Part shown: positions 1-64,000 of the stretch, piece after piece
Layout: every line of letters starts with the position of its first letter
How positions within the stretch are numbered: the first letter of the stretch is position 1
Assembly (NCBI RefSeq): GCF_000021745.1
Contig: NC_011666.1
Location: forward strand, 186,001 to 250,000
Source: Methylocella silvestris BL2
GTDB taxonomy: Bacteria > Pseudomonadota > Alphaproteobacteria > Rhizobiales > Beijerinckiaceae
Length of the DNA stretch: 64,000 nucleotides
Direction of reading: 5' to 3'
The notes under the pieces: model-generated
Databases searched by the model: none
Seen by the model: only the letters and a program-made list of their open reading frames with translations
Told to the model about the DNA's origin: nothing
Program-made: the position numbers and the translations under genes

Positions 1-3000
1 GACATATTCATCGAGCGGCACGCCATATTGCAGGCCGACCGAAATGGCGATGGCGAAATTATTCATCAGCGAGCGGAAGGCGGCGCCTTCCTTATGCATG
101 TCGATGAAGATTTCGCCGATGCGTCCGTCGCCATATTCGCCGGTGCGCAAATAAACCTTGTGGCCGCCGACGACGGCCTTTTGCGTGTAGCCCTTGCGGC
201 GGTCGGGCAGGCGCTCGCGCTCGCGCGTGCGCTCGATCCGCTCGACAATGCGTTCGACGATCTTTTCCGCAACGGCCGCGGTCCGCGCCGGCGCATTGGA
301 AGCCATCAACACCTCGACGGCTTCCTCGGCCTCGTCGTCGTCATCCTCGATCAGCTGGCTGTTCAAAGGCTGCGACAGCTTTGAGCCGTCGCGGTAGAGC
401 GCATTGGCCTTGAGGCCAAGCCGCCAGGACAACATATAGGCGTCCTTGCAATCATCGACCGTGGCGTCGTTGGGCATGTTGATCGTTTTCGAGATCGCGC
501 CCGAAATGAAGGGCTGGGCCGCCGCCATGATGCGGATGTGGCTTTCGGTCGAAAGATAGCGTTTTCCCGTGCGCCCGCACGGGCTCGCGCAATCGAACAC
601 GCCATAATGCTGCAGTTTCAGATGCGGCGCGCCCTCGACTGTCATGGCGCCGCAGACATAGGTGTTGGCGGTCTCGATTTCGCCGCGCGAAAAACCCAGC
701 CATGTGAGCAGGTTGAAATTCGGATCGTCGACCTTGTCGGCCGGGATCTTCAGCTCCTGCGTCAGAAACTCGGCCCCAAGCGTCCATTTGTTGAAGACGA
801 ATTTGATGTCGAAGGCGCCCTTCAGCGTCGTCTCGAGCTCGGCGAGCTTTTGCTCGGTGAAGCCCTTGGTCTTCAGCGTCTCGTGGTTGATCCCCGGCGC
901 GCTTTTCAAGGTCGCGCGGCCGACCGCGTAATCGATGATGTCGTCGATTTCCTTCTGCCCATAACCGAGCGAGCGAAGGCCTTCGGGAACGGCGCGGTTG
1001 ATGATTTTGAAATAGCCGCCGCCGGCGAGCTTCTTGAATTTGACCAGCGCGAAATCAGGCTCGATGCCGGTGGTGTCGCAATCCATCACGAGACCGATCG
1101 TGCCGGTCGGGGCGACGACGGAGACCTGCGCATTGCGGTAGCCATGCTGTTCGCCAAGCGCGACAGCCTGCGACCATGCCGCCTTGGCGTGTTCGCCGAG
1201 CGCCTGGAACGCGCCGAGCGCCGCGTGATCCAGCGGCACCGGCGCGATCGACAGCGCCTCATAGCCGAAAACCTTGCCGTCGGCGGCGCGCTTATGGTTG
1301 CGCATCACCCGCAGCATGGCGTTGGCGTTGGCGCCATAGCCCTCGAAGGCGCCGAGCTCGCGCGCCATCTCGGCCGAGGCCGCGTAAGAGACGCCGGTCA
1401 GGATCGCCGAAAAGGCGCCGCAGATCGCGCGGCCCTGATCGCTGTCATAGGATATGCCGGACGACATCAAAAGACCGCCGATATTGGCGTAGCCAAGGCC
1501 GAGCGTGCGATAGCGGTAGGAGTTGACCGCAATCTCCTTCGAGGGAAATTGCGCCATCATCACCGAAATTTCGAGCACGATGGTCCACAGCCGCACCGCA
1601 TGTTCATAGGAGTCGATGTCGATCGCGCCTGTGACCGGTTCGCGGAACTGCAACAGGTTGAGCGAGGCGAGATTGCACGCCGTATCGTCCAGGAACATAT
1701 ATTCGGAGCAGGGGTTCGAGGCGACGATGGGCGCCTCGGCCGGGCAGGTGTGCCAATCATTGATCGTCGTGTGATATTGCAGGCCCGGATCGGCCGAAGC
1801 CCAGGCGGCCTCGCCGATTTTCTCCCACAGCGCGCGCGCCTTCAACACCTTATGCGCCTTGCCGTCGAGCCGGCGCGTCAGCGTCCAGTCCGAATCCTCT
1901 TCCACCGCGCGCAGAAAATCATCGGTGACGCGCACGGAATTGTTGGAGTTCTGGCCGGAGACGGTGAGATAGGCCTCCTTGTCCCAATCGGTCGTAAAGG
2001 TCTCATAGTCGATCTCCCGCGCGCCCTGGCGCGCGAGCTGGATCGCCTTTTTGATCGAGGCGTCGGGCACGAAGGCGCGGCGGGCGAGCTTGATCTCTTT
2101 CTTCAGCGCCGGATTTTTTTCCGGGTTGAAGCAGTCATCGCCCGGGCCGTCGCAATTGACGCAGGCGCGCGCCACAGCCTTCAGCGCCTTGCGCAGCGCC
2201 TTGGAGCCAGCGACGAGCGCGGCGACCTTATGCTCCTCGCGCACCTTCCACTGGATGTAGTCTTCGATGTCGGGGTGATCGGCGTCGACCACCACCATTT
2301 TCGCGGCGCGGCGCGTCGTGCCGCCCGATTTGATCGCCCCGGCGGCGCGGTCGCCGATCTTTAAAAACGACATCAGGCCGGAGGATTTGCCGCCGCCCGA
2401 CAGTTTTTCATTTTCGCCGCGCAGCTTTGAGAAATTGGAGCCGGTGCCGGAGCCATATTTGAACAGCCGCGCCTCGCGCACCCAAAGATCCATGATGCCG
2501 CCCTCATTGACGAGGTCGTCGGCGACGGACTGGATGAAACAGGCGTGCGGCTGCGGATGCTCATAGGATGAGGTCGAAGCGGTCAGTTCGCCGCTGAAGG
2601 GATCGACGTAAAAATGCCCCTGGCTCGGGCCGTCGACGCCATAGGCCCAGTGCAGCCCGGTGTTGAACCATTGCGGCGAATTGGGCGCGGCGATCTGCTT
2701 CGCCAGCATGTAGCGCAATTCGTCGAAGAAGGCGCGCGCGTCGTCTTCGGAGTCGAAATAGCCGCCCTTCCAGCCCCAATAGGTCCAGGTCCCGGCGAGC
2801 CGGTCGAATACCTGCCGGGCGGAGATTTCGGAGGTCCAGCGTTCGCCCTCGGGCAGGGCGTTGAGCGCCGCCTCATCGGCGACCGTGCGCCACAGGAAGG
2901 AGGGGACGGAGGTCTCCTCGATTCGCTTGAGGCGGGCGGGAACGCCGGCCTTGCGAAAATATTTCTGCGCCAGCACGTCGGTCGCGACCTGGCTCCAGGC

Positions 3001-3135
3001 GGCCGGAATCTCGACGTCCTTCAGCGAAAAGACGACGGAGCCGTCAGGGTTGCGGATCTCGCTATTGGCGAAGCGGAATTCGATCTCCGCATAGGGAGAC
3101 TGACCCTCTTTCGTATAGCGGCGTGCGATCTGCAT
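1..3135 (-). CDS. nrdJ: Vitamin B12-dependent (class II) ribonucleoside-diphosphate reductase, C-terminus off the left edge
   Basis: Reduces ribonucleotides to deoxyribonucleotides in the cytoplasm, using adenosylcobalamin to generate the active-site thiyl radical. 1045 residues are visible; the frame is still open at base 1, so the C-terminal part, including any redox-active tail cysteines, is missing. Visible family signatures are NSPQWFNTG (about residues 152-160), C199 in HACFI, and the NPCSE loop (N474, C476, E478). C487 lies 11 residues after C476, the same spacing as the thiyl and disulfide cysteines of Thermotoga NrdJ. An extra CDGPGDDC segment is present. The ATG at 3133-3135 begins [11 protein letters not shown], a natural N-terminus. 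No class I or III reductase subunits are seen nearby. A NrdR-like box lies 26 bp upstream. Confidence 0.97.
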
Positions 3136-3160
3136 CTGTCGTATCCTCGGCTGTCGTCTC

Positions 3161-3176
3161 TACCATATATAGTGGC
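3161..3176 (-). promoter_or_regulatory. Putative NrdR box upstream of nrdJ
   Basis: The 16 bases TACCATATATAGTGGC fit the NrdR consensus (ACAC-A/T-ATATAT-A/T-GTGT type) with an AT-rich core flanked by CCA and GTGG. NrdR is the ATP/dATP-sensing repressor of ribonucleotide reductase genes, so position and sequence agree. A weaker half-matching copy, TCGTACATCTTGTGGC, lies at 3201-3216, 40 bp away. NrdR boxes usually come in pairs about three helical turns apart, so this spacing is longer than normal and the second box is doubtful. Confidence 0.55.
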
Positions 3177-3387
3177 TGAACGATTAAGATGCCGTAAATG
3201 TCGTACATCTTGTGGCAAGGGACAATGAATAAATTTGCCTTCCGCACAGTTTAACGGGGCTTGTGGAGAACTCGGATTCAGGTCAGTCGAATCACGATCG
3301 AGCCTGCGGCCTGGCGCGTTCAAGCCGCCGGCAGGCGGCGCGCCTTGCCATCCGGGAGGGCGCCTCTAGCTCAACCCCATGGGTTTA

Positions 3388-3414
3388 TGACAAAATCATG
3401 AACGTGATCGATTG
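3388..3414 (-). repeat. Partial copy of a dispersed intergenic repeat
   Basis: Read on the minus strand this segment has the form AATCGATCACGTTCATGAT followed by TTTGTC. It matches the arm seen at about 28003-28030 (GAATCGATCGCGTTTCATGA) and is related to the region near 60785-60800. The hairpin half found at those two loci is absent here, so this is a truncated copy. Confidence 0.5.
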
Positions 3415-3531
3415 TAATGCGTTTGCAGAATAACGTCTTCAACGCGGAAACGTCGCGCATTCTCAAGAAGCGGCGCCACAGGCGCCAGAGGCCGGCGGGC
3501 GCTCGCCCCGTGGGGAAAAGGATCTGCATAT

Positions 3532-4737
3532 TTGACAGGACAGAGCAGCGCCCAGAGCGCCATGAACGAGGCGCTCCTCGCTAGCCCCTCCGGGGCGCGC
3601 CGCACCCTCGCCGTCGCCGGAACGGCGCATGCGCTGCACGATGGCTATACCGACCTGATTTACATCCTGTTGCCGGTCTGGCAGGCCGAGTTCGCGCTTG
3701 GCTTTGGCATGTTGGCCCTGCTGCGCGCGCTCTACGCCGCCAGCATGGCGGCGCTGCAGGTTCCGGTCGGGCGTCTCGCCGAAAGATGGGACGGCCGAAT
3801 CATTCTAGCGCTCGGCACGGCGCTGTCGGGGATCGGCTACGCTCTCGCCGGCGCCTCCGGCGGCTTGCTCGGCCTCTGCGCCGGGCTCGCCCTCTCCGGC
3901 GCGGGCTCCAGCACGCAGCATCCGATCGCCTCGGCGGCCGTATCGCGCGCCTATGGCAAAGCTTCGCGCGGGCCGCTTGGCGTCTATAATTTTTCGGGCG
4001 ATCTCGGCAAGGCGGCCATTCCCGCCCTGACCTCGCTGCTGCTCATCTTCATGTCCTGGCGCCACGCGCTCTGGCTGCTCGCCCTTATCGGCGCCGCGAC
4101 GGCGATTGCGATCGCCGCTTTCATGCCGCCGATCGCCGGGGGCAGCAAGGCGGGCGACCGACGGGAACAGAGGGGCAGCGGGCGCGGCGGCTTTCCGCTG
4201 CTGTTTGCGATCGGCGTCCTCGACACCGGCGTGCGGATGGGCTTTCTGACCTTTCTTCCCTTTATTCTCAAGGCTCATGGGGCCTCGCTGCCGACCGTTG
4301 GCGTCGCCCTGGCTTTGGTCTTCATTGGCGGCGCCGCGGGCAAATTCACCTGCGGCTGGCTTGGCGCGCGGATCGGCGTGCTGCGGACGGTGCTACTGAC
4401 CGAGGGCGGGACGGCCGCCGCCATTCTGGCCGTTCTGATCCTGCCGCTTCCGGCGATCCTCGTCTTGCTGCCGCTGCTCGGAATCATGCTGAACGGCACC
4501 TCATCGGTGCTTTATGGAACGGTTCCGGAGCTGACGCCGCCTCATCGAGTCGAGCGGGCCTTTGCGCTGTTTTATACCGGCACGATCGGGTCGGGAGCCG
4601 TCTCGCCGATTTTCTATGGCGTGCTCGGCGACGCCGTCGGGGCGAATTGGGCGGTCGTCGCCACAGCCATGGTTGCGCTTTCTATCTTTCCGCTGGCCCT
4701 TGCCCTTGCGCCCCATCTCCGGCCGGGGCCGCGATAG
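3532..4737 (+). CDS. MFS transporter, fosmidomycin-resistance-like family
   Basis: A 401-residue inner-membrane protein with about 12 hydrophobic segments. The N-terminal AHALHDGYTDLIYILLP stretch and the following EFALGFGMLALLRALYA region resemble MFS proteins annotated as Fsr-type exporters; the true substrate is unknown. A polar central loop rich in K, R and E (about residues 205-220) separates two six-helix halves. The start is taken as TTG at 3532 because AAGGA lies 9 nt upstream; the in-frame ATG at 3562 has no ribosome-binding site at a normal distance. It is divergent from nrdJ and stands about 100 bp before the NDUFA12 gene with no clear functional link. Confidence 0.85.
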   Translation: MTGQSSAQSAMNEALLASPSGARRTLAVAGTAHALHDGYTDLIYILLPVWQAEFALGFGMLALLRALYAASMAALQVPVGRLAERWDGRIILALGTALSGIGYALAGASGGLLGLCAGLALSGAGSSTQHPIASAAVSRAYGKASRGPLGVYNFSGDLGKAAIPALTSLLLIFMSWRHALWLLALIGAATAIAIAAFMPPIAGGSKAGDRREQRGSGRGGFPLLFAIGVLDTGVRMGFLTFLPFILKAHGASLPTVGVALALVFIGGAAGKFTCGWLGARIGVLRTVLLTEGGTAAAILAVLILPLPAILVLLPLLGIMLNGTSSVLYGTVPELTPPHRVERAFALFYTGTIGSGAVSPIFYGVLGDAVGANWAVVATAMVALSIFPLALALAPHLRPGPR

Positions 4738-4833
4738 GACGGCGGCATCGGGCTGGACAGCGGGCCCAGCGCCCGCCATAAAGTCAGCGCGACAGGGACC
4801 CGTCTGCCAAGCTCAAGTTCGAGGCGCGCCGTG

Positions 4834-5235
4834 ATGAAATGGCTTTTGTTGATCTTCACGTGGTGGAACGGCCAGACCCTGAACACCAGGCTTTACACGG
4901 CCCGTCACGGCAAGCTGGTCGGAACCGACGAGTTCGGCAATAGCTATTATCGCTCCCATGTGATCGATCCCGCGCTCGGCTTCGAGCGGCGCTGGGTGAT
5001 CTATGCCGGGGTCAGCGAAGGCTCGAAGACGCCGCCCGGCTGGTATGGCTGGCTGCATCACACGGTCGACACACCCCCCACGGAAGAAGATTACAAGCCG
5101 CGCCCCTGGCAATTGCCGCATCTGCCCAATCTGACCGGCACGCCGGAGGCTTGGCGCCCGCCGGGCTCGACGCTGCGCGCCAACGCCCGCCCGAAAGCCA
5201 CCGGCGATTACGAAGCCTGGGCCCCCGAAGGCTAA
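4834..5235 (+). CDS. NDUFA12-family NADH:ubiquinone oxidoreductase accessory subunit
   Basis: Small soluble protein of the complex I B17.2/NDUFA12 family, found in alphaproteobacteria and mitochondria, where it sits on the peripheral arm. The whole family pattern is visible: FTWWNGQTLNTRLYT, DEFGNSYYR, RRWVIYAG, PPGWYGWLHH and a proline-rich C-terminus (RPWQLPHLPNLTGTPEAWRPPGS). About 133 residues, the usual length. Start is ambiguous between GTG 4831 and ATG 4834; ATG is preferred because family members begin MK, and GAGG lies 9 nt upstream. The main nuo operon is not in the window. The next gene is a DUF2155 protein, the usual alphaproteobacterial neighbour. Confidence 0.95.
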   Translation: MKWLLLIFTWWNGQTLNTRLYTARHGKLVGTDEFGNSYYRSHVIDPALGFERRWVIYAGVSEGSKTPPGWYGWLHHTVDTPPTEEDYKPRPWQLPHLPNLTGTPEAWRPPGSTLRANARPKATGDYEAWAPEG

Positions 5236-5333
5236 TTTGAGAGCGACGCGCGATATGATGTTTTCCGGACGGCCGCTCCGTCAGGACGCCCTGCGCGAGT
5301 CATCGGCAGGCTTTCTTGTCACGTAAAACTCCC

Positions 5334-6056
5334 ATGAACGAAGCCGCGATTTGCCCGTCGCTCCGGCGCAAAAGCCGGCCGGCTCGCCGGCTTTTCGCCG
5401 CCGCGGCGCTCGGCGCCCTCGTGCTGGCGGGGCCGGCTCAGGCCGACCGCATCAAGCATCCCATCGCGGTCTTTTCCGGCCTCGACAAGATTACCGGACG
5501 AATCATAACCTTCGAGGTCGCGACCGATGAAACGGTGCAGTTCGGCACGCTGCAGATCACCGAGCGCGCCTGCTACACCCGGCCTGCGACCGAAGCGCCG
5601 CAGACGACCACTTTCGTCGAGGTCGACGAGGTCGACGCCAAAAACGACTATAAGCGGATTTTTTCCGGCTGGATGTTTGCGGCGAGCCCCGGCCTGCATG
5701 GCATCGAGCACCCGATCTACGATATCTGGCTGACCGACTGCAAAGGTGGCAAGGAAATCGTCGTAAGCCCGAGCGCCGCCGCCGAGCCGACGCCCCCACC
5801 GCCGGAAAACGCAAGTCCGACGCCGAAGAAAGCGACGAAACCACGCCGCGTGCAGCCGCAGCTGCCGCAGCCGCCAGTGGATAATTTTGGCGAGGCCCCG
5901 CTGCCGTTTCAGGACCAGGCGCCTGTTGAAGTCGCGCCGCCGCCAGGTTTTCGGCCGCCGCCGACGCAGCCGCGCGCGCGAAGGCAGGCTCCGGCCGATG
6001 ATTTCGAATCGCCTCTTCCGCCCGGCGACATCCCGGATCCGCGCGCGCCGCAGTAA
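5334..6056 (+). CDS. DUF2155 domain-containing secreted protein
   Basis: About 240 residues. A signal peptide with a twin-arginine-like basic start (RKSRPARR) and an AAAALGALVLAG core ends near AQA. The DUF2155 domain follows (KHPIAVFSGLDKITGRI, then ITERACYTRP, then IFSGWMFAASPGLHGIEHPIYDIWLTDC) with two cysteines that could form a disulfide. The last 90 residues are proline-rich and low in complexity. The function of DUF2155 is unknown; its constant position beside NDUFA12 suggests an envelope or complex I-related role, which is inference. ATG 5334 is taken; an in-frame TTG at 5316 with AGG five bases upstream is an alternative start. Confidence 0.88.
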   Translation: MNEAAICPSLRRKSRPARRLFAAAALGALVLAGPAQADRIKHPIAVFSGLDKITGRIITFEVATDETVQFGTLQITERACYTRPATEAPQTTTFVEVDEVDAKNDYKRIFSGWMFAASPGLHGIEHPIYDIWLTDCKGGKEIVVSPSAAAEPTPPPPENASPTPKKATKPRRVQPQLPQPPVDNFGEAPLPFQDQAPVEVAPPPGFRPPPTQPRARRQAPADDFESPLPPGDIPDPRAPQ

Positions 6057-6429
6057 ACTTGCCTTACGGGTCTAAAGCTGCTTGCGCCGGCGGACCAATC
6101 GCGCCGTCGAAAGCGCCCGCGCGCCCTCCGTTAAAATTCCCTCGCCTTGAAAATACCCCTCGGACGCGACCCTGCCGCCCTTGCTTTGGCGCATTGCCCG
6201 CCAAATCTACACATCAGCGAGTTCGCTGGACTGCGCGGATTGGCGAGACCAAATCTGTCCTAAGTTTCATCTGACTGAAACAGGGGCGTAAGCCTCGCCT
6301 CGGCAAACTGCCTCAATCAGCCCGGCCGGCCGCCTTTTCGCCGAAGCCCTACCCTTGGTCGAGGCCAATCATCTTCGCCAATAGCTTGGCAATATCCTCT
6401 GCCGATTTCCATGATGGAGAACACACTCG
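6057..6429. other. Intergenic region upstream of the degP-like gene
   Basis: About 373 bp with no gene-like frame. It contains a perfect 6-bp inverted repeat, GTTTCA-N6-TGAAAC, at 6264-6281, operator-like and 150 bp ahead of the protease start, and a ribosome-binding site GGAG at 6416-6419. Confidence 0.5.
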
Positions 6430-8004
6430 ATGGCTTTCCCTTTGCTTCCTGGTTCTGAACAGAATGGCCAATCGCGTCCCGCGCCCCGGCGCGGCCTTCG
6501 GGTCGTCCTGCTTGGCGCCGTGGCGACGGCTGCCTTGACCGGAGCGCTGACGACCGGCTTCGTTTCGCCGCATTCCGCGGTCGCCGAAACCGCCGCTCCC
6601 ATCGCGGCGCAAGCGCCTTCCGCCTCGCCGGTATCCTTCGCCGATGTCGTCGACCATGTTCGCGACGCAGTCGTTTCGGTCAAGGTCAAGATCACTGAGA
6701 CCGCCGACGCGTCGGATGACGACGATGACAACAGCGATTCGCCGCGCCCCGGCCAGATTCCGCGCCTTCAGCCGGGCGATCCGCTGGAGCGCTTCTTCAA
6801 GCGCTTCGGCCAGCCGGGCATGCCGCATCCGGGCGGTCCCGGCAAGCCGCATTCGGCGCAGGCGCAGGGCTCGGGCTTCATCATTTCGTCGGACGGCTAT
6901 GTGGTGACCAATAACCACGTCGTCGAGAAGGCGACCGAAGTCACGCTCACCACCGACGAGGGCAAGACCCTTCATGCGACGGTCGTCGGCACCGACAAGA
7001 AGACCGATCTGGCCTTGTTGAAGATCAAGGAAGACGGCTCCTATCCTCACGTGAAATTCTCCAGCGCCACCCCCCGCGTCGGCGACTGGGTGATTGCGGT
7101 CGGCAATCCGTTCGGCCTTGGCGGAACGGTGACGGCCGGCATCGTCTCGGCGCGCGGCCGCGACATCGGCGCCGGCCCCTATGACGATTTCCTGCAGATC
7201 GACGCCCCGGTGAACCGCGGCAACTCGGGCGGCCCGACCTTCAACACGCTGGGCGACGTCGTCGGCGTCAACACGGCGATCTTCTCGCCGTCCGGCGGCA
7301 GCGTCGGCATCGGCTTCGCCATCCCCTCGGAGACGGCGCAGTCGATCATTGCGAGCCTCAAGGACAAGGGCGCCGTGGCGCGCGGCTGGATCGGCGTGCA
7401 GATTCAGCCGGTCACCGATGAGATCGCCGACAGCCTTGGCCTCAAGTCGAGCAAGGGCGCACTCGTCGCCGACGCGCAGGACAATTCGCCCGCCAAGGAA
7501 GCGGGCATCAAATCCGGCGACGTGATCCTCGGCGTCAATGGCGAGCGCGTCGATGGACCGCGCGATCTCGCCAAGAAAGTGGCGGCGCTTGGTCCGGGCA
7601 AGAAGGCCGATCTGCTCTATTGGCACGACGGCGCGGAGAAGACCGTAGCGGTGAAGCTCGGCTCGCTCCCCGACGAGAAAGAGGCGGCAAAGCCGGCGGC
7701 GCTGCAGGATAATTCTGCGCTTGCGGGCCTCGGGCTGAAGCTGGCTCCGGCGTCTTCCGTGCAAGGCGCGGGCAATGATGGCGTCGTTGTCGCCGACATC
7801 GATCCCGAAGGCTCGGCCGCGCAGAAGGGCCTCAGGGTCGGCGATCTCATCCTCGAGGCCGGCGGCCGCGCGGTGAGCAAGCCGTCCGAAATTGCGGCGA
7901 TTATCGCTGACGCCAAGAAGGATGGCCGCAAGGCCGTGCTGCTGCGGGTCAAGAGCGGCGAAGGCACGCGCTTCGTCGCCGTGGCGACCAACCCCGCTTC
8001 CTAA
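6430..8004 (+). CDS. degP: Do family serine endopeptidase (DegP/HtrA-like) with two PDZ domains
   Basis: Periplasmic protease/chaperone that degrades or refolds damaged envelope proteins. 524 residues: a basic N-terminus and hydrophobic signal segment (about 22-46) with likely cleavage after AVA, a linker with an acidic run (DDDDDN near 96-101), a trypsin-like domain with catalytic triad H163 (TNNHVV), D193 (KTDLAL) and S266 (NRGNSGGPT), then two PDZ domains (about 300-400 and 415-520). The ATG at 6430 has GGAG 10 nt upstream. A strong terminator hairpin follows the gene, and then an OmpR-type regulator, a sensor kinase and glnE on the same strand. Coupling of an HtrA protease to a two-component pair is common in Rhizobiales and suggests envelope-stress control. 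Confidence 0.96.
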   Translation: MAFPLLPGSEQNGQSRPAPRRGLRVVLLGAVATAALTGALTTGFVSPHSAVAETAAPIAAQAPSASPVSFADVVDHVRDAVVSVKVKITETADASDDDDDNSDSPRPGQIPRLQPGDPLERFFKRFGQPGMPHPGGPGKPHSAQAQGSGFIISSDGYVVTNNHVVEKATEVTLTTDEGKTLHATVVGTDKKTDLALLKIKEDGSYPHVKFSSATPRVGDWVIAVGNPFGLGGTVTAGIVSARGRDIGAGPYDDFLQIDAPVNRGNSGGPTFNTLGDVVGVNTAIFSPSGGSVGIGFAIPSETAQSIIASLKDKGAVARGWIGVQIQPVTDEIADSLGLKSSKGALVADAQDNSPAKEAGIKSGDVILGVNGERVDGPRDLAKKVAALGPGKKADLLYWHDGAEKTVAVKLGSLPDEKEAAKPAALQDNSALAGLGLKLAPASSVQGAGNDGVVVADIDPEGSAAQKGLRVGDLILEAGGRAVSKPSEIAAIIADAKKDGRKAVLLRVKSGEGTRFVAVATNPAS

Positions 8005-8078
8005 GTCTCGCTCCCTAGAGAGACTTAAGTGGGTCCGCGACGGGACGCCCCCCGCTGCGTCGCGGGCTCCAGGACGCA

Positions 8079-8113
8079 CAGGCCGGGAGGAAACTCCCGG
8101 CCTGATGCTTTTT
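8079..8113 (+). terminator. Strong intrinsic terminator/attenuator between degP and the response regulator
   Basis: A perfect 11-bp stem (CAGGCCGGGAG, 8079-8089; CTCCCGGCCTG, 8094-8104) is closed by a GAAA tetraloop and followed by ATGC and five T (8109-8113). The GGAG ribosome-binding site of the regulator starts at the next base (8114-8117). Confidence 0.8.
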
Positions 8114-8125
8114 GGAGAATCGAGT

Positions 8126-8821
8126 ATGATGCCGTCCATGCGCATTCTCATCGTCGAAGATGATTCGGAAGCGGCCAATTACATGGCCAAGGCGTTCCGT
8201 GAGGCGGGACATGTCGCCGACCATGTCGGCGACGGTCTCGAAGGCTACGCCCGGGCCCGCGAAGAGGATTACGACGTCCTCATCGTCGACCGCATGTTGC
8301 CGAAGCTCGACGGCCTGTCGCTGATCGGCGGGTTGCGGGCGCAGAAAGTCGAAACGCCGGTGCTGATCCTTTCGGCGCTGGGGCAGGTCGACGACCGCGT
8401 CAAGGGCCTCAGGGCAGGGGGCGACGACTATCTCTCAAAGCCCTACGCCTTCGCCGAACTTCTCGCCCGCGTCGAAATCCTGGCCCGGCGCAAGCAGAAT
8501 GGGACGGGTGAAGAGACCGTCTATCGCGTCGGCGGTCTCGAGCTTGACCGGCTGGCGCATAAGGTTGCGCGCGAAGGCAAGGAGATCCAGTTGCAGCCGC
8601 GCGAGTTCCGGCTGCTCGAATATCTGATGCGGCATGCGGGGCAGGTGGTGACGCGCACCATGCTTTTGGAGAATGTCTGGGACTATCATTTCGACCCCCA
8701 GACCAATGTCATCGACGTCCATATCTCCCGCCTGCGCAGCAAGATCGACAAGGGCTTTGAACCGCCCCTTCTGCAGACCATTCGCGGCGCGGGATATATG
8801 ATCCGTGACGGCTCTCGCTAA
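8126..8821 (+). CDS. OmpR-family response regulator
   Basis: 231 residues. The receiver domain (about 5-120) begins MRILIVEDDSEAA, with phospho-acceptor D55 (LIVDRMLP), a conserved LSALG switch residue and the SKPYAFAELLAR lysine segment. A winged-helix DNA-binding domain follows (about 135-230: LQPREFRLLEYLMRHAG, VWDYHFDPQTNVIDVHISRLRSKID). ATG 8126 is chosen because GGAG (8114-8117) is 8 nt upstream; the ATG at 8138 is the start used by many relatives. It overlaps the sensor kinase by 17 bp, so the pair is co-translated. Its targets are unknown; the degP gene just upstream is an obvious candidate. Confidence 0.95.
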   Translation: MMPSMRILIVEDDSEAANYMAKAFREAGHVADHVGDGLEGYARAREEDYDVLIVDRMLPKLDGLSLIGGLRAQKVETPVLILSALGQVDDRVKGLRAGGDDYLSKPYAFAELLARVEILARRKQNGTGEETVYRVGGLELDRLAHKVAREGKEIQLQPREFRLLEYLMRHAGQVVTRTMLLENVWDYHFDPQTNVIDVHISRLRSKIDKGFEPPLLQTIRGAGYMIRDGSR

Positions 8822-10268
8822 GCTTTTTCGCACGACGGTTTTTAAGGTTTCGCTGGCGTTTCTGGTCATTTCCGCCATCGGCGCCGGGCTCGTGCTGAGC
8901 AGCGTCGGCGACAATGTGAAAATGCTGATCGACCAGCAGATCGCCAATACGGTCGACGCCGACATTGCGGGACTGGCCGAGCAATATGCGCAGGGCGGCA
9001 TCCGCCGTCTGGTCCAGAGCGTCGAAAACCGCACGCAGCGCCCGGGCGCCGATCTCTATCTCGTCACGACCGGCGCCGGCGAACCCCTCGTCGGCAATAT
9101 AGCGAGCCTGCCGCCGGGCGTTCTGGAGCGGCCGGGCCTTGTCGAAACCACCTATGAGCCGGCGGGCGCCGTCGGCAAGAAAAGGCGCGCGCTTGCGCGT
9201 ATCTTCGTGCTGCCGGCTGGCTTCCGCCTCGTCGTCGGGCACGACCTCGAAGAAGGCGAGAGCCTGCGCAACATTCTGCGCGGCGCCTTGCTGACCTCGC
9301 TGATCTGGCTCGTCGCGATCGGCACGCTTGGCGGGCTTTGGGTGGCCCGCCGCGTGCTGAATCGGGTTGACGCCATCAATGCGCGGGCGAAAACCATCGT
9401 CGCCGGCGATCTCACCGGCCGGCTCCCGATCGCCGGCACCGGCGATGAGCTCGACCGGCTCGTGCAAAATCTCAACGCCATGCTCGACCGCATCTCGCTT
9501 CTGATGACAGGACTGAAGCAGGTCAGCGACAATATCGCCCATGACCTCAAGACGCCGCTGACGCGCCTGCGCGCGCGCGCCGAGGCCGCGCTGCAATTCG
9601 GCAAGACGCCGGAAGACTATCGCGGCGCGCTCGAAAAGGTGCTGGAGGAATCCGACCGGCTGATCCAGATCTTCGACGCGCTCCTCAAGATCGCCCGCGC
9701 CGAGGCGGGATCGGGTCCTGAGGGAGCGATCGACTTCGACGCCGGCGCGATGATCGCCGACGTTGGCGAACTCTACGAGCCGGCCGTCGAAGAGCTTGGC
9801 CTCGGCCTTGACGTCCAAACCCAGCCGAATTTAATCATTCACGGCAGCCGCGAGCTGGTCGGCCAAGCGATCGCAAATCTCGTCGACAATGCGCTGAAAT
9901 ACGGCGCGGAGCCTGCCGAGACCGGGGCCGCGGATAGCCCCGCGCAAAAAAACATCGAACTTCTGGCGCGTCGCGCCGGCGCCGTCGTCGAGATTGTCGT
10001 CGGCGACCATGGCCCGGGCATTCCGCCGGCCGATCGCGAGCGCGTGCTTGACCGCTTCGTTCGGCTCGAAAATTCTCGCTCGCGGCCGGGCTCCGGACTT
10101 GGGCTCTCCCTCGCCGCGGCCGTTGCGCGGCTTCATAACGGGACCCTGCGGCTTGAGGACAATGCGCCGGGCCTTCGCGTCGTCATAGCGCTGCCCGCCG
10201 CGGCCATAACGCCCAAGAATGAATCCGCGCCGAAGCTCAGCCTGCCGCCGCCCGAGGCCGCGGCATGA
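8805..10268 (+). CDS. Sensor histidine kinase, partner of the preceding regulator
   Basis: 487-residue inner-membrane kinase. TM1 (about 10-30) and TM2 (about 160-182) bracket a periplasmic sensor region of about 130 residues. A HAMP linker follows, then HisKA with H246 (DNIAHDLKTPLTRLRARAE), and a HATPase_c domain with the N box (NLVDNALKYG), G1 (GDHGPGIP) and G2 (GSGLGLSL). The GTG start at 8805 lies inside the end of the regulator gene. Its own stop overlaps the glnE start by 4 bp (ATGA), so regulator, kinase and glnE appear to form one translation unit. Confidence 0.95.
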   Translation: MTALAKLFRTTVFKVSLAFLVISAIGAGLVLSSVGDNVKMLIDQQIANTVDADIAGLAEQYAQGGIRRLVQSVENRTQRPGADLYLVTTGAGEPLVGNIASLPPGVLERPGLVETTYEPAGAVGKKRRALARIFVLPAGFRLVVGHDLEEGESLRNILRGALLTSLIWLVAIGTLGGLWVARRVLNRVDAINARAKTIVAGDLTGRLPIAGTGDELDRLVQNLNAMLDRISLLMTGLKQVSDNIAHDLKTPLTRLRARAEAALQFGKTPEDYRGALEKVLEESDRLIQIFDALLKIARAEAGSGPEGAIDFDAGAMIADVGELYEPAVEELGLGLDVQTQPNLIIHGSRELVGQAIANLVDNALKYGAEPAETGAADSPAQKNIELLARRAGAVVEIVVGDHGPGIPPADRERVLDRFVRLENSRSRPGSGLGLSLAAAVARLHNGTLRLEDNAPGLRVVIALPAAAITPKNESAPKLSLPPPEAAA

Positions 10269-13204
10269 CCGGGCCGGGGCGCGAGGCCGGCGCGACGCCT
10301 CTCTGGCGCGCGCTGCGGACGGCCCCGCGTCTCAGCGACCCGTCCCGCGCGCGTGAGCGCCTTGCCGATTTTATGCGTTCGGAACCGGCGACCGACCTTC
10401 GTTCCCTTGTGCGAAAGCTGAAGGTCAGGCGGCTCCTGCTCGCGCTGGCGGATCATTCGCCCTTCCTGTGGCGGCTCATTGTCCGTGATCCGGGGCGCCT
10501 CACGCGCTGCCTTAACGCCGATTTTAATTCCTCGCTTCATGAATTGATCCTGCGGGCCGGGGCTGCTTGCGATTCGACGCAGGATGAAGCCGCGGCGATG
10601 CGCGCGCTGCGACAAGCCAAGCAGGAAAGCGCGCTCCTGATCGCGCTCGCCGATCTTGGCGGCGTGAAAAGCCTTGTCGAGACGACACGGGCGCTCTCGC
10701 TCGCGGCCGACGCCTTTATCCGGGCGGCGCTGCGCTTTCTGCTCCGGGAGGCGCATCACGCGGGAAAGCTGAAGCTCGCCTCGCTCGACGAGCCGGAGCG
10801 CGGCTGCGGCCTTGTCATTCTCGCCCTCGGCAAATTGGGAGCGGACGAGCTCAACTATTCGAGCGACGTCGATCTCGCCGTCTTCTACGATCCGGACTGC
10901 TCGGCGCTGGTCGGCGAGGCTTCGACCGCCTATGTCCGGATCACCAAGCGTCTCGTCAAACTGCTGCAGGAAGCGACCGCCGATTCCTATGTGCTGCGGG
11001 TTGATCTGCGCCTTCGTCCCGATCCCGGCTCCACGTCGATCGCCGTCTCGCTGCCGGCCGCCTACAGCTATTATGAGACGCTCGGCCAGAACTGGGAGCG
11101 GGCCGCCTATATCAAGGCGCGGGCGATGGCCGGCGATCTGGAGCTCGGGCGCGAGTTTCTGGGCGCCCTGACGCCGTTCATCTGGCGCAAATATTTCGAT
11201 TATGCGGCGCTCGCCGACATCCATGCGATGAAGCGCCAGATCCACGCCGTGCGCGGCCACGCCGAAGTGACGGTGCCGGGCCATGACGTCAAGCTCGGCC
11301 GGGGCGGGATCCGCGAGGTTGAGTTTTTCGTTCAGACGCAACAGTTGGTTTTCGGCGGCAAGCGCCCGAATCTGCGCGGCTCGCGCACGCTCGATATGCT
11401 CGCCGAACTCGGCGCCGACGGCTGGACGCCTGCCGACGCCGTGAACGACCTCAGCGCCGCCTATGTTGTGTTGCGCGAGGTTGAGCATCGCCTGCAGATG
11501 ATCGCCGACGAACAGACCCAACGCCTGCCGCAGGACGCTGGCGAGCTGGCCCGCTTCGCGCATTTCTGCGGCTTCGCGCGCGAGGCCGACTTCGAGACGG
11601 CGCTGATGCGCTGCATGGGCCTTGTCTCGCATCATTACGCGCGGCTGTTCGAACATGCGCCGGCGCTTGACGCAAGCGCCGGCAGCCTCGTCTTCACCGG
11701 CGCGGAGCATGATCCTGAAACGCTCGAAACGCTAACGCGGCTCGGTTTCAAGGATGCGTCCTTGGCGCTTGAAACCGTCCGCGGCTGGCATTTCGGCCGC
11801 CGGCCCGCCGTGCGAACGGCCCGCGCGCGCGAAGTGCTGACGGAGCTTGTTCCGTCGCTGCTTCAGGCCTTCTCGAAGTCGGGCGAGCCCGATCTTGCGC
11901 TCGCAGGCTTCGACCAGGCGCTGGCGCACACGCCCGCCGCGGTCGAACTGTTCTCGCTGTTAAAATCCAACCCGCCCATCTGCGAACTCTTCGCCGACAT
12001 TCTCGGCGGCGCGCCGCGGCTGGCGCGAATGATTGTCGCCAATCCGCATCTCCTCGACGCGGCCGTCGCTCCGCATGTTTTCGAGGCGCTGACCGACGAC
12101 GCCGTCTATCGCGAGCGCGCCGCGCGTCTTGCGCAGAGGACGGAGCATTTCGAGGAGTTTCTGGATCTTCTGCGCGACTTCGGGCGCGAGGAAATGTTTC
12201 GCATCGGCCTCAAGCTTTTTTCCGAAGCGATGACGCCCCTGGAGGCCGGGCGCGATTATTCAGCGCTTGCGCAAGCGATTGTCGCCGCCGCGCTTGATTT
12301 CGTTTTGCGCATGTTTGCGGCTGAGCATGGGCGCGTCCAGGGCGGGCGCGTCGCGGCGCTCGGGCTTGGCCGACTCGGCGCGCGCGAGATGACCGCGACG
12401 TCCGATCTCGACCTGATCCTGATCTATGATTTTGATCATGCAAATCCGGAGTCGGATGGCCCGCGTCCCCTGCACGCCGTGCAATATTATACGCGCGTCG
12501 CGCAGCGGCTCGTCGCGGCGCTGACGGTCGCGACCAAACGGGGCCGCCTCTATGAGGTCGACATGCGGCTTCGTCCGTCGGGGCGTCAGGGGCCGCTGGC
12601 CACGCAATTTGCCGGCTTAGTCGACTATCAAAACAACACGGCGGAAACCTGGGAGCATATGGCGCTGACGCGCGCCCGCGCGCTCGCCGGAGACAGCGCC
12701 CTGACGCTTGAGATCGAGCAGGCGATCCGCGCGGTCCTTATGCGCAGGCGCGGGGACCATCTGGCGCGCGAAGTCGCCGAGATGCGCAAGCTGATCGCCA
12801 AAGTCAAAGGCGACAAGGACCGGTGGGATTTGAAGCTCGCATCCGGGGGATTGATCGATATTGAATTCATCGCGCAATATCTCACGCTGCGCCATGCTGC
12901 CGACCATCCGGCGATGATCTCCTCGTCGACGTCCGGCATGATCGCGGCGGCGGCCGAATTTCATTTGATCGAAACCGGGGACGCGCGCCACTTGCTGTTC
13001 GCCCACCACGTCATGACGAGCGTCATGCAAATGCTGCGGCTCGCGCTCGATCCCGGCGCAGATCCCCGCGAGGCCAGCGAGGGCGTGAAGCGCCGGCTTG
13101 CGGCCGCGGCCGAACTGCCAAGCCTTAGCGCCCTCGAAGCGGATTTACGCGACAGGCGTCGCATCGTGCGCAGGATTTTTGAGAGAATTCTAGTGGCGCA
13201 CTGA
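10265..13204 (+). CDS. glnE: Bifunctional glutamine-synthetase adenylyltransferase/deadenylyl-tyrosine phosphorylase
   Basis: Adenylylates glutamine synthetase to inactivate it in nitrogen sufficiency and removes the AMP by phosphorolysis in nitrogen limitation, under PII control. 979 residues, the usual length. Both nucleotidyltransferase cores are visible: an N-terminal adenylyl-removase site (LGKLGADELNYSSDVDLAVFY, about 185-210) and a C-terminal adenylyl-transferase site (LGRLGAREMTATSDLDLILIY, about 700-720), each with the paired aspartates. It starts within the stop codon of the kinase and ends by overlapping the convergent kinase at 13190 by 15 bp. Its position behind a degP-linked two-component system recurs in related genomes. 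Confidence 0.98.
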   Translation: MTGPGREAGATPLWRALRTAPRLSDPSRARERLADFMRSEPATDLRSLVRKLKVRRLLLALADHSPFLWRLIVRDPGRLTRCLNADFNSSLHELILRAGAACDSTQDEAAAMRALRQAKQESALLIALADLGGVKSLVETTRALSLAADAFIRAALRFLLREAHHAGKLKLASLDEPERGCGLVILALGKLGADELNYSSDVDLAVFYDPDCSALVGEASTAYVRITKRLVKLLQEATADSYVLRVDLRLRPDPGSTSIAVSLPAAYSYYETLGQNWERAAYIKARAMAGDLELGREFLGALTPFIWRKYFDYAALADIHAMKRQIHAVRGHAEVTVPGHDVKLGRGGIREVEFFVQTQQLVFGGKRPNLRGSRTLDMLAELGADGWTPADAVNDLSAAYVVLREVEHRLQMIADEQTQRLPQDAGELARFAHFCGFAREADFETALMRCMGLVSHHYARLFEHAPALDASAGSLVFTGAEHDPETLETLTRLGFKDASLALETVRGWHFGRRPAVRTARAREVLTELVPSLLQAFSKSGEPDLALAGFDQALAHTPAAVELFSLLKSNPPICELFADILGGAPRLARMIVANPHLLDAAVAPHVFEALTDDAVYRERAARLAQRTEHFEEFLDLLRDFGREEMFRIGLKLFSEAMTPLEAGRDYSALAQAIVAAALDFVLRMFAAEHGRVQGGRVAALGLGRLGAREMTATSDLDLILIYDFDHANPESDGPRPLHAVQYYTRVAQRLVAALTVATKRGRLYEVDMRLRPSGRQGPLATQFAGLVDYQNNTAETWEHMALTRARALAGDSALTLEIEQAIRAVLMRRRGDHLAREVAEMRKLIAKVKGDKDRWDLKLASGGLIDIEFIAQYLTLRHAADHPAMISSSTSGMIAAAAEFHLIETGDARHLLFAHHVMTSVMQMLRLALDPGADPREASEGVKRRLAAAAELPSLSALEADLRDRRRIVRRIFERILVAH

Positions 13205-15577
13205 GGAGGCGCGGAGCTTCTGCGCCGGCGCATGCGGCCGGCGGGGCGCGGCGGCGGCTGCCAACAGCAGTTTCTGACGCGGCGCGTCGCGCCATTGCGG
13301 CAGATGTACGAGCACGATCGTGCCGGACCCGACGGTCGAGCGGATGCGCATCGAGCCGCCATGCAGATCGACGAGCGAACGCGCGATGGCAAGGCCAAGC
13401 CCCGAGCCCTTCATGCCATTGTCGAGGCTTCCGCCCATTTGCTCGAACGGACGCCCAAGCCGCGCCTGCGCCGCCGGGGCGATGCCGATCCCGGTGTCTT
13501 CAATATAGACATTGAGGGCGCCCTGGACGAAGCGCGCGCGCACGCTGACGCGGCCGTCCTTTGGCGTGAATTTGACGGCGTTGCGCAAGAGGATCGCCAG
13601 GATCTTCTCGAAGGCGGCGCGGTCGGCGTTGGCGCGCTTGCCGGGCATCGCCTCCGCGACGAGCGTGATCTCCTTTTCGCGCGCGATCTGCTCCACCGTC
13701 GCGAGAGCCCCGGAGACTGCGGCGTCGAGCTCAAATTCGCTTTTTTGCAGACGCACGCGGCCGGATTCCAGCCGCGACATGTCAAGCACGTCCGATATCA
13801 CGCCAAGAAGATATTCGCCGCTTTGTTTGATGTCGTTCGAGTAGTCGACGTATTTTTTCGATCCGAGCGGGCCGAATGTCTCCTGTTGCATCACTTCCGA
13901 GAAGCCGATGATGGCGTTGAGCGGCGTGCGCAGCTCGTGACTCATATTGGCCAGAAATTCGGATTTGGCCTTGTTGGCGGTTTCAGCCTCGGCCTTTTGC
14001 TCGAGGTATCTTTCGGCCAGGTCGGCAAGCTGTTGCGCCTGTTGCTCCAGCGTCTGGCGCGATTTGCGGAGATCGGCGACGGTGGCCATCAGGCGCCGCT
14101 CGCTCTCCATCAGCTGTTCTTCGTGACGCTTCAGCGCGGTGATGTCGGTGCCGACCGAAACATAGCCGCCGTCCTTGGTGCGCCGTTCATTGATCTGCAG
14201 CCATCGCCCGTCGCCGAGCCGCGCCTCATAGGTGCGCGCGCCCGCCTGCGGGCGCTCGCCGAGCGCCGTTTGCGCCTGAATCATTGGCGGCGTTCCTTTC
14301 TCCATGACCTGCGCATAAGGCGTGCCGGAAATGACCGCCTCGCTCGACAGATTGTGGAATTTCTGGAACTTCGAATTGCACATCACGAGCTGGTTATCGG
14401 CGTCCCAGAGAACGAAGGCCTCGGACACGGATTCGATGGCGTCACGCAGGCGCATGTCGGCGGTCGCGGTGCGTTCGGCGAGCGTCTTCTGTTCGGTGAT
14501 GTCGACGCAGATGCCGACAAGATGCGGCGTTGCGCCGGCCTGCTCGCGAACGAGCTCGGCGCGCGCGCGCAGCCACACCCATTCGCCTTTGACGTTCTGC
14601 ATGCGAAAGGCGTGATCGACGCTTTCCGCTTTCGAGGCCGTGAGCATTTCGGCGATGGCGGCGAGGTCGCCGTCCTGCGGATGCACCAGCGCGTTGATGT
14701 CGCCGAAGGAGAGGAAATTGCCGACCGGCGCGAGCCCGAGGATCTGGTACATCGAGTCTGACCAGTAGATGCGTCCGCGGGCGAGATCCCAGTCCCACAG
14801 TCCGCAGCGGCCGCGGCTCAGCGCCGTATCGATGCGGTCGCGCACCCGTTCGCATACACGGTCGGCTTCGCGGGCGCGGGAGGCCTGCCAGAAATAGGCG
14901 AGCGCCAACGCGATCAGCACCAAGGCTGTGGCAACGAGCAATACCCCCGTGCGCAGGGACGCCGCGCGCCAGTCGGCGAGCACAGCCGACATCGGGTAGA
15001 CGATGGCGAGTTGACCGAAGGGTTGATTGAGCGTGCGTACGGTTGCGAGTGCGTCTGCGCCGTCCGGCAGAATGATGCGCAGCACGCCGGCCTTTTCGGC
15101 GAAGATCGTCAGGGGTTGCGAGGGGCCGAGAAAGTCGAGCAGCGGGCCGCGGATGGCGCGCGCGCCGGGCGTCGAGGCAATGATCTCACCGGTGAGATCG
15201 GTGATCATCGCCTGCTGACCCCGGGCGAGGGCCCGCGAGGGCATGGCGTCGGTGAGGGCGGTGGGAATGTCGCCAGCCGGCGTGTGTTTCAGCGTCTCGC
15301 GCAGATCATCGGCGACGACCGCGGCGAGTAGCTCGAGGTCTGAGAGCGAGTCGGAGATGGCGCGTTCATAGGATTCGCGGGCCATCGCCACCGTCATGGC
15401 GGCGAGCGCGCAGATGAACAGAATGACCATCGCGGGGACGGCGCGGCGAACCCAGATTTCGAGGCTGCTGATCGGAAAGGCTGCACGAACAGACTCAGCG
15501 TTAGCCGCCGAGCTTCCGGCAAGTTCACGCAGTGCGTCTGCATGCGCAGACGCACTGGCCGCGTTTGCGCGCGCCAT
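13190..15577 (-). CDS. Membrane PAS-domain sensor histidine kinase (PleC/DivJ-like architecture)
   Basis: 795 residues. TM1 near 45-65 and TM2 near 215-235 enclose a periplasmic sensor domain of about 150 residues. Two PAS domains follow: the first about 255-370, with the WDWDLARGRIYWSDSMYQILG pattern, the second about 375-490. Then come a coiled coil of about 50 residues, HisKA with H547 (LANMSHELRTPLNAIIGFSEVMQQETFGPLG) and HATPase_c (EDTGIGIA, GSGLGLAIA). The HisKA segment closely resembles PleC-type kinases of cell-cycle and developmental pathways. No receiver domain or regulator is adjacent, so its partner is elsewhere. The start is ATG 15577, preceded by GAGGGGGACC; longer upstream starts lack such a site. 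Confidence 0.9.
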   Translation of the reverse strand: MARANAASASAHADALRELAGSSAANAESVRAAFPISSLEIWVRRAVPAMVILFICALAAMTVAMARESYERAISDSLSDLELLAAVVADDLRETLKHTPAGDIPTALTDAMPSRALARGQQAMITDLTGEIIASTPGARAIRGPLLDFLGPSQPLTIFAEKAGVLRIILPDGADALATVRTLNQPFGQLAIVYPMSAVLADWRAASLRTGVLLVATALVLIALALAYFWQASRAREADRVCERVRDRIDTALSRGRCGLWDWDLARGRIYWSDSMYQILGLAPVGNFLSFGDINALVHPQDGDLAAIAEMLTASKAESVDHAFRMQNVKGEWVWLRARAELVREQAGATPHLVGICVDITEQKTLAERTATADMRLRDAIESVSEAFVLWDADNQLVMCNSKFQKFHNLSSEAVISGTPYAQVMEKGTPPMIQAQTALGERPQAGARTYEARLGDGRWLQINERRTKDGGYVSVGTDITALKRHEEQLMESERRLMATVADLRKSRQTLEQQAQQLADLAERYLEQKAEAETANKAKSEFLANMSHELRTPLNAIIGFSEVMQQETFGPLGSKKYVDYSNDIKQSGEYLLGVISDVLDMSRLESGRVRLQKSEFELDAAVSGALATVEQIAREKEITLVAEAMPGKRANADRAAFEKILAILLRNAVKFTPKDGRVSVRARFVQGALNVYIEDTGIGIAPAAQARLGRPFEQMGGSLDNGMKGSGLGLAIARSLVDLHGGSMRIRSTVGSGTIVLVHLPQWRDAPRQKLLLAAAAAPRRPHAPAQKLRASSVRH

Positions 15578-15918
15578 GTCGGTCCCCCTCGAAACTGACC
15601 CGGGGCAAATGTGCCGCATCTCCCCCGAGTCGAGAATCATGAGACTCCGACTTGGCTTTTTTGTCCAGAGAATTCATTAACAATGAATGTAAAAAAATGA
15701 GCTTGACGGCGAAATCCAGAGGTTGCTTAGCCAACGCCGCGAGTGATCTTGTAACTTATTGAAAAATAACATTCAGCACGCGGCGCAAAATGCTCGCGGC
15801 GCGTGTTTCGCGGCAAGACTATTCGAAAAATCAATTGGATAGACTGAGGCTCGAACAAAGCTTCAAAGCCCGCCCGCGCGCCCGCCTCCGGCGAGGGCGC
15901 CCGCGCGAAAATCAGCGC
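15578..15918. other. Intergenic region between two minus-strand genes
   Basis: 341 bp. The half next to the kinase is clearly AT-richer than its surroundings (about 15660-15790) and probably holds its promoter, although I cannot assign -35 and -10 boxes with confidence. No supported gene is seen. Confidence 0.5.
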
Positions 15919-16587
15919 TCAGGCGTTAACCAAAAGGACGGCAAAACCGTCATAGCCCTTGGACCCGACCGTCTGGATTGCGGTGACGCTGACGCGGGTC
16001 TCCCGCGCGGCGAGTTCATTAAAGGCTCTGACGCCTTCGATGTCCGGATCGGCGCTGTCCGCCTCGATCACGCGGCCCTTGCGTACGACATTGTCCACAA
16101 TGATGAGCGCTCCGGGGCGCGAGAGGGAAAGCGCCGCGGTGAAATAGGCGGGGATGTTCGCCTTGTCGGCGTCGATAAAGATGAAGTCGAACGGGTCCTG
16201 CGCCTCGGCGGCGAGTTGCGCCAGAGTATCTTTCGCAAAGCCAAGGCGCAGCTCGATCTTGTCGGACAGGCCGGCCGTTGCGAAGTTTTTCGTCGCGACC
16301 GCGGCGTGCTTGGGATCGGCCTCGAGCGTGATCAGCCGTCCGTCGGCGGGAAGCGCGCGGGCGAGCCAGATCGTGCTGTAGCCGCCAAGCGAGCCGATTT
16401 CGAGGATCCGCCGCGCGCCGATCGCGCGCGCCAGCAGCTGCAGAAACTTGCCCTGGTTCGGCGCGACCTGGATCGCCGGCAGGCCGGCTTCAACGCTCGC
16501 CTTGAGGGCGCCGTCAAGCGCCGCGTCATCCGGGGCGAACAGGCCGGAGATATAGGAGTCGACCTCGGTCCAAAGCTGTTCCGTCAT
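15919..16587 (-). CDS. SAM-dependent O-methyltransferase (caffeoyl-CoA OMT-like)
   Basis: 222 residues, class I methyltransferase of the small cation-dependent O-methyltransferase family. The SAM-binding motif RILEIGSLGGYSTIWLARALP (about 60-80) is followed by LITLEADPKHAAVA, FDFIFIDADKANIPAYF with the metal-binding aspartates, and IIVDNVVRKGRV. Substrates in the family are catechol-like compounds; the actual one is unknown. ATG 16587 is preferred, 15 bp after the pepN stop, with GGATTGGA upstream; a TTG immediately after that stop (16602) is an alternative. It is almost certainly co-transcribed with pepN. Confidence 0.93.
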   Translation of the reverse strand: MTEQLWTEVDSYISGLFAPDDAALDGALKASVEAGLPAIQVAPNQGKFLQLLARAIGARRILEIGSLGGYSTIWLARALPADGRLITLEADPKHAAVATKNFATAGLSDKIELRLGFAKDTLAQLAAEAQDPFDFIFIDADKANIPAYFTAALSLSRPGALIIVDNVVRKGRVIEADSADPDIEGVRAFNELAARETRVSVTAIQTVGSKGYDGFAVLLVNA

Positions 16588-16602
16588 AAATCCAATCCAC
16601 AA

Positions 16603-19269
16603 CTAGCCAAGTGAACGATCGACGATGTCCCTGACGTCCGCCGAGAGGACGTCGCGCACCGCGATGCGGCGTAGCGCCGCCTCCGCGAGGGCCTTGCGCC
16701 CGGGCTCCAGCGTACGCCAGCTCTTGAAGGCGGAGAGAAGCCGCGCCGCGACCTGTGGGTTCTTTGGATCGAGGCAGAGCACGATTTCGACGACGAAGTC
16801 GAAGCCGGAGCCGTCCGCCGCATTGAAGCGCGTCAGATTACCGGTCGCGAAGGCGCCGACAAGCGAGCGCACGCGGTTGGGATTGGCGAACGAAAAAGCG
16901 GGGTGGCCCGTCAGATCCTTGATGCGCGAAAGCGTATCGGCGTCCGGCAGCATTGCCTGCAGCGCGAACCATTTATCGACGACCAGCGCGTCATGCGCGT
17001 GCCGCCGGTAGAAGGTCTTCAACGCCGCCTCTCGCGTCTCTCCCGGCGTTTGCGCGAGAGCGCCGAGCGCTGCGATCTCGTCGGTCATGGTGTCGGCGGA
17101 CGCAAATTGCCGCGACGCCAGCGCCGCGCCTTCCTCGGGCTCGCCGGCGCATAGAAGATCGAGCGCGGCGTTGCGCAGCGCGCGCCGGCCGGCCGCCGCG
17201 GCGTCAGGCGAATAGGGGCCGTCCGGCGCAAGGCGCGCATAGACCGTGTGAAGATGCGAAGAAAGACCCTTGCCGATCGCGCGCCGCAAACCGAACCGCG
17301 CGGCGTGGATGGCGTCGGGGTCGATGTTTTCGCCGATGTCGCGGGCGATGTCGGCCTCGCTCGGCAAAGTGATCATCTGCGCCGCGTAGGCGGGATCGGC
17401 GCTTTCCGTCAGCACGCTGGCGAGCGCGTCGACGAAATCATAATCCTCGGCAGGGCTCTTGCCGGCGCCGATGTCGGCGACCGCGCGCGTAAGCAGCCGG
17501 CTCGCATAAGTCTGCGCCGCCTGCCATCGCGTAAAACTGTCGCTGTCGCGCGCGATGAGCCGGATGAGATCGGCTTCGCTTGCGGCATAATCCAGCCTGA
17601 CGGGCGCCGAAAAGCCGCGCAATATTGAAAGGGCCGGGCGGCTCTCGACGTCGCGGAAAATGATGGTTCGCTGCGGCGTCGACAGCACAAACACGCCGCT
17701 TTCGATTTCGCGCGCGCTCGCGGCGTTGTCGGTCTCTGTCTTCAGCGGCAGATCGCCGTCCGGTCCAACGAGGCCGAGCGCGACGGGTATCACGAACGGT
17801 TCTTTATGATCCTGTCCGGGCGTCGGCTTTGACGATTGCTCCAGATGCAGCGTGAAAGTCCCGGCGCTCGCGTCATAGGAGGAAGCCGCTTCGAGCAGCG
17901 GCGTGCCGGATTGCCGGTACCAGCGAAAGAAGTCGGAAAGGTCGCGCCCAGAGGCTTCGGCGAAGCAGGAGATGAAATCCTCGACCGTCGCGGCGGTCCC
18001 GTCATAACGCTCGAAGTAAAGATCCATGCCGCGCGAAAAACTCTCCGCGCCGATCAGAACTTTGAGCATGCGGATGACTTCGGCGCCCTTCTCATAGATC
18101 GTCGCAGTGTAGAAATTATTGATCTCATAATAGGTTTCGGGCCGCACATTATGGGCGAGCGGCCCCGCATCCTCGGGGAACTGCGCCGCCCGCAGCGCGC
18201 GCACGTCGGCGATGCGATGGACGGCGCGCGAGCGCATGTCGGACGAAAATTCATGGTCGCGGAAGACGGTGAGGCCTTCCTTCAGGCAGAGCTGAAACCA
18301 GTCGCGGCAGGTGATGCGGTTGCCGGTCCAATTGTGGAAATATTCATGCGCGATGACGGCCTCGATATGGGCGTAATCGGCGTCTGTCGCCGTCGCCGGC
18401 GAGGCCAGCACATATTTGTCGTTGAAGATGTTGAGGCCCTTGTTCTCCATCGCGCCCATGTTGAAATCAGACACGGCGACGATGTTGAACACGTCGAGAT
18501 CATATTCCCGGCCGAAAGCGGTCTCGTCCCAGGCCATGGCGCGCTTTAGCGAATCCATCGCATAGGCGGCGAGCGGCTCCTTGCCGTGTTCGACATAAAT
18601 GCCGAGCGCAACCCTGCGGCCGGACCGCGTCAAAAACGCGTCGTGGATCGAGCCGAGATCGCCGCCGACCAGCGCAAAGAGATAAGAGGGCTTTGGAAAG
18701 GGATCGTGCCAGACCGCATAATGACGCGCGACGCCGTCCTCGCCTGTAGCAAGCTCGCCGGCCTCGACGAGATTGCCATTGGCGAGCAGGAGCGGCGCCT
18801 CCGCGCGGCTGGCCTCCAACCGCACCGTATAGACGCTGAGCACGTCCGGACGGTCGAGGAAAAAGGTGATGCGGCGAAACCCTTCCGGTTCGCATTGCGT
18901 GCAATAGGCCGAGCCCGAACGGAACAGGCCCATGAGACGGCTGTTCGCGGTCGGGTTAACCTCGGTCTCGACGTCCAGCGTAAAGGGCCGCTGCGGCGGG
19001 TTGGCGAGGGCGAGCTGCTGCGGGCTGACCACGACGACGCCGTCGGCGGGCGCCGCGCGGTCGATGGCGATGCTTTTGACGATCAGCCCGTCGCCGTCGA
19101 GGATCAGCGCGGCGTCCGGGCGGCCGTTCGGATTTGGCCGGATGCTGAGGCGCGAAACAACCCTCGCCGCGGTCGGATGGAGTTTGACGTTGAGATCGAC
19201 GCTGTCGATCAAATAATCGGGAGCTTTATAGTCCTTCAGGCGAACCGGTTCGGCGCTGTCTGTACGCAT
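16603..19269 (-). CDS. pepN: Aminopeptidase N (M1 zinc metallopeptidase)
   Basis: Removes N-terminal amino acids from peptides in the cytoplasm. 888 residues, as in the gammaproteobacterial-type PepN family. The exopeptidase signature GAMEN (about residue 273) and the zinc site HEYFHNWTGNR (about 308-318) with the downstream glutamate (LKEGLTVF) are all present. The long C-terminal helical domain is intact. ATG 19269 has GAGG five bases upstream; the preceding TTG is less likely. The gene is divergent from the MxaD-like gene and precedes the methyltransferase by 15 bp. Confidence 0.97.
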   Translation of the reverse strand: MRTDSAEPVRLKDYKAPDYLIDSVDLNVKLHPTAARVVSRLSIRPNPNGRPDAALILDGDGLIVKSIAIDRAAPADGVVVVSPQQLALANPPQRPFTLDVETEVNPTANSRLMGLFRSGSAYCTQCEPEGFRRITFFLDRPDVLSVYTVRLEASRAEAPLLLANGNLVEAGELATGEDGVARHYAVWHDPFPKPSYLFALVGGDLGSIHDAFLTRSGRRVALGIYVEHGKEPLAAYAMDSLKRAMAWDETAFGREYDLDVFNIVAVSDFNMGAMENKGLNIFNDKYVLASPATATDADYAHIEAVIAHEYFHNWTGNRITCRDWFQLCLKEGLTVFRDHEFSSDMRSRAVHRIADVRALRAAQFPEDAGPLAHNVRPETYYEINNFYTATIYEKGAEVIRMLKVLIGAESFSRGMDLYFERYDGTAATVEDFISCFAEASGRDLSDFFRWYRQSGTPLLEAASSYDASAGTFTLHLEQSSKPTPGQDHKEPFVIPVALGLVGPDGDLPLKTETDNAASAREIESGVFVLSTPQRTIIFRDVESRPALSILRGFSAPVRLDYAASEADLIRLIARDSDSFTRWQAAQTYASRLLTRAVADIGAGKSPAEDYDFVDALASVLTESADPAYAAQMITLPSEADIARDIGENIDPDAIHAARFGLRRAIGKGLSSHLHTVYARLAPDGPYSPDAAAAGRRALRNAALDLLCAGEPEEGAALASRQFASADTMTDEIAALGALAQTPGETREAALKTFYRRHAHDALVVDKWFALQAMLPDADTLSRIKDLTGHPAFSFANPNRVRSLVGAFATGNLTRFNAADGSGFDFVVEIVLCLDPKNPQVAARLLSAFKSWRTLEPGRKALAEAALRRIAVRDVLSADVRDIVDRSLG

Positions 19270-19424
19270 CAAGACCTCGGCGTGGGGATGGACGGCGGGA
19301 AAACGGCGCCGTCCGATTTTGCCGCGATCATAGGGCTTGCGTCCGCGCGGCGCAAAGTGCAGGGAAGCGCGTCCGGCGGCGCCAAGGCGCCACGAAGAAC
19401 CAGCAACGAGGGGACGCGAACGCC

Positions 19425-19976
19425 ATGGCTCGACGCCTATTCACATCCACGCTCTGCGGAGCCGCCCTTCTGGCCTGCGCGGCGGGCGCCGCGCTGGCGC
19501 ATGGGCCGACGCGGCAGAAGGTGACCGAATCCATCGAGATCAACGCCGCGCCGGACAAGGTCTGGGCTGTCATCGGCAATTTTCAGGACATGAGCTGGCA
19601 TCCTGCGATCCAGAAGACCACAGGCGACGGCGGCAACACGCCGGACGTCGCCAAGCGCCAGCTCGATCTCGGCAATGGCGCGACGATCGACGAAGAACTC
19701 TATAAGTATAGCGCCGAAGACCACAGCTATTCTTATCGCATCGACAAGGTCGACGTGAAGGTTCTCCCGGTGAACAATTATTCCTCGACGCTCGAAGTGA
19801 AAGCGGAAGACGACGGCAAGAAAAGCCTGGTCGAGTGGCACGGCGCCTTTTATCGCGGCTATCCGAACAATGATCCGCCGCCGGAACTGAGCGACGAAGC
19901 CGCCAAAACCGCCGTGACGGGCGTCTACAAAGCGGGGCTCGAGGCGCTCAAGAAGAAGCTCGAAGCGACCAACTAA
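19425..19976 (+). CDS. mxaD: MxaD-like periplasmic SRPBCC-family protein
   Basis: 183 residues. A clear Sec signal peptide (LFTSTLCGAALLACAAGAALA) is followed by an SRPBCC/START-like fold (KVTESIEINAAPDKVWAVIGNFQDMSWHPAI, then LEVKAEDDGKKSLVEWHGAFYRG). Size, secretion and sequence style match MxaD, the 19-kDa periplasmic protein of methylotrophs that aids electron transfer between methanol dehydrogenase and cytochrome cL. No methanol dehydrogenase structural gene is in the window, so the specific role is inference and the symbol is by resemblance. The start has GAGGGGA 9 nt upstream. A beta-propeller gene follows after 39 bp, probably in the same transcript. Confidence 0.8.
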   Translation: MARRLFTSTLCGAALLACAAGAALAHGPTRQKVTESIEINAAPDKVWAVIGNFQDMSWHPAIQKTTGDGGNTPDVAKRQLDLGNGATIDEELYKYSAEDHSYSYRIDKVDVKVLPVNNYSSTLEVKAEDDGKKSLVEWHGAFYRGYPNNDPPPELSDEAAKTAVTGVYKAGLEALKKKLEATN

Positions 19977-20015
19977 AATGACGCGCGCCCTGCCGCCGAC
20001 TTGCGAAGTCGGCTG

Positions 20016-20993
20016 ATGCGCCGGATTCCCCGGCGCGTCGTCCCTCTGCTGCCGCGGCTTGCTGCCGCGCTTGCGCTTCTGACCGGCGCCGCGGCGCTCG
20101 CGTCGGCCGATGAAGCCTTCATCACGGAGCAGAGCGGCGGCGGCGTCAGCGTCGTCGATCTCGTTGCGCGCAAGACCATCGCGCATATCGAAATCGGCGG
20201 GAAGCCTGCTGGCATCGCCATGTCGAAAGATGGCGCAACCGCTTTCGTCACCAGCACCGAGGGCAAATTCGTCACGCTGATCGACGCCGCCTCGCGGCGG
20301 ATCAGCGGCCGCATCGATATGCCGGACACGCCGCTCGGCGTCGCCGCGGATCCGGCCGGGCGCTTCCTCTATGTTTCGGGCTTCTACCAGCCGCGAATTT
20401 ACAAGATCGATCTGGAAACGCGCGTCATTATCGCCACGGCGGAAGTCGGCGCCTCGCCCTCCGGCGTCGCCGTTTCGCCCGACGGCGGCCTGATCGTCGT
20501 CGCCGACCGCGATGACGACGCCGTCTCGATTCTCGATTCGGGCAGTTTCCGGTCGATCGCCAAAGTGAAAACCGGCGCGCATCCGTTTGGCGTCACGATC
20601 GACGCCAAGGGCGCGCGCGTCTACACGGCGAATGTTGAAAGCAACGATATTTCGGTGATCGACCTCAACACGCGCGCGCTGATCGGGACAGTCCCCGTCG
20701 GCAAGCGTCCTTATGTTGTCGCGCTCGCGGGCCGTCGCGGCTTTTCCAGCGATCAATATGCCGGAACGGTCTCGGCCTTCGACCTCGAAACGCTCCAGCC
20801 GATCGGCCGCGTGTCAGTCGGCGAATATCCCGAGGGGCTCCAGGCCAGCGCCGACGAAAGCGTCGTCTATGTCGTGAACTGGTTCTCGAATGACGTCCAG
20901 GCGATCGATCCGAAGACCTTGAAGGTCACGGCGAAGATCGAGGTTGGCGACGGTCCGCGCTCCTTCGGCCTTTTTCTGCGCGAGACGCGCTGA
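20016..20993 (+). CDS. Secreted YVTN/YncE-family beta-propeller protein
   Basis: 325 residues. A signal peptide (RRIPRRVVPLLPRLAAALALLTG, cleavage near ASA) is followed by about seven repeats of roughly 42 residues with the YVTN pattern, for example VAVSPDGGLIVVADRDDDAVSILD, GARVYTANVESNDISVIDL and ESVVYVVNWFSNDVQAIDP, making a complete propeller. Such proteins accompany PQQ-dependent dehydrogenase and c-type cytochrome systems, but their biochemical role is not established. The ATG at 20016 is chosen over the upstream TTG because it directly precedes the signal peptide; the ribosome-binding site is weak. The next gene converges with only 2 bp between stops. Confidence 0.87.
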   Translation: MRRIPRRVVPLLPRLAAALALLTGAAALASADEAFITEQSGGGVSVVDLVARKTIAHIEIGGKPAGIAMSKDGATAFVTSTEGKFVTLIDAASRRISGRIDMPDTPLGVAADPAGRFLYVSGFYQPRIYKIDLETRVIIATAEVGASPSGVAVSPDGGLIVVADRDDDAVSILDSGSFRSIAKVKTGAHPFGVTIDAKGARVYTANVESNDISVIDLNTRALIGTVPVGKRPYVVALAGRRGFSSDQYAGTVSAFDLETLQPIGRVSVGEYPEGLQASADESVVYVVNWFSNDVQAIDPKTLKVTAKIEVGDGPRSFGLFLRETR

Positions 20994-20995
20994 GT

Positions 20996-22303
20996 TCAGG
21001 TCTTGACCGGCGCAGGCGCGACGCAGCGGCGGACATATAAGGCGAAGGCGACCGTCAACACCCCCAGTAATATTGACAGCACGGGCTCGGATAACCCGAT
21101 GGCGGCGCTTTGCAGGATGGCGGTCGCGGCGACGCCTGCGACAATGAAGGTGGAATTCAGGACATTGACGGCGGCGACCAGACGCGCCCGCCACGCGGGG
21201 GGAGCGTCCGCCTGAATAGCGGCAAACAGCGGCACGACAAAGAGGCCGCCCGCGCTGGCGAGGCCGAGGACGTCGACCGCGACGCGAACGCCTGCGGCGG
21301 ATGCAAAGAAGGTCAAAAGCCCCGTCTCGGTGGTCGCCGCCGGAAGCTGCGCGGTCGAGACGCCAAGATCGATCAGGAAGAGGCCCATTCCCAGCGCGGC
21401 GAAGGGAGCGCCCGAAAGGATGATGCGGCCCCTGGCGATCAGCGCCGCGGCGAGCGATCCGGCGCCGATGCCGAGCGCGAACAAAGCGCTGATCGCGGTC
21501 TCGACCGCAATATCGCCGCCCGTCTTGGCGCGCACGATGACCGGCGTCAGCGACAGCGCCACGGCTCCAACCATCCAGAACCAGGAGACGGCGATGCTGC
21601 GGCTCCAGAGCTTCGCGTCGCGCCGCAATTCGGCGATGAGCCCGGCCGTCGAGGCAAAAATATTATGTGTGACTAACAGGCCGGGGGCGGCGCGGGCGGT
21701 CGAAGGGATGAACAGGCTCGTCAGAAAGGCGGCGAGCGCGATGGCCATCAGCTGCAGCATGGTCGAAGCCGGCGAGCGCGCGACCGAAAGTCCGCCCGCG
21801 ATGAGGCCGAGCAGGATCGCCGCAAACGTCGCCGCCTCGACCAACGCATTGCCGGCGACAAGCTGATCGCGCGCCATGAGCTCGGGCAAGATTGCATATT
21901 TCAACGGTCCGAACAGCGCGCTGATGACGCCGAGCCCGAACAGCGCCGCATACAGCACCGGCAGGGAAGCCATCCAAAGCCCGATCGCGGCGAGCGCCTG
22001 CACCGCGATTTCCGCCCCCTTGAGCGCGCGGGCAAAGCGCGCTTTATCCTGCGCGTCCGCGATTTCGCCGCCAAGCCCCGACAGGATGAGCGTCGGCGCC
22101 ACGAATATGCCGACCGCGAGCGTGATCAGCGCGCCGGCGCCGGTTTCGCCAAGCCGGAACAGGATCAGCATCGCGAGCATGTTGCGCACGAAATTGTCGT
22201 TGAAGGCCGACAGAAACTGGCACCAGAACAGCGGCGCGAACCGTCTCGACCGCATCAGGGCGGCGAGCGTCGCAAGACCGCTTGGCAAGACGGGGTCCTT
22301 CAC
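20996..22303 (-). CDS. MFS transporter, LplT/lysophospholipid-transporter-like
   Basis: About 435 residues with 10-12 hydrophobic segments. The N-terminus carries the LplT-type signature FAPLFWCQFLSAFNDNFVRNM and the GPLKYAILPELM motif. LplT flips lysophospholipids inward for re-acylation and is often fused or linked to an acyltransferase (Aas); none is present here. The start is uncertain: GTG 22303 is preferred because an upstream extension would lie inside the end of the CDF gene. The gene begins 32 bp after that gene's stop, so the two may share a transcript. Confidence 0.83.
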   Translation of the reverse strand: MKDPVLPSGLATLAALMRSRRFAPLFWCQFLSAFNDNFVRNMLAMLILFRLGETGAGALITLAVGIFVAPTLILSGLGGEIADAQDKARFARALKGAEIAVQALAAIGLWMASLPVLYAALFGLGVISALFGPLKYAILPELMARDQLVAGNALVEAATFAAILLGLIAGGLSVARSPASTMLQLMAIALAAFLTSLFIPSTARAAPGLLVTHNIFASTAGLIAELRRDAKLWSRSIAVSWFWMVGAVALSLTPVIVRAKTGGDIAVETAISALFALGIGAGSLAAALIARGRIILSGAPFAALGMGLFLIDLGVSTAQLPAATTETGLLTFFASAAGVRVAVDVLGLASAGGLFVVPLFAAIQADAPPAWRARLVAAVNVLNSTFIVAGVAATAILQSAAIGLSEPVLSILLGVLTVAFALYVRRCVAPAPVKT

Positions 22304-22334
22304 GTGCGCCCGTTGCGCCGCAGCCGCGCGCTCG

Positions 22335-23759
22335 TCATTGCGCGGGCTCGGCGTGACCGACGATGCGGGTGATCGTGGAAAAAGAGGCTCGCATCTTGCG
22401 CTCCAGCGCGTCGACTTGATCATGCGTTTCGTCGACGCTCAGCGCCGGATCGACGAGACAATGATAGTTGACCACGAGCCCCGCTGGGGTCCGCCGCACC
22501 CGCACGTTGTGGACGTCGAGCAGATCGCCCTGATCATGCGCCTTCTTTATCAGCGCCGCCTCGATCTTCGCCTTGATCTTCGGGTCGACGTCCTGGCCGG
22601 TCAAATGGCGCGGCTCCATTGGCTCGATATGGCTTTCAACCTCGACGTCGGAGCCAAGCTCCTTGCGGATTTCCTTTTCGAGACTTGAGGCGATCTCATG
22701 CGCGGAGCCATGCGACATGCGCCCGTCGAGCTCGATGTCGAAGCTGACCGAAGCGCGGCCGTCGACGTCCTGCACGGTGATGTGATGGATCGGAACGTGG
22801 CGCTTGGCGGCGATCAGCAGAATGCGTTCGAGAAAGGTTTCGCTGTCGATGGCGATCGGCTGCGTCGCGATGGTGACCGATATTTCCGGATGGCTCGCCT
22901 TGATCGCCTCGGCGACATTCGCCTTGATCGCCGCGACGCTTTCGAGGGAGAGCGTGCGCGCGACGGAAATTTCCAGATCGCCCAGAATTTCGGCGCCGGC
23001 GGGGCGCAGACGCACGGACGGCACGTCGATGACGCCCGGCACCGCCGCGGCGCTGCCCCAGACCTCTTCGGCGAGCCCCTTCGGCGCCGCGTCGACCAGC
23101 GTGTCGATGGTGCGGCGGCCGATATTGTAACCGGCGACGCCGATGAAACCGGCGACGCCCAGCGCGGCCACGGCGTCGCCCTGCGGAAAGCCGAAATGGG
23201 CGGCGATGAGGCCGGCAATCGCAAGCGAGGAGGCGACGATATCGCTCGAAAAATGCAGCGCGTCCGCGGCAAGCGCCTCGCTGCGGGTTTCCTTGGCGAT
23301 TTTATTGAGCGCGCGCCAGCGGAAGGAGTCGACCACGATCGAAATAAAGAGCACGGCGAAAACCAGCGGGCTCGCCTCGACGGCGACGTCATGGTTGAAG
23401 AAGCGCCGCACCGCCTCGATCAGAATGAAAGTCGCAAGGGCGAACAGCACGCCGGTCTCGACCAGCGCCGTCAGGGCTTCGACCTTGGCGTGGCCGTAAT
23501 GATGCTCGTCGTCAGCCGGCTTGTTCGAAATTCGGATCGCATAATAGGTCAGCGCCGTCGTGACGACGTCGCCGAAATTATTGCCGGCCTCCGACATCAC
23601 GGCCAGCGACCCCGAGGCGAGCCCGGCGATCAGCTTGGCGATCGCCATGGTCGCCGAGACCGCGATCGAGACGAGCGCCACGCGCTCCTTGCGCTTCTGA
23701 TTGACCTCGGCCTGCAGCGCCGCGCTCGCGGCTTGCTCTTGCGGGGCGGCGGCAGCCAT
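22335..23759 (-). CDS. Cation diffusion facilitator (CDF) transporter with extended C-terminal domain
   Basis: 474 residues, against about 300 in a standard CDF exporter. Six membrane helices span about 25-220. The helix-5 metal site is the usual HxxxD (DALHFSSD), but the helix-2 site reads NNFGD, giving N-x3-D instead of H or D-x3-D. The cytoplasmic part (about 225-470) looks like three successive dimerisation-type domains instead of one. The exported metal is unknown. Start ATG 23759 is chosen because it leaves 150 bp to the divergent gloA gene; an in-frame ATG at 23867 would leave only 42 bp for two promoters. Confidence 0.88.
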   Translation of the reverse strand: MAAAAPQEQAASAALQAEVNQKRKERVALVSIAVSATMAIAKLIAGLASGSLAVMSEAGNNFGDVVTTALTYYAIRISNKPADDEHHYGHAKVEALTALVETGVLFALATFILIEAVRRFFNHDVAVEASPLVFAVLFISIVVDSFRWRALNKIAKETRSEALAADALHFSSDIVASSLAIAGLIAAHFGFPQGDAVAALGVAGFIGVAGYNIGRRTIDTLVDAAPKGLAEEVWGSAAAVPGVIDVPSVRLRPAGAEILGDLEISVARTLSLESVAAIKANVAEAIKASHPEISVTIATQPIAIDSETFLERILLIAAKRHVPIHHITVQDVDGRASVSFDIELDGRMSHGSAHEIASSLEKEIRKELGSDVEVESHIEPMEPRHLTGQDVDPKIKAKIEAALIKKAHDQGDLLDVHNVRVRRTPAGLVVNYHCLVDPALSVDETHDQVDALERKMRASFSTITRIVGHAEPAQ

Positions 23760-23909
23760 TAGCGCGGCAAGGCGGGCGAGGCAGGCGTCGCGCAGCGGAA
23801 GGAAGGCGTCGCGCAGCCGGGCGCCTACCGCAAGGGCCTTTTGTGCTATATCGCGGCCGCGGATCATAAGCGCCGGTCTCGGGAGAGGCGTCGGAACAGG
23901 AGCTGCGGC

Positions 23910-24350
23910 ATGGAATTCCTTCATACGATGGTGCGGGTTTCGGACCTCGGCCAATCGCTCGAATTTTATACGCAAAAACTTGGCCTTGTAGAGATGCGGC
24001 GAACCGAGCATGAAGCCGGCCGCTTTACGCTTGTTTTTCTCGCCGCGCCCGGCGACGCCGGCAGGGCGAAAGACACCCACTCGCCCTTGCTGGAGCTCAC
24101 CTATAATTGGGACGCGGAAACCTATAGCGGCGGGCGCAATTTCGGCCATCTCGCCTTTGCCGTAGACGATATTTACGCGACATGCGACAGGCTGATGAAA
24201 GCGGGCGTCACGATCAATCGGCCGCCGCGCGACGGCCGCATGGCCTTCGTCCGCTCGCCGGACGCGATTTCGATCGAGCTTTTGCAGAAGGGCGAGGCGA
24301 AAGCCAGGCAAGAGCCCTGGGCCTCGATGGAGAATGTCGGCGCTTGGTAG
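23910..24350 (+). CDS. gloA: Lactoylglutathione lyase (glyoxalase I)
   Basis: Converts the hemithioacetal of methylglyoxal and glutathione into S-lactoylglutathione. 146 residues in two betaalphabeta-betabetabeta modules. The four metal ligands expected for the family are visible in context: H5 (EFLHTMVRV), E in LLELTYNW, H in FGHLAFAV and E in ISIELLQ. AGGAG lies 7 nt before ATG 23910. The gene runs directly into otsB: the otsB start overlaps its last codons. Confidence 0.95.
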
Positions 24351-25117
24351 AGGCGGCGAAGGCTCCAGAGCTTCTGGCTCCGGGCGAACTGGAAAAGATC
24401 GCCCCGCCGTCGACCTCGGCCTATTTTCTCGACGTCGACGGCACGCTGCTGGAGATCAGGCAACGGCCCGAGGACGTTCTGGCCGATGCAAAGCTGCGCG
24501 CGCTGCTCGGCGACATAATGGGTTTTTGCGGCGGCGCCGTCGCCTTGGTCAGCGGGCGCGCGATCGCGGATCTCGACCGGATTTTCGATCCCCTTATTTT
24601 GCCCGCCGCCGGGCTCCATGGGGCAGAGATTCGTTTTCCGGACGGCGCCCGCACCTTTGCCGACGCTTCGGCCGTCGATGACGCGCGGCCAAAACTGCGG
24701 GCCTTCGCGCAAAGGCATGAGGGCTTGCGGCTGGAGGACAAGGGAGCGACCCTGGCGCTGCATTTCCGTCAGCGGCCGGAGCTGGCCGAAGAGGCGCTGG
24801 CCTTCATGCAGGCGCTCGTAGACCGCCCGGAACTTTCCGTTCAGCCGGGAAAGATGGTCGCCGAACTGAAGCAGACCGCCCATACCAAGGCGACCGGCAT
24901 CGCGAGCCTGATGGCGGGGGCGCCATTCCTTGGCCGCACGCCGGTGTTCATCGGCGACGATCTGACCGATGAGATCGGCTTTGGCTTCGTCAATGAGCAG
25001 GGCGGGGTTTCGATCAGGATCGCCGCCATGGAGGCGTCGACTTCGGCGCAGTTCCGGCTGGCCGATCCGGCGCAGTTGCGGAGCCAATTGACGGCGCTGC
25101 GCGGACAGGGCGCATAG
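24344..25117 (+). CDS. otsB: Trehalose-6-phosphate phosphatase
   Basis: HAD-superfamily phosphatase that makes trehalose from trehalose 6-phosphate. 257 residues, near the usual length. HAD motif I is [11 protein letters not shown] (about 28-38), followed by a [10 protein letters not shown] segment, GLHGAEIR, and motif [15 protein letters not shown] near 205-215. No ATG precedes the domain after the gloA stop. TTG 24344 is proposed as start: it overlaps the gloA stop by 7 bp and has GGAG 11 nt upstream, so translation is probably coupled. OtsA, the synthase partner, is not in the window. Confidence 0.92.
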
Positions 25118-25141
25118 CCGCCGTCAGGGCAAGGCCGCGAA

Positions 25142-25393
25142 TCAGTATTTGGCGGTGACGTGGCCGTCGCAGATCCAGGTGACCTTCCAGCGCCAGCCGT
25201 CCGGCGTGTCGACCGGGCTGACGTCGTAGCACTCGATCGGCGGCCGGTGATAGACATAGCCGTAAGGGTAGGGGCGGCCGAAGAACGGCAGGCCGTCGAC
25301 GTCGCCGAGGGAATTGGCCGCGCCGCTGCCCGGAAGCGCGAAAGCTCCGAGGCAAAGGCCAAGGAGGGAAAACACGAATCTCATGCGCGCCAT
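25142..25393 (-). CDS. Small secreted protein of unknown function
   Basis: 83 residues with a strong signal peptide (MRFVFSLLGLCLGAFALPG, cleavage near GAA) and a mature part of about 58 residues rich in tyrosine and aromatics (FFGRPYPYGYVYHRPP). It ends in RWKVTWICDGHVTAKY and has two cysteines that may pair. No family was recognised. ATG 25393 or 25384 could be the start. The gene converges with otsB with a 24-bp gap. Confidence 0.62.
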   Translation of the reverse strand: MARMRFVFSLLGLCLGAFALPGSGAANSLGDVDGLPFFGRPYPYGYVYHRPPIECYDVSPVDTPDGWRWKVTWICDGHVTAKY

Positions 25394-25763
25394 TGGGCAA
25401 ACCTTGCGAAAACGATCGAGCGGAACTCGTAAGGATCATGTCACGATCGCTAGCCTGCGGCAAGGCGACAGCCTTGGCTTGACCATATCGAACAGGGACT
25501 TATGCGCAGGCGATAAGCATTTCGCTCGCCGATGTGGCCGTGATGTCACTCTCGTGGGCTGACCGGCGCAGAAGCCGGCTCCGCGCCAGAGGCGCGGGCC
25601 GACCAAGCGTTGTGGCGCCGCAATTGCTTTGACCTATACGTTCAATGGCAGGTCCCCAACTTGAACAGCGCCGCTTCCGTCACGCCTTCGAGCGTTTGAT
25701 GAGCGGCGTTTTTTTTTGCCCGGCGGCGTGCTCCAACCGGTGCGCCGCCGCGCGAAATTGCGA
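25394..25763. other. Intergenic region with a plus-strand terminator and no supported protein gene
   Basis: 370 bp between two minus-strand genes. It contains a strong intrinsic terminator on the plus strand (25669-25717) although no plus-strand gene ends nearby; otsB stops about 550 bp upstream. A TTGACC hexamer at about 25629 and a TATACG hexamer at about 25636 are the only promoter-like elements, and their spacing is not canonical. Short open frames across the terminator lack ribosome-binding sites. Confidence 0.5.
25669..25717 (+). terminator. Intrinsic terminator, possibly the 3' end of a small RNA
   Basis: The outer stem CGCCGCT (25669-25675) pairs with AGCGGCG (25702-25708). Inside it a second stem ACGC/GCGT is closed around CTTCGA. 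Nine T follow immediately (25709-25717). Just upstream, TTCAA (25641) and TTGAA (25661) can form a further hairpin. The order hairpin, hairpin, T-tract is typical of Hfq-type small RNAs, which is inference. Confidence 0.6.
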
Positions 25764-26831
25764 TTACGCGGCCTGCTTCAGCGTCGCCATGTCGATGACA
25801 AAGCGGTATTTGACGTCGCTCTTCAGCATCCGGGCGTAAGCTTTTTCGATCTCCTGCATAGCGATCATCTCAATATCGGCGACGATGCCGCGCTCTGCGC
25901 AAAAATCGAGCATCTCCTGCGTCTCGGCGATGCCGCCGATCAGCGAGCCGGCGATGGAGCGGCGGCCGAAGATCAAATTGAAGACATTGGGGGAGGGGTG
26001 CGGCGAAGACGGCGCCCCGACGAGGGTCATGGTTCCATCGCGCTTCAAAAGCGTAACAAAGGCGTCGAGATCGTGCGGCGCGGCGACGGTGTTCAGGATG
26101 AAGTCGAAGGAGTGCGCGTGCGCGCCCATCTCCTCGGCGTTTTTGGACACGACGACCTCGTCGGCGCCCAGCGCATGCGCCGCTTCGATCTTGCCGGGCG
26201 AGGTTGTAAAGGCGACGACATGGGCGCCGAGCGCGTGGGCGAGTTTTATGCCCATGTGGCCGAGGCCGCCGATGCCGACGATCCCGACTTTCTTGCCAGG
26301 TCCCGCCTTCCAATGGCGCAACGGGGACCAGGTGGTGATCCCGGCGCAGAGCAGGGGCGAGACTGCCGCAAGATCGGTTTCGGGGTGGCTGACGCGCAGC
26401 ACGAAATGCTCGTCGACGACGATCGCGGCGGAATAGCCGCCAAAGGTGTTATCGCCGACGCCGGTGGTCGAGCCATTGTAAGTCTGGATGAAACCATGCT
26501 CGCAATATTGCTCGAGTCCGTCGTCGCAGGAGATGCAGCGGCGGCAGCTGCCGACCATGCAACCGACCGCAGCGACGTCGCCCGCCTTGAACTTCGAGAC
26601 CGCGGCGCCGACGGCGGTGACGCGGCCGACGATTTCATGGCCGGGCACGCAAGGAAATGGAATGTTTGGCCATTCCCCGCGCACGCTATGCAAATCGGAA
26701 TGGCAAACGCCGCAAAAGAGGATGTCGATTGCGACGTCCCGCGGTCCCGGCGCGCGGCGCTCGATGGCGAAGGGAGACAGCGGGGTGGTCGGCGATTGCG
26801 CGGCATAGGCTTTAGTCAGCATTCGTTTCAT
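25764..26831 (-). CDS. Zinc-dependent NAD(P) alcohol dehydrogenase, cinnamyl-alcohol-dehydrogenase family (YahK/AdhC-like)
   Basis: 355-residue medium-chain dehydrogenase that probably reduces aldehydes with NADPH. The catalytic zinc site is GVCHSDLH with GHE (PGHEIVGRV), the structural zinc site is four cysteines in GCMVGSCRRCISCDDGLEQYC, and the nucleotide-binding motif is GIVGIGGLGHMGIK (about 185-198). TYNGSTTGVGDNTFGGYS is typical of the YahK/CAD subfamily. The start is ATG 26831; an ATG three codons in is also possible. It stands alone between two intergenic gaps. The physiological aldehyde is unknown. Confidence 0.94.
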   Translation of the reverse strand: MKRMLTKAYAAQSPTTPLSPFAIERRAPGPRDVAIDILFCGVCHSDLHSVRGEWPNIPFPCVPGHEIVGRVTAVGAAVSKFKAGDVAAVGCMVGSCRRCISCDDGLEQYCEHGFIQTYNGSTTGVGDNTFGGYSAAIVVDEHFVLRVSHPETDLAAVSPLLCAGITTWSPLRHWKAGPGKKVGIVGIGGLGHMGIKLAHALGAHVVAFTTSPGKIEAAHALGADEVVVSKNAEEMGAHAHSFDFILNTVAAPHDLDAFVTLLKRDGTMTLVGAPSSPHPSPNVFNLIFGRRSIAGSLIGGIAETQEMLDFCAERGIVADIEMIAMQEIEKAYARMLKSDVKYRFVIDMATLKQAA

Positions 26832-26957
26832 CCGTATTGATGCAGAGTTGGGCGGGATTCGTCGCAGAGTCGCACAGTACGGCTAAAGCGCTGCGGAAGC
26901 TCAGTCGCTACGGGTAAAGTTTTCCGGAGCGTGGCGAAAGAGATCTGGATTTTACGG

Positions 26958-27845
26958 CTATCCAAAAGGCTTTTCGCGCGCCCAGGCGACGACGAACAGC
27001 GCGAGCCCTAGCACCGCCGCCAATTCCGCCCAGAGAAACACGAGGACATCGGCCCAGACGCCGAGCGGCGGCGCGAGGGGTAGAGCGTTGCGAAGCGCGG
27101 GCAGGGCGAAGACCAGCGCCGCCAGCGCGCCGAGCGGAGCCGCCTCCGGCTTTCGGTATCCCAGAAAGACGAGAAAGCTGATCAAGAGCGAACTGCATGC
27201 GAGGACGATCATTGCGCCATAGGTCGCAAGCGCGAAGAAGACATGCGCGTCGGCGCGGCGCAGGTCGAAGCGCAGGCGGAGATCGCCGGCGTCGCCGCCG
27301 GGAGCCATGCTCGAGCGGATTTGATAGCCGAGCAGCCCCTCCCAGACCGTGACGTCGAGCGCAATCGCCTGTTCATGTTCGGGCGTGGCCTCCGCGCCCT
27401 CAAGGGCCTGGACGCGCAGGTCGATGACGTAGCGATCAAACGGGTAGCGGGCGATGCTGCCTTGATTGAGGTCGGCGCCGATTGTCAGGAACGTCATCGG
27501 CTCATGGGCGCGAAAGACCTGCTGCTCGACCGCGTCGCCGGATCTCACGATGACGTTGAGATCGCGATCGGCGGAGTTCGGCCGCTTGCCGGGCATTCCC
27601 CGACCCGGAGCGACATGGACGCGAAATTGGATTGCTTCATTGGCCGGGTCGACGGAGATGGGCTCGATATAAATCTTAATCCGTTGCGCCGCGTCCGGAT
27701 CTTTGGCGAAGCTGCGTTCGGTCGGAATTTCGGTCAGGTCGAAGGTGCGCAGCGCTGCGGCGTAAACAAGCGCTGCGGCGGCGACGAGGAAGATAAGCGC
27801 GAACGCCCGGCGCTTCGGGAAAGGGCTCGGCTTTGTTTGGCTCAC
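26958..27845 (-). CDS. DUF4436 family membrane protein
   Basis: 295 residues. One N-terminal membrane segment (AFALIFLVAAAALVYAAAL) is followed by a periplasmic beta-rich domain of about 165 residues (IYIEPISVDPANEAIQFRVHVAPG, YPFDRYVIDLRVQALEG), then three C-terminal membrane helices (about 208-288). This is the layout of the DUF4436 family, for which no function is established. The start codon appears to be GTG at 27845 with a weak ribosome-binding site. The repeat element at 27947-28035 separates it from the GMC oxidoreductase gene. Confidence 0.82.
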   Translation of the reverse strand: MSQTKPSPFPKRRAFALIFLVAAAALVYAAALRTFDLTEIPTERSFAKDPDAAQRIKIYIEPISVDPANEAIQFRVHVAPGRGMPGKRPNSADRDLNVIVRSGDAVEQQVFRAHEPMTFLTIGADLNQGSIARYPFDRYVIDLRVQALEGAEATPEHEQAIALDVTVWEGLLGYQIRSSMAPGGDAGDLRLRFDLRRADAHVFFALATYGAMIVLACSSLLISFLVFLGYRKPEAAPLGALAALVFALPALRNALPLAPPLGVWADVLVFLWAELAAVLGLALFVVAWAREKPFG

Positions 27846-27946
27846 GGCGATGACGGCGCATTGGATTGGCGAAATTGATTTTTTCGGCGACGCATCTGGC
27901 CTCGGATCCCCTCGTCTGCGCGACGGCGGCGCTCGCGCGGATCAGG

Positions 27947-28035
27947 GTTTAGAGCATGACGCCGAAAAGATGTAGACTTTTCGGACCACGCTCCAAACAG
28001 TTGGAATCGATCGCGTTTCATGAATCTGGACCGAG
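27947..28035 (+). repeat. Rhizobiales-type intergenic palindromic element
   Basis: An inner perfect stem, CCGAAAAG (27962-27969) and CTTTTCGG (27977-27984) with a 7-nt loop, sits inside an outer stem GTTTAGAGC (27947-27955) and GCTCCAAAC (27990-27998; one mismatch). A tail GGAATCGATCGCGTTTCATGA follows, which is shared with 3388-3414 (minus strand) and is related to the region near 60785-60800. The AGAGCATGA...CCGAAAAG pattern is characteristic of RIME-like mosaic elements in Rhizobiales, as I recall them. Confidence 0.7.
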
Positions 28036-28045
28036 TCGGGCCGAG

Positions 28046-29653
28046 TCAGCGCGCTTCGGCCAGCGCCGTCGTCGCCGGGGAAGTCCCGGGGGAGGTTGGC
28101 TTCAGCTCCTTCGAAAGCTGAGCCACGCATCGCATGGCGCACATCATCAGCATCATGGTTGGATTGGCGCCGCCGCCGGTCGGGAAGGCTGCGGTCGAAA
28201 TCACATGCACGTTGGGAACCCGGAAGGCGCGAAGATCGCCGTTCAATACGCCGTCCGCCGGCGTTCGCCCCATCCGGACCGTGCCGCCCGGATGAAAGAT
28301 GCCGCCGCCGCCGGCGACATCGGCCTCGGCCTCCTGCGGCGGGCGCCTGTGGATCTGTCCAAGGCCGGCAAGGCCGGTCCCCGCCCAGCTTTTCATGAAC
28401 AGATCGGTGACTTCCGTCATGGCTCGCTGATCCTCCGCCCCGACCGCCCAGTCGATCACCGCGAGAGGCTGGCCGTAGACATCGCGCCGATCGTCGGACA
28501 GGAAAATCCTGTTCTCCGCGCGGGGCGGCTGCTCGAGCACCATGATGAGCTTGATGGAGGCGTCGGAGGGATAAAGCAGCCGCCCTTCGACGAATCGCCA
28601 CCACACGGCGCGCGACAGCCAAGGAAAGCCGCGCGCGAGCTCCATCAGCGTCGCGAAACTGGGATTGCGCCGCTTTTGCAGCTGGCGGTAAACGGCTCGT
28701 AACGCTTCAAAGCCGCTGCGGCTGGTTTCCTCGAAAGCGATATGGGCGAAGCACGCCGGCAGATGCTCCCGCTGCCGCGCATTCTCGGACAGCTCGAAAC
28801 GGAGGTTGCGCATGCTTCCGCCTTTTTCGAAGCGAAATCCGGCGACGCGATTCAGGGCCGTCCTGTCCTTCGCCTCGATGTCGCCGACGCCGACCGAAAG
28901 ATGGTCGTGAAAATAACGCCCAAGCACGCCGTCCGGCGCGAAGAATTTGTCGCCGTTCTGTCGATCCGCGAGAAGGAGAAGGCGCGTGCTTTCGATCGCT
29001 CCGGCGGCGATGACGACATGTTGCGCGCGGACGCGCAGCTTCGATTTGTCCGGCGCTTCGGCGGTCACCTCTCCCAGGCGTCTGTCATCGCCGATGTCGA
29101 AGCGGGTGGCCGTCGCATTCAGCCAGATCTCCGCCCCGTCTGCGCGATCGATCGATGACGACAGCAAATTGGCGACGTTGCGCTTGCCGAAGGGGGGCCA
29201 TTTCGCCAGGCGCGCGACGTGATCGGACTGCGCGCCGCCGAACTTGGCCCAGTCGGTCCAGTCATAGGTTCCCGGCGCAAGGCCGAAGAGCTCTTCGACG
29301 TCCGGCAGATAGGCGCAGAGCTCGCCGTGAGACACCGGCCAAAGGGCCGGATCCATATCCGCCGGAACGAAGGGGATGAGCGCGCCGCCCCACCGCGTCG
29401 AGGTTCCGCCGAGACAGCGGAATCGGCCGCGCGACGCGCCGGTATAAATTGAACGCAGCTGGACCACTTCGTTCAGCGGGTGCTCGTCCTTCTCCTGCTG
29501 ACGCGCCCCCGATTCCAGCACGACCACCCTAAGATCTTGCGCGGCAAGACGGGCAGCGATGACGAGACCGGCCGTGCCGGCGCCGATGACGAGCACATCA
29601 GCCGTGATCGGTTCGGAACCTTGATCCTTATGGCCGATAAGATCGCGGATCAT
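28046..29653 (-). CDS. GMC-family FAD-dependent oxidoreductase
   Basis: 535 residues. The N-terminal FAD-binding motif DVLVIGAGTAGLVIAARLA (about 19-37), a CLGGTSTRWGG segment around the isoalloxazine site and the C-terminal GMC signature STAAFPTGGGANPTMMLMMCAMR with its active-site loop are intact. Members oxidise alcohol or sugar hydroxyls; the substrate is unknown. ATG 29653 overlaps the stop of the upstream aldo/keto reductase by 4 bp (ATGA) and has GGAG 8 nt upstream, so the pair is translationally coupled. No signal peptide is seen, suggesting a cytoplasmic enzyme. Confidence 0.92.
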   Translation of the reverse strand: MIRDLIGHKDQGSEPITADVLVIGAGTAGLVIAARLAAQDLRVVVLESGARQQEKDEHPLNEVVQLRSIYTGASRGRFRCLGGTSTRWGGALIPFVPADMDPALWPVSHGELCAYLPDVEELFGLAPGTYDWTDWAKFGGAQSDHVARLAKWPPFGKRNVANLLSSSIDRADGAEIWLNATATRFDIGDDRRLGEVTAEAPDKSKLRVRAQHVVIAAGAIESTRLLLLADRQNGDKFFAPDGVLGRYFHDHLSVGVGDIEAKDRTALNRVAGFRFEKGGSMRNLRFELSENARQREHLPACFAHIAFEETSRSGFEALRAVYRQLQKRRNPSFATLMELARGFPWLSRAVWWRFVEGRLLYPSDASIKLIMVLEQPPRAENRIFLSDDRRDVYGQPLAVIDWAVGAEDQRAMTEVTDLFMKSWAGTGLAGLGQIHRRPPQEAEADVAGGGGIFHPGGTVRMGRTPADGVLNGDLRAFRVPNVHVISTAAFPTGGGANPTMMLMMCAMRCVAQLSKELKPTSPGTSPATTALAEAR

Positions 29654-30456
29654 GATTCATGCTCCAGGAGATCAGCATATTGGCCAAGGCGCTCCGGCCT
29701 TTTGGTGCTGACGACGATAGCGCCGTGCGGATTGCGCCCGAGCGCCTCTTTGAGAATGGCGGCGACCGACGATGTATTTCCCTGCGCCCGCGCGCCGGAG
29801 ACATATCCGTAGGTGATTTGAAAAGGCCGATGGTAGCGCGCCAGCACATCGGCTTCCTTTTTTTCCAGACTGTCAAAGGTTTGCACGATATTGGCGAGTT
29901 CCGACCCGGCCTCCAGAAAGGGCTCCAGCTTATCGGCTGTCAGCGCGAGGCCAAACGCCCCCACCTGGCCTGCGGCCTTGGCCTGTTGCAGCCATCGAAG
30001 CCATTCGTCCGCATCCAGGAGCCGTAATACCGGTTCATGCATCATATAGAGGTCGATCCGCTCTCGGCCGAGACGCCGCAGGCTTCCCTCGAGGCTTTTG
30101 CGCGCGCGCGCAACATTCCAGTCGATTGTCGGCCTGGATAGCGAAGGGAGCAGTTTTCCGCCGATTTTCCGTAAAAGTATGGCCGCGCCTGGCTGCATTT
30201 CTCCGCCCGGCGAGTAAATTCCGACTTTCGTCGTCACGGTGAGGGACGGGCGCCTTCCAAGCAGATGGCGCAGGTCGCGCTCGGCCATGCCGAAGCCGTA
30301 ATAAGGCGCGGTGTCAAAATGGGAAAAGCCGTGATCAGCGGCGGCGTCCAATAATTTTTGACGGTCACGAAAGGAGCCTGCATTAAAAAGGCTGGCAGTT
30401 CCAAATATAAAGCGAGACGTTGAGATATTCGTTGCAGGAATAACAATCTTCTGCAT
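29650..30456 (-). CDS. Aldo/keto reductase
   Basis: 268-residue TIM-barrel NADPH-dependent oxidoreductase. The catalytic residues are in context: D and Y in HFDTAPYYGFGMAERDL (about 50-66), K in TVTTKVGIY (about 80) and H in LYMMHEPV (about 143). The C-terminal cofactor segment AIVVSTKRPERLGQYADLL is present. ATG 30456 is preferred to the adjacent TTG because ACGGA lies 6 nt upstream. The coupled GMC oxidoreductase downstream suggests a two-step redox conversion of one substrate, perhaps a sugar; this is inference. Confidence 0.92.
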   Translation of the reverse strand: MQKIVIPATNISTSRFIFGTASLFNAGSFRDRQKLLDAAADHGFSHFDTAPYYGFGMAERDLRHLLGRRPSLTVTTKVGIYSPGGEMQPGAAILLRKIGGKLLPSLSRPTIDWNVARARKSLEGSLRRLGRERIDLYMMHEPVLRLLDADEWLRWLQQAKAAGQVGAFGLALTADKLEPFLEAGSELANIVQTFDSLEKKEADVLARYHRPFQITYGYVSGARAQGNTSSVAAILKEALGRNPHGAIVVSTKRPERLGQYADLLEHES

Positions 30457-30889
30457 CAAAATTCCGTCGTTTCTTTAGGATCGACGCTCCGGAACCTATC
30501 TGAAAGAGTCGTTGTTTGCAATAGCTTGACCTGCACGGTTCTTTGAACTTGCAGCAGAGCTGAAGCACTTTAACTGGTTCTCAAAACTTTATTTCCGCGC
30601 TCGCGGAGTGGCGTGCGCCGCGCCATGCGATTGCCGCGCCATATGGCTCGCGCGGCGGCGCTGCGAAAAGACGCAGCGATTTTATTTGCGCAGACGATCT
30701 GCGGGGCTGCGCGCGCTGGATTGCCGGCGCGGTCTCTCGCACGCTGACTTCAGCCCGCGCAGGCTTTACAAGCGCTGGTCCGGCCGTCAAGCTGACCAGC
30801 GAACGCCTATGTGGCGCCTTATGAGGGCCGGACAGTTTGGCCCTCCATAAAGGGCGCCCTCCATCGTTTTCCCTCGGGAGATAACCGAA
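30457..30889. other. Intergenic region between the divergent aldo/keto reductase and ppk1 genes
   Basis: 433 bp. The part next to the reductase is AT-rich. On the minus strand TTGCAA, 17 bases, then TAGGTT could serve as its promoter. The part next to ppk1 is GC-rich and has open frames without ribosome-binding sites or family resemblance. A GGGAG ribosome-binding site for ppk1 is at 30876-30880. No PhoB-box pair was found. Confidence 0.5.
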
Positions 30890-33295
30890 GTGACCTCGGA
30901 AGCCGAGCCAATGAAACCGACGCGAGCAACGCGCGCGCCCGGCCGGCGCGCCGCTGCGGTCCAACCGGAGCCGTCGTTCGCGCCGCAGCCCGAGCCAGCC
31001 AAATCCGTGCTCGCGGCCGAATGCGTGGAAGAGGACATTGAGGAGATCCTGCCGGCGGAGCTCGCCGGGGAGCCGGATTTCGCCATCGCCGCGGCCGCCG
31101 TCGCCGACGAGGCCGGCCCCGCGCCGCTTTCCGACGAGCCGCGCGAGGAAGGTGAGATCGCCGATCTGCACCGCTCGCCGCATCGCTTCATCAATCGCGA
31201 ATTGTCCTGGCTCGAGTTCAATTGGCGCGTGCTGCAGGAAGCCTCGAATCGCAATCACCCGCTGCTCGAGCAATTGCGCTTTCTGTCGATCTCGGCGACC
31301 AATCTCGACGAATTCTTCATGGTTCGCGTCGCGGGCCTGCGCGGCCAGGTGCGCGAAGGCGTAACGACGCCCTCCGAGGACGGGCTGATCCCGACGCAAC
31401 AGCTCGCCCGCATTCGCGAGCGCGCGAGCCTTCTCGCCGTCGAGCAGCAGCGCCGCTGCCGCGAATTGCGCGACGAACTCATCGGAGTGGGCATCGCGAT
31501 CCTCGACCGGACCGAGCTCGACGCCACTGACAAGGGCTGGCTCGAGCAATATTTCCTGTCCCATGTGTTTCCGGTGCTGACGCCGCTCGCCATCGATCCG
31601 GCGCACCCCTTTCCCTTCATTCCCAATTTCGGCTTCACGATCGCGCTCGAACTGATCGGGCCGGTCGACCGCAAAATGTCGAAGGCGCTGATTCGCCTGC
31701 CGGCCAAGATCCAGCGATTCGTCCGGCTCCCGGAAAATCCGCAAAATCCGGGCGCACGTTTCCTCGCGCTCGAACATCTCGTCGCGATGTTCACGCATAC
31801 TCTTTTTCCGGGCTATCGCGTACGCGGCGCCGGCGTCTTCAGGGTCATCCGCGACAGCGATCTCGAAGTCGAGGAAGAGGCCGAAGATCTCGTCCTCTTG
31901 TTCGAGACGGCGTTGAAGCGGCGCCGTCTCGGTTCGGTGATCCGGCTCGAATTCGACAGCCTCACGCCCGACGAATTGCGCGGCTTCGTGCAGGAAGAGC
32001 TCGCCGTGCTGCCCGAGGAGGTCTTTGTCGTCGACGGCATGCTGGCCCTCAACGAATTGTCGGAGATCGTCGGCCTCGACCGGCCGGAGCTCAAGTTCAA
32101 GCCGTATAATCCGCGCTTTCCCGAGCGGCTGCGCGACAATGGTGGCGATTGTTTCGCCACCATCAAGCAGAAGGATCTCGTCGTCCATCACCCTTATGAA
32201 TCCTTCGACGTCGTGGTCCAGTTCCTGAACCAGGCGGCGACGGATCCAAATGTCGTCGCGATCAAGCAGACGCTGTATCGCACCTCGGCGGACAGTCCGA
32301 TCGTGCGCGCCCTGATCGACGCTGCCGACGCCGGCAAATCGGTGACGGCGCTGGTCGAGCTCAAGGCGCGTTTCGATGAGGCGGCCAACATCCGCTGGGC
32401 GCGCGATCTCGAACGGGCGGGCGTGCAGGTCGTGTTCGGATTCATCGAACTGAAGACCCACGCCAAATTATCGATGGTGGTTCGCCGCGAAGGCAGCGGG
32501 CTCACCACTTATTGCCATGTCGGCACGGGGAATTATCACCCGATCACGGCGAAGATCTATACCGACATTTCCTTCTTTACCGCCGATCCCGCGATCGGGC
32601 GCGACGTGTCGCGGATCTTCAATTACATCACCGGCTACGCCGAGCCCGAGGGCCTTGAGCTGATGGCGGTTTCGCCGATTTCGCTGAAGGCGCGGCTGCT
32701 GCAGCATATCGAGGAGGAGATCGCCTTCGCCAGGGCCGGAAAACCCGCGGCGATCTGGGCGAAATGCAATTCGCTTGTCCATCCTGAGATCATCGACGCC
32801 TTCTACCGGGCGAGCCAGGCCGGCGTCCCGATCGACCTTGTCGTGCGAGGCATCTGCTGCCTGCGGCCCGGCGTGTCGGGCCTTTCGGAGAACATCAGCG
32901 TCAAATCGATCATCGGCCGCTTTCTGGAGCATGCGCGCATCTATTGCTTCGGCGCCGGCCATGGCCTGCCTCATCCCAAGGCGCGGGTCTATATTTCCTC
33001 GGCCGATCTTATGCAGCGCAATCTCGACCGGCGCGTCGAAGTCCTTTCGCCGATCCTCAATCCAACCGTCCACGAGCAGGTGCTCGACCAGATCATGGTC
33101 GCAAACCTTATCGACAATCAGCAGAGCTATAGCGTCTTGCCTGACGGGTCGAGCGCGCGCATACAGGCGCCGGCGGGGGCCGAGCCCTTCAACGCGCATT
33201 CCTATTTCATGACAAATCCGAGTCTGTCCGGCCGTGGAAAATCTCTCAAAACATCCAGTCCCAAAACTCTCTTTAAGAGGCTGGACGGGCGTTGA
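30890..33295 (+). CDS. ppk1: Polyphosphate kinase 1
   Basis: Makes inorganic polyphosphate from ATP reversibly. 801 residues. The conserved enzyme begins at about residue 98 ([23 protein letters not shown]). Both catalytic histidines are visible: H524 in [15 protein letters not shown], the phosphorylated residue, and the one in [16 protein letters not shown]. About 95 residues before the core form an acidic, alanine- and proline-rich extension of low complexity, longer than usual. The GTG start at 30890 has GGGAG 9 nt upstream; ATG 30911 is an alternative. The end overlaps ppx by 62 bp. Confidence 0.96.
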
Positions 33296-34805
33296 CGTCA
33301 GGCCGCTCGGTAACGCAGCAGGCGACGGCAAGCCTGTCGCCATCGTCGACATCGGGTCGAATTCAGTCCGGCTCGTCGCCTATGAGGGATTGAGCCGCGC
33401 GCCGCGGCAGATCTTCAACGAAAAATCCCTTTGCGCGCTCGGCGACGGCGTCGCAACGACCGGCCTCCTGTCCAAATCCGGCATGGAAAAAGCGCTCGCG
33501 GCGCTGCGCCGGTTCAAGGTGCTATGCGAGATTCTCGACGTTGGCGAACTGAATGTTCTGGCGACGGCGGCGGCGCGCGACGCCGGCAACGGCCCCGAAT
33601 TCCTCGCCGCGGCGACGCAGGCGATCGGCGCTCCGATCTCGCTGCTGTCCGGCCCGCGCGAGGCTGAACTCTCGGCCCATGGCGTCGTCTCGGGCGTTCA
33701 CAAGCCGGACGGCCTCGTCGGCGATCTCGGCGGCGGCTCGCTCGAACTGATCGACGTCAAGGGCTCGCAGCTCAGCAAGGGCGTGACGCTGCCGCTCGGC
33801 GGCCTGACCCTGATCGACGCCTCGAAGAAATCCGCCCGAGCGGCGGCAAGGATCGTGCGCGACGCCCTCGCCGATTCGCGCCTCGTCGAACGGCTCGAAG
33901 GGCGCACCTTCTACGCGGTCGGCGGCACATGGCGCGCCTTCGCGAAGCTGCATATGCGCCAGCGCAACTATCCGCTGGCCGTCATGCATGGCTATGTCAT
34001 CCCGGCGCAGGACGCCGCCGATTTCGCCAATATCGTCGCCCGCGTGAATACGGAAACGCTGCTGTCGATCGACGCCGTCAATGCGCAGCGCCGGCCGCTG
34101 CTGCCCTATGGCGCGGCGGTCATCGCCGAGATCATCCGCCGTGGCCGCCCCAAGGAAATCATGATTTCCAGCGCCGGCGTGCGGGAGGGGCTGCTCTATG
34201 AAAAGCTCGACGCCCACCAACGGCGGGAGGATCCGCTCCTGCGGGCGACCGCCGACGCAAATCTGCTATTTTCCCGCGCGCCCGCCCATGCCCATGATCT
34301 TTGCGACTGGACAGATCACTTTATTAAATCATCGCAACTTGATGAATTGCCAGAGGAAAAGCGGCTGAGGCATGCGGCCTGCCTGCTTGCCGACGTCAAC
34401 TGGCGCGCGCATCCGGACTACCGCAGCGAAGAAAGCATCAATCTCGTCGAGAATTCGTCCTTGACCGCCATCGACCATTCCGGCCGCGCGTTTCTCGCTC
34501 TGACCATGGCCTATCGCTATCTTGGCCTCGACGACGATGAAATCAGCCCGCAAATCCGCGCGCTGGCCTCCGCCCGCGTGCTCGACCGGGCCCGCATCGT
34601 CGCCGCGATGATGCGCCTCGCCTATATCGCCTCCGGCGCCATGCCGGGCGTTCTGCCGCGCACGCCGCTCGCTTGTGCGAAGAACAAGGTGGTGCTGACG
34701 CTTCCGATCGATCTCGCCGATCTCGCCAGCGACAGGCTTTACAGCCGCGTCAAGCAGCTCGCCCGGCTGATCGGGCGCGACGCCGCGATCGCGGTGGCCG
34801 GGTAG
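33234..34805 (+). CDS. ppx: Exopolyphosphatase / guanosine pentaphosphate phosphohydrolase family
   Basis: Releases phosphate from polyphosphate ends. 523 residues. The actin-like phosphate loops are [17 protein letters not shown] (about 36-52) and [16 protein letters not shown] (about 162-177), with [15 protein letters not shown] between them; a helical HD-like C-terminal domain follows (about 330-510). The GTG at 33234 lies inside the last 62 bp of ppk1 and has a weak ribosome-binding site, consistent with coupling. Synthesis and degradation of polyphosphate thus sit in one unit. Confidence 0.95.
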
Positions 34806-34865
34806 CAGGGCGCCGAAAATTACGGAGCTTTCGGATCAGCGTCGTACGGTAACAGCGAGCCCCAG

Positions 34866-36065
34866 CTAGCCTGCCGCCGTCTCGGGCGCGGCCGGCTCCT
34901 CCGCTTCCTGAGAAGCCTCCTGCCATTCCAGCATGACAACGCGTCCGCGCTCGACCGTGAGCGCGAGGCGTCCATGTTTCAACTCCAGCGCCTTCACGCC
35001 GAACAGTTCGCGCCGCCAGCCGGTCAGCGCCGCGACTTTGGCGTTGTCGTCGGCGGCGATCGCTTCGAGATCCTCGACATTTGCGATCATTTTCGCGGCG
35101 ACGCCATGGCTTTCGCTGATCTGCCGCAGCAGGACCTTTAAAAGCTCGACGGTCGCGCCATTGCCGCCGGTCCTGCGGTCACGCTCGAGCTTTGGCAGCG
35201 TTTTCGGGTCGCGCGCCAGGCCGCGTTCGATCGCGGCCAGGATTTCGGCGCCCGCGCGCGAGCGCTCCATGCCGCGCGGAAAGGCGCGCAGATTGCCAAG
35301 CGCGTCGGCCGAGCGCGGCGCGGCCAGGGCGAGCTCGATCAGCACGTCGTCCTTCAGGATGCGCGAGCGCGGCACGTCGCGCGCCTGCGCCTCGGCCTCG
35401 CGCCAGCCGGCGACTTCCATCAGCACGCCAAGATCGCGCGGCTTGCGAACGCGGTTGCGAAAGCGCTCCCAGGCGTTGTCCGGGTGCTGCTCATAAGTTG
35501 CGGGCGACGTCAGAAGCGCCATTTCATCGCTGAGCCAGCCGAGCCGACCGGTCTCTTTCAGCTTGTCCTGGAGGATGGCGTAAATATCGCGCAGATAGGT
35601 GACGTCGGCGATGGCGTAATCGACCTGCGCCGGCAGGAGCGGCCGGCGCGACCAGTCGGTAAAGCGTGAGGATTTGTCGAGCGAGACCTTGCAGACGGTC
35701 TGGACGAGATCGCCGTAGGAGACCTGATCGCCGAAGCCGCACACCATCGCCGCGACCTGAGTGTCGAACAGCGGCGCCGGGATGATCTTTGCCAGATTCC
35801 AAACGATTTCAAGATCCTGCCTGGCAGCGTGAAACACCTTGACGACGGCGGGATCGGCCATCAGCTCGAACAGCGGCGCAAGGTCGAGCCCGCTGGCGAG
35901 GGCGTCGACCGCCACAGCCTCGTCGGCCGAGGCGAGCTGCACGACGCAGAGTTTTGGCCAGAACGTCGTCTCGCGCAGAAATTCCGTGTCGACTGTGACG
36001 AAAGCATGGGATGCGAGCCTCTGGCAGACCTCCGCCAGGGCCTCAGTTGTCGTGATCAGGCTCAT
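34866..36065 (-). CDS. rnd: Ribonuclease D
   Basis: 3'-5' exoribonuclease in tRNA and structured RNA maturation. 399 residues. The DEDDy motifs are Exo [11 protein letters not shown] (about 24-33), Exo [16 protein letters not shown] and Exo [16 protein letters not shown], followed by an HRDC domain (about 215-295). ATG 36065 begins [10 protein letters not shown]; a longer TTG start at 36083 has no ribosome-binding site. The gene is divergent from aspS with 162 bp between starts and converges with ppx. Linkage of rnd and aspS is common in alphaproteobacteria. Confidence 0.96.
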
Positions 36066-36227
36066 GGATTTTAGATAAAGCAAAGCTCGGCGATCCGCTA
36101 CCTTGCAGCTATTCAGCGCGGACGATCCGGATAGTCATGGCGCGGCCGAGCTCGCGCCGGCCGCGCCTTGACAGGACGACATGGCCATGCCTTCTCCGCG
36201 CCAACTCCTTCCGGGCAAAATGACACG

Positions 36228-38099
36228 ATGCACCGCTACCGTTCCCATACCTGCGGCGATCTGCGCGAAACCGACGCCTTGCAGCCGACCCGGCTTTCCG
36301 GCTGGTGCCACCGCATCCGCGACCATGGCGGCGTGCTGTTCATCGACCTTCGCGATCACTATGGAATCACGCAATGCGTCGTCGATCCTGATTCGGGCGC
36401 CTTTCCCCTCGCCGAGAAGCTGCGCTCCGAATGGGTCGTCCGGATTGACGGGCTCGTGCGCCAACGCCCGGCCGGCACCGAGAACATCGAGATGCCGACC
36501 GGCCTCATCGAAGTCTATGTGACGGAGATCGAAGTTTTGGGCGCGGCCGCCGAATTGCCGCTGCCGGTGTTTGGCGACCAGAATTATCCCGAAGACATGC
36601 GGCTGCGCTATCGCTTCCTCGATCTCAGGCGCGAAAAACTCCACAACAACATCATGCTGCGCGGACGGGTGATCGATTCGCTCCGCGCGCGCATGAAGGG
36701 GCAGGGGTTTTTCGAATTTCAAACGCCGATCCTGACAGCTTCGAGCCCCGAGGGCGCGCGCGATTTTCTCGTGCCCTCGCGTCTGCATCCGGGCAAATTC
36801 TACGCCCTGCCGCAGGCCCCGCAGCAATTCAAGCAGCTGCTCATGACGGCTGGCTTCGACCGCTATTTCCAGATTGCGCCCTGCTTCCGTGACGAGGATC
36901 TGCGCGCCGACCGCAGCCTCGAATTCTATCAGCTCGATATCGAGATGAGCTTCGTCACGCAGGAGGATATTTTCGCCACCGTCGAGCCGGTGCTGCGCGG
37001 CGTCTTCGAGGAGTTCGGCGAGGGTTTTGCGGTGACGCCGGAATTCCCGCGCATCCCTTACGCCGAGACGATGCTGAAATATGGCACGGACAAGCCGGAT
37101 CTGCGCAATCCGCTCGTCATCGTCGACGTGACGGAGGAGTTTTCGCGCGAGGACGTCAGCTTCAACGCCTTCAAGAACGTCATCAAGCAGGGCGGCGTCG
37201 TGCGCGCCATTCCGGCGCCGGGGGCCGGCGCGCAGCCGCGCTCCTTCTTCGACAAGCTGAATGATTGGGCGCGGGGCGAGGGCGCGGCCGGTCTCGGCTA
37301 TGTGATTTTCGAGGGCGACGCTGGAGCGCTCGTCGGCAAGGGTCCGATTGCGAAATTCCTTCCCGCCGACGTGCAGCAGGCGATCGCCGCCAAGGCCGGC
37401 CTGAAGTCCGGCGACGCCGTGTTCTTCGCCTGCGACCGGCCGGATCGGGCCGCCAAGCTCGCCGGCGCGGCGCGGCTTCGCATCGGCTCGGAGCTTAAAC
37501 TGTCGAAAACCGGCGTGTTCGAACTTTGCTGGATCGTCGATTTCCCGATGTATGAATGGAACGAGGACGAGAAGCGAATCGATTTCTCGCATAATCCGTT
37601 CTCGATGCCGAATTGCAACCTAGAGCAGTTTCTCGCTCTAGAGACCGGTGTCCGTGAAGAAATTGTTGGAATTGACCGAGGGGAGCGCAATCGCGATTTA
37701 AATGAGAGCAATGAACTTCGGAAGCGGATACTCGAAATAACCGCTTTTCAATATGACGTTGTCTGCAACGGCTTTGAGCTGTCGTCCGGCGCGATCCGAA
37801 ATCACCGTCCCGACATCATGCGCAAGGCCTTCGCGCTCGCCGGCTATGATGAAACAGTGCTGGAGCAGAAATTCGGCGGCATGTACCGCGCCTTCCACTA
37901 CGGCGCGCCGCCCCATGGCGGCATTGCGCCGGGCGTCGATCGCATCGTCATGCTGCTCGCGGGCGAGGAAAATCTGCGCGAGATCGTGGCTTTCCCGATG
38001 AATCAGCGCGGCGAGGATCTGTTGCTCGGCGCCCCCTCCAATGTGACGGCGAAGCAACTGCGCGAGCTCTCGATCAAGCTCAATTTGCCGGAGAAATAG
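36228..38099 (+). CDS. aspS: Aspartate-tRNA ligase with an atypical in-frame insertion
   Basis: Charges tRNA-Asp, possibly also tRNA-Asn. 623 residues, roughly 25-30 more than typical. Order: anticodon-binding OB fold (1-110), class II catalytic core with motif 2 ([16 protein letters not shown]), the bacterial GAD insertion (about 290-420) and motif 3 ([20 protein letters not shown]). Between HNPFSMP and [23 protein letters not shown] the family normally has about 15 residues; here about 43 occur (codons 463-506). This stretch, 37610-37745, is clearly less GC-rich and uses codons rare elsewhere in the gene (TTA, ATA, CTA, GGA). ATG 36228 is the natural start; the frame extends upstream without support. 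Confidence 0.97.
37610..37745 (+). repeat. Probable repeat-derived or imported segment inside aspS
   Basis: A 7-bp perfect inverted repeat, CTAGAGC (37620-37626) and GCTCTAG (37635-37641) with an 8-nt loop, stands at the left end, followed by ACCGGTGTCCGTGAAGAAA and a TTGTTGGAATTGACCGA segment. These resemble pieces of Rhizobiales intergenic repeats, from memory of the form CTAGAGCATTTTC...ACCGGTTCGCGTGAAGAAA, and the TTGGAATCGATCG tail at 28000. It is in frame and adds roughly 25-30 residues to AspRS. The exact borders are uncertain. Confidence 0.45.
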
Positions 38100-38200
38100 G
38101 ACGCGGTGCAACGCGCGCGCTCGCCTTGGCGCGCGAATTGCGGTGACTTGCGGCGCGAGCGTTTTGGCGAGTCTTTGGCGCGAAAATGAATAAAACATAG

Positions 38201-38216
38201 GCGCCTTGGGAGGCGC
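38201..38216 (+). terminator. Terminator-like hairpin downstream of aspS
   Basis: GCGCCT (38201-38206), loop TGGG, AGGCGC (38211-38216), followed by GCGCTGTTTCG with only three consecutive T. It is about 100 bp after the aspS stop. Rho-independent function is doubtful without a longer T tract. Confidence 0.3.
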
Positions 38217-38333
38217 GCGCTGTTTCGCCACAAACGCTCGATTGCTATAGAAAATTAGGCTTTGTCGGCGGCTTGAGGTCCAGGCGCGAGAAGCGCGGGA
38301 CCGGCTCGCTCGGCGGAACGCGGGTCAGAAGCA

Positions 38334-41300
38334 TTGTCCATATCGGCCGCTATCTACCACCTCACCCATTACATCTATGATCGTCCGGTCTCGCTCGGCC
38401 CGCAAATCGTGCGGCTGCGTCCGGCGCCGCATGCGCGCACCAAAATCCTGAATTACAGTCTCAAGGTTTCGCCGCCGGATCATTTCGTCAATTGGCAGCA
38501 GGACCCGCATAATAATTGGCAGGCGCGCTTCGTCTTCCCGGAGAAGGTCAGCGAATTCAAGGTCGAGGTCGAACTGACCGTCGATCTCTCGGTGGTCAAC
38601 CCGTTCGATTTCTTCATCGAGCCCTATGCGGAGCAATTTCCCTTCGCCTATGAGCCCGAACTCAAGGCGGACCTTGCGCCCTATCTGCAGCCCGAGCCAT
38701 TGGGGCCGGAGCTTGCCGACTATATGGCGAAGCTGCCGAAAGAACCGGTCCATATCGTCAATTTTCTCGTCGATCTCAACGCCAGCCTGCAAAAGGCGGT
38801 CGGCTATGTGATCCGCATGGAGCCGGGCGTGCAGACGCCCGAGGAGACGCTGACGCTCAAGACGGGCTCCTGCCGCGACTCGGCCTGGCTGCTGGTGCAG
38901 ATCCTGCGCAATCTTGGCCTCGCGGCGCGATTCGTGTCCGGCTATCTGATCCAGCTGCGCGCCGACATCGAGCCGATCGAGGGGCCGAAGGGCACGCAGG
39001 TCGATTTCACCGACCTTCACGCCTGGGCGGAAGTCTATCTGCCGGGCGCGGGCTGGGTCGGCATGGACGCGACCTCGGGCATGTTTACGGCCGAGGGGCA
39101 TATCCCGGTCGCTGCGACGCCGCATTATTCCTCTGCCGCGCCGATCTCGGGCGGCGTCGAAGCGGGTGCAAAGGTCGATTTCGACTTCGACATGACGGTG
39201 ACGCGCGTCCATGAGAAGCCGCGCATCACCATGCCCTTCTCCGATGAGGCCTGGGAAAAGTTGGATGCGCTCGGCGAGCAGGTCGACGAGGATCTGATCC
39301 GGCAGGACGTCCGCCTGACGATGGGCGGCGAGCCGACCTTCGTCTCGATCGACGATTTCGAATCCTCGGAATGGAACACCGCGGCGGTCGGGGCGACCAA
39401 GCGCTCCTTCGCTGACGCCCTGATCCGCCGCATTCGCAACCGCGTCGCGCCGGGCGGCCTTCTGCATTACGGCCAGGGCAAATGGTATCCCGGCGAATCG
39501 CTGCCGCGCTGGGGCTTTTCGCTCTATTGGCGCAAGGACGGCCAGCCGATCTGGCGCGATCCCGAACTGATCGGCTCCGTCGGACGCACGCTCGCGCCCG
39601 AAGCCGAAAAGACGCCCGGGGCCGCCGAGGTTTCGTTTACCGACGACCAGCGCAACAAGGCGGCGGCCCTGACCCGCGGCGTCGCCGATTTCCTCGGGGT
39701 GTCGGAAGAATGCGTCATGCCGGCCTATGAGGATCCGGCGGTCTGGGTCGTCAAGGAAGGAAATCTGCCGGACAACGTCAATCCGCTCGATCCAAAAATC
39801 GAGGATCCCGAAGAGCGCAACCGCATGATCCGCGCTTTTGCGCGGGGCCTGACCAAGCCGACCGGCTTCGTGCTGCCGGTGCAGCGCTGGAATTCGCCGC
39901 CCTCGCTCTCGCGCGGCCTGCGCTGGGTCAGCGAGAAATGGTGCATGCGGCGCGGCAAGCTGTTTCTGGTGCCGGGCGATTCGCCGGTCGGATACCGGCT
40001 GCCGCTCGCCTCGCTGCCCTATATCGCGCCATCCTCCTATCCCTATATCCATCCGCAGGATCCGCTGGAGGATCGCGGCCCCTTGCCCGACGCCGCAAAG
40101 CTTAAGCAACGCGTCGAGCATTTCCAGAAATCGCTCGAACCGTCGAGCACGCGCCAGGACGTCATCGAGCAACTGGCAATCGAGGGCGCCGTGCGCACGG
40201 CGATCAGCGTCGAGCCGCGCGACGGCGTGATCTGCGTCTTCATGCCGCCAACGGAACGGCTCGAAGACTATCTCGAACTTGTCACCGCGGTCGAAGTCGC
40301 GGCCGAGGATCTGAACACCCCCGTGCATATCGAGGGCTATCCGCCGCCCTATGATCCGCGCATCGAGGTCATCAAGGTGACGCCCGATCCCGGCGTCATC
40401 GAGGTCAACATCCAGCCCTGCCACAGCTGGCGCGAGGCGGTCGAGACGACCAAGGGCCTCTACGAGGACGCGCGGCAGGTGCGGCTCGGCGCTGATAAAT
40501 TCATGGTCGATGGGCGCCACACCGGCACCGGCGGCGGCAATCACGTCGTCGTCGGCGGCGCGACCCCGCAGGATTCGCCGTTCCTGCGTCGCCCGGACCT
40601 CCTGAAAAGCCTCATCATCTATTGGCAGCGTCATCCGTGCCTCTCCTATCTCTTTTCGGGCCTGTTTATCGGCCCGACGAGCCAGGCGCCGCGCGTCGAC
40701 GAGGGACGCCATGACGGGCTCTATGAGCTCGAGACCGCGCTCGCCAACACGCCGGGGCCGGACGGATCGATCCCGCTCTGGCTGGTCGACCGGCTCTACC
40801 GCAATCTCTTGATCGACGTGACCGGCAACACCCATCGCGCCGAGATCTGCATCGACAAGCTCTATTCGCCCGACGGTCCAACGGGGCGGCTCGGCCTCGT
40901 CGAATTCCGCGCCTTCGAGATGCCGCCGGATGCGCGCATGAGTCTTGCGCAGCAATTGCTGCTGCGCGCCCTGATCGCCTGGTTCTGGCGCGAGCCGCAG
41001 CAGGGCGGTCTGGTGCGTTGGGGAACGACGCTGCACGACCGCTTCATGCTGCCGCATTTTGTCTGGGAGGATTTTCTCGGCGTCTTGGCCGATCTCGGCC
41101 GCGCCGGCTATGCGTTCGATCCGGCCTGGTTCCAGGCGCAATGGGAGTTCCGCTTTCCCTTCTACGGCGCGATCGAGCATGGCGGCCTCAAGCTGGAGCT
41201 GCGTCAGGCGCTTGAGCCGTGGAACGTCATGGGCGAGACAGGCGCGATCGGCGGCACGGTGCGCTTCGTCGATTCCTCGATCGAGCGGCTGCAGATCAAA

Positions 41301-41702
41301 TGCGAGGGGTTTGTCGAAGGGCGTCACATCATCGCCTGTAACGGCAGGCGCATGCCCATGACGACGACCGACGTTTCGGGCGAGGCTGTCGCCGGCGTGC
41401 GCTTCAAGGCGTGGCAGGCCGCCGTCGGGCTGCACCCGACCGTGCCGGTCCATGCGCCGCTGACCTTTGACATCATCGACGCCTGGTCCGGCCGGTCGAT
41501 CGGCGGCTGCGTCTATCACGTGGCCCATCCGGGCGGGCGCAACTACGAGACCTTTCCGGTCAATTCCTACGAGGCCGAAGCGCGCCGCCTCGCGCGCTTC
41601 GAGGCGTTCGGCCATACGCCGGGAGCGATCAAGGTTCCGCCGGAGGAGCGCACGGCCGATTTCCCGCTGACGCTGGATCTGCGCCGCCCGCGCGGCGTAT
41701 GA
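38334..41702 (+). CDS. DUF2126 transglutaminase-like family protein
   Basis: 1122 residues, the usual length for this family. An N-terminal transglutaminase-like domain (about 1-290) has the N-terminal strand region [27 protein letters not shown] and the catalytic triad: C in [11 protein letters not shown] (about 183), H in [12 protein letters not shown] and D in GMDATSG. The remaining 800 residues are the DUF2126 region, including [12 protein letters not shown] and the [19 protein letters not shown] block. The family is often linked to DUF403 (alpha-E) and ATP-grasp genes of a proposed peptide-modifying system; neither partner is here. TTG 38334 is the only start that gives the expected MSI-type N-terminus; the ribosome-binding site is weak. 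The true substrate is unknown. Confidence 0.93.
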
Positions 41703-41708
41703 ACTATG

Positions 41709-41734
41709 CCGATCGGACCGATTGATCCGATCGG
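41709..41734. terminator. Perfect 9-bp hairpin after the DUF2126 gene
   Basis: CCGATCGGA (41709-41717), an 8-nt loop and TCCGATCGG (41726-41734). It begins six bases after the stop codon. There is no T tract, so it may protect the 3' end or stop transcription together with the adjacent repeat. Confidence 0.45.
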
Positions 41735-41737
41735 CCT

Positions 41738-41787
41738 CCTCATCCTGAGGAGCGCCTGAAAGGCGCGTCTCGAAGGATGGGGTGAGG
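41738..41787. repeat. REP-like palindromic repeat between convergent genes
   Basis: CCTCATCCTGAGGAGCGCCT, GAA, then AGGCGC and GTCTCGAAGGATGGGGTGAGG fold into a long imperfect hairpin with a perfect 6-bp core (41752-41757 with 41761-41766). The CATCCTGAGGAG ... TCTCGAAGGATG frame is a very common palindromic repeat in Rhizobiales genomes, from general knowledge. It lies between the convergent DUF2126 and glgX/malQ genes and could act as a bidirectional terminator. Confidence 0.75.
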
Positions 41788-41867
41788 GCGCCTACAGACG
41801 CCTGCGCCGTCCTGTTCGAGACGGCGTGCGGCCTCCTCGCCATGAGAGATTGGCGCGCGCCTCCGCC

Positions 41868-44800
41868 CTAACTCCCCCGCCAGCGCCTGACCGTTTCCAG
41901 AATCGTCTGCGCCGAGTGAAGTGCGAAAAGCCGCTCGACCGGCTCTGAAATCTTGCGCCGCCAGTTCGGCCGTTCGCGATCGGTGCCGGGCAGATTGGTC
42001 GGCACGACCTCCATAGCGAGATCGTCGGCTTGAATCAGCACGAGGGCGGCGCCGCTTCGCGCGACAAAACCATGGATCGCCGCCGCCGCCGCCTCGGTCA
42101 ATGGCGCGTTATAGTCGACGCCGTCGCCCGAAAAATCTGTGCAGGCGACGGCGGCGAGAAGCTCGGCTTTTTCTTCGGCCCGGTCGCGCGCCGCCGCTTG
42201 CTCGTCCGCGATATGGCCGAGCGCTGCCGCCTCGCCAAGATCGGCGCCGCTCCACCAGCCGGCGAGCGGCGGCAGATCATGCGTCGCGACGCAGGCCGCG
42301 GCCAGCGCCGGGTAAGATTCAGGCGGCAGAAATTCGCGGCCCTCGCGCTCGAACCGCATGACGCGGTAGGAGAGAATATTGGCGCGCGCCAGTTCGTCGC
42401 GCAGGCCCGAGGGCGCCGTGCCGAGGTCTTCGCCGACGACGGCCGTCTGCGCCCGCTGGCTTTCAAGCGCGACCTGTCCGATCAGCGCTTCGAACGGGCA
42501 GGCGAGATAGGCGCCGTCCTTGCCCTCGGCGCCTTCCGGCACGAGGAACAGGCGCTTCAAGCCCAGCACATGGTCAATGCGTAAAATGCCGGCATAGGCC
42601 ATGTTGGCGGCGATCAGCCGTCCGAAGCCTTTATAGCCGTCCCGTGCAAGGGCGCGTGGATCGGGCGGCGGCAGACCCCAGACCTGACCCTTCGGCCCCA
42701 GCGGGTCGGGCGGCGCGCCGATCGAGACGCCCTGCATCAACCGGCTCATGTCGGAAAAGGCTTCGGCGCCGTCCGGCGCGCAGCCGACTGCGAGATCGCG
42801 ATAGAAGCCGAGCGATAATCCCGCCGTCTTGGCCGCTTGCGCCGCCGCGGCAAATTGCCTGTCCGCCAAAAATTGCAGGAATTTTGCGCGCTTCACCTCA
42901 TCGTCATGTTGAGCGGCAAAAGCCTCGATCCCCGGCGCGTGCGGAGCGTTCAGTTCGGGTCCGAACTGGCCGAGCGTTGCGCCGAGCGCGCGCTCGATCG
43001 CCGTGAAAATGGCGAAGCGGCGCAAACTCTCGCCGCCAAGGACCAGAAAGCGTTCAAACTCCATCACCAGCGCATCGTCGGGCGCGGCGAGCCGGCGCGC
43101 CCGGAAGGCGGCGTGAATGACGTCGAACAGCCGATCTTTCAGGGCGAAGACCGCGCGATAATCGACGAAGCCCGCCGCCGAGAGCGCGGCGGCTTCTGGC
43201 GCCGCGCGCGACAACGCGGCCATGACGGCCTCGCTCATCAGTTCGGACGGCAGATCGAAGACGTCGATCGCCAGCGGGTCGAGAAAGCGCCGATCCGAGG
43301 GATGGTAGGGGCTCGCCCGCTCGGGATCGTGCGGATAGAGCGCATGCAGCGGATTGACGCCGACGCAGGCCGCGCCGGCGCGTGCGGCCTCTTCGGCGAG
43401 GATGCGCAGGCAGGTGAAATCGCCGATGCCCTGATCGCCGCCGCCTGATTGGCGCCGCAGCCCGTACGCCTGCGCGGCGACGCCGAACACGCGGCCCTCG
43501 CGCAGCGCTTGCGGTAGGAAGGCGGCGAAGGGAACGATCGCAAGATGGCCGTGGCAATCGGGGGCGGCCTCGCTCATCACTTCGTGACGGCCGAGCGGCA
43601 AATCCGGCAGGGGAATTTCGCGCGTCAAGGCGCGGCGCCCGTCCGGCGCGAGGATTTCGCCGCGCCGGCCGATCTCCGGGCTAATCTCGACGATGTGGGT
43701 CGACCCGTCGTCGCAGGCGATGGTCAGGGCGAAGGGAAGCTGCCGCTCGGCGAGCGCGCCGCCGAGCCGGATCGTCCGTTCGCCATGCTGCACGAGACTG
43801 GTTGCGACAGGCAGCGGCCGGAAGGCGCGTTCCTCCGAGAGTTCGGCAAGGCGGGCCCGCGCCTCGCCCGTATTGGCGGCGGCGAGTTCGAGGCTGCGCA
43901 ACAGAGCGAGCTTCGTCTCAACGCTTACATCCGTCCGGCGCCCTTCGATATCGTGCCAATAGGGCGCGATGCCGGCGGCGGCGGCCAGAGCGTCGAGCAC
44001 GCGCTCGTCGACGCCCGCGCGGGGGCGCGCGGAGGCGGCGGCGGTCTCGGTCAAAATGACGACGGAGCGCGGCGGCAGGCTGACCGCTCCGTCCGGCGCC
44101 TCAGCCCCGGTCGCGCGCGGCTCGGCCGAATTGATCTTCTGTGTCCAGATATGGCTTTCGCGCGCGCCGGGCAGGCGGGCGTGCAGCAGGGCGTAACCCC
44201 GGTTGATGAGGACGGCGGCGCGGCTTGGCGCCAGCCTGGCGTCGCCCGGATCGTAGAAGACCGCGACAAGCGCGTCGGCGGAAGCCTCCTCCCATTGCTG
44301 CGGCGTCAGCGGTTCGCCGGACAGGCCGAGCCATTCGACGTCGGGCGCGCCGGAGGCGTCGGGCGGCGCGCCGGTCAAAGGCGTCTCGCCGCTGAGCGCG
44401 CCAGTCTCGCGGCGAAGTTTTATCAGCCGCGCGCAAAAATCGATGAGCTCCTCGTCGGCGTTCGCCCAATCGACATAGGCGAGCTCATTGTCCTGCGCAT
44501 AGGCGTTGTTGTTGCCCTTCTGCGTGCGGCCGAGTTCGTCGCCCATGGTCAGCATGGGCGAGCCGCGGGACGCGATCAGCGTCGCTAGCAACGCCCGCAC
44601 ATCGCCCCTGCGCCGCTGGATCATGGCGGGGTCAGACGTTTCTCCCTCGGCGCCGCAGTTCCATGACAGATTGTCGTCGGTTCCGTCGCGATTGTTCTCG
44701 CCATTCGCCTCATTGTGCTTTTGCGAAAAGGCGACGAGATCGGCGAGGGTGAAGCCGTCATGGGCGGTGATGAAATTGATCGAGCGCGACAAAGCGCGGC

Positions 44801-46100
44801 GCCGGCCTGCAAAAATATCGGCCGAGCCCGCAAAGCGGGTCGCCATCGCGCCGAGCTGACCATGATCGCCGCGCCAGAAGCGGCGCATCGCATCGCGCGA
44901 TTTATCGTTCCACTCGCCCCATGAGGCCGGAAAGGCGCCGAGCTGATAGCCGCCAAGGCCGAGATCCCAGGGCTCGGCGATATGGATCAGCTCGCGCAAG
45001 GTCGGATCTTGCGCAACCGCGGCGAGGAAGGGATGCGACGGATCGAAGCCCTGCGGCCCGCGGGCCAGAACGGGGGCGAGATCGTAGCGGAAGCCGTCGA
45101 CGCCGGCGCGGATCGCGGCGGTGCGCAGCGCGTCGAGCGCAAGGCGCAACGCGTGCGGGCGCTCCAGCGCCAGCACATTGCCGCAACCCGCCTGATTTTC
45201 GTAGAGCGTCGCATTCTGCGGATCGAGCCGGTAGTAGAGCCCGTTGTCGAGCCCGCGCAGCGATACGGTTGGACCGAGATGATCGCTTTCGCCGGAGTGG
45301 TTCAGCACCACGTCGAGGATGACGCTGATCCCGTCAGCCTGCAGCGCCTCCACGGCCGCGCGGACCTCTGGCCAGCCACCCGGCGCAAGGCGTGGGTCCG
45401 GCGCGTTGAAGGCGACCGGATTATAGCCCCAGTAATTGGCGAGGCCGAGCGCCGGCAGATGGCGTTCGTCGAGCCAGCCTTGGATCGGCAGCAGCTCTAC
45501 GGCGGTGACGCCGAGTCGCGTCAGATGTGCGATTGCCGCCGGATGGGCGAGGCCGGCGAAGGTGCCGCGAATCTCTTGCGGAATGCCCGGATGGTTCCGC
45601 GTAAAGCCGCGCACATGCATTTCATAGATGATGAGGTCGCGCCAGGGCGTCGACGGCCGACGCGGCGCCGCCAGCGCTGGCGCCGGCGTGACGATCGCTT
45701 TAGGGACAAAAGCGGCGCTGTCCGTCAAATCCTCCGGCGCGCCATGTATGCGGGCGTCGAACAGGGACGGATGCAATTTGAATGGACGGTCGAGTTCGAT
45801 CGCGTAAGGATCGACGAGCAGTTTTGCCGGATTGAAGCGAAGGCCCTTTGAGAGATCGAACGGCCCCTCCGCCCGCAGGCCGTAGCGCGCCCCGGCGCCG
45901 ACGCCGCCAACATGGGCGTGGAAGACATCCCCGGTGCGGCCGATCAGTTTGATGCGCTGGATCTCGCGGCCATCGTCGTCGAACAGGCAGAAAAAAATCG
46001 CATCGGCGGCGCTTGAGATGACGGCGACATTGACCCCGTCCACTTGAAGCGACGCGCCGAGCGGCTCCGGCGATCCCGGAGAAACAGAATAAGGCTTCAA
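41868..46100 (-). CDS. glgX: Fused glycogen debranching enzyme GlgX / 4-alpha-glucanotransferase MalQ
   Basis: 1410 residues carrying two complete enzymes. Residues 1 to about 680 are GlgX: a CBM48-like N-terminus, IYEMHVRGFTRNHPGI, nucleophile region VDGFRYDLA, acid HIAEPWDLG and TAHDGFTL. Residues about 695-1410 are MalQ: SGGGDQGIGDF, nucleophile ILRIDHVLGL, acid VVGEDLGTAP and ATHDLPPLAGWW. All six acidic catalytic residues are visible, so both halves should be active. GlgX removes phosphorylase-limited branches and MalQ recycles the resulting maltooligosaccharides. The TTG at 46100 follows the pgm stop by 10 bp with GAGG 8 nt upstream. It is the last gene of the glg operon. Confidence 0.95.
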   Translation of the reverse strand: MKPYSVSPGSPEPLGASLQVDGVNVAVISSAADAIFFCLFDDDGREIQRIKLIGRTGDVFHAHVGGVGAGARYGLRAEGPFDLSKGLRFNPAKLLVDPYAIELDRPFKLHPSLFDARIHGAPEDLTDSAAFVPKAIVTPAPALAAPRRPSTPWRDLIIYEMHVRGFTRNHPGIPQEIRGTFAGLAHPAAIAHLTRLGVTAVELLPIQGWLDERHLPALGLANYWGYNPVAFNAPDPRLAPGGWPEVRAAVEALQADGISVILDVVLNHSGESDHLGPTVSLRGLDNGLYYRLDPQNATLYENQAGCGNVLALERPHALRLALDALRTAAIRAGVDGFRYDLAPVLARGPQGFDPSHPFLAAVAQDPTLRELIHIAEPWDLGLGGYQLGAFPASWGEWNDKSRDAMRRFWRGDHGQLGAMATRFAGSADIFAGRRRALSRSINFITAHDGFTLADLVAFSQKHNEANGENNRDGTDDNLSWNCGAEGETSDPAMIQRRRGDVRALLATLIASRGSPMLTMGDELGRTQKGNNNAYAQDNELAYVDWANADEELIDFCARLIKLRRETGALSGETPLTGAPPDASGAPDVEWLGLSGEPLTPQQWEEASADALVAVFYDPGDARLAPSRAAVLINRGYALLHARLPGARESHIWTQKINSAEPRATGAEAPDGAVSLPPRSVVILTETAAASARPRAGVDERVLDALAAAAGIAPYWHDIEGRRTDVSVETKLALLRSLELAAANTGEARARLAELSEERAFRPLPVATSLVQHGERTIRLGGALAERQLPFALTIACDDGSTHIVEISPEIGRRGEILAPDGRRALTREIPLPDLPLGRHEVMSEAAPDCHGHLAIVPFAAFLPQALREGRVFGVAAQAYGLRRQSGGGDQGIGDFTCLRILAEEAARAGAACVGVNPLHALYPHDPERASPYHPSDRRFLDPLAIDVFDLPSELMSEAVMAALSRAAPEAAALSAAGFVDYRAVFALKDRLFDVIHAAFRARRLAAPDDALVMEFERFLVLGGESLRRFAIFTAIERALGATLGQFGPELNAPHAPGIEAFAAQHDDEVKRAKFLQFLADRQFAAAAQAAKTAGLSLGFYRDLAVGCAPDGAEAFSDMSRLMQGVSIGAPPDPLGPKGQVWGLPPPDPRALARDGYKGFGRLIAANMAYAGILRIDHVLGLKRLFLVPEGAEGKDGAYLACPFEALIGQVALESQRAQTAVVGEDLGTAPSGLRDELARANILSYRVMRFEREGREFLPPESYPALAAACVATHDLPPLAGWWSGADLGEAAALGHIADEQAAARDRAEEKAELLAAVACTDFSGDGVDYNAPLTEAAAAAIHGFVARSGAALVLIQADDLAMEVVPTNLPGTDRERPNWRRKISEPVERLFALHSAQTILETVRRWRGS

Positions 46101-46110
46101 ATGATGCGCC

Positions 46111-47751
<1,641 letters not shown>

Positions 47752-47776
47752 TCAGGGGTGAGATGCGTCAGGGGTT

Positions 47777-49228
47777 TTAGCGTTCGCGGACGAGGTCGCG
47801 GAAAAGCTTGGCGTAAAGCGCCGCCGGGCGTCTCCAGGAGACGTCGGTCAACATGCCATTTTCGATGAGTTCGTCCCAGATTTCCGGCTCGGCCCAAAGC
47901 CGCGCGGCGCGCTCAAGCGTCGCTCCCAGCATGTCCGCTGTCGGCGGCGAGAATTGCAGGCCGGTGCCGATGCCCGAGGCGAGGGCCATTTCATTGGCGT
48001 CGATGATGGTGTCGGCGAGGCCGCCAACGCGCGCGACGATCGGCAAGGCGCCGTAGCGCAGCGCGCAGAGCTGGGTGAGGCCGCAGGGTTCGAAACGCGA
48101 GGGGATCACGATCGCGTCGGCGCCGGCCTGAATGCGGTGGGCGATGGCCTCGTCATAGCCGATCACCGCGCCGACCCGGCCGGGCCGGGCCTCCGCGGCC
48201 TCGAGGAGCTGGCGCACCAGTTCGGGTTCGCCGGAGCCGAGAACCGCGAGCTGGACGCCAAGGCGCTCCAGCAGATCGAGATTGGCGAGGAGAAGATCGA
48301 GGCCTTTCTGCCAGGAAAGCCGGCTGACGACGCCAAGAAGAAGCGCGCCGGGATCGGGATCAAGGCCGAACTTGTCTTGTAGCGCGGCCTTGTTGGCCGG
48401 CCGCCGCGCCAGCGTTTCGACGTCAAAGGGCTCGGTAATCAGTGGATCGCTCGATGGGTCCCAAACCTCGTCGTCAATGCCGTTCAAAATGCCGATGAGG
48501 CGTTCGGCCCGCGTGCGCAACAATCCGTCGAGCCCCATGCCATGTTCGGGCGTGCGGATCTCGGCGGCGTAGGTCGGCGAGACCGTGGTGATGCGGTCGG
48601 ACAGCGCGAGCGCGGCCTTGAGGAAGCCGATCGTCCCGTAATATTCGACGCCCTCAAGCGAGAAAGCCTGCGGCGGCAGGCCGAGCGCGCCAAGCAGCTC
48701 GGCCGGATATTTGCCCTGGAAGGCGAGGTTGTGGATGGTCGCGACGGTCCCCGGACGCTCGCGCCCATCGTAGTGAAGATAGGCGGCGGCTAATCCCGCC
48801 TGCCAGTCATGGGCGTGGACGATATCGGGTAAAAATCCGGGCGCCGCGCCAAAGCCGAGCGCGGACCCCGTCTGGCATAGCGCTGCGAAACGGAATGGAT
48901 TATCTGGAAAGTCGCGGCCGTCCGGCAGCAGATAGGGGTTGCCCGGACGATCGTAGAGATGCGGCGCGTCGAGCACGAAGAGATCGAGGCCGGCCGCGGA
49001 CCCGCGCAACACGCGCGCCGGCGCGCCATAAAGCGGCCTGGCGTCGATCACGGTCTCAGCATATTCGATTTGCGCCATCACCGCCGGATAGCCCGGCACA
49101 AGCGTTGCGACTTCGATTCCTTCGCCGGCGAGGGCCGCGGGCAGGGCGCCCGCGACATCGGCGAGTCCGCCGGTCTTGATCAGCGGGAAAATTTCCGAAA
49201 CGATGGCGAGAACGCTGATCTCGCTCAT
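47777..49228 (-). CDS. glgA: Glycogen synthase (ADP-glucose)
   Basis: Extends alpha-1,4-glucan from ADP-glucose. 483 residues, GT5 family. The ADP-glucose-binding motif [13 protein letters not shown] (about residue 18) is at the N-terminus, [14 protein letters not shown] and NLAFQGKYP follow, and the retaining GT-B acceptor region [17 protein letters not shown] is near 375. ATG 49228 overlaps the glgC stop by 4 bp (ATGA), so the two are translationally coupled. The reading frame continues upstream within glgC but without a plausible start. Confidence 0.97.
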
Positions 49229-50478
49229 TTGAGTTTGTCGATCATCGTTTGCGTGATGAGGCAGACGCCTTTCTCGGTGCGGCGGAAGCGCCCGGCGTCG
49301 AGCGTGGCGTCCTCGCCGACGATCAGGCCGCCGGGGATCTTGACGCCGCGGTCGATCACGACATTGCGCAGCCGCGTCGAGCGGCCGATTTCGACGTAAG
49401 GAAGGATGACGGCGTTCTCGACGTCGCAATAGGAGTTGATGCGAACGCCGGTGGACAGCATCGAGCGCTTCACATAGGCGCCCGAGATGATACAGCCGCC
49501 GGAGACCACGGAGGAGACGGCCATGCCGCGCCGCAGATCTTCGTCGTGGACGAATTTGGCGGGCGGCGTGACGGCGCCGTCGGTCCAGATCGGCCATTCC
49601 TTGTCGAACAGATCAAGGTCCGGGACGATGTCGGTCAGGTCGATGTTGGCTTCCCAATAGGCGTCGACCGTGCCGACGTCGCGCCAATAGGCGGCGTCGG
49701 CGTCGCCGGCTTGCACGCAGGAATCGGAAAAGTGATGGGCGATCGCTTTGCCATGCTTGACGAGATAGGGGATGATGTCCTTGCCGAAATCGCGGCTCGA
49801 ATGTGGGTCGGCGGCGTCGCGCTCGAGCTGTTCGAACAGAAAGTTCATCTCGAACACATAGATGCCCATCGAGGCCAGCGCCTTATCCGGCTTGCCCGGC
49901 ATCGCCGGCGGATCGGCGGGTTTTTCGACAAAGTCGATGATGCGGTCGTTTGCGTCGACGTGCATGACGCCGAAAGCGGATGCCTCCTCGCGCGCCACTT
50001 CAAGGCAGCCGACCGTGACGTCGGAGCCGGAGTCGGCATGCTGTTGCAGCATGATCTCATAGTCCATCTTGTAGATGTGGTCTCCGGCGAGGATCACCAT
50101 ATATTTTGGCGCGCGGTCGCGGATGATGTCGATGTTCTGGAATACGGCGTCGGCGGTGCCGGCATACCATTGATCCTCCGAGACGCGCTGGCTCGCCGGC
50201 ATGATGTCGAAGGTCTCATTGCTGCCGGCTCTGAAGAAATTCCAGCCGCGCGTCAGATGGCCGATCAGGCTGTGCGCCTTGTATTGCGTGGCGACGCCGA
50301 CGCGGCGGATGCCCGAGTTCAGCGCGTTCGACAGGGCGAAATCGATGATGCGCATCTTGCCGCCGAAATAGACCGCGGGCTTGGCGCGGCGATCGGTCAG
50401 TTCGAGGAGCCGACTGCCACGTCCCCCTGCGAGCACGAAAGCCATGGCTTGGCGGCCGATCGGCGCGCTCGTTCTCAT
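49225..50478 (-). CDS. glgC: Glucose-1-phosphate adenylyltransferase (ADP-glucose pyrophosphorylase)
   Basis: Catalyses the committed, allosterically controlled step, ATP plus glucose 1-phosphate to ADP-glucose. 417 residues. The nucleotide-binding loop is [27 protein letters not shown] (about 14-40), the catalytic aspartate is in [14 protein letters not shown], the sugar-binding motif is FVEKP, and the C-terminal left-handed beta-helix is present. Start is ATG 50478. It lies 62 bp downstream of glgB and is coupled to glgA. Confidence 0.98.
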
Positions 50479-50540
50479 CGATCGATTCCTTTGGACGCTT
50501 TCAACAAGGGCGGCTCATTTCGGCTCGGCGTTGCTTCGGC

Positions 50541-52760
50541 TCAAATGTTGGGGATGAAGAACAGGGTTGCGAGAGGGGGAAGGGTGATTTGCGCCGAAGC
50601 AGGTTGCCCATGCGAAGGCTCGTCCCGCGCCAGGATCGCGCCGAAATTGCCGACGCCCGAACCCCAATAGGCCGAGCTGTCCGTATTGATCGCCTCGCGC
50701 CACAACCCGCCGCGCGGCAAACCGATCGTGTAGTTGTAGCGCGGCTCCGGCGTAAAGTTGCTGACGATCGCAACGGGCTGGTCGCCGTCGTCGCCATAGC
50801 GCAGGAAGGCGAACACGGAATGGTCGAAATCATCGCCGATGACCCAGGAAAATCCAGCCGGATCCTTGTCGCGCCGGTAGAGCGCGGGCGTATCCTTGAC
50901 GAGGCTGTTGAGGTCGCGGATCAAACTCTGCACGCCCTTGTGGGCGGGCGAATCGAGCAGATGCCAGTCGAGTTCTCTGAATTCGCGCCATTCCTGGCGC
51001 TGGGCGAATTCCTGTCCCATGAACAACAGCTTCTTGCCAGGATGGCCCCACATGAAGCCGTAATAGGCGCGCAGGGTGGCGAACATGCGCCAGTCGTCGC
51101 CGGACATTTTCTCGAGCAGCGAGCCTTTGCCATGGGTGACTTCGTCATGGCTCAGCGGCAACACGAAATTTTCGGAAAAAGCGTAGACGAGGCCGAAGGT
51201 CAGCTTGTCATGCGACCAGCGCCGGTAGATCGGGTCGATCTCCATATATTCCAGCGTGTCATGCATGAAGCCCATATTCCACTTGAAGCCGAAGCCTAAC
51301 CCGCCCGACGCCGTCGGCGCCGAGACGCCCGGCCAGGAGGTCGATTCCTCGGCCAATGTGACGACGCCGGGGTGGGCCTCATAGACCAGCTCGTTGAACC
51401 GCTTCAAAAAAGCGACCGCGTCGCGGTTGTCGTTGCCGCCGTCCTCATTGGGCAGCCATTCGCCGGGATTGCGCGAATAATCGAGGTAGAGCATGGAGGC
51501 GACCGCGTCGACGCGCAATCCGTCGATATGATAGCGGTCGAGCCAGAACAAAGCATTGGCGATGAGGAAAGCGGAGACTTCGCGCCGGCCGAAATCATAG
51601 ATTGCCGTGTTCCAATCGGGGTGAAATCCGCGACGCGGGTCGGCGTGCTCATAGAGCGGGGCGCCGTCGAACTCTGCGAGCCCATGCATGTCGGTTGGAA
51701 AATGCGCCGGCACCCAATCAAGGATTATAGAGAGGCCGGCGGCATGCGCCCGATCGACGAAACGGGCGAAAGCGGCCGGGTCGCCGAACCGCCGCGTCGG
51801 CGCGAACAGTCCGATCGGCTGATAGCCCCAGGAGGCGTCGAGCGGATGCTCCGAGACGGGCATTAGTTCAAGATGGGTAAAGCCGAGATCGAGGGCGTAG
51901 GGAATCAGCTGATCGGCGAATTCGTCATAGGTGAGAAAGCGGCCGCCTTCGCCGCGCCGCCACGAGCCGAGGTGAACCTCGAGGGTCGTCATCGGTTCGC
52001 GCCACGCCTGGCGCGTCCGGCGGCGCTCCAGAAAAGCCTCGTCCGTCCATTTGAAATCATCAATGCGCGCGACGATGGAGGCGGTCGAAGGGCGCATTTC
52101 CCCAGCAAACCCGACAGGATCGGCCTTGAGCGGCAACAGCCGGCCGTCGTGGGCGATGATTTCATATTTATAGGCGGTTCCCGCCCCGACATGCGGCGCG
52201 AAAATCTCCCAAAGGCCCGAATCGATGCGCTTGCGCATCTGATGCAGCCGCCCGTCCCAGCGATTGAAATCGCCGACGACCGAGACGCGCACGGCGTTCG
52301 GCGCCCAGACGGCGAAATGAACGCCCGCGACGCCCTCGACCTCCATGAGATGGGCGCCGAGCTTTTCGTAAAGCGCGCGATGCGTGCCTTCGACGAGAAG
52401 ATAATCATCCATCTGCCCGAGCACGGGCCCGATGGAATAGGGGTCGACGAAGCGCCACGACCCGCCGGCGTTGGCGGCCTCGAGCTCATAGCGCAACGGT
52501 CGGGAGGCGCCGGGAGCCAGTCCCTCGAACACGCCGCCGCCGCGGCTCTCCAGTTTGAAATAGCCGTCGTCGGCGGTCGCCGCGGCAAGCGTGTCGGCGT
52601 CGGGCGAAAAGGCCCGGATCACCAGGCCGTCACTCGTCTCATGCGGTCCGAGAACGGCGAAGGGGTCGCCATGCCGGGCTTCGCCAATGGCGGCGATGTC
52701 ATCCTCGCCAAGCCGCCAGTCGCCGGCGTCCCGCTCCGGGGCGCCTGCGTTTTGTCCCAT
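50541..52760 (-). CDS. glgB: 1,4-alpha-glucan branching enzyme
   Basis: Introduces alpha-1,6 branches into glycogen. About 739 residues, GH13. Two N-terminal CBM48-like beta modules are followed by the barrel with nucleophile GLRVDAVASMLYLDYSR, acid LAEESTSWPGV and LSHDEVTHGKGS. The GDPFAVLGPHE segment near the N-terminus is typical of long GlgB forms. ATG 52760 lies 2 nt after the glgP stop; an earlier ATG at 52799 has a perfect AGGAG five bases upstream but is inside glgP, where those bases also encode conserved GlgP residues. Confidence 0.97.
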   Translation of the reverse strand: MGQNAGAPERDAGDWRLGEDDIAAIGEARHGDPFAVLGPHETSDGLVIRAFSPDADTLAAATADDGYFKLESRGGGVFEGLAPGASRPLRYELEAANAGGSWRFVDPYSIGPVLGQMDDYLLVEGTHRALYEKLGAHLMEVEGVAGVHFAVWAPNAVRVSVVGDFNRWDGRLHQMRKRIDSGLWEIFAPHVGAGTAYKYEIIAHDGRLLPLKADPVGFAGEMRPSTASIVARIDDFKWTDEAFLERRRTRQAWREPMTTLEVHLGSWRRGEGGRFLTYDEFADQLIPYALDLGFTHLELMPVSEHPLDASWGYQPIGLFAPTRRFGDPAAFARFVDRAHAAGLSIILDWVPAHFPTDMHGLAEFDGAPLYEHADPRRGFHPDWNTAIYDFGRREVSAFLIANALFWLDRYHIDGLRVDAVASMLYLDYSRNPGEWLPNEDGGNDNRDAVAFLKRFNELVYEAHPGVVTLAEESTSWPGVSAPTASGGLGFGFKWNMGFMHDTLEYMEIDPIYRRWSHDKLTFGLVYAFSENFVLPLSHDEVTHGKGSLLEKMSGDDWRMFATLRAYYGFMWGHPGKKLLFMGQEFAQRQEWREFRELDWHLLDSPAHKGVQSLIRDLNSLVKDTPALYRRDKDPAGFSWVIGDDFDHSVFAFLRYGDDGDQPVAIVSNFTPEPRYNYTIGLPRGGLWREAINTDSSAYWGSGVGNFGAILARDEPSHGQPASAQITLPPLATLFFIPNI

Positions 52761-52762
52761 TG

Positions 52763-55273
52763 TCAGTTTCGTCCGGGCGGCGTCGTTGGTACGTTCCATA
52801 TCTCCTGCGCATATTCCGTGATGGTCCTGTCGGAAGAGAACCACCCCATGTTTGACGTGTTGATGACGGCGGAGCGCCACCAGCTCTTTTTATCGCGCCA
52901 ACGCTTGAACACGTCGCGCTGCGTATTGTAGTAGCTGTCGAAGTCGGCGGTCACCAGGAAGAAGTCATTGTAGGTGAGCGCATCGACCAGCGGGCGGTAG
53001 CGGTCCGGCTGCTCCGGCGAGAAGACGCCCGAGGCGATCGATTCCAGCGCCTCGGACAAGCGTTGCGACCGCGCGATAGCCTCCTGGCCGCTAATGCCCT
53101 GCGTCCGTTTGGCTTCGACTTGATCCGCCGTCAGCCCGAAGATGAAAATATTCGGCGCGCCGACTTTTTCGAGGATTTCGACATTGGCGCCGTCGAGCGT
53201 TCCAATCGTCAACGCTCCATTCAACGCGAACTTCATATTGCCGGTTCCCGAGGCTTCCATGCCCGCGGTCGAGATCTGCTCGGAGAGATCGGCGGCGGGA
53301 ATGATGCGTTCGGCGAGGCTGACATTATAGTTCGGTAAAAACACGACCTTGAGGAGGCCGCGAACCGTCGGGTCGGAATTGACCACCTTGCCGACGTCAT
53401 TGGCGAGCTGGATGATCAGCTTGGCCGTCGTATAGCTCGCCGCCGCCTTGCCGGCGAAAATTTTCACGCGCGGAATCCACTCGCGGAACGACTGGGCGCG
53501 GATTTCCTCGAAGATCGCCACTGTCTCGAGAATATTGAGGATCTGCCTTTTATATTCGTGAATGCGCTTGATATGCACGTCGAACAGCGCATCCGGATCG
53601 AGTTTTACGCCAATCCGGTCGCGAACGAGGGCGCTCAGCGCGACTTTGTTGGCGCGCCGGATCGCCGCATAGCGCTCCGTGAAGGCGGAATCATCGGCGT
53701 AGGGGGCGACTTTCTCGAGGATCGTCGCGTCGTCGAGAAGCGTGTCGCCGACCACCTCGGTCAGCAGCGAGGTCAGCGACGGATTGGCTTCCTTGAGCCA
53801 GCGGCGGAAGGTGATTCCATTGGTCTTGTTGGTGATCTTGCCCGGCTCGACGGATTCAAGATCGCGGAAAACGGTCGTCTTCATCAGATCGGAATGAAGC
53901 GCCGACACGCCGTTGACCTTATGCGAGCCGAGAAAGGCGAGATGCCCCATCCGCACGCGCCGCCCATGAGATTCGTCAATCAGCGAAAGCGCTGCGAGTC
54001 GCGCGCCGCTCGCGTCCGGTCCCTTGCCGACCTTTTCGAGATGGAGCGCATTGATCAGATAAATGATCTGCATATGGCGCGGCAGCAGCCGCTCCATCAG
54101 CGGCACCGGCCAGGTTTCGAGCGCTTCGGGAAGCAGGGTGTGGTTGGTGTAGCTGAATGTCGCTTTGGTGATCGCCCAGGACTTGTTCCAGGGGATGTCG
54201 TAGCGATCGACCAGAATATGCATCAATTCGGCGACGGCGATTGCCGGATGGGTGTCGTTGAGCTGAATGGCGGCCTTGTCGGCCAGAGTCTTTATGTCTC
54301 CGAACAACGACATGTGCCGCCGCACGAGATCTTGCAGCGACGCCGAGGCGAAGAAATATTCCTGCCGCAGGCGCAGCTCCTGCCCGGCCGGGCTGGTGTC
54401 GCCCGGATAGAGCACTTTGGAGATCGATTCGGCGCGGACCTGATCCATCAGCGCGCCGACATGGTCGCCGCTGTTGAATTTGTCGAGCCGCAGCGGATCG
54501 GCCGCGCGCGCGGCCCACAGCCGCAGCGTGTTGATATGCGCGCCGCGCCAGCCGGCGATGGGCGTGTCATAGGCGAGGGCCTGAACCGTCTCGCCCGGCA
54601 TCCACACCTGCTTCAATTCGCCGTCCGGCAGCGTCTGCGTCTCGATATGGCCGCTGAAGCCGACGCCATAGACGAGTTCGGGCCGCTGGAACTCCCACGG
54701 ATTGCCATAGGAGAGCCAATCTTCCGGATATTCGAGCTGACGGCCGTCCTTGATGCGCTGGCGGAACAAGCCATGATCGTAGCGGATGCCATAGCCATAG
54801 GCGGCGATGGAGAGCGTCGCCATGCTTTCCATAAAACAGGCGGCGAGACGCCCAAGGCCGCCATTGCCGAGCGCCGCGTCCGGCTCGACCTCGCGCAGCG
54901 CCTCAAGATCGACTCCGAGCTCGGCGAGCGCGGCGCGGGTCTGGTCGATCAGCTCCATATTGGTGAGGGCGTCGATCAGCAGCCGGCCGATAAGGAATTC
55001 AAGGCTGAGATAATAGACCCGCTTGCGGCCGGTCTTCTTGGCGGTGTCGATCGAGGTAAGCCAGCTTTCGACGATCTTGTCGCGCACGCTGAGGGCCGTC
55101 GCGATAAACCAGTCATGCGGGGTCGCCGAGCCGACGCTCTTGCTGACCGAATGTTTGAGCTTCTCAAGGATACGATCGCGGATTTCGGCGACTTCCGCCG
55201 CGGCCGGAACTTGGCCCGTTGCGGCCGGCGCGGCCGCATCCGCCACGAGCGGGGCATCGGCTTGAACATCCAT
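52763..55273 (-). CDS. glgP: Glycogen/alpha-glucan phosphorylase
   Basis: Releases glucose 1-phosphate from glycogen ends. 836 residues, GT35. Visible: YYLSLEFLIGR near the N-terminus, AALGNGGLGRLAACFMESMATL, the PLP lysine region EASGTGNMKFALNGALTIGTLDGANVE (about 660-690) and the C-terminal AQEIWNV. ATG 55273 is preferred, with GGGAG 11 nt upstream; a longer frame reaches 55345. As first gene of the operon it probably carries the main promoter; about 300 bp of non-coding DNA precede it. Confidence 0.97.
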   Translation of the reverse strand: MDVQADAPLVADAAAPAATGQVPAAAEVAEIRDRILEKLKHSVSKSVGSATPHDWFIATALSVRDKIVESWLTSIDTAKKTGRKRVYYLSLEFLIGRLLIDALTNMELIDQTRAALAELGVDLEALREVEPDAALGNGGLGRLAACFMESMATLSIAAYGYGIRYDHGLFRQRIKDGRQLEYPEDWLSYGNPWEFQRPELVYGVGFSGHIETQTLPDGELKQVWMPGETVQALAYDTPIAGWRGAHINTLRLWAARAADPLRLDKFNSGDHVGALMDQVRAESISKVLYPGDTSPAGQELRLRQEYFFASASLQDLVRRHMSLFGDIKTLADKAAIQLNDTHPAIAVAELMHILVDRYDIPWNKSWAITKATFSYTNHTLLPEALETWPVPLMERLLPRHMQIIYLINALHLEKVGKGPDASGARLAALSLIDESHGRRVRMGHLAFLGSHKVNGVSALHSDLMKTTVFRDLESVEPGKITNKTNGITFRRWLKEANPSLTSLLTEVVGDTLLDDATILEKVAPYADDSAFTERYAAIRRANKVALSALVRDRIGVKLDPDALFDVHIKRIHEYKRQILNILETVAIFEEIRAQSFREWIPRVKIFAGKAAASYTTAKLIIQLANDVGKVVNSDPTVRGLLKVVFLPNYNVSLAERIIPAADLSEQISTAGMEASGTGNMKFALNGALTIGTLDGANVEILEKVGAPNIFIFGLTADQVEAKRTQGISGQEAIARSQRLSEALESIASGVFSPEQPDRYRPLVDALTYNDFFLVTADFDSYYNTQRDVFKRWRDKKSWWRSAVINTSNMGWFSSDRTITEYAQEIWNVPTTPPGRN

Positions 55274-55536
55274 CTGAGCGGCGCTCCCTTTCCTGCGCAG
55301 GTCGTTAAGCGCTGCGGACCTGATGCGGAGCAAAGCGCGGGCCATGCGGGCCGCTTTGGCGAGGTTCCGGTTGGAGCGTCATGCTAGACCAAGGGCGATA
55401 GGCGACAAAGCCGAACCTTGCCGGCCTTCATGGCTCTATCGGCGGACAAGATTGCGCCTCAGGAGGGCGCGTTTCGCGTTCCGCGCCGCACGCTGCGGCA
55501 ATTTGCCTAAGTTTTAGCAGGCCGGCCATTCGACGT

Positions 55537-55546
55537 GTGACGTCAC
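55537..55546. promoter_or_regulatory. Perfect palindrome upstream of the glycogen operon
   Basis: GTGACGTCAC is a 10-bp perfect dyad overlapping a second palindrome, GACGTGTGACGTC (55532-55544). It lies about 265 bp upstream of the glgP start and 30 bp downstream of the end of the glycine-zipper gene. It could be an operator; chance cannot be excluded. Confidence 0.3.
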
Positions 55547-55576
55547 GGCGAAGGCCCGCCCCGCCTTCTCGTAATC

Positions 55577-55858
55577 TCAATATTGATTGTATTGCCGCGG
55601 CGCATAGGAAGAGCGCCCTTCGTCGTTATCTCGGCGATCGTATTTATTCCGCTCATGCGAGCCATAGGCGCAGCCGGCAGCCGCGCCGAGAACGCCATGG
55701 CCAACGAGGTGCCCGGCGACGCCGCCGACGAGCGCGCCCTTGAGACAGCCGGGTCTTGCTTGCGCCGGTCCCGCCGCGAGGGCGCCCGCAACGCCAACGG
55801 CAAGCGCTCCGGCCAAAGCCGCATTTCTCAGGATATGGATTGATTTGACGGAAGACAT
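55577..55858 (-). CDS. Small secreted glycine-zipper protein
   Basis: 93 residues. A signal peptide (HILRNAALAGALAVGVAGALAAG, cleavage near AQA) is followed by a glycine-zipper hairpin (LKGALVGGVAGHLVGHGVLGAAAG) and a charged, aromatic tail rich in D, R, N and Y. Two cysteines flank the zipper. Such 2TM glycine-zipper proteins are envelope-associated; no specific function is known. ATG 55858 has a strong GAGAGG site 5 nt upstream, which supports real expression. Confidence 0.78.
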   Translation of the reverse strand: MSSVKSIHILRNAALAGALAVGVAGALAAGPAQARPGCLKGALVGGVAGHLVGHGVLGAAAGCAYGSHERNKYDRRDNDEGRSSYAPRQYNQY

Positions 55859-55936
55859 TTCGACCTCTCTTTCGCCAAGCTGAACGCCGCCATAGCCCAG
55901 GGGTTCACGCCCGCCTTTGCGAAATCCGCCGCGACT

Positions 55937-58525
55937 TTAGTTCGCTCCGGCGGAAACGCCGTCGTCGAAGCTCGCCATTCCGATAATACGGGAGACCCTT
56001 TGGCCATCGTCGGAGAGCGGCAGCAGCAGCCGCTCGAAAAAGAAGGATCGGCCCTGCGTGAGGTTGAAATAGGCATATTCATAAGCGGGCCGCCCGGAAC
56101 GGATGCAGCGGCGGTAGGCGCCGTCCTCGGCCCCGAGAATTTCGGTTTCGGATACTTCAATATCCTGGCATTCCCGCCGCAGACCCATGCGGTCGACCAG
56201 GGCCTTGCCGACCGACACGAAACGCACGGCGGGCGGATTGATCGCATTGTCGACGTCGGCGACGATGACATGGTCTTGCGGCTCGATGTCGTCGAGCGAC
56301 AGCTCATCGAGACGGGGCAGCTTGCCGTCGCGGTAAAGATTGGTCCACAGGGTCTGCAATTTTTCGAGCGCAGGCGACCGGATGCGTTCTGCGCGCGGAG
56401 CGTCCTGCTGCGCCGTGTCGATCACCGAGGAGCGCGGCGCGCGGAGCGTCCATGAAACGCCTTCCTCCGGATAGATCAGGCTGGCGGTCCCGCGCAGCGA
56501 CTGTCCCGCCACCCGCTGGATGACGGTCGTCCCGAACCCCGCGCGTTCGGGCGCCTGCACGGGCGGCCCACCGCGCTCGACCCAATTCAGAACGAACATC
56601 GGCTCGGCCTCCGCCTCGTGATCGACCCGCCATCCGATCGAAACGCGGCCGATCGCATTCGACAGCGCGCCATATTTGGCGGCGTTGGTCGAGAGCTCGT
56701 GCAAGGCCATGCCAATCATCTGCGCCGCGTCCGGCTTCAGCCGGACGCCGAGGCCGCTCAGCATGATGCGGCGCTGGCCCGGCTCCCAATGATGACCGAC
56801 CTGCGAAAAGATGAGATCGGTCATCGACACGCTCAGCGAATTGGTCTTCGCGAGCAGATCATGCGAATGAGCGAGGGCGCGCAGACGGTCGCTGAAGCGG
56901 GCGACGAAATCATCTTTCGACACGCTGCCCTTGGCCGATTGGCGCAGGATCGATTCGATGACGGAGAGAAGGTTCTTCGATCTGTGCGAGAGTTCGCGCA
57001 GCAGGATCGAGGCCTGGTCGTCGCGCCGCCGCGCCTCCGTGACATCGTGCCAGACCGCGACGGCCCCGGTGATCGCGCCGTCCACGATGAGCGGCAGTTC
57101 CGCCGTTTCGAAATCATGTTTCAGCCCACTGGGCGAGGTGATCTGATAATGCTGCGGCCCAACGCTTTCGCCGGCGAGCGCGCGGCGCGCCGCCAGGGCG
57201 GCAGGGTCGATCGTCTCGCCTGCGGAATTGCGCACGCTGAGCTGGGCGGCGACGTCCCCGAACGGGAGCGGCTGCGGCATATCTGGAGTGACGCCCCAGA
57301 CGGCGCGCGCAGCGGCGTTGGTGCGCGCGATTGCGCCATCGCGGTTAAACACGGTCACCGGCACATTCAACGCCTCGAACACCGCATCGAGCTCGGCTGT
57401 CTGCTGCGCCATCCGCGCATTTGCCTGTTCGAGCTGGGCCAGCACGCGCTTTTCGTCCGAGATGTCCCGCGCCAGCACGGAAATGGCGGCGGCGTCGCCG
57501 TTGCGGCCGCGCATCGGCGCAATGCTCAAAAGGACATCAAAGGACGATCCGTCTCGGCGCAGGCGCTTTGTCTCGCGCCGGACGATGTCGCCCGCCTTCG
57601 CCGCCTCGAACAGGGCCTCGGCTTCGCTTTGCAGCTCGGGCGGGATCAGCGCTGTCTCGGCTTTGCCGATCATTTCTCGCGACGAAACGCCGAACATGCG
57701 CTCGGCGGCGGGATTCCAGCTCCTCACCGCGCCGTCAAGCGTCAGGCTGTAGATCGCGTCGCCGGTCGTTCCGACGATGGCGGCGAGATGGGCGTTGTCT
57801 TCTTCAAGGCGTCTGTTCTGCGTGACGTCGAGCATTACGCCGATGCGGCTGACCGGCTGCCCATTTTCGAAAAAAGTGCGTCCGCGCAACGACAGCCAGC
57901 GCAAGACGCCGTCGCCGTGCCGACGGATACGGAATTCGGTCGCATAGGAGCCGTCGCCGGCGGGATCGCTGGCGGCGGCGAGCGCCCCTTCGGCGGCAGG
58001 CCGATCCTCATCCAGCACCTGATCGGCAAGCATCGAGAAGCAAATGGAATCCGTTGGATCGCGGCCCCAGATCGCCGAGGCCCGCCCATCTAGCTGATAG
58101 CGCTGCGTCAAAAGGTCGATCTCATAGGCGCCGATCGCGGCGGCGCCGAGGGCGAGCTTCAGCCGCTCCCCGGCGTGGCGGGAGGCGCCGCTGGCGAGCC
58201 GTTCGGCGGTCAGATCGCGGAGCGAAATCGCGCCCGGCGCGTCGCCCCGGGCTTTTGCCTCGATCTCGACGGCGACGAGGCCGCCATCCTTGCAGCGAAT
58301 GAGGGCGCCGAATTTCGCTGCGAACCCGGCGCGAAGGGCGGCGAGCGCGCGGTGCGACTGAGGCGTCGGGACCGCGACGAGATGCTCGATGTCGCCGCCC
58401 ATGACGTCCTGCGCCCGGAACCCTGTCAAAGCTTCCGCAGCCGCGTCCCAGCTCGCGATCTCCCCCTTCGACGAGAGGCTGATCGTGATATAGTCTACAG
58501 CTTGCATGGCGTTTGCGGAGGACAA
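55937..58525 (-). CDS. Multi-PAS HWE-family sensor histidine kinase with a C-terminal PAS_5-like domain
   Basis: 862 residues, no membrane segment. Several PAS domains occupy about 1-480; one has the FGVSSREMIGKAETALIP pattern of S-box sensors. The kinase core follows: H514 in LLRELSHRSKNLLSVIES, N box HELSTNAAKYGAL, the W-x-E motif of the HWE family (LNWVERGG) and a GFGTTVIQR glycine motif. A further domain after the kinase (about 700-855; TLWTNLYRDGKLPRLDELSLDDI) resembles PAS_5, an unusual position. HWE kinases often act in general stress or light responses. TTG 58525 is proposed as start because GAGAGGGA lies 5 nt upstream; ATG 58507 and 58540 have no such site. No partner regulator is adjacent. 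Confidence 0.88.
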   Translation of the reverse strand: MSSANAMQAVDYITISLSSKGEIASWDAAAEALTGFRAQDVMGGDIEHLVAVPTPQSHRALAALRAGFAAKFGALIRCKDGGLVAVEIEAKARGDAPGAISLRDLTAERLASGASRHAGERLKLALGAAAIGAYEIDLLTQRYQLDGRASAIWGRDPTDSICFSMLADQVLDEDRPAAEGALAAASDPAGDGSYATEFRIRRHGDGVLRWLSLRGRTFFENGQPVSRIGVMLDVTQNRRLEEDNAHLAAIVGTTGDAIYSLTLDGAVRSWNPAAERMFGVSSREMIGKAETALIPPELQSEAEALFEAAKAGDIVRRETKRLRRDGSSFDVLLSIAPMRGRNGDAAAISVLARDISDEKRVLAQLEQANARMAQQTAELDAVFEALNVPVTVFNRDGAIARTNAAARAVWGVTPDMPQPLPFGDVAAQLSVRNSAGETIDPAALAARRALAGESVGPQHYQITSPSGLKHDFETAELPLIVDGAITGAVAVWHDVTEARRRDDQASILLRELSHRSKNLLSVIESILRQSAKGSVSKDDFVARFSDRLRALAHSHDLLAKTNSLSVSMTDLIFSQVGHHWEPGQRRIMLSGLGVRLKPDAAQMIGMALHELSTNAAKYGALSNAIGRVSIGWRVDHEAEAEPMFVLNWVERGGPPVQAPERAGFGTTVIQRVAGQSLRGTASLIYPEEGVSWTLRAPRSSVIDTAQQDAPRAERIRSPALEKLQTLWTNLYRDGKLPRLDELSLDDIEPQDHVIVADVDNAINPPAVRFVSVGKALVDRMGLRRECQDIEVSETEILGAEDGAYRRCIRSGRPAYEYAYFNLTQGRSFFFERLLLPLSDDGQRVSRIIGMASFDDGVSAGAN

Positions 58526-58909
58526 AGCGGTCCCTCTCATGGACGGCGGACCGCCGTCGGCGCAGCGGCGAATCCTGGAATCGCATCGAAACGCAGCCAA
58601 GGCTGCCCGAAAACCGGCTTCCGGCGCGGGAACTGCCCAGAACAGCGAGCCCCCCGGTCAGAGACAGCTTTTCTCGCACAGCCTTGCGTTTTGCGCCATG
58701 GCTCGCGCATCTTGCGTGAGAGCGCCGCGCCGAAAAAGTGTTGAACAGCCACAGCGTCGCCGCGTCTCCGCTTGACTGCCGCCGCTTGCCTCGGAGAACC
58801 TGTCGCAGGCTGGGCCGGCGTGCGGCAATCAAATTGTCAAAATGTTGTGCTTGGTTGAGACGGCGGGCGGCCCGTATGATCGGGCCGGCGGTCGCGAAGG
58901 ATCAAAACA
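58526..58909. other. Intergenic region between a kinase and a divergent PAP2 gene
   Basis: 384 bp with no supported gene. It contains a stretch (about 58605-58650) whose minus strand reads GAAGCCGGTTTTCGGGCAG, weakly like the dispersed repeat family, and a TTGTCA hexamer near 58836 that may belong to a PAP2 promoter. AAGGA at 58896-58900 is the ribosome-binding site of the next gene. Confidence 0.45.
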
Positions 58910-59569
58910 TTGCCGCGCATGACGGAAAAAGCCTTGACGGCCGATCGGCTCGACGCAGACAGCGCGGACGGCGACCGCGCGTCGGAGGCGCCGGGCCAAC
59001 CGCCTTCGCCCCAGCGCGGCCGGGGCGGGCGGCTTTGGGCCGTCTCCAAGCAGCGGCTGTCTTCGGCCGATCTCGGCGCTGTCCGGTTCTTTTCCCGCTC
59101 AGCGAGATGGCGCGTCGGCAGAACTTCCGCCGTGCTGATCAGCAGGCTTGGCAATGGCTGGCTCTATCCGATTCTTGCTTTGATGATCGTCGAACATTTC
59201 GGCAGCAAGGCGGGGCGCGTGATCCTGGCCGCGGGCCTCAATGCGGGGCTGCTGCACTGCCTCTATCCGCTGATCAAGCGCATGATCGGGCGACCGCGGC
59301 CGTTTCGCATGGACGCGAGGGTCTTGTCGCTGTCCGGCGTTCTCGACGAGCATTCCTTTCCGAGCGGCCACGCCATGACCCTCTGCGGCGTGCTTGTGCC
59401 AATCGTGCTCGCCTGGCCCGATTGTCTTCCCGCCGCGCTGGCGCTCTTGCTTTTGATGGGCTGGGCGCGAATCGCCACCGGCCATCATTATCCGAGCGAC
59501 ATCTGCGCCGGAGCGGCTTTCGGCTTTATCTTGTCTTATCCGCTATCGGTCTGGGCGCTCGCCGTTTAG
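58910..59569 (+). CDS. PAP2-family phosphatase, membrane-bound
   Basis: 219 residues with about five hydrophobic segments after a polar N-terminus of 50 residues. The three acid-phosphatase motifs are complete: KRMIGRPRP (KxxxxxxRP), FPSGHAM (PSGH) and ARIATGHHYPSD (xRxxxxxHxxxD). Substrates in the family are lipid phosphates such as phosphatidate, undecaprenyl pyrophosphate or lipid A phosphates. TTG 58910 fits the AAGGA site 9 nt upstream; the ATG at 58919 is an alternative. The NUDIX gene converges 11 bp downstream. Confidence 0.9.
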   Translation: MPRMTEKALTADRLDADSADGDRASEAPGQPPSPQRGRGGRLWAVSKQRLSSADLGAVRFFSRSARWRVGRTSAVLISRLGNGWLYPILALMIVEHFGSKAGRVILAAGLNAGLLHCLYPLIKRMIGRPRPFRMDARVLSLSGVLDEHSFPSGHAMTLCGVLVPIVLAWPDCLPAALALLLLMGWARIATGHHYPSDICAGAAFGFILSYPLSVWALAV

Positions 59570-59580
59570 ATCATGCCCAG

Positions 59581-60093
59581 TCAAGCCAGCGGTCCGGCCG
59601 GCGCCGCGGCGGTCGCCGCAGCCGATTTCCTCACGCGCGCGGCTTTCGCTTCCATTTTTTCGGCGAAGCGGCCGATGAGCTCCTGAAGCCCTTTGTCGTT
59701 GACGACGTTCTGCGCTTCTGCGGGCTCGAACCAGCGCAAGTCCCGCTGATGCGCTTCCGGCCAGTCGTGCATCTGCTCTTTGACGAGCAAGGGATAGATC
59801 CTGACCTGACACAGCAGGTTTGGAGCGCCTTCCAGCGTCTTGTGAAATCGGAACGATCCAAAAGGTTTATCCGCAACAGCGCCGCGGACGCCCGCCTCCT
59901 CGAACGCTTCGCGCGCGGCGGATTTTGCCGGGTTCAGTCCCTTGATCGGATCGCCTTTGGGAACGATCCATCGTCTGCTCCGCCGCGTCGTGATCAAGAG
60001 AATTTCCAGCGCTCCGGCATGCGTGAAGCGATACGGGAGCGCGCCATATTGGAGGCTGACGGGCGAGGGTTTCCTCACCGGCGGTTTGCTCAA
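59581..60093 (-). CDS. NUDIX hydrolase
   Basis: 170 residues. The NUDIX box spans GLNPAKSAAREAFEEAGVRG (about 52-71), preceded by RRWIVPKGDP as in diphosphoinositol- or diadenosine-polyphosphate hydrolases. The metal-binding REAFEEAG helix is intact. Activity is hydrolysis of a nucleoside diphosphate linked to another moiety; the exact substrate is unknown. TTG 60093 follows GAGGTGG at a normal distance. The basic, alanine-rich C-terminal tail is probably disordered. Confidence 0.92.
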   Translation of the reverse strand: MSKPPVRKPSPVSLQYGALPYRFTHAGALEILLITTRRSRRWIVPKGDPIKGLNPAKSAAREAFEEAGVRGAVADKPFGSFRFHKTLEGAPNLLCQVRIYPLLVKEQMHDWPEAHQRDLRWFEPAEAQNVVNDKGLQELIGRFAEKMEAKAARVRKSAAATAAAPAGPLA

Positions 60094-60500
60094 TCTGTGG
60101 CCACCTCAAACTTCGCCTTGGCGAATTGGACGGAAAGGGATTTTTGATAACTTCAAGGCGTCATCGCTACAGGCAACGCCCAATCTCATCTAACGTTCAA
60201 ACCGGGCTTACGGATAAGCTGATCTTTTATTATATAGCATCTTGACGCCAAGCAAGCGGGACGCCCGCTGCTGAAGCACCTGTCGAATCAATTCTACCGG
60301 CTAGCCATGCCATTTTAGCGAATCATGTCACTGCAATATGACAGCGCGTCGTAGCGCTGACTATGCGCCTGTTGGAATAGGGCGCAACTCGCCGCGCCAC
60401 GACGCGTGCCTTCCGCTCCGCCTGTGAACCGCGCCATTATCGTGGAACCTAATCGATAGGGTCCGGTTAAAGCGCCGTTCAACAATAACGGGAGGACTAT
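60094..60500. other. Intergenic region with an EcfG-type promoter
   Basis: 407 bp. A section near 60210-60240 is strongly AT-rich (CTTTTATTATATAGCATC). The only identifiable element is the EcfG-like promoter at 60444-60468 and the GGGAGGA ribosome-binding site of the following gene. No supported gene or tRNA. Confidence 0.5.
60444..60468 (+). promoter_or_regulatory. Putative EcfG (general stress sigma factor) promoter
   Basis: GGAAC (60444-60448), 17 bases, then GTT (60466-60468), in full GGAAC-N16-GGTT, matches the alphaproteobacterial EcfG consensus GGAAC-N16/17-(C/G)GTT. It lies about 33 bp before the ATG of the small secreted protein gene. Confidence 0.65.
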
Positions 60501-60770
60501 ATGTCAAAACGTTTGATGCTCGCACTCGCCGCTGCTCCGCTGCTGTTCGCCGGGGCCGCTTTCGCGGAATCGGCTGGAACCTCGTCCGGCTCAGCGACCG
60601 GCCAGAATGTTCAGCCGAGCACCGCCATCCAGAAGCAGGAAGGCCGGTCGGCCGAAGATCAGATGACGCCCGCGGGCGGCGGAGCGCCGGGAATTCCGGC
60701 CAAGCCTGGAGCTCAGAGCGGTGAATTGCCCAAGTCCAACATGAATTCCAACGCGAAGCCGCCGCAATAG
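60501..60770 (+). CDS. Small secreted protein, probably general-stress induced
   Basis: 89 residues. A signal peptide (RLMLALAAAPLLFAGAAFA) precedes a 67-residue mature part of low complexity, rich in S, G, Q, P and N, without cysteine (TSSGSATGQNVQPSTAIQ, MTPAGGGAPGIPAKPGAQ). No domain was recognised; the mature protein looks disordered. GGGAGGA is 6 nt before ATG 60501, and an EcfG-type promoter lies directly upstream. Small secreted proteins of this kind are common members of EcfG regulons. Confidence 0.8.
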   Translation: MSKRLMLALAAAPLLFAGAAFAESAGTSSGSATGQNVQPSTAIQKQEGRSAEDQMTPAGGGAPGIPAKPGAQSGELPKSNMNSNAKPPQ

Positions 60771-60772
60771 GT

Positions 60773-60860
60773 CACGATCGTAAACGCAATCGATTCCAAA
60801 GAGTTAGAGCATGGTGTCGGCGCGCAAACTATCCAACTTGTCGGCCTCATGCTCTATTGC
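60773..60860. repeat. Second copy of the Rhizobiales-type intergenic palindromic element
   Basis: TAGAGCATG (60805-60813) pairs perfectly with CATGCTCTA (60848-60856) to give a 9-bp outer stem around a 34-nt interior. The preceding AAACGCAATCGATTCCAAAGA is the same tail as at 27999-28030 in the other orientation. It fills the space between the small secreted gene and the YaiI gene and may end both transcripts. Confidence 0.7.
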
Positions 60861-60868
60861 GACAGCGT

Positions 60869-61369
60869 TTAGGCGAAACCGCGGCGCCTGAGCCGGACGA
60901 TGGCGAGATCGAGGGCGGAGAGAAACGCCGATCGGTCATTTTGCGAAAACGGCTTGGGGCCGCCGGTGATCTCGCCCTGGGAGCGCAGATCGTCAAGAAG
61001 GTTGCGCGTCGCCAGAACCAGACCCATGCGGGCCTCGGTCAAGGCTTTTCCTGTCGGCGAAATGACGTCGGCGCCGGCTTTGACGCAACGGCTGGCCAGT
61101 AGAATATCGGCGGTGACGACAATCGCTCCGCGTCTTGCCCGGGCCGCGATCCAGTCGTCGGCGGCGTCGGGCGCAGCGTCGACGACGACGCGCTGGATCG
61201 CGGGGTCGCGCGGAACAGAAATAAAACTGTTGGCGACGACGTAGACCTTCACGGAGCCTGTCCGTTCCGCCACGCGGTAGATCTCCGTCTTGACCGGGCA
61301 GGCGTCGGCGTCGACGAAAATTTCGATCTCTTGCGGCGAGGCGCTGTCGATTGCGCCGCGGTCCGTCAC
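60869..61369 (-). CDS. YaiI/YqxD (DUF188) family protein
   Basis: 166 residues. The family signature is [22 protein letters not shown] at residues 16-37, with [37 protein letters not shown] and a C-terminal RSAFLSALD segment. The fold is PIN/NYN-like with conserved acidic residues, so nuclease activity is plausible but not shown. The GTG start at 61369 comes two bases after the helicase stop codon (61372-61374), so the two genes are probably co-translated. Confidence 0.93.
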
Positions 61370-61371
61370 GC

Positions 61372-63181
61372 TCAGGCCTTTGTACGATTCGTCCGCCGCG
61401 AAGGCGGCGCGCCGCGCGACGACGAGCCGCCATAGGCGCTTGGCTGAGGCGCGCCTTCCGCGGACTCGATCCGGATCGCGTCCTGGTCTTTGCCGTGGCC
61501 GCCGCCTTGACGCCGCACATTGGCGAAAAATTGTTTCGCGGCAGGCTCGGCGACTTCAAACCAGGTTTCCCGTTCGAAAATTCGGATCGCGCCGATGTCC
61601 TGCTTGGTCACATCGCCACGACGGCACAGCATGGGCAGCAGCCATTTCGGATCGGCCTTTTTCTGCGAGCCGATGTCGAGCTTGAACCAGACGCCGCCTT
61701 CGCCCCCGCGCTGTGGCCCGTTGGGGGGCCCCATCACGGAGAGGCCGGTTTCTGGCGCCTTCGCCTGGATCTTGAACCTCCTCGGCCGCCGGCAGGCGCG
61801 CGCGCAACAGGCGGGCGAGGGCGGCGGCGATGGCCTCAGGCGAGCGCTCGTCCAAAAGAGCGCGGGCGATCTCGGAATCCTCTTCGCCGATCGGCTCGTC
61901 GAGCAGCGGATCGCGCAGCAGCCGCTCGTGATCCAGGCGGCGGATTTCCTCCGCGGTTGGCGGGCCGCTCCAGCTTGGCTGCAATCCGGCTTCCATCAGC
62001 AGGCGCTCGGCGCGTCGCTTGCGCGCGGAGGGCACAAGAATGATGCTGATACCTTTTCGCCCGGCGCGCCCGGTGCGGCCGCTGCGATGCTGCAGAATTT
62101 CGGCGTCGTGCGGAAGATCGGCGTGAATGACCAGCGCGAGGCCGGGCAGGTCGATGCCGCGCGCGGCGACGTCGGTCGCGACACAGACTCGCGCCCGGCC
62201 ATCACGCAAGGCTTGCAACGCATGGTTGCGCTCGTTCTGGCTGAGTTCGCCCGAAAGCAGCGCCGCGGAAAAGCCGCGCTCGACCAGGAAGGCGTGCAAA
62301 TGGCGCACCGCTTCACGGGTATTGCAGAAGACGATCGCGCCCGGCGGATCGATCATGCGCAGCACATTGACGACAGCGTGCTCGATCTCATTCGGCGCGA
62401 CGCGCATCGCCCGATATTCGATGTCGGCGTGGCCGCGTTCCTTGCCGGCGACCTCGATGCGCAGCGCGTTCTTCTGAAAGCGCTTGGCGAGCGTCGCGAT
62501 GCCTTTTGGAAGGGTCGCCGAAAACAACAGGGTGCGGCGTTCGGGCGGCGTCGTTTCGAGGATGAATTCGAGATCCTCGCGAAAGCCGAGATCGAGCATT
62601 TCGTCGGCTTCGTCGAGCACCACCGCCTTCAGGCGCGAAACGATCAGCGCGCCCCGCTCGATGTGATCGCGCAGCCGTCCGGGCGTGCCGACGACGATAT
62701 GCGCGCCCGCGGCCAAGTCCCGCCGCTCGCGTCGCGGCTCCATGCCGCCGACGCAGGAGATCACGCGGGCGCCGGCGTAATGATAGAGCCATTCGAGTTC
62801 GCGCTGCACCTGCAGGGCAAGCTCGCGCGTCGGGGTGATGATCAGGGCGAGCGGTTCGCCGGCCGCGCCGAGCGCCGGGGCGCCGGCGAAAAGATCCTCG
62901 GCGATGGCGAGACCATAGGCCACGGTCTTGCCCGAACCCGTCTGCGCCGAGACAAGCAGGTCGCGGCCGGCGGCGGCGGGCTCCAGCGCCGCCGTCTGCA
63001 CGTCGGTCGCCTGATCGTAATTGCGTTCGGCGAGCGCGCGCGCCAGCGCCGGGTTGGATGATTGGAAAGGCAAGTTTTGAGATATCCTTGAAGGGAGCGC
63101 CGCCGCGACGTCAAACTGCGGGCGGAGCGCGGCCGCGTCTTGCGGCTTCTTGACATAGCGCGATTTCGCCTTTTGCGCCAA
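61372..63181 (-). CDS. DEAD-box RNA helicase with C-terminal DbpA-type RNA-binding domain; single-base frameshift near the domain junction
   Basis: ATP-dependent RNA helicase for ribosome or cold-shock RNA remodelling. The first frame (from ATG 63181) holds Q-motif, [34 protein letters not shown] and [13 protein letters not shown], then turns into unlikely arginine-rich sequence after LPAAEEV. A different frame (61737 to 61372) encodes the expected DbpA-type domain: [28 protein letters not shown] and [15 protein letters not shown]. Removing one base between about 61735 and 61790 joins them; reading GTC for GTTC at 61774-61777 is one solution. It may be a sequencing error, a true mutation or recoding. 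In this window it reads as two frames, so the listed span covers the reconstructed gene. Confidence 0.88.
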
Positions 63182-63336
63182 TCAATCGGGCGCCTTCCGG
63201 TCCGGCGCGCTTTGGCGGACTGCGCAGCCCGTTGAAATGACGGAATTATGACGCTGCGGGCGGCGCCTTTTACCGCGACGGAGCGGGTCCGCCTCTGCTA
63301 TCAAGCCAGTCGCGAAACTTCGGCGAAGAGCGAGCC

Positions 63337-64000
63337 ATGGATTTTTACAGGCGTTTTACCTTCCTCGTCTGCGCTCCGGCCTTCGATGAAAAGGATCTTG
63401 AAGGCCAGCGGTTGCAACAAATCGTCGCCGCGATCGAAAGCGTCGGCGTCGAAGTCATCCATGCAAGACGCACCGAGGACGCCGAGATGGCGGTCCAGAC
63501 GGACGCCGCGATCGGCTGCATGGTGATCGACTGGGGCAAGAAAGGATTTGAGGGAAAGGTCCCGGCCCTGATCAATCTGATGCGCCGCCGCGGCCTTGAA
63601 ATGCCGATCGTCATTCTCGTGCGGCGCCGGCATTTTGAGGAAATCCCGGTCGAGGTGCTGGATTACATCGACGGCTATGTCTTTCTTGCCGAGGAGACGC
63701 CGGAGTTCATCGCCAAGAATCTCGTCAGCCGCCTGCGCCAATATGCCGACACGCTGAAGACGCCGTTTTTCGGCGCGCTTGTCGATTACGCCAATGAGGG
63801 CAATCAGCTGTGGACCTGTCCCGGCCACAATGGCGGGATTTTCTACAGCCGCAGTCCGATCGGGCGCATCTTCGTCGAGCATCTCGGCGAGGCGGTGTTC
63901 CGCGACGATCTCGACAATTCGGTGCTGGAGCTTGGCGATCTTCTGACGCATGAAGGCCCGGCGCTGCGCGCGCAGAAAGAAGCGGCGGCGATCTTCGGCG
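63337..64000 (+). CDS. Orn/Lys/Arg decarboxylase, N-terminal part, cut by the right edge
   Basis: PLP-dependent (fold type I) basic amino acid decarboxylase. 221 residues are visible and the frame is open at the window end. Residues 1-130 form the receiver-like wing domain (RFTFLVCAPAFDEKDLEGQRL, MPIVILVRRRHFEEIP). The start of the main domain is recognisable: WTCPGHNGGIFYSRSPIGRIFVEHLGEAVFRDDLDNSV. The PLP lysine is outside the window, and the substrate cannot be decided here. ATG 63337 has GAAGAG a few bases upstream. The gene is divergent from the helicase with 155 bp between starts. Confidence 0.93.
   Translation, partial: MDFYRRFTFLVCAPAFDEKDLEGQRLQQIVAAIESVGVEVIHARRTEDAEMAVQTDAAIGCMVIDWGKKGFEGKVPALINLMRRRGLEMPIVILVRRRHFEEIPVEVLDYIDGYVFLAEETPEFIAKNLVSRLRQYADTLKTPFFGALVDYANEGNQLWTCPGHNGGIFYSRSPIGRIFVEHLGEAVFRDDLDNSVLELGDLLTHEGPALRAQKEAAAIFG

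Follow-up and report, generated by a model that had tools for sequence, protein, structure and literature searches.

Probable turnover and expansion of a native aspartyl-tRNA synthetase loop in Methylocella silvestris BL2

We report that the aspartyl-tRNA synthetase (AspRS) gene of Methylocella silvestris BL2 carries a loop of 44 codons where relatives mostly have 22, and that this block of DNA has been turned over while its flanks were spared. Our preferred reading, with a probability of about 0.68, is that an indel-prone and probably exposed loop was turned over and expanded, in a way ordinary in kind but extreme in degree, without a mobile element. The DNA analysed (the window) is a stretch of 64,000 nucleotides, positions 186,001 to 250,000 of contig NC_011666.1. 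The original prediction, made from the letters of this stretch, was that a palindromic intergenic element had invaded the gene in frame. This was mostly not borne out, as both element-like pieces correspond in codon register to native loop sequence and no match to the second module of the repeat was found. The features discussed below are as follows (window coordinates).

36228-38099, + strand: aspS, aspartyl-tRNA synthetase, 623 aa; open reading frame with intact frame, length and start checked.
37611-37742, + strand: whole AspRS loop, 44 codons, residues 462-505; placed by codon alignment, turned over relative to the sister genome G008.
37611-37673, + strand: native-type loop, 21 codons, holding both element-like pieces; assigned by profile and DNA shuffles.
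37620-37626 and 37635-37641, + strand: inverted repeat CTAGAGC/GCTCTAG, 7-bp arms with 8 bases between; read as diverged LEQFLAL codons from an ungapped DNA alignment to the loop of locus L016.
37644-37662, + strand: ACCGGTGTCCGTGAAGAAA, closer to the repeat core than any other piece; interpreted as native codons TGVREE (codons 12-21 resemble locus L257).
37666-37679: TTGGAATTGACCGA; read from the sequence of the block.
37674-37721, + strand: extra codons without recognised relative, 16 residues, 15 of which misfit the loop profile.
37722-37742, + strand: KRILEIT, second native-like loop end adjoining AFQYD; assigned by peptide and DNA shuffles.

The genome (G000) is one contig of 4,305,430 bases, 99.98% complete, in which this gene is the sole aspS match, and the protein carries the Pfam domains tRNA-synt_2 (class II core), OB fold and GAD. 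Loop lengths were counted in codons from HNPFSMP (or SMA) to the A of AFQYD or its variants; here the 44 codons are bounded by HNPFSMP and AFQYD and the frame is unbroken throughout. The predicted in-frame insert of low GC content is real, with a GC of 0.47; coding stretches of equal length in the window have 0.65 ± 0.05, and 1 of 1776 is as low. Rare codons had been claimed as well, and codon usage is indeed poor (3.9th percentile) but not extreme. The loops of some relatives likewise have a GC of 0.47-0.53, so low GC alone is no proof of foreign origin. The perfect 7-bp inverted repeat and the two repeat-like motifs, ACCGGTGTCCGTGAAGAAA and TTGGAATTGACCGA, were also found where they had been described. 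The window has 15 CTAG sites where approximately 211 are expected from base composition, and two of the 15 lie inside the block. CTAG is thus strongly avoided in the window, and several of the sites fall at the ends of open reading frames.

All 80 named relatives were readable across the loop, with 16 codons in 24, 22 in 52, 28 in one (L286, a metagenome genome, +6) and 32 in three (L221, L232 and L250, all Methylobacterium, +10); none has a 44-codon loop. The earlier comparison of about 43 codons with a family norm of about 15 was therefore right about the long block but not about the yardstick, since relatives mostly have 22, and the excess is 22 codons rather than about 28. Within the genus, aspS was matched in 14 of 15 genomes including G000 (G012 gave no match), and all 13 other genomes with a match have 22 codons. 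The family search gave an aspS match in 190 of 199 genomes; among the matches listed, which do not amount to a full length survey, G000 and G198 alone are continuous across the loop, and the G198 loop has 36 codons (+14). The proposed alignment with the AspRS of close relatives thus set the borders at 37611-37742, and the same insert is not a general feature of the relatives: among the genomes searched it is specific to G000. The insert lies, as suggested, in a loop of an essential enzyme, and this loop varies in length, from 16 to 36 codons elsewhere. Like the other alphaproteobacterial loop variants, which are 6, 10 or 14 codons longer, it is in frame between HNPFSMP and AFQYD, its extra codons fall within these borders and the ends of the loop show homology to the usual form. 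It differs from them in being 22 codons longer than the usual 22 and in the divergence of the remaining loop sequence from that of the sister genome.

This divergence is confined to the block. Outside the loop, G000 and its sister G008 have a DNA identity of 0.941; within it the value is 0.508 (63 aligned bases), which means that the block has been turned over. Loop pairs involving G000 (n = 14; 12 genus and two family genomes) have a mean identity of 0.503, compared with a mean of 0.748 and a minimum of 0.587 for the remaining 91 pairs. When changes were polarised with three outgroups, 19 were assigned to G000 in the block, one in the preceding 63 bases and two in the following 60.

Much of the turned-over block matches native AspRS loops. 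With one long insertion allowed, it scores 17.4 against a profile of 27 loops, a score reached by 0 of 20000 residue shuffles and by 1 of 20000 stretches of genomic DNA (aspS was among the loci sampled); anchored at the left, 0 of 200000 shuffles score as high, and with free offset the fraction is 0.00008 of 50000. Against a profile of 67 distinct loops, 0 of 20000 shuffles are as good for codons 1-11, 29 of 20000 for codons 12-21, and 70 of 20000 peptide shuffles for the last seven codons, KRILEIT, while the 15 residues before KRILEIT fit at chance level (3780 of 20000). The DNA compared in codon register with 75 loops agrees: the identity is 0.73 between codons 1-11 and L016 and 0.63 between codons 12-21 and L257, neither value being reached in 3000 shuffles, although codons 12-21 are weaker at the residue level (40 of 3000). 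For the KRILEIT codons the DNA identity is 0.76, with 0 of 3000 shuffles as good. In particular, ACCTAGAGCAGTTTCTCGCTCTAGA aligns without gaps to ACCGCGAGGAGTTCCTCGCTCTCGA of L016, so that the 7-bp inverted repeat corresponds to diverged LEQFLAL codons, and TGVREE, from ACCGGTGTCCGTGAAGAAA, stands where L257 has AGDRER. The palindrome lies within the first 21 (native) codons, as does the ACCGGT...GAAGAAA piece, and on the basis of these codon-register alignments we read the palindrome and the repeat-like motif as native codons.

The extra codons can be placed in two ways. If VREEIVGI is the native loop end, the extra 22 codons occupy approximately 37674-37739; if KRILEIT is the native end, they lie between FLALE and KRILEIT, a placement favoured by the loop profile by 4 bits (17.4 vs 13.3). 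A native-looking loop end appears twice, as VREEIVGID and later as LRKRILEIT, and the total of 44 codons is exactly 2 x 22, which hints at a loop duplication. The two halves of the block, however, have a DNA identity of 0.33, which 1781 of 20000 shuffles equal and which is therefore within chance, so duplication remains a hint only, and the first part of the extra codons resembles nothing found. On our reading the block holds a complete native-type loop (21 codons), and after it come about 22 extra codons, the last of which form a second, copy-like loop end. The likeliest event would be duplication of the loop or of its end followed by fast divergence, or else the swapping in of a divergent AspRS loop by short recombination, in which case the replacement would have brought the longer form with it.

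An AlphaFold2 model built from 30 aligned sequences (mean pLDDT 77.9) has helices at residues 465-469 and 476-479, a pLDDT below 50 for residues 477-488, and a helix at 491-502 that leads into a strand from 505. The low-confidence linker followed by a helix was counted in support of loop turnover. Foldseek returned AspRS as the first 22 of the best 50 matches, with an rmsd to known AspRS near 13 Å, the model being poor in the loop. The model suggests that the loop is exposed and flexible and that its helix is lengthened, and the extra residues would probably be tolerated as a flexible linker plus a longer helix. Since the enzyme is encoded by a single intact essential gene, AspRS with the long loop is presumably functional, and the expansion may well have no functional effect.

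Some observations fit less well with turnover of the native loop. The two halves are unlike in DNA and the 15 middle codons fit nothing; the low GC and the two CTAG sites are odd for plain native evolution; and the likeness to the repeat exceeds what the peptide predicts, as the fraction of back-translations that do as well is 0.0004 with genome codons and 0.0032 with uniform codons (5000 each).

The alternative that survives best, though we regard it as unlikely, is that a divergent aspS loop was imported by recombination, the donor being an unsampled relative whose loop was already long. The tract would measure about 130 bases and have its ends in the conserved flanks. This import had been named in the original prediction, and it fits the loop homology better than an element does. 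The confinement of the changes to the loop and a GC that is low for the window are consistent with it, as is the closer agreement of codons 1-11 with a non-genus loop (0.73) than with any of 13 genus loops (0.64); this last contrast is weak, however, because several genus loops likewise have a non-genus nearest neighbour. Against it, no donor was found. No related long loop was confirmed in 397 genomes of the order, where the weak protein matches checked (five of eight) were non-AspRS, or in 385 genomes of the class, where all four weak matches were non-AspRS, and a scan of genome contigs gave 316 pattern matches and no confirmed loop relative, with the qualification that records near G000 may be excluded from it. 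Plasmids gave no tblastn match to the 43-residue loop, and blastn with 37560-37800 gave partial matches to them, two of which are annotated as aspS, plus short pieces.

Insertion of a whole or partial Rhizobiales intergenic palindromic element into the loop, in frame and with subsequent decay, is considerably less probable still. The repeat itself, to which the original prediction had pointed, exists and is abundant: the pattern AGAGCANTTTCN{12,30}GTGAAGAAA has 211 matches (the sum of the listed counts) in 29 of 199 family genomes, compared to 0 for the reversed control. At loci L160, L172, L181, L183 and others it is a two-module intergenic repeat, CTAGAGCATTTTC...GAAAATGCG, followed by a second hairpin ending in GCTCTAG, and its inner hairpin shows seemingly compensatory changes, as judged by eye. 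A covariance model, R1, was built from 20 copies, two of them from G000. At E ≤ 1 it gave 16 matches in G000, 18 in G008, 149 in G005, 130 in G007, one in G003 and at least 150 in G013 (at most 150 candidates were scored per genome), so that the number of model matches within this one genus ranges from one to at least 150; in G000, 10 of the 19 copies listed fall below E = 0.01. Scans of five loci with Rfam gave no match at the block or at the repeat.

In G005 a strong copy of the repeat (84.7 bits; L010 1431-1492; G005:C1:378221-378282) starts approximately 8 bases after the aspS match stops, and in G122 (L141, about 1448-1545) one lies directly upstream of an rnd-like frame, rnd also being a neighbour of aspS in the window. 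At 27950-28026 the window matches the local two-module form weakly (7.0 bits, E = 0.2); this match looks decayed, starts with TAGAGCATG and has an AAAAG...CTTTT hairpin. Among 85 repeat elements in 81 loci, 19 are in stop-free stretches, which are common in GC-rich DNA; in the 10 inspected by eye a known protein was found in one only, ribonuclease D, with the element before the likely start.

The block resembles this repeat in part. It is the sole R1 match in the window (cmsearch 20.7 bits, E = 0.0017; nhmmer E = 0.0018), but in the genome-wide search it ranks 12th of the 19 listed with E = 0.112. The loosened pattern matches only the block in G000, yet it had been loosened to fit the block, and both pattern and region were chosen after the block was seen. 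When 12 real copies were aligned to the block, four outscored every one of 1000 mononucleotide shuffles. The match of the first 55 bases to the first module is equalled by none of 400 dinucleotide shuffles and by a fraction of 0.0025 among 400 genomic stretches, and the rare CTAG is present twice in the block. For the whole block against the best of 18 copies, in contrast, dinucleotide shuffles give p = 0.025, and the later part (37666-37742) does not resemble the second module (p = 0.245): the hairpin ending in GCTCTAG, present in about nine of the copies aligned from G000 and G008, is missing. The reverse complement of this later part does better against the same second modules than the forward strand (p = 0.04), which we take as noise. 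Compared with two composite elements, 37644-37715 alone gives p = 0.010 and the left 30 bases p = 0.004. With a profile built from the local two-module copies, the block is not among the matches even at E = 10.

The DNA likeness to R1 is thus partial, at 37619-37678, and the block differs from the repeat in having another centre, in being two bases shorter and in that the similar part is native AspRS loop. Neither similar piece is left unexplained by the host gene; both are homologous to native loops in register, to which the block scores 43 compared to 45 for the repeat, and if the first 21 codons are the native loop both lie outside the extra codons. It is this placement of both element-like pieces in native loop sequence that led us to downgrade the element. 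Rickettsia palindromic elements (RPEs) are described in passages of PMC10969869 as multi-copy families, approximately 150 bp in length, whose peptide is conserved, and the likeness to them lies in the notion that a housekeeping gene gained sequence in frame. Unlike RPEs, which have several in-frame copies in unrelated genes, the block has no second in-frame copy that could be found, and its palindrome consists of native codons. It is unlikely that a decayed intergenic palindromic repeat supplied part of the new 22-residue loop, as an RPE-like coding use in a free-living alphaproteobacterium.

Searches for further copies or relatives of the block agree with its isolation. Blastn against the own genome up to E = 10 gave, besides the block itself, only 8 matches of 14-22 bases; similar non-coding copies, on which the original prediction depended, are thus absent at the level of blastn but present when the repeat family is searched as a profile. 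CTAGAGCAGTTTC is unique in the genome, CTAGAGCANTTTC with one mismatch has 18 matches vs 60 for the reversed control, and ACCGGTNNNCGTGAAGAAA with three mismatches has 27 vs 26. The insert matched nothing in the PDB up to E = 10 and nothing in Pfam. A 10-residue peptide at 37659-37688 resembles a Cas12a RuvC motif; with no PDB match, it was attributed to chance. A structured RNA at the block was also rejected (z = -1.33; 24 of 200 shuffles equally stable). Among the literature matches listed no paper describes the insert, and CTAGAGC was not found among the papers listed. An assembly or sequencing artefact, suggested by a unique block in a single genome, is highly improbable given that the block is in frame over 132 bases with native-like ends in a one-contig genome of the completeness given above.

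Turnover and expansion of the native loop therefore remains our reading, and it carries a caution: a palindrome and a repeat-like motif in an insert can be diverged native codons, which only a comparison in codon register reveals. If an element had nevertheless been involved, palindromic repeats could be said to turn into protein outside Rickettsia as well. The AspRS loop has changed length several times and is doubled here, and it is possibly a site where an essential enzyme tolerates new sequence.
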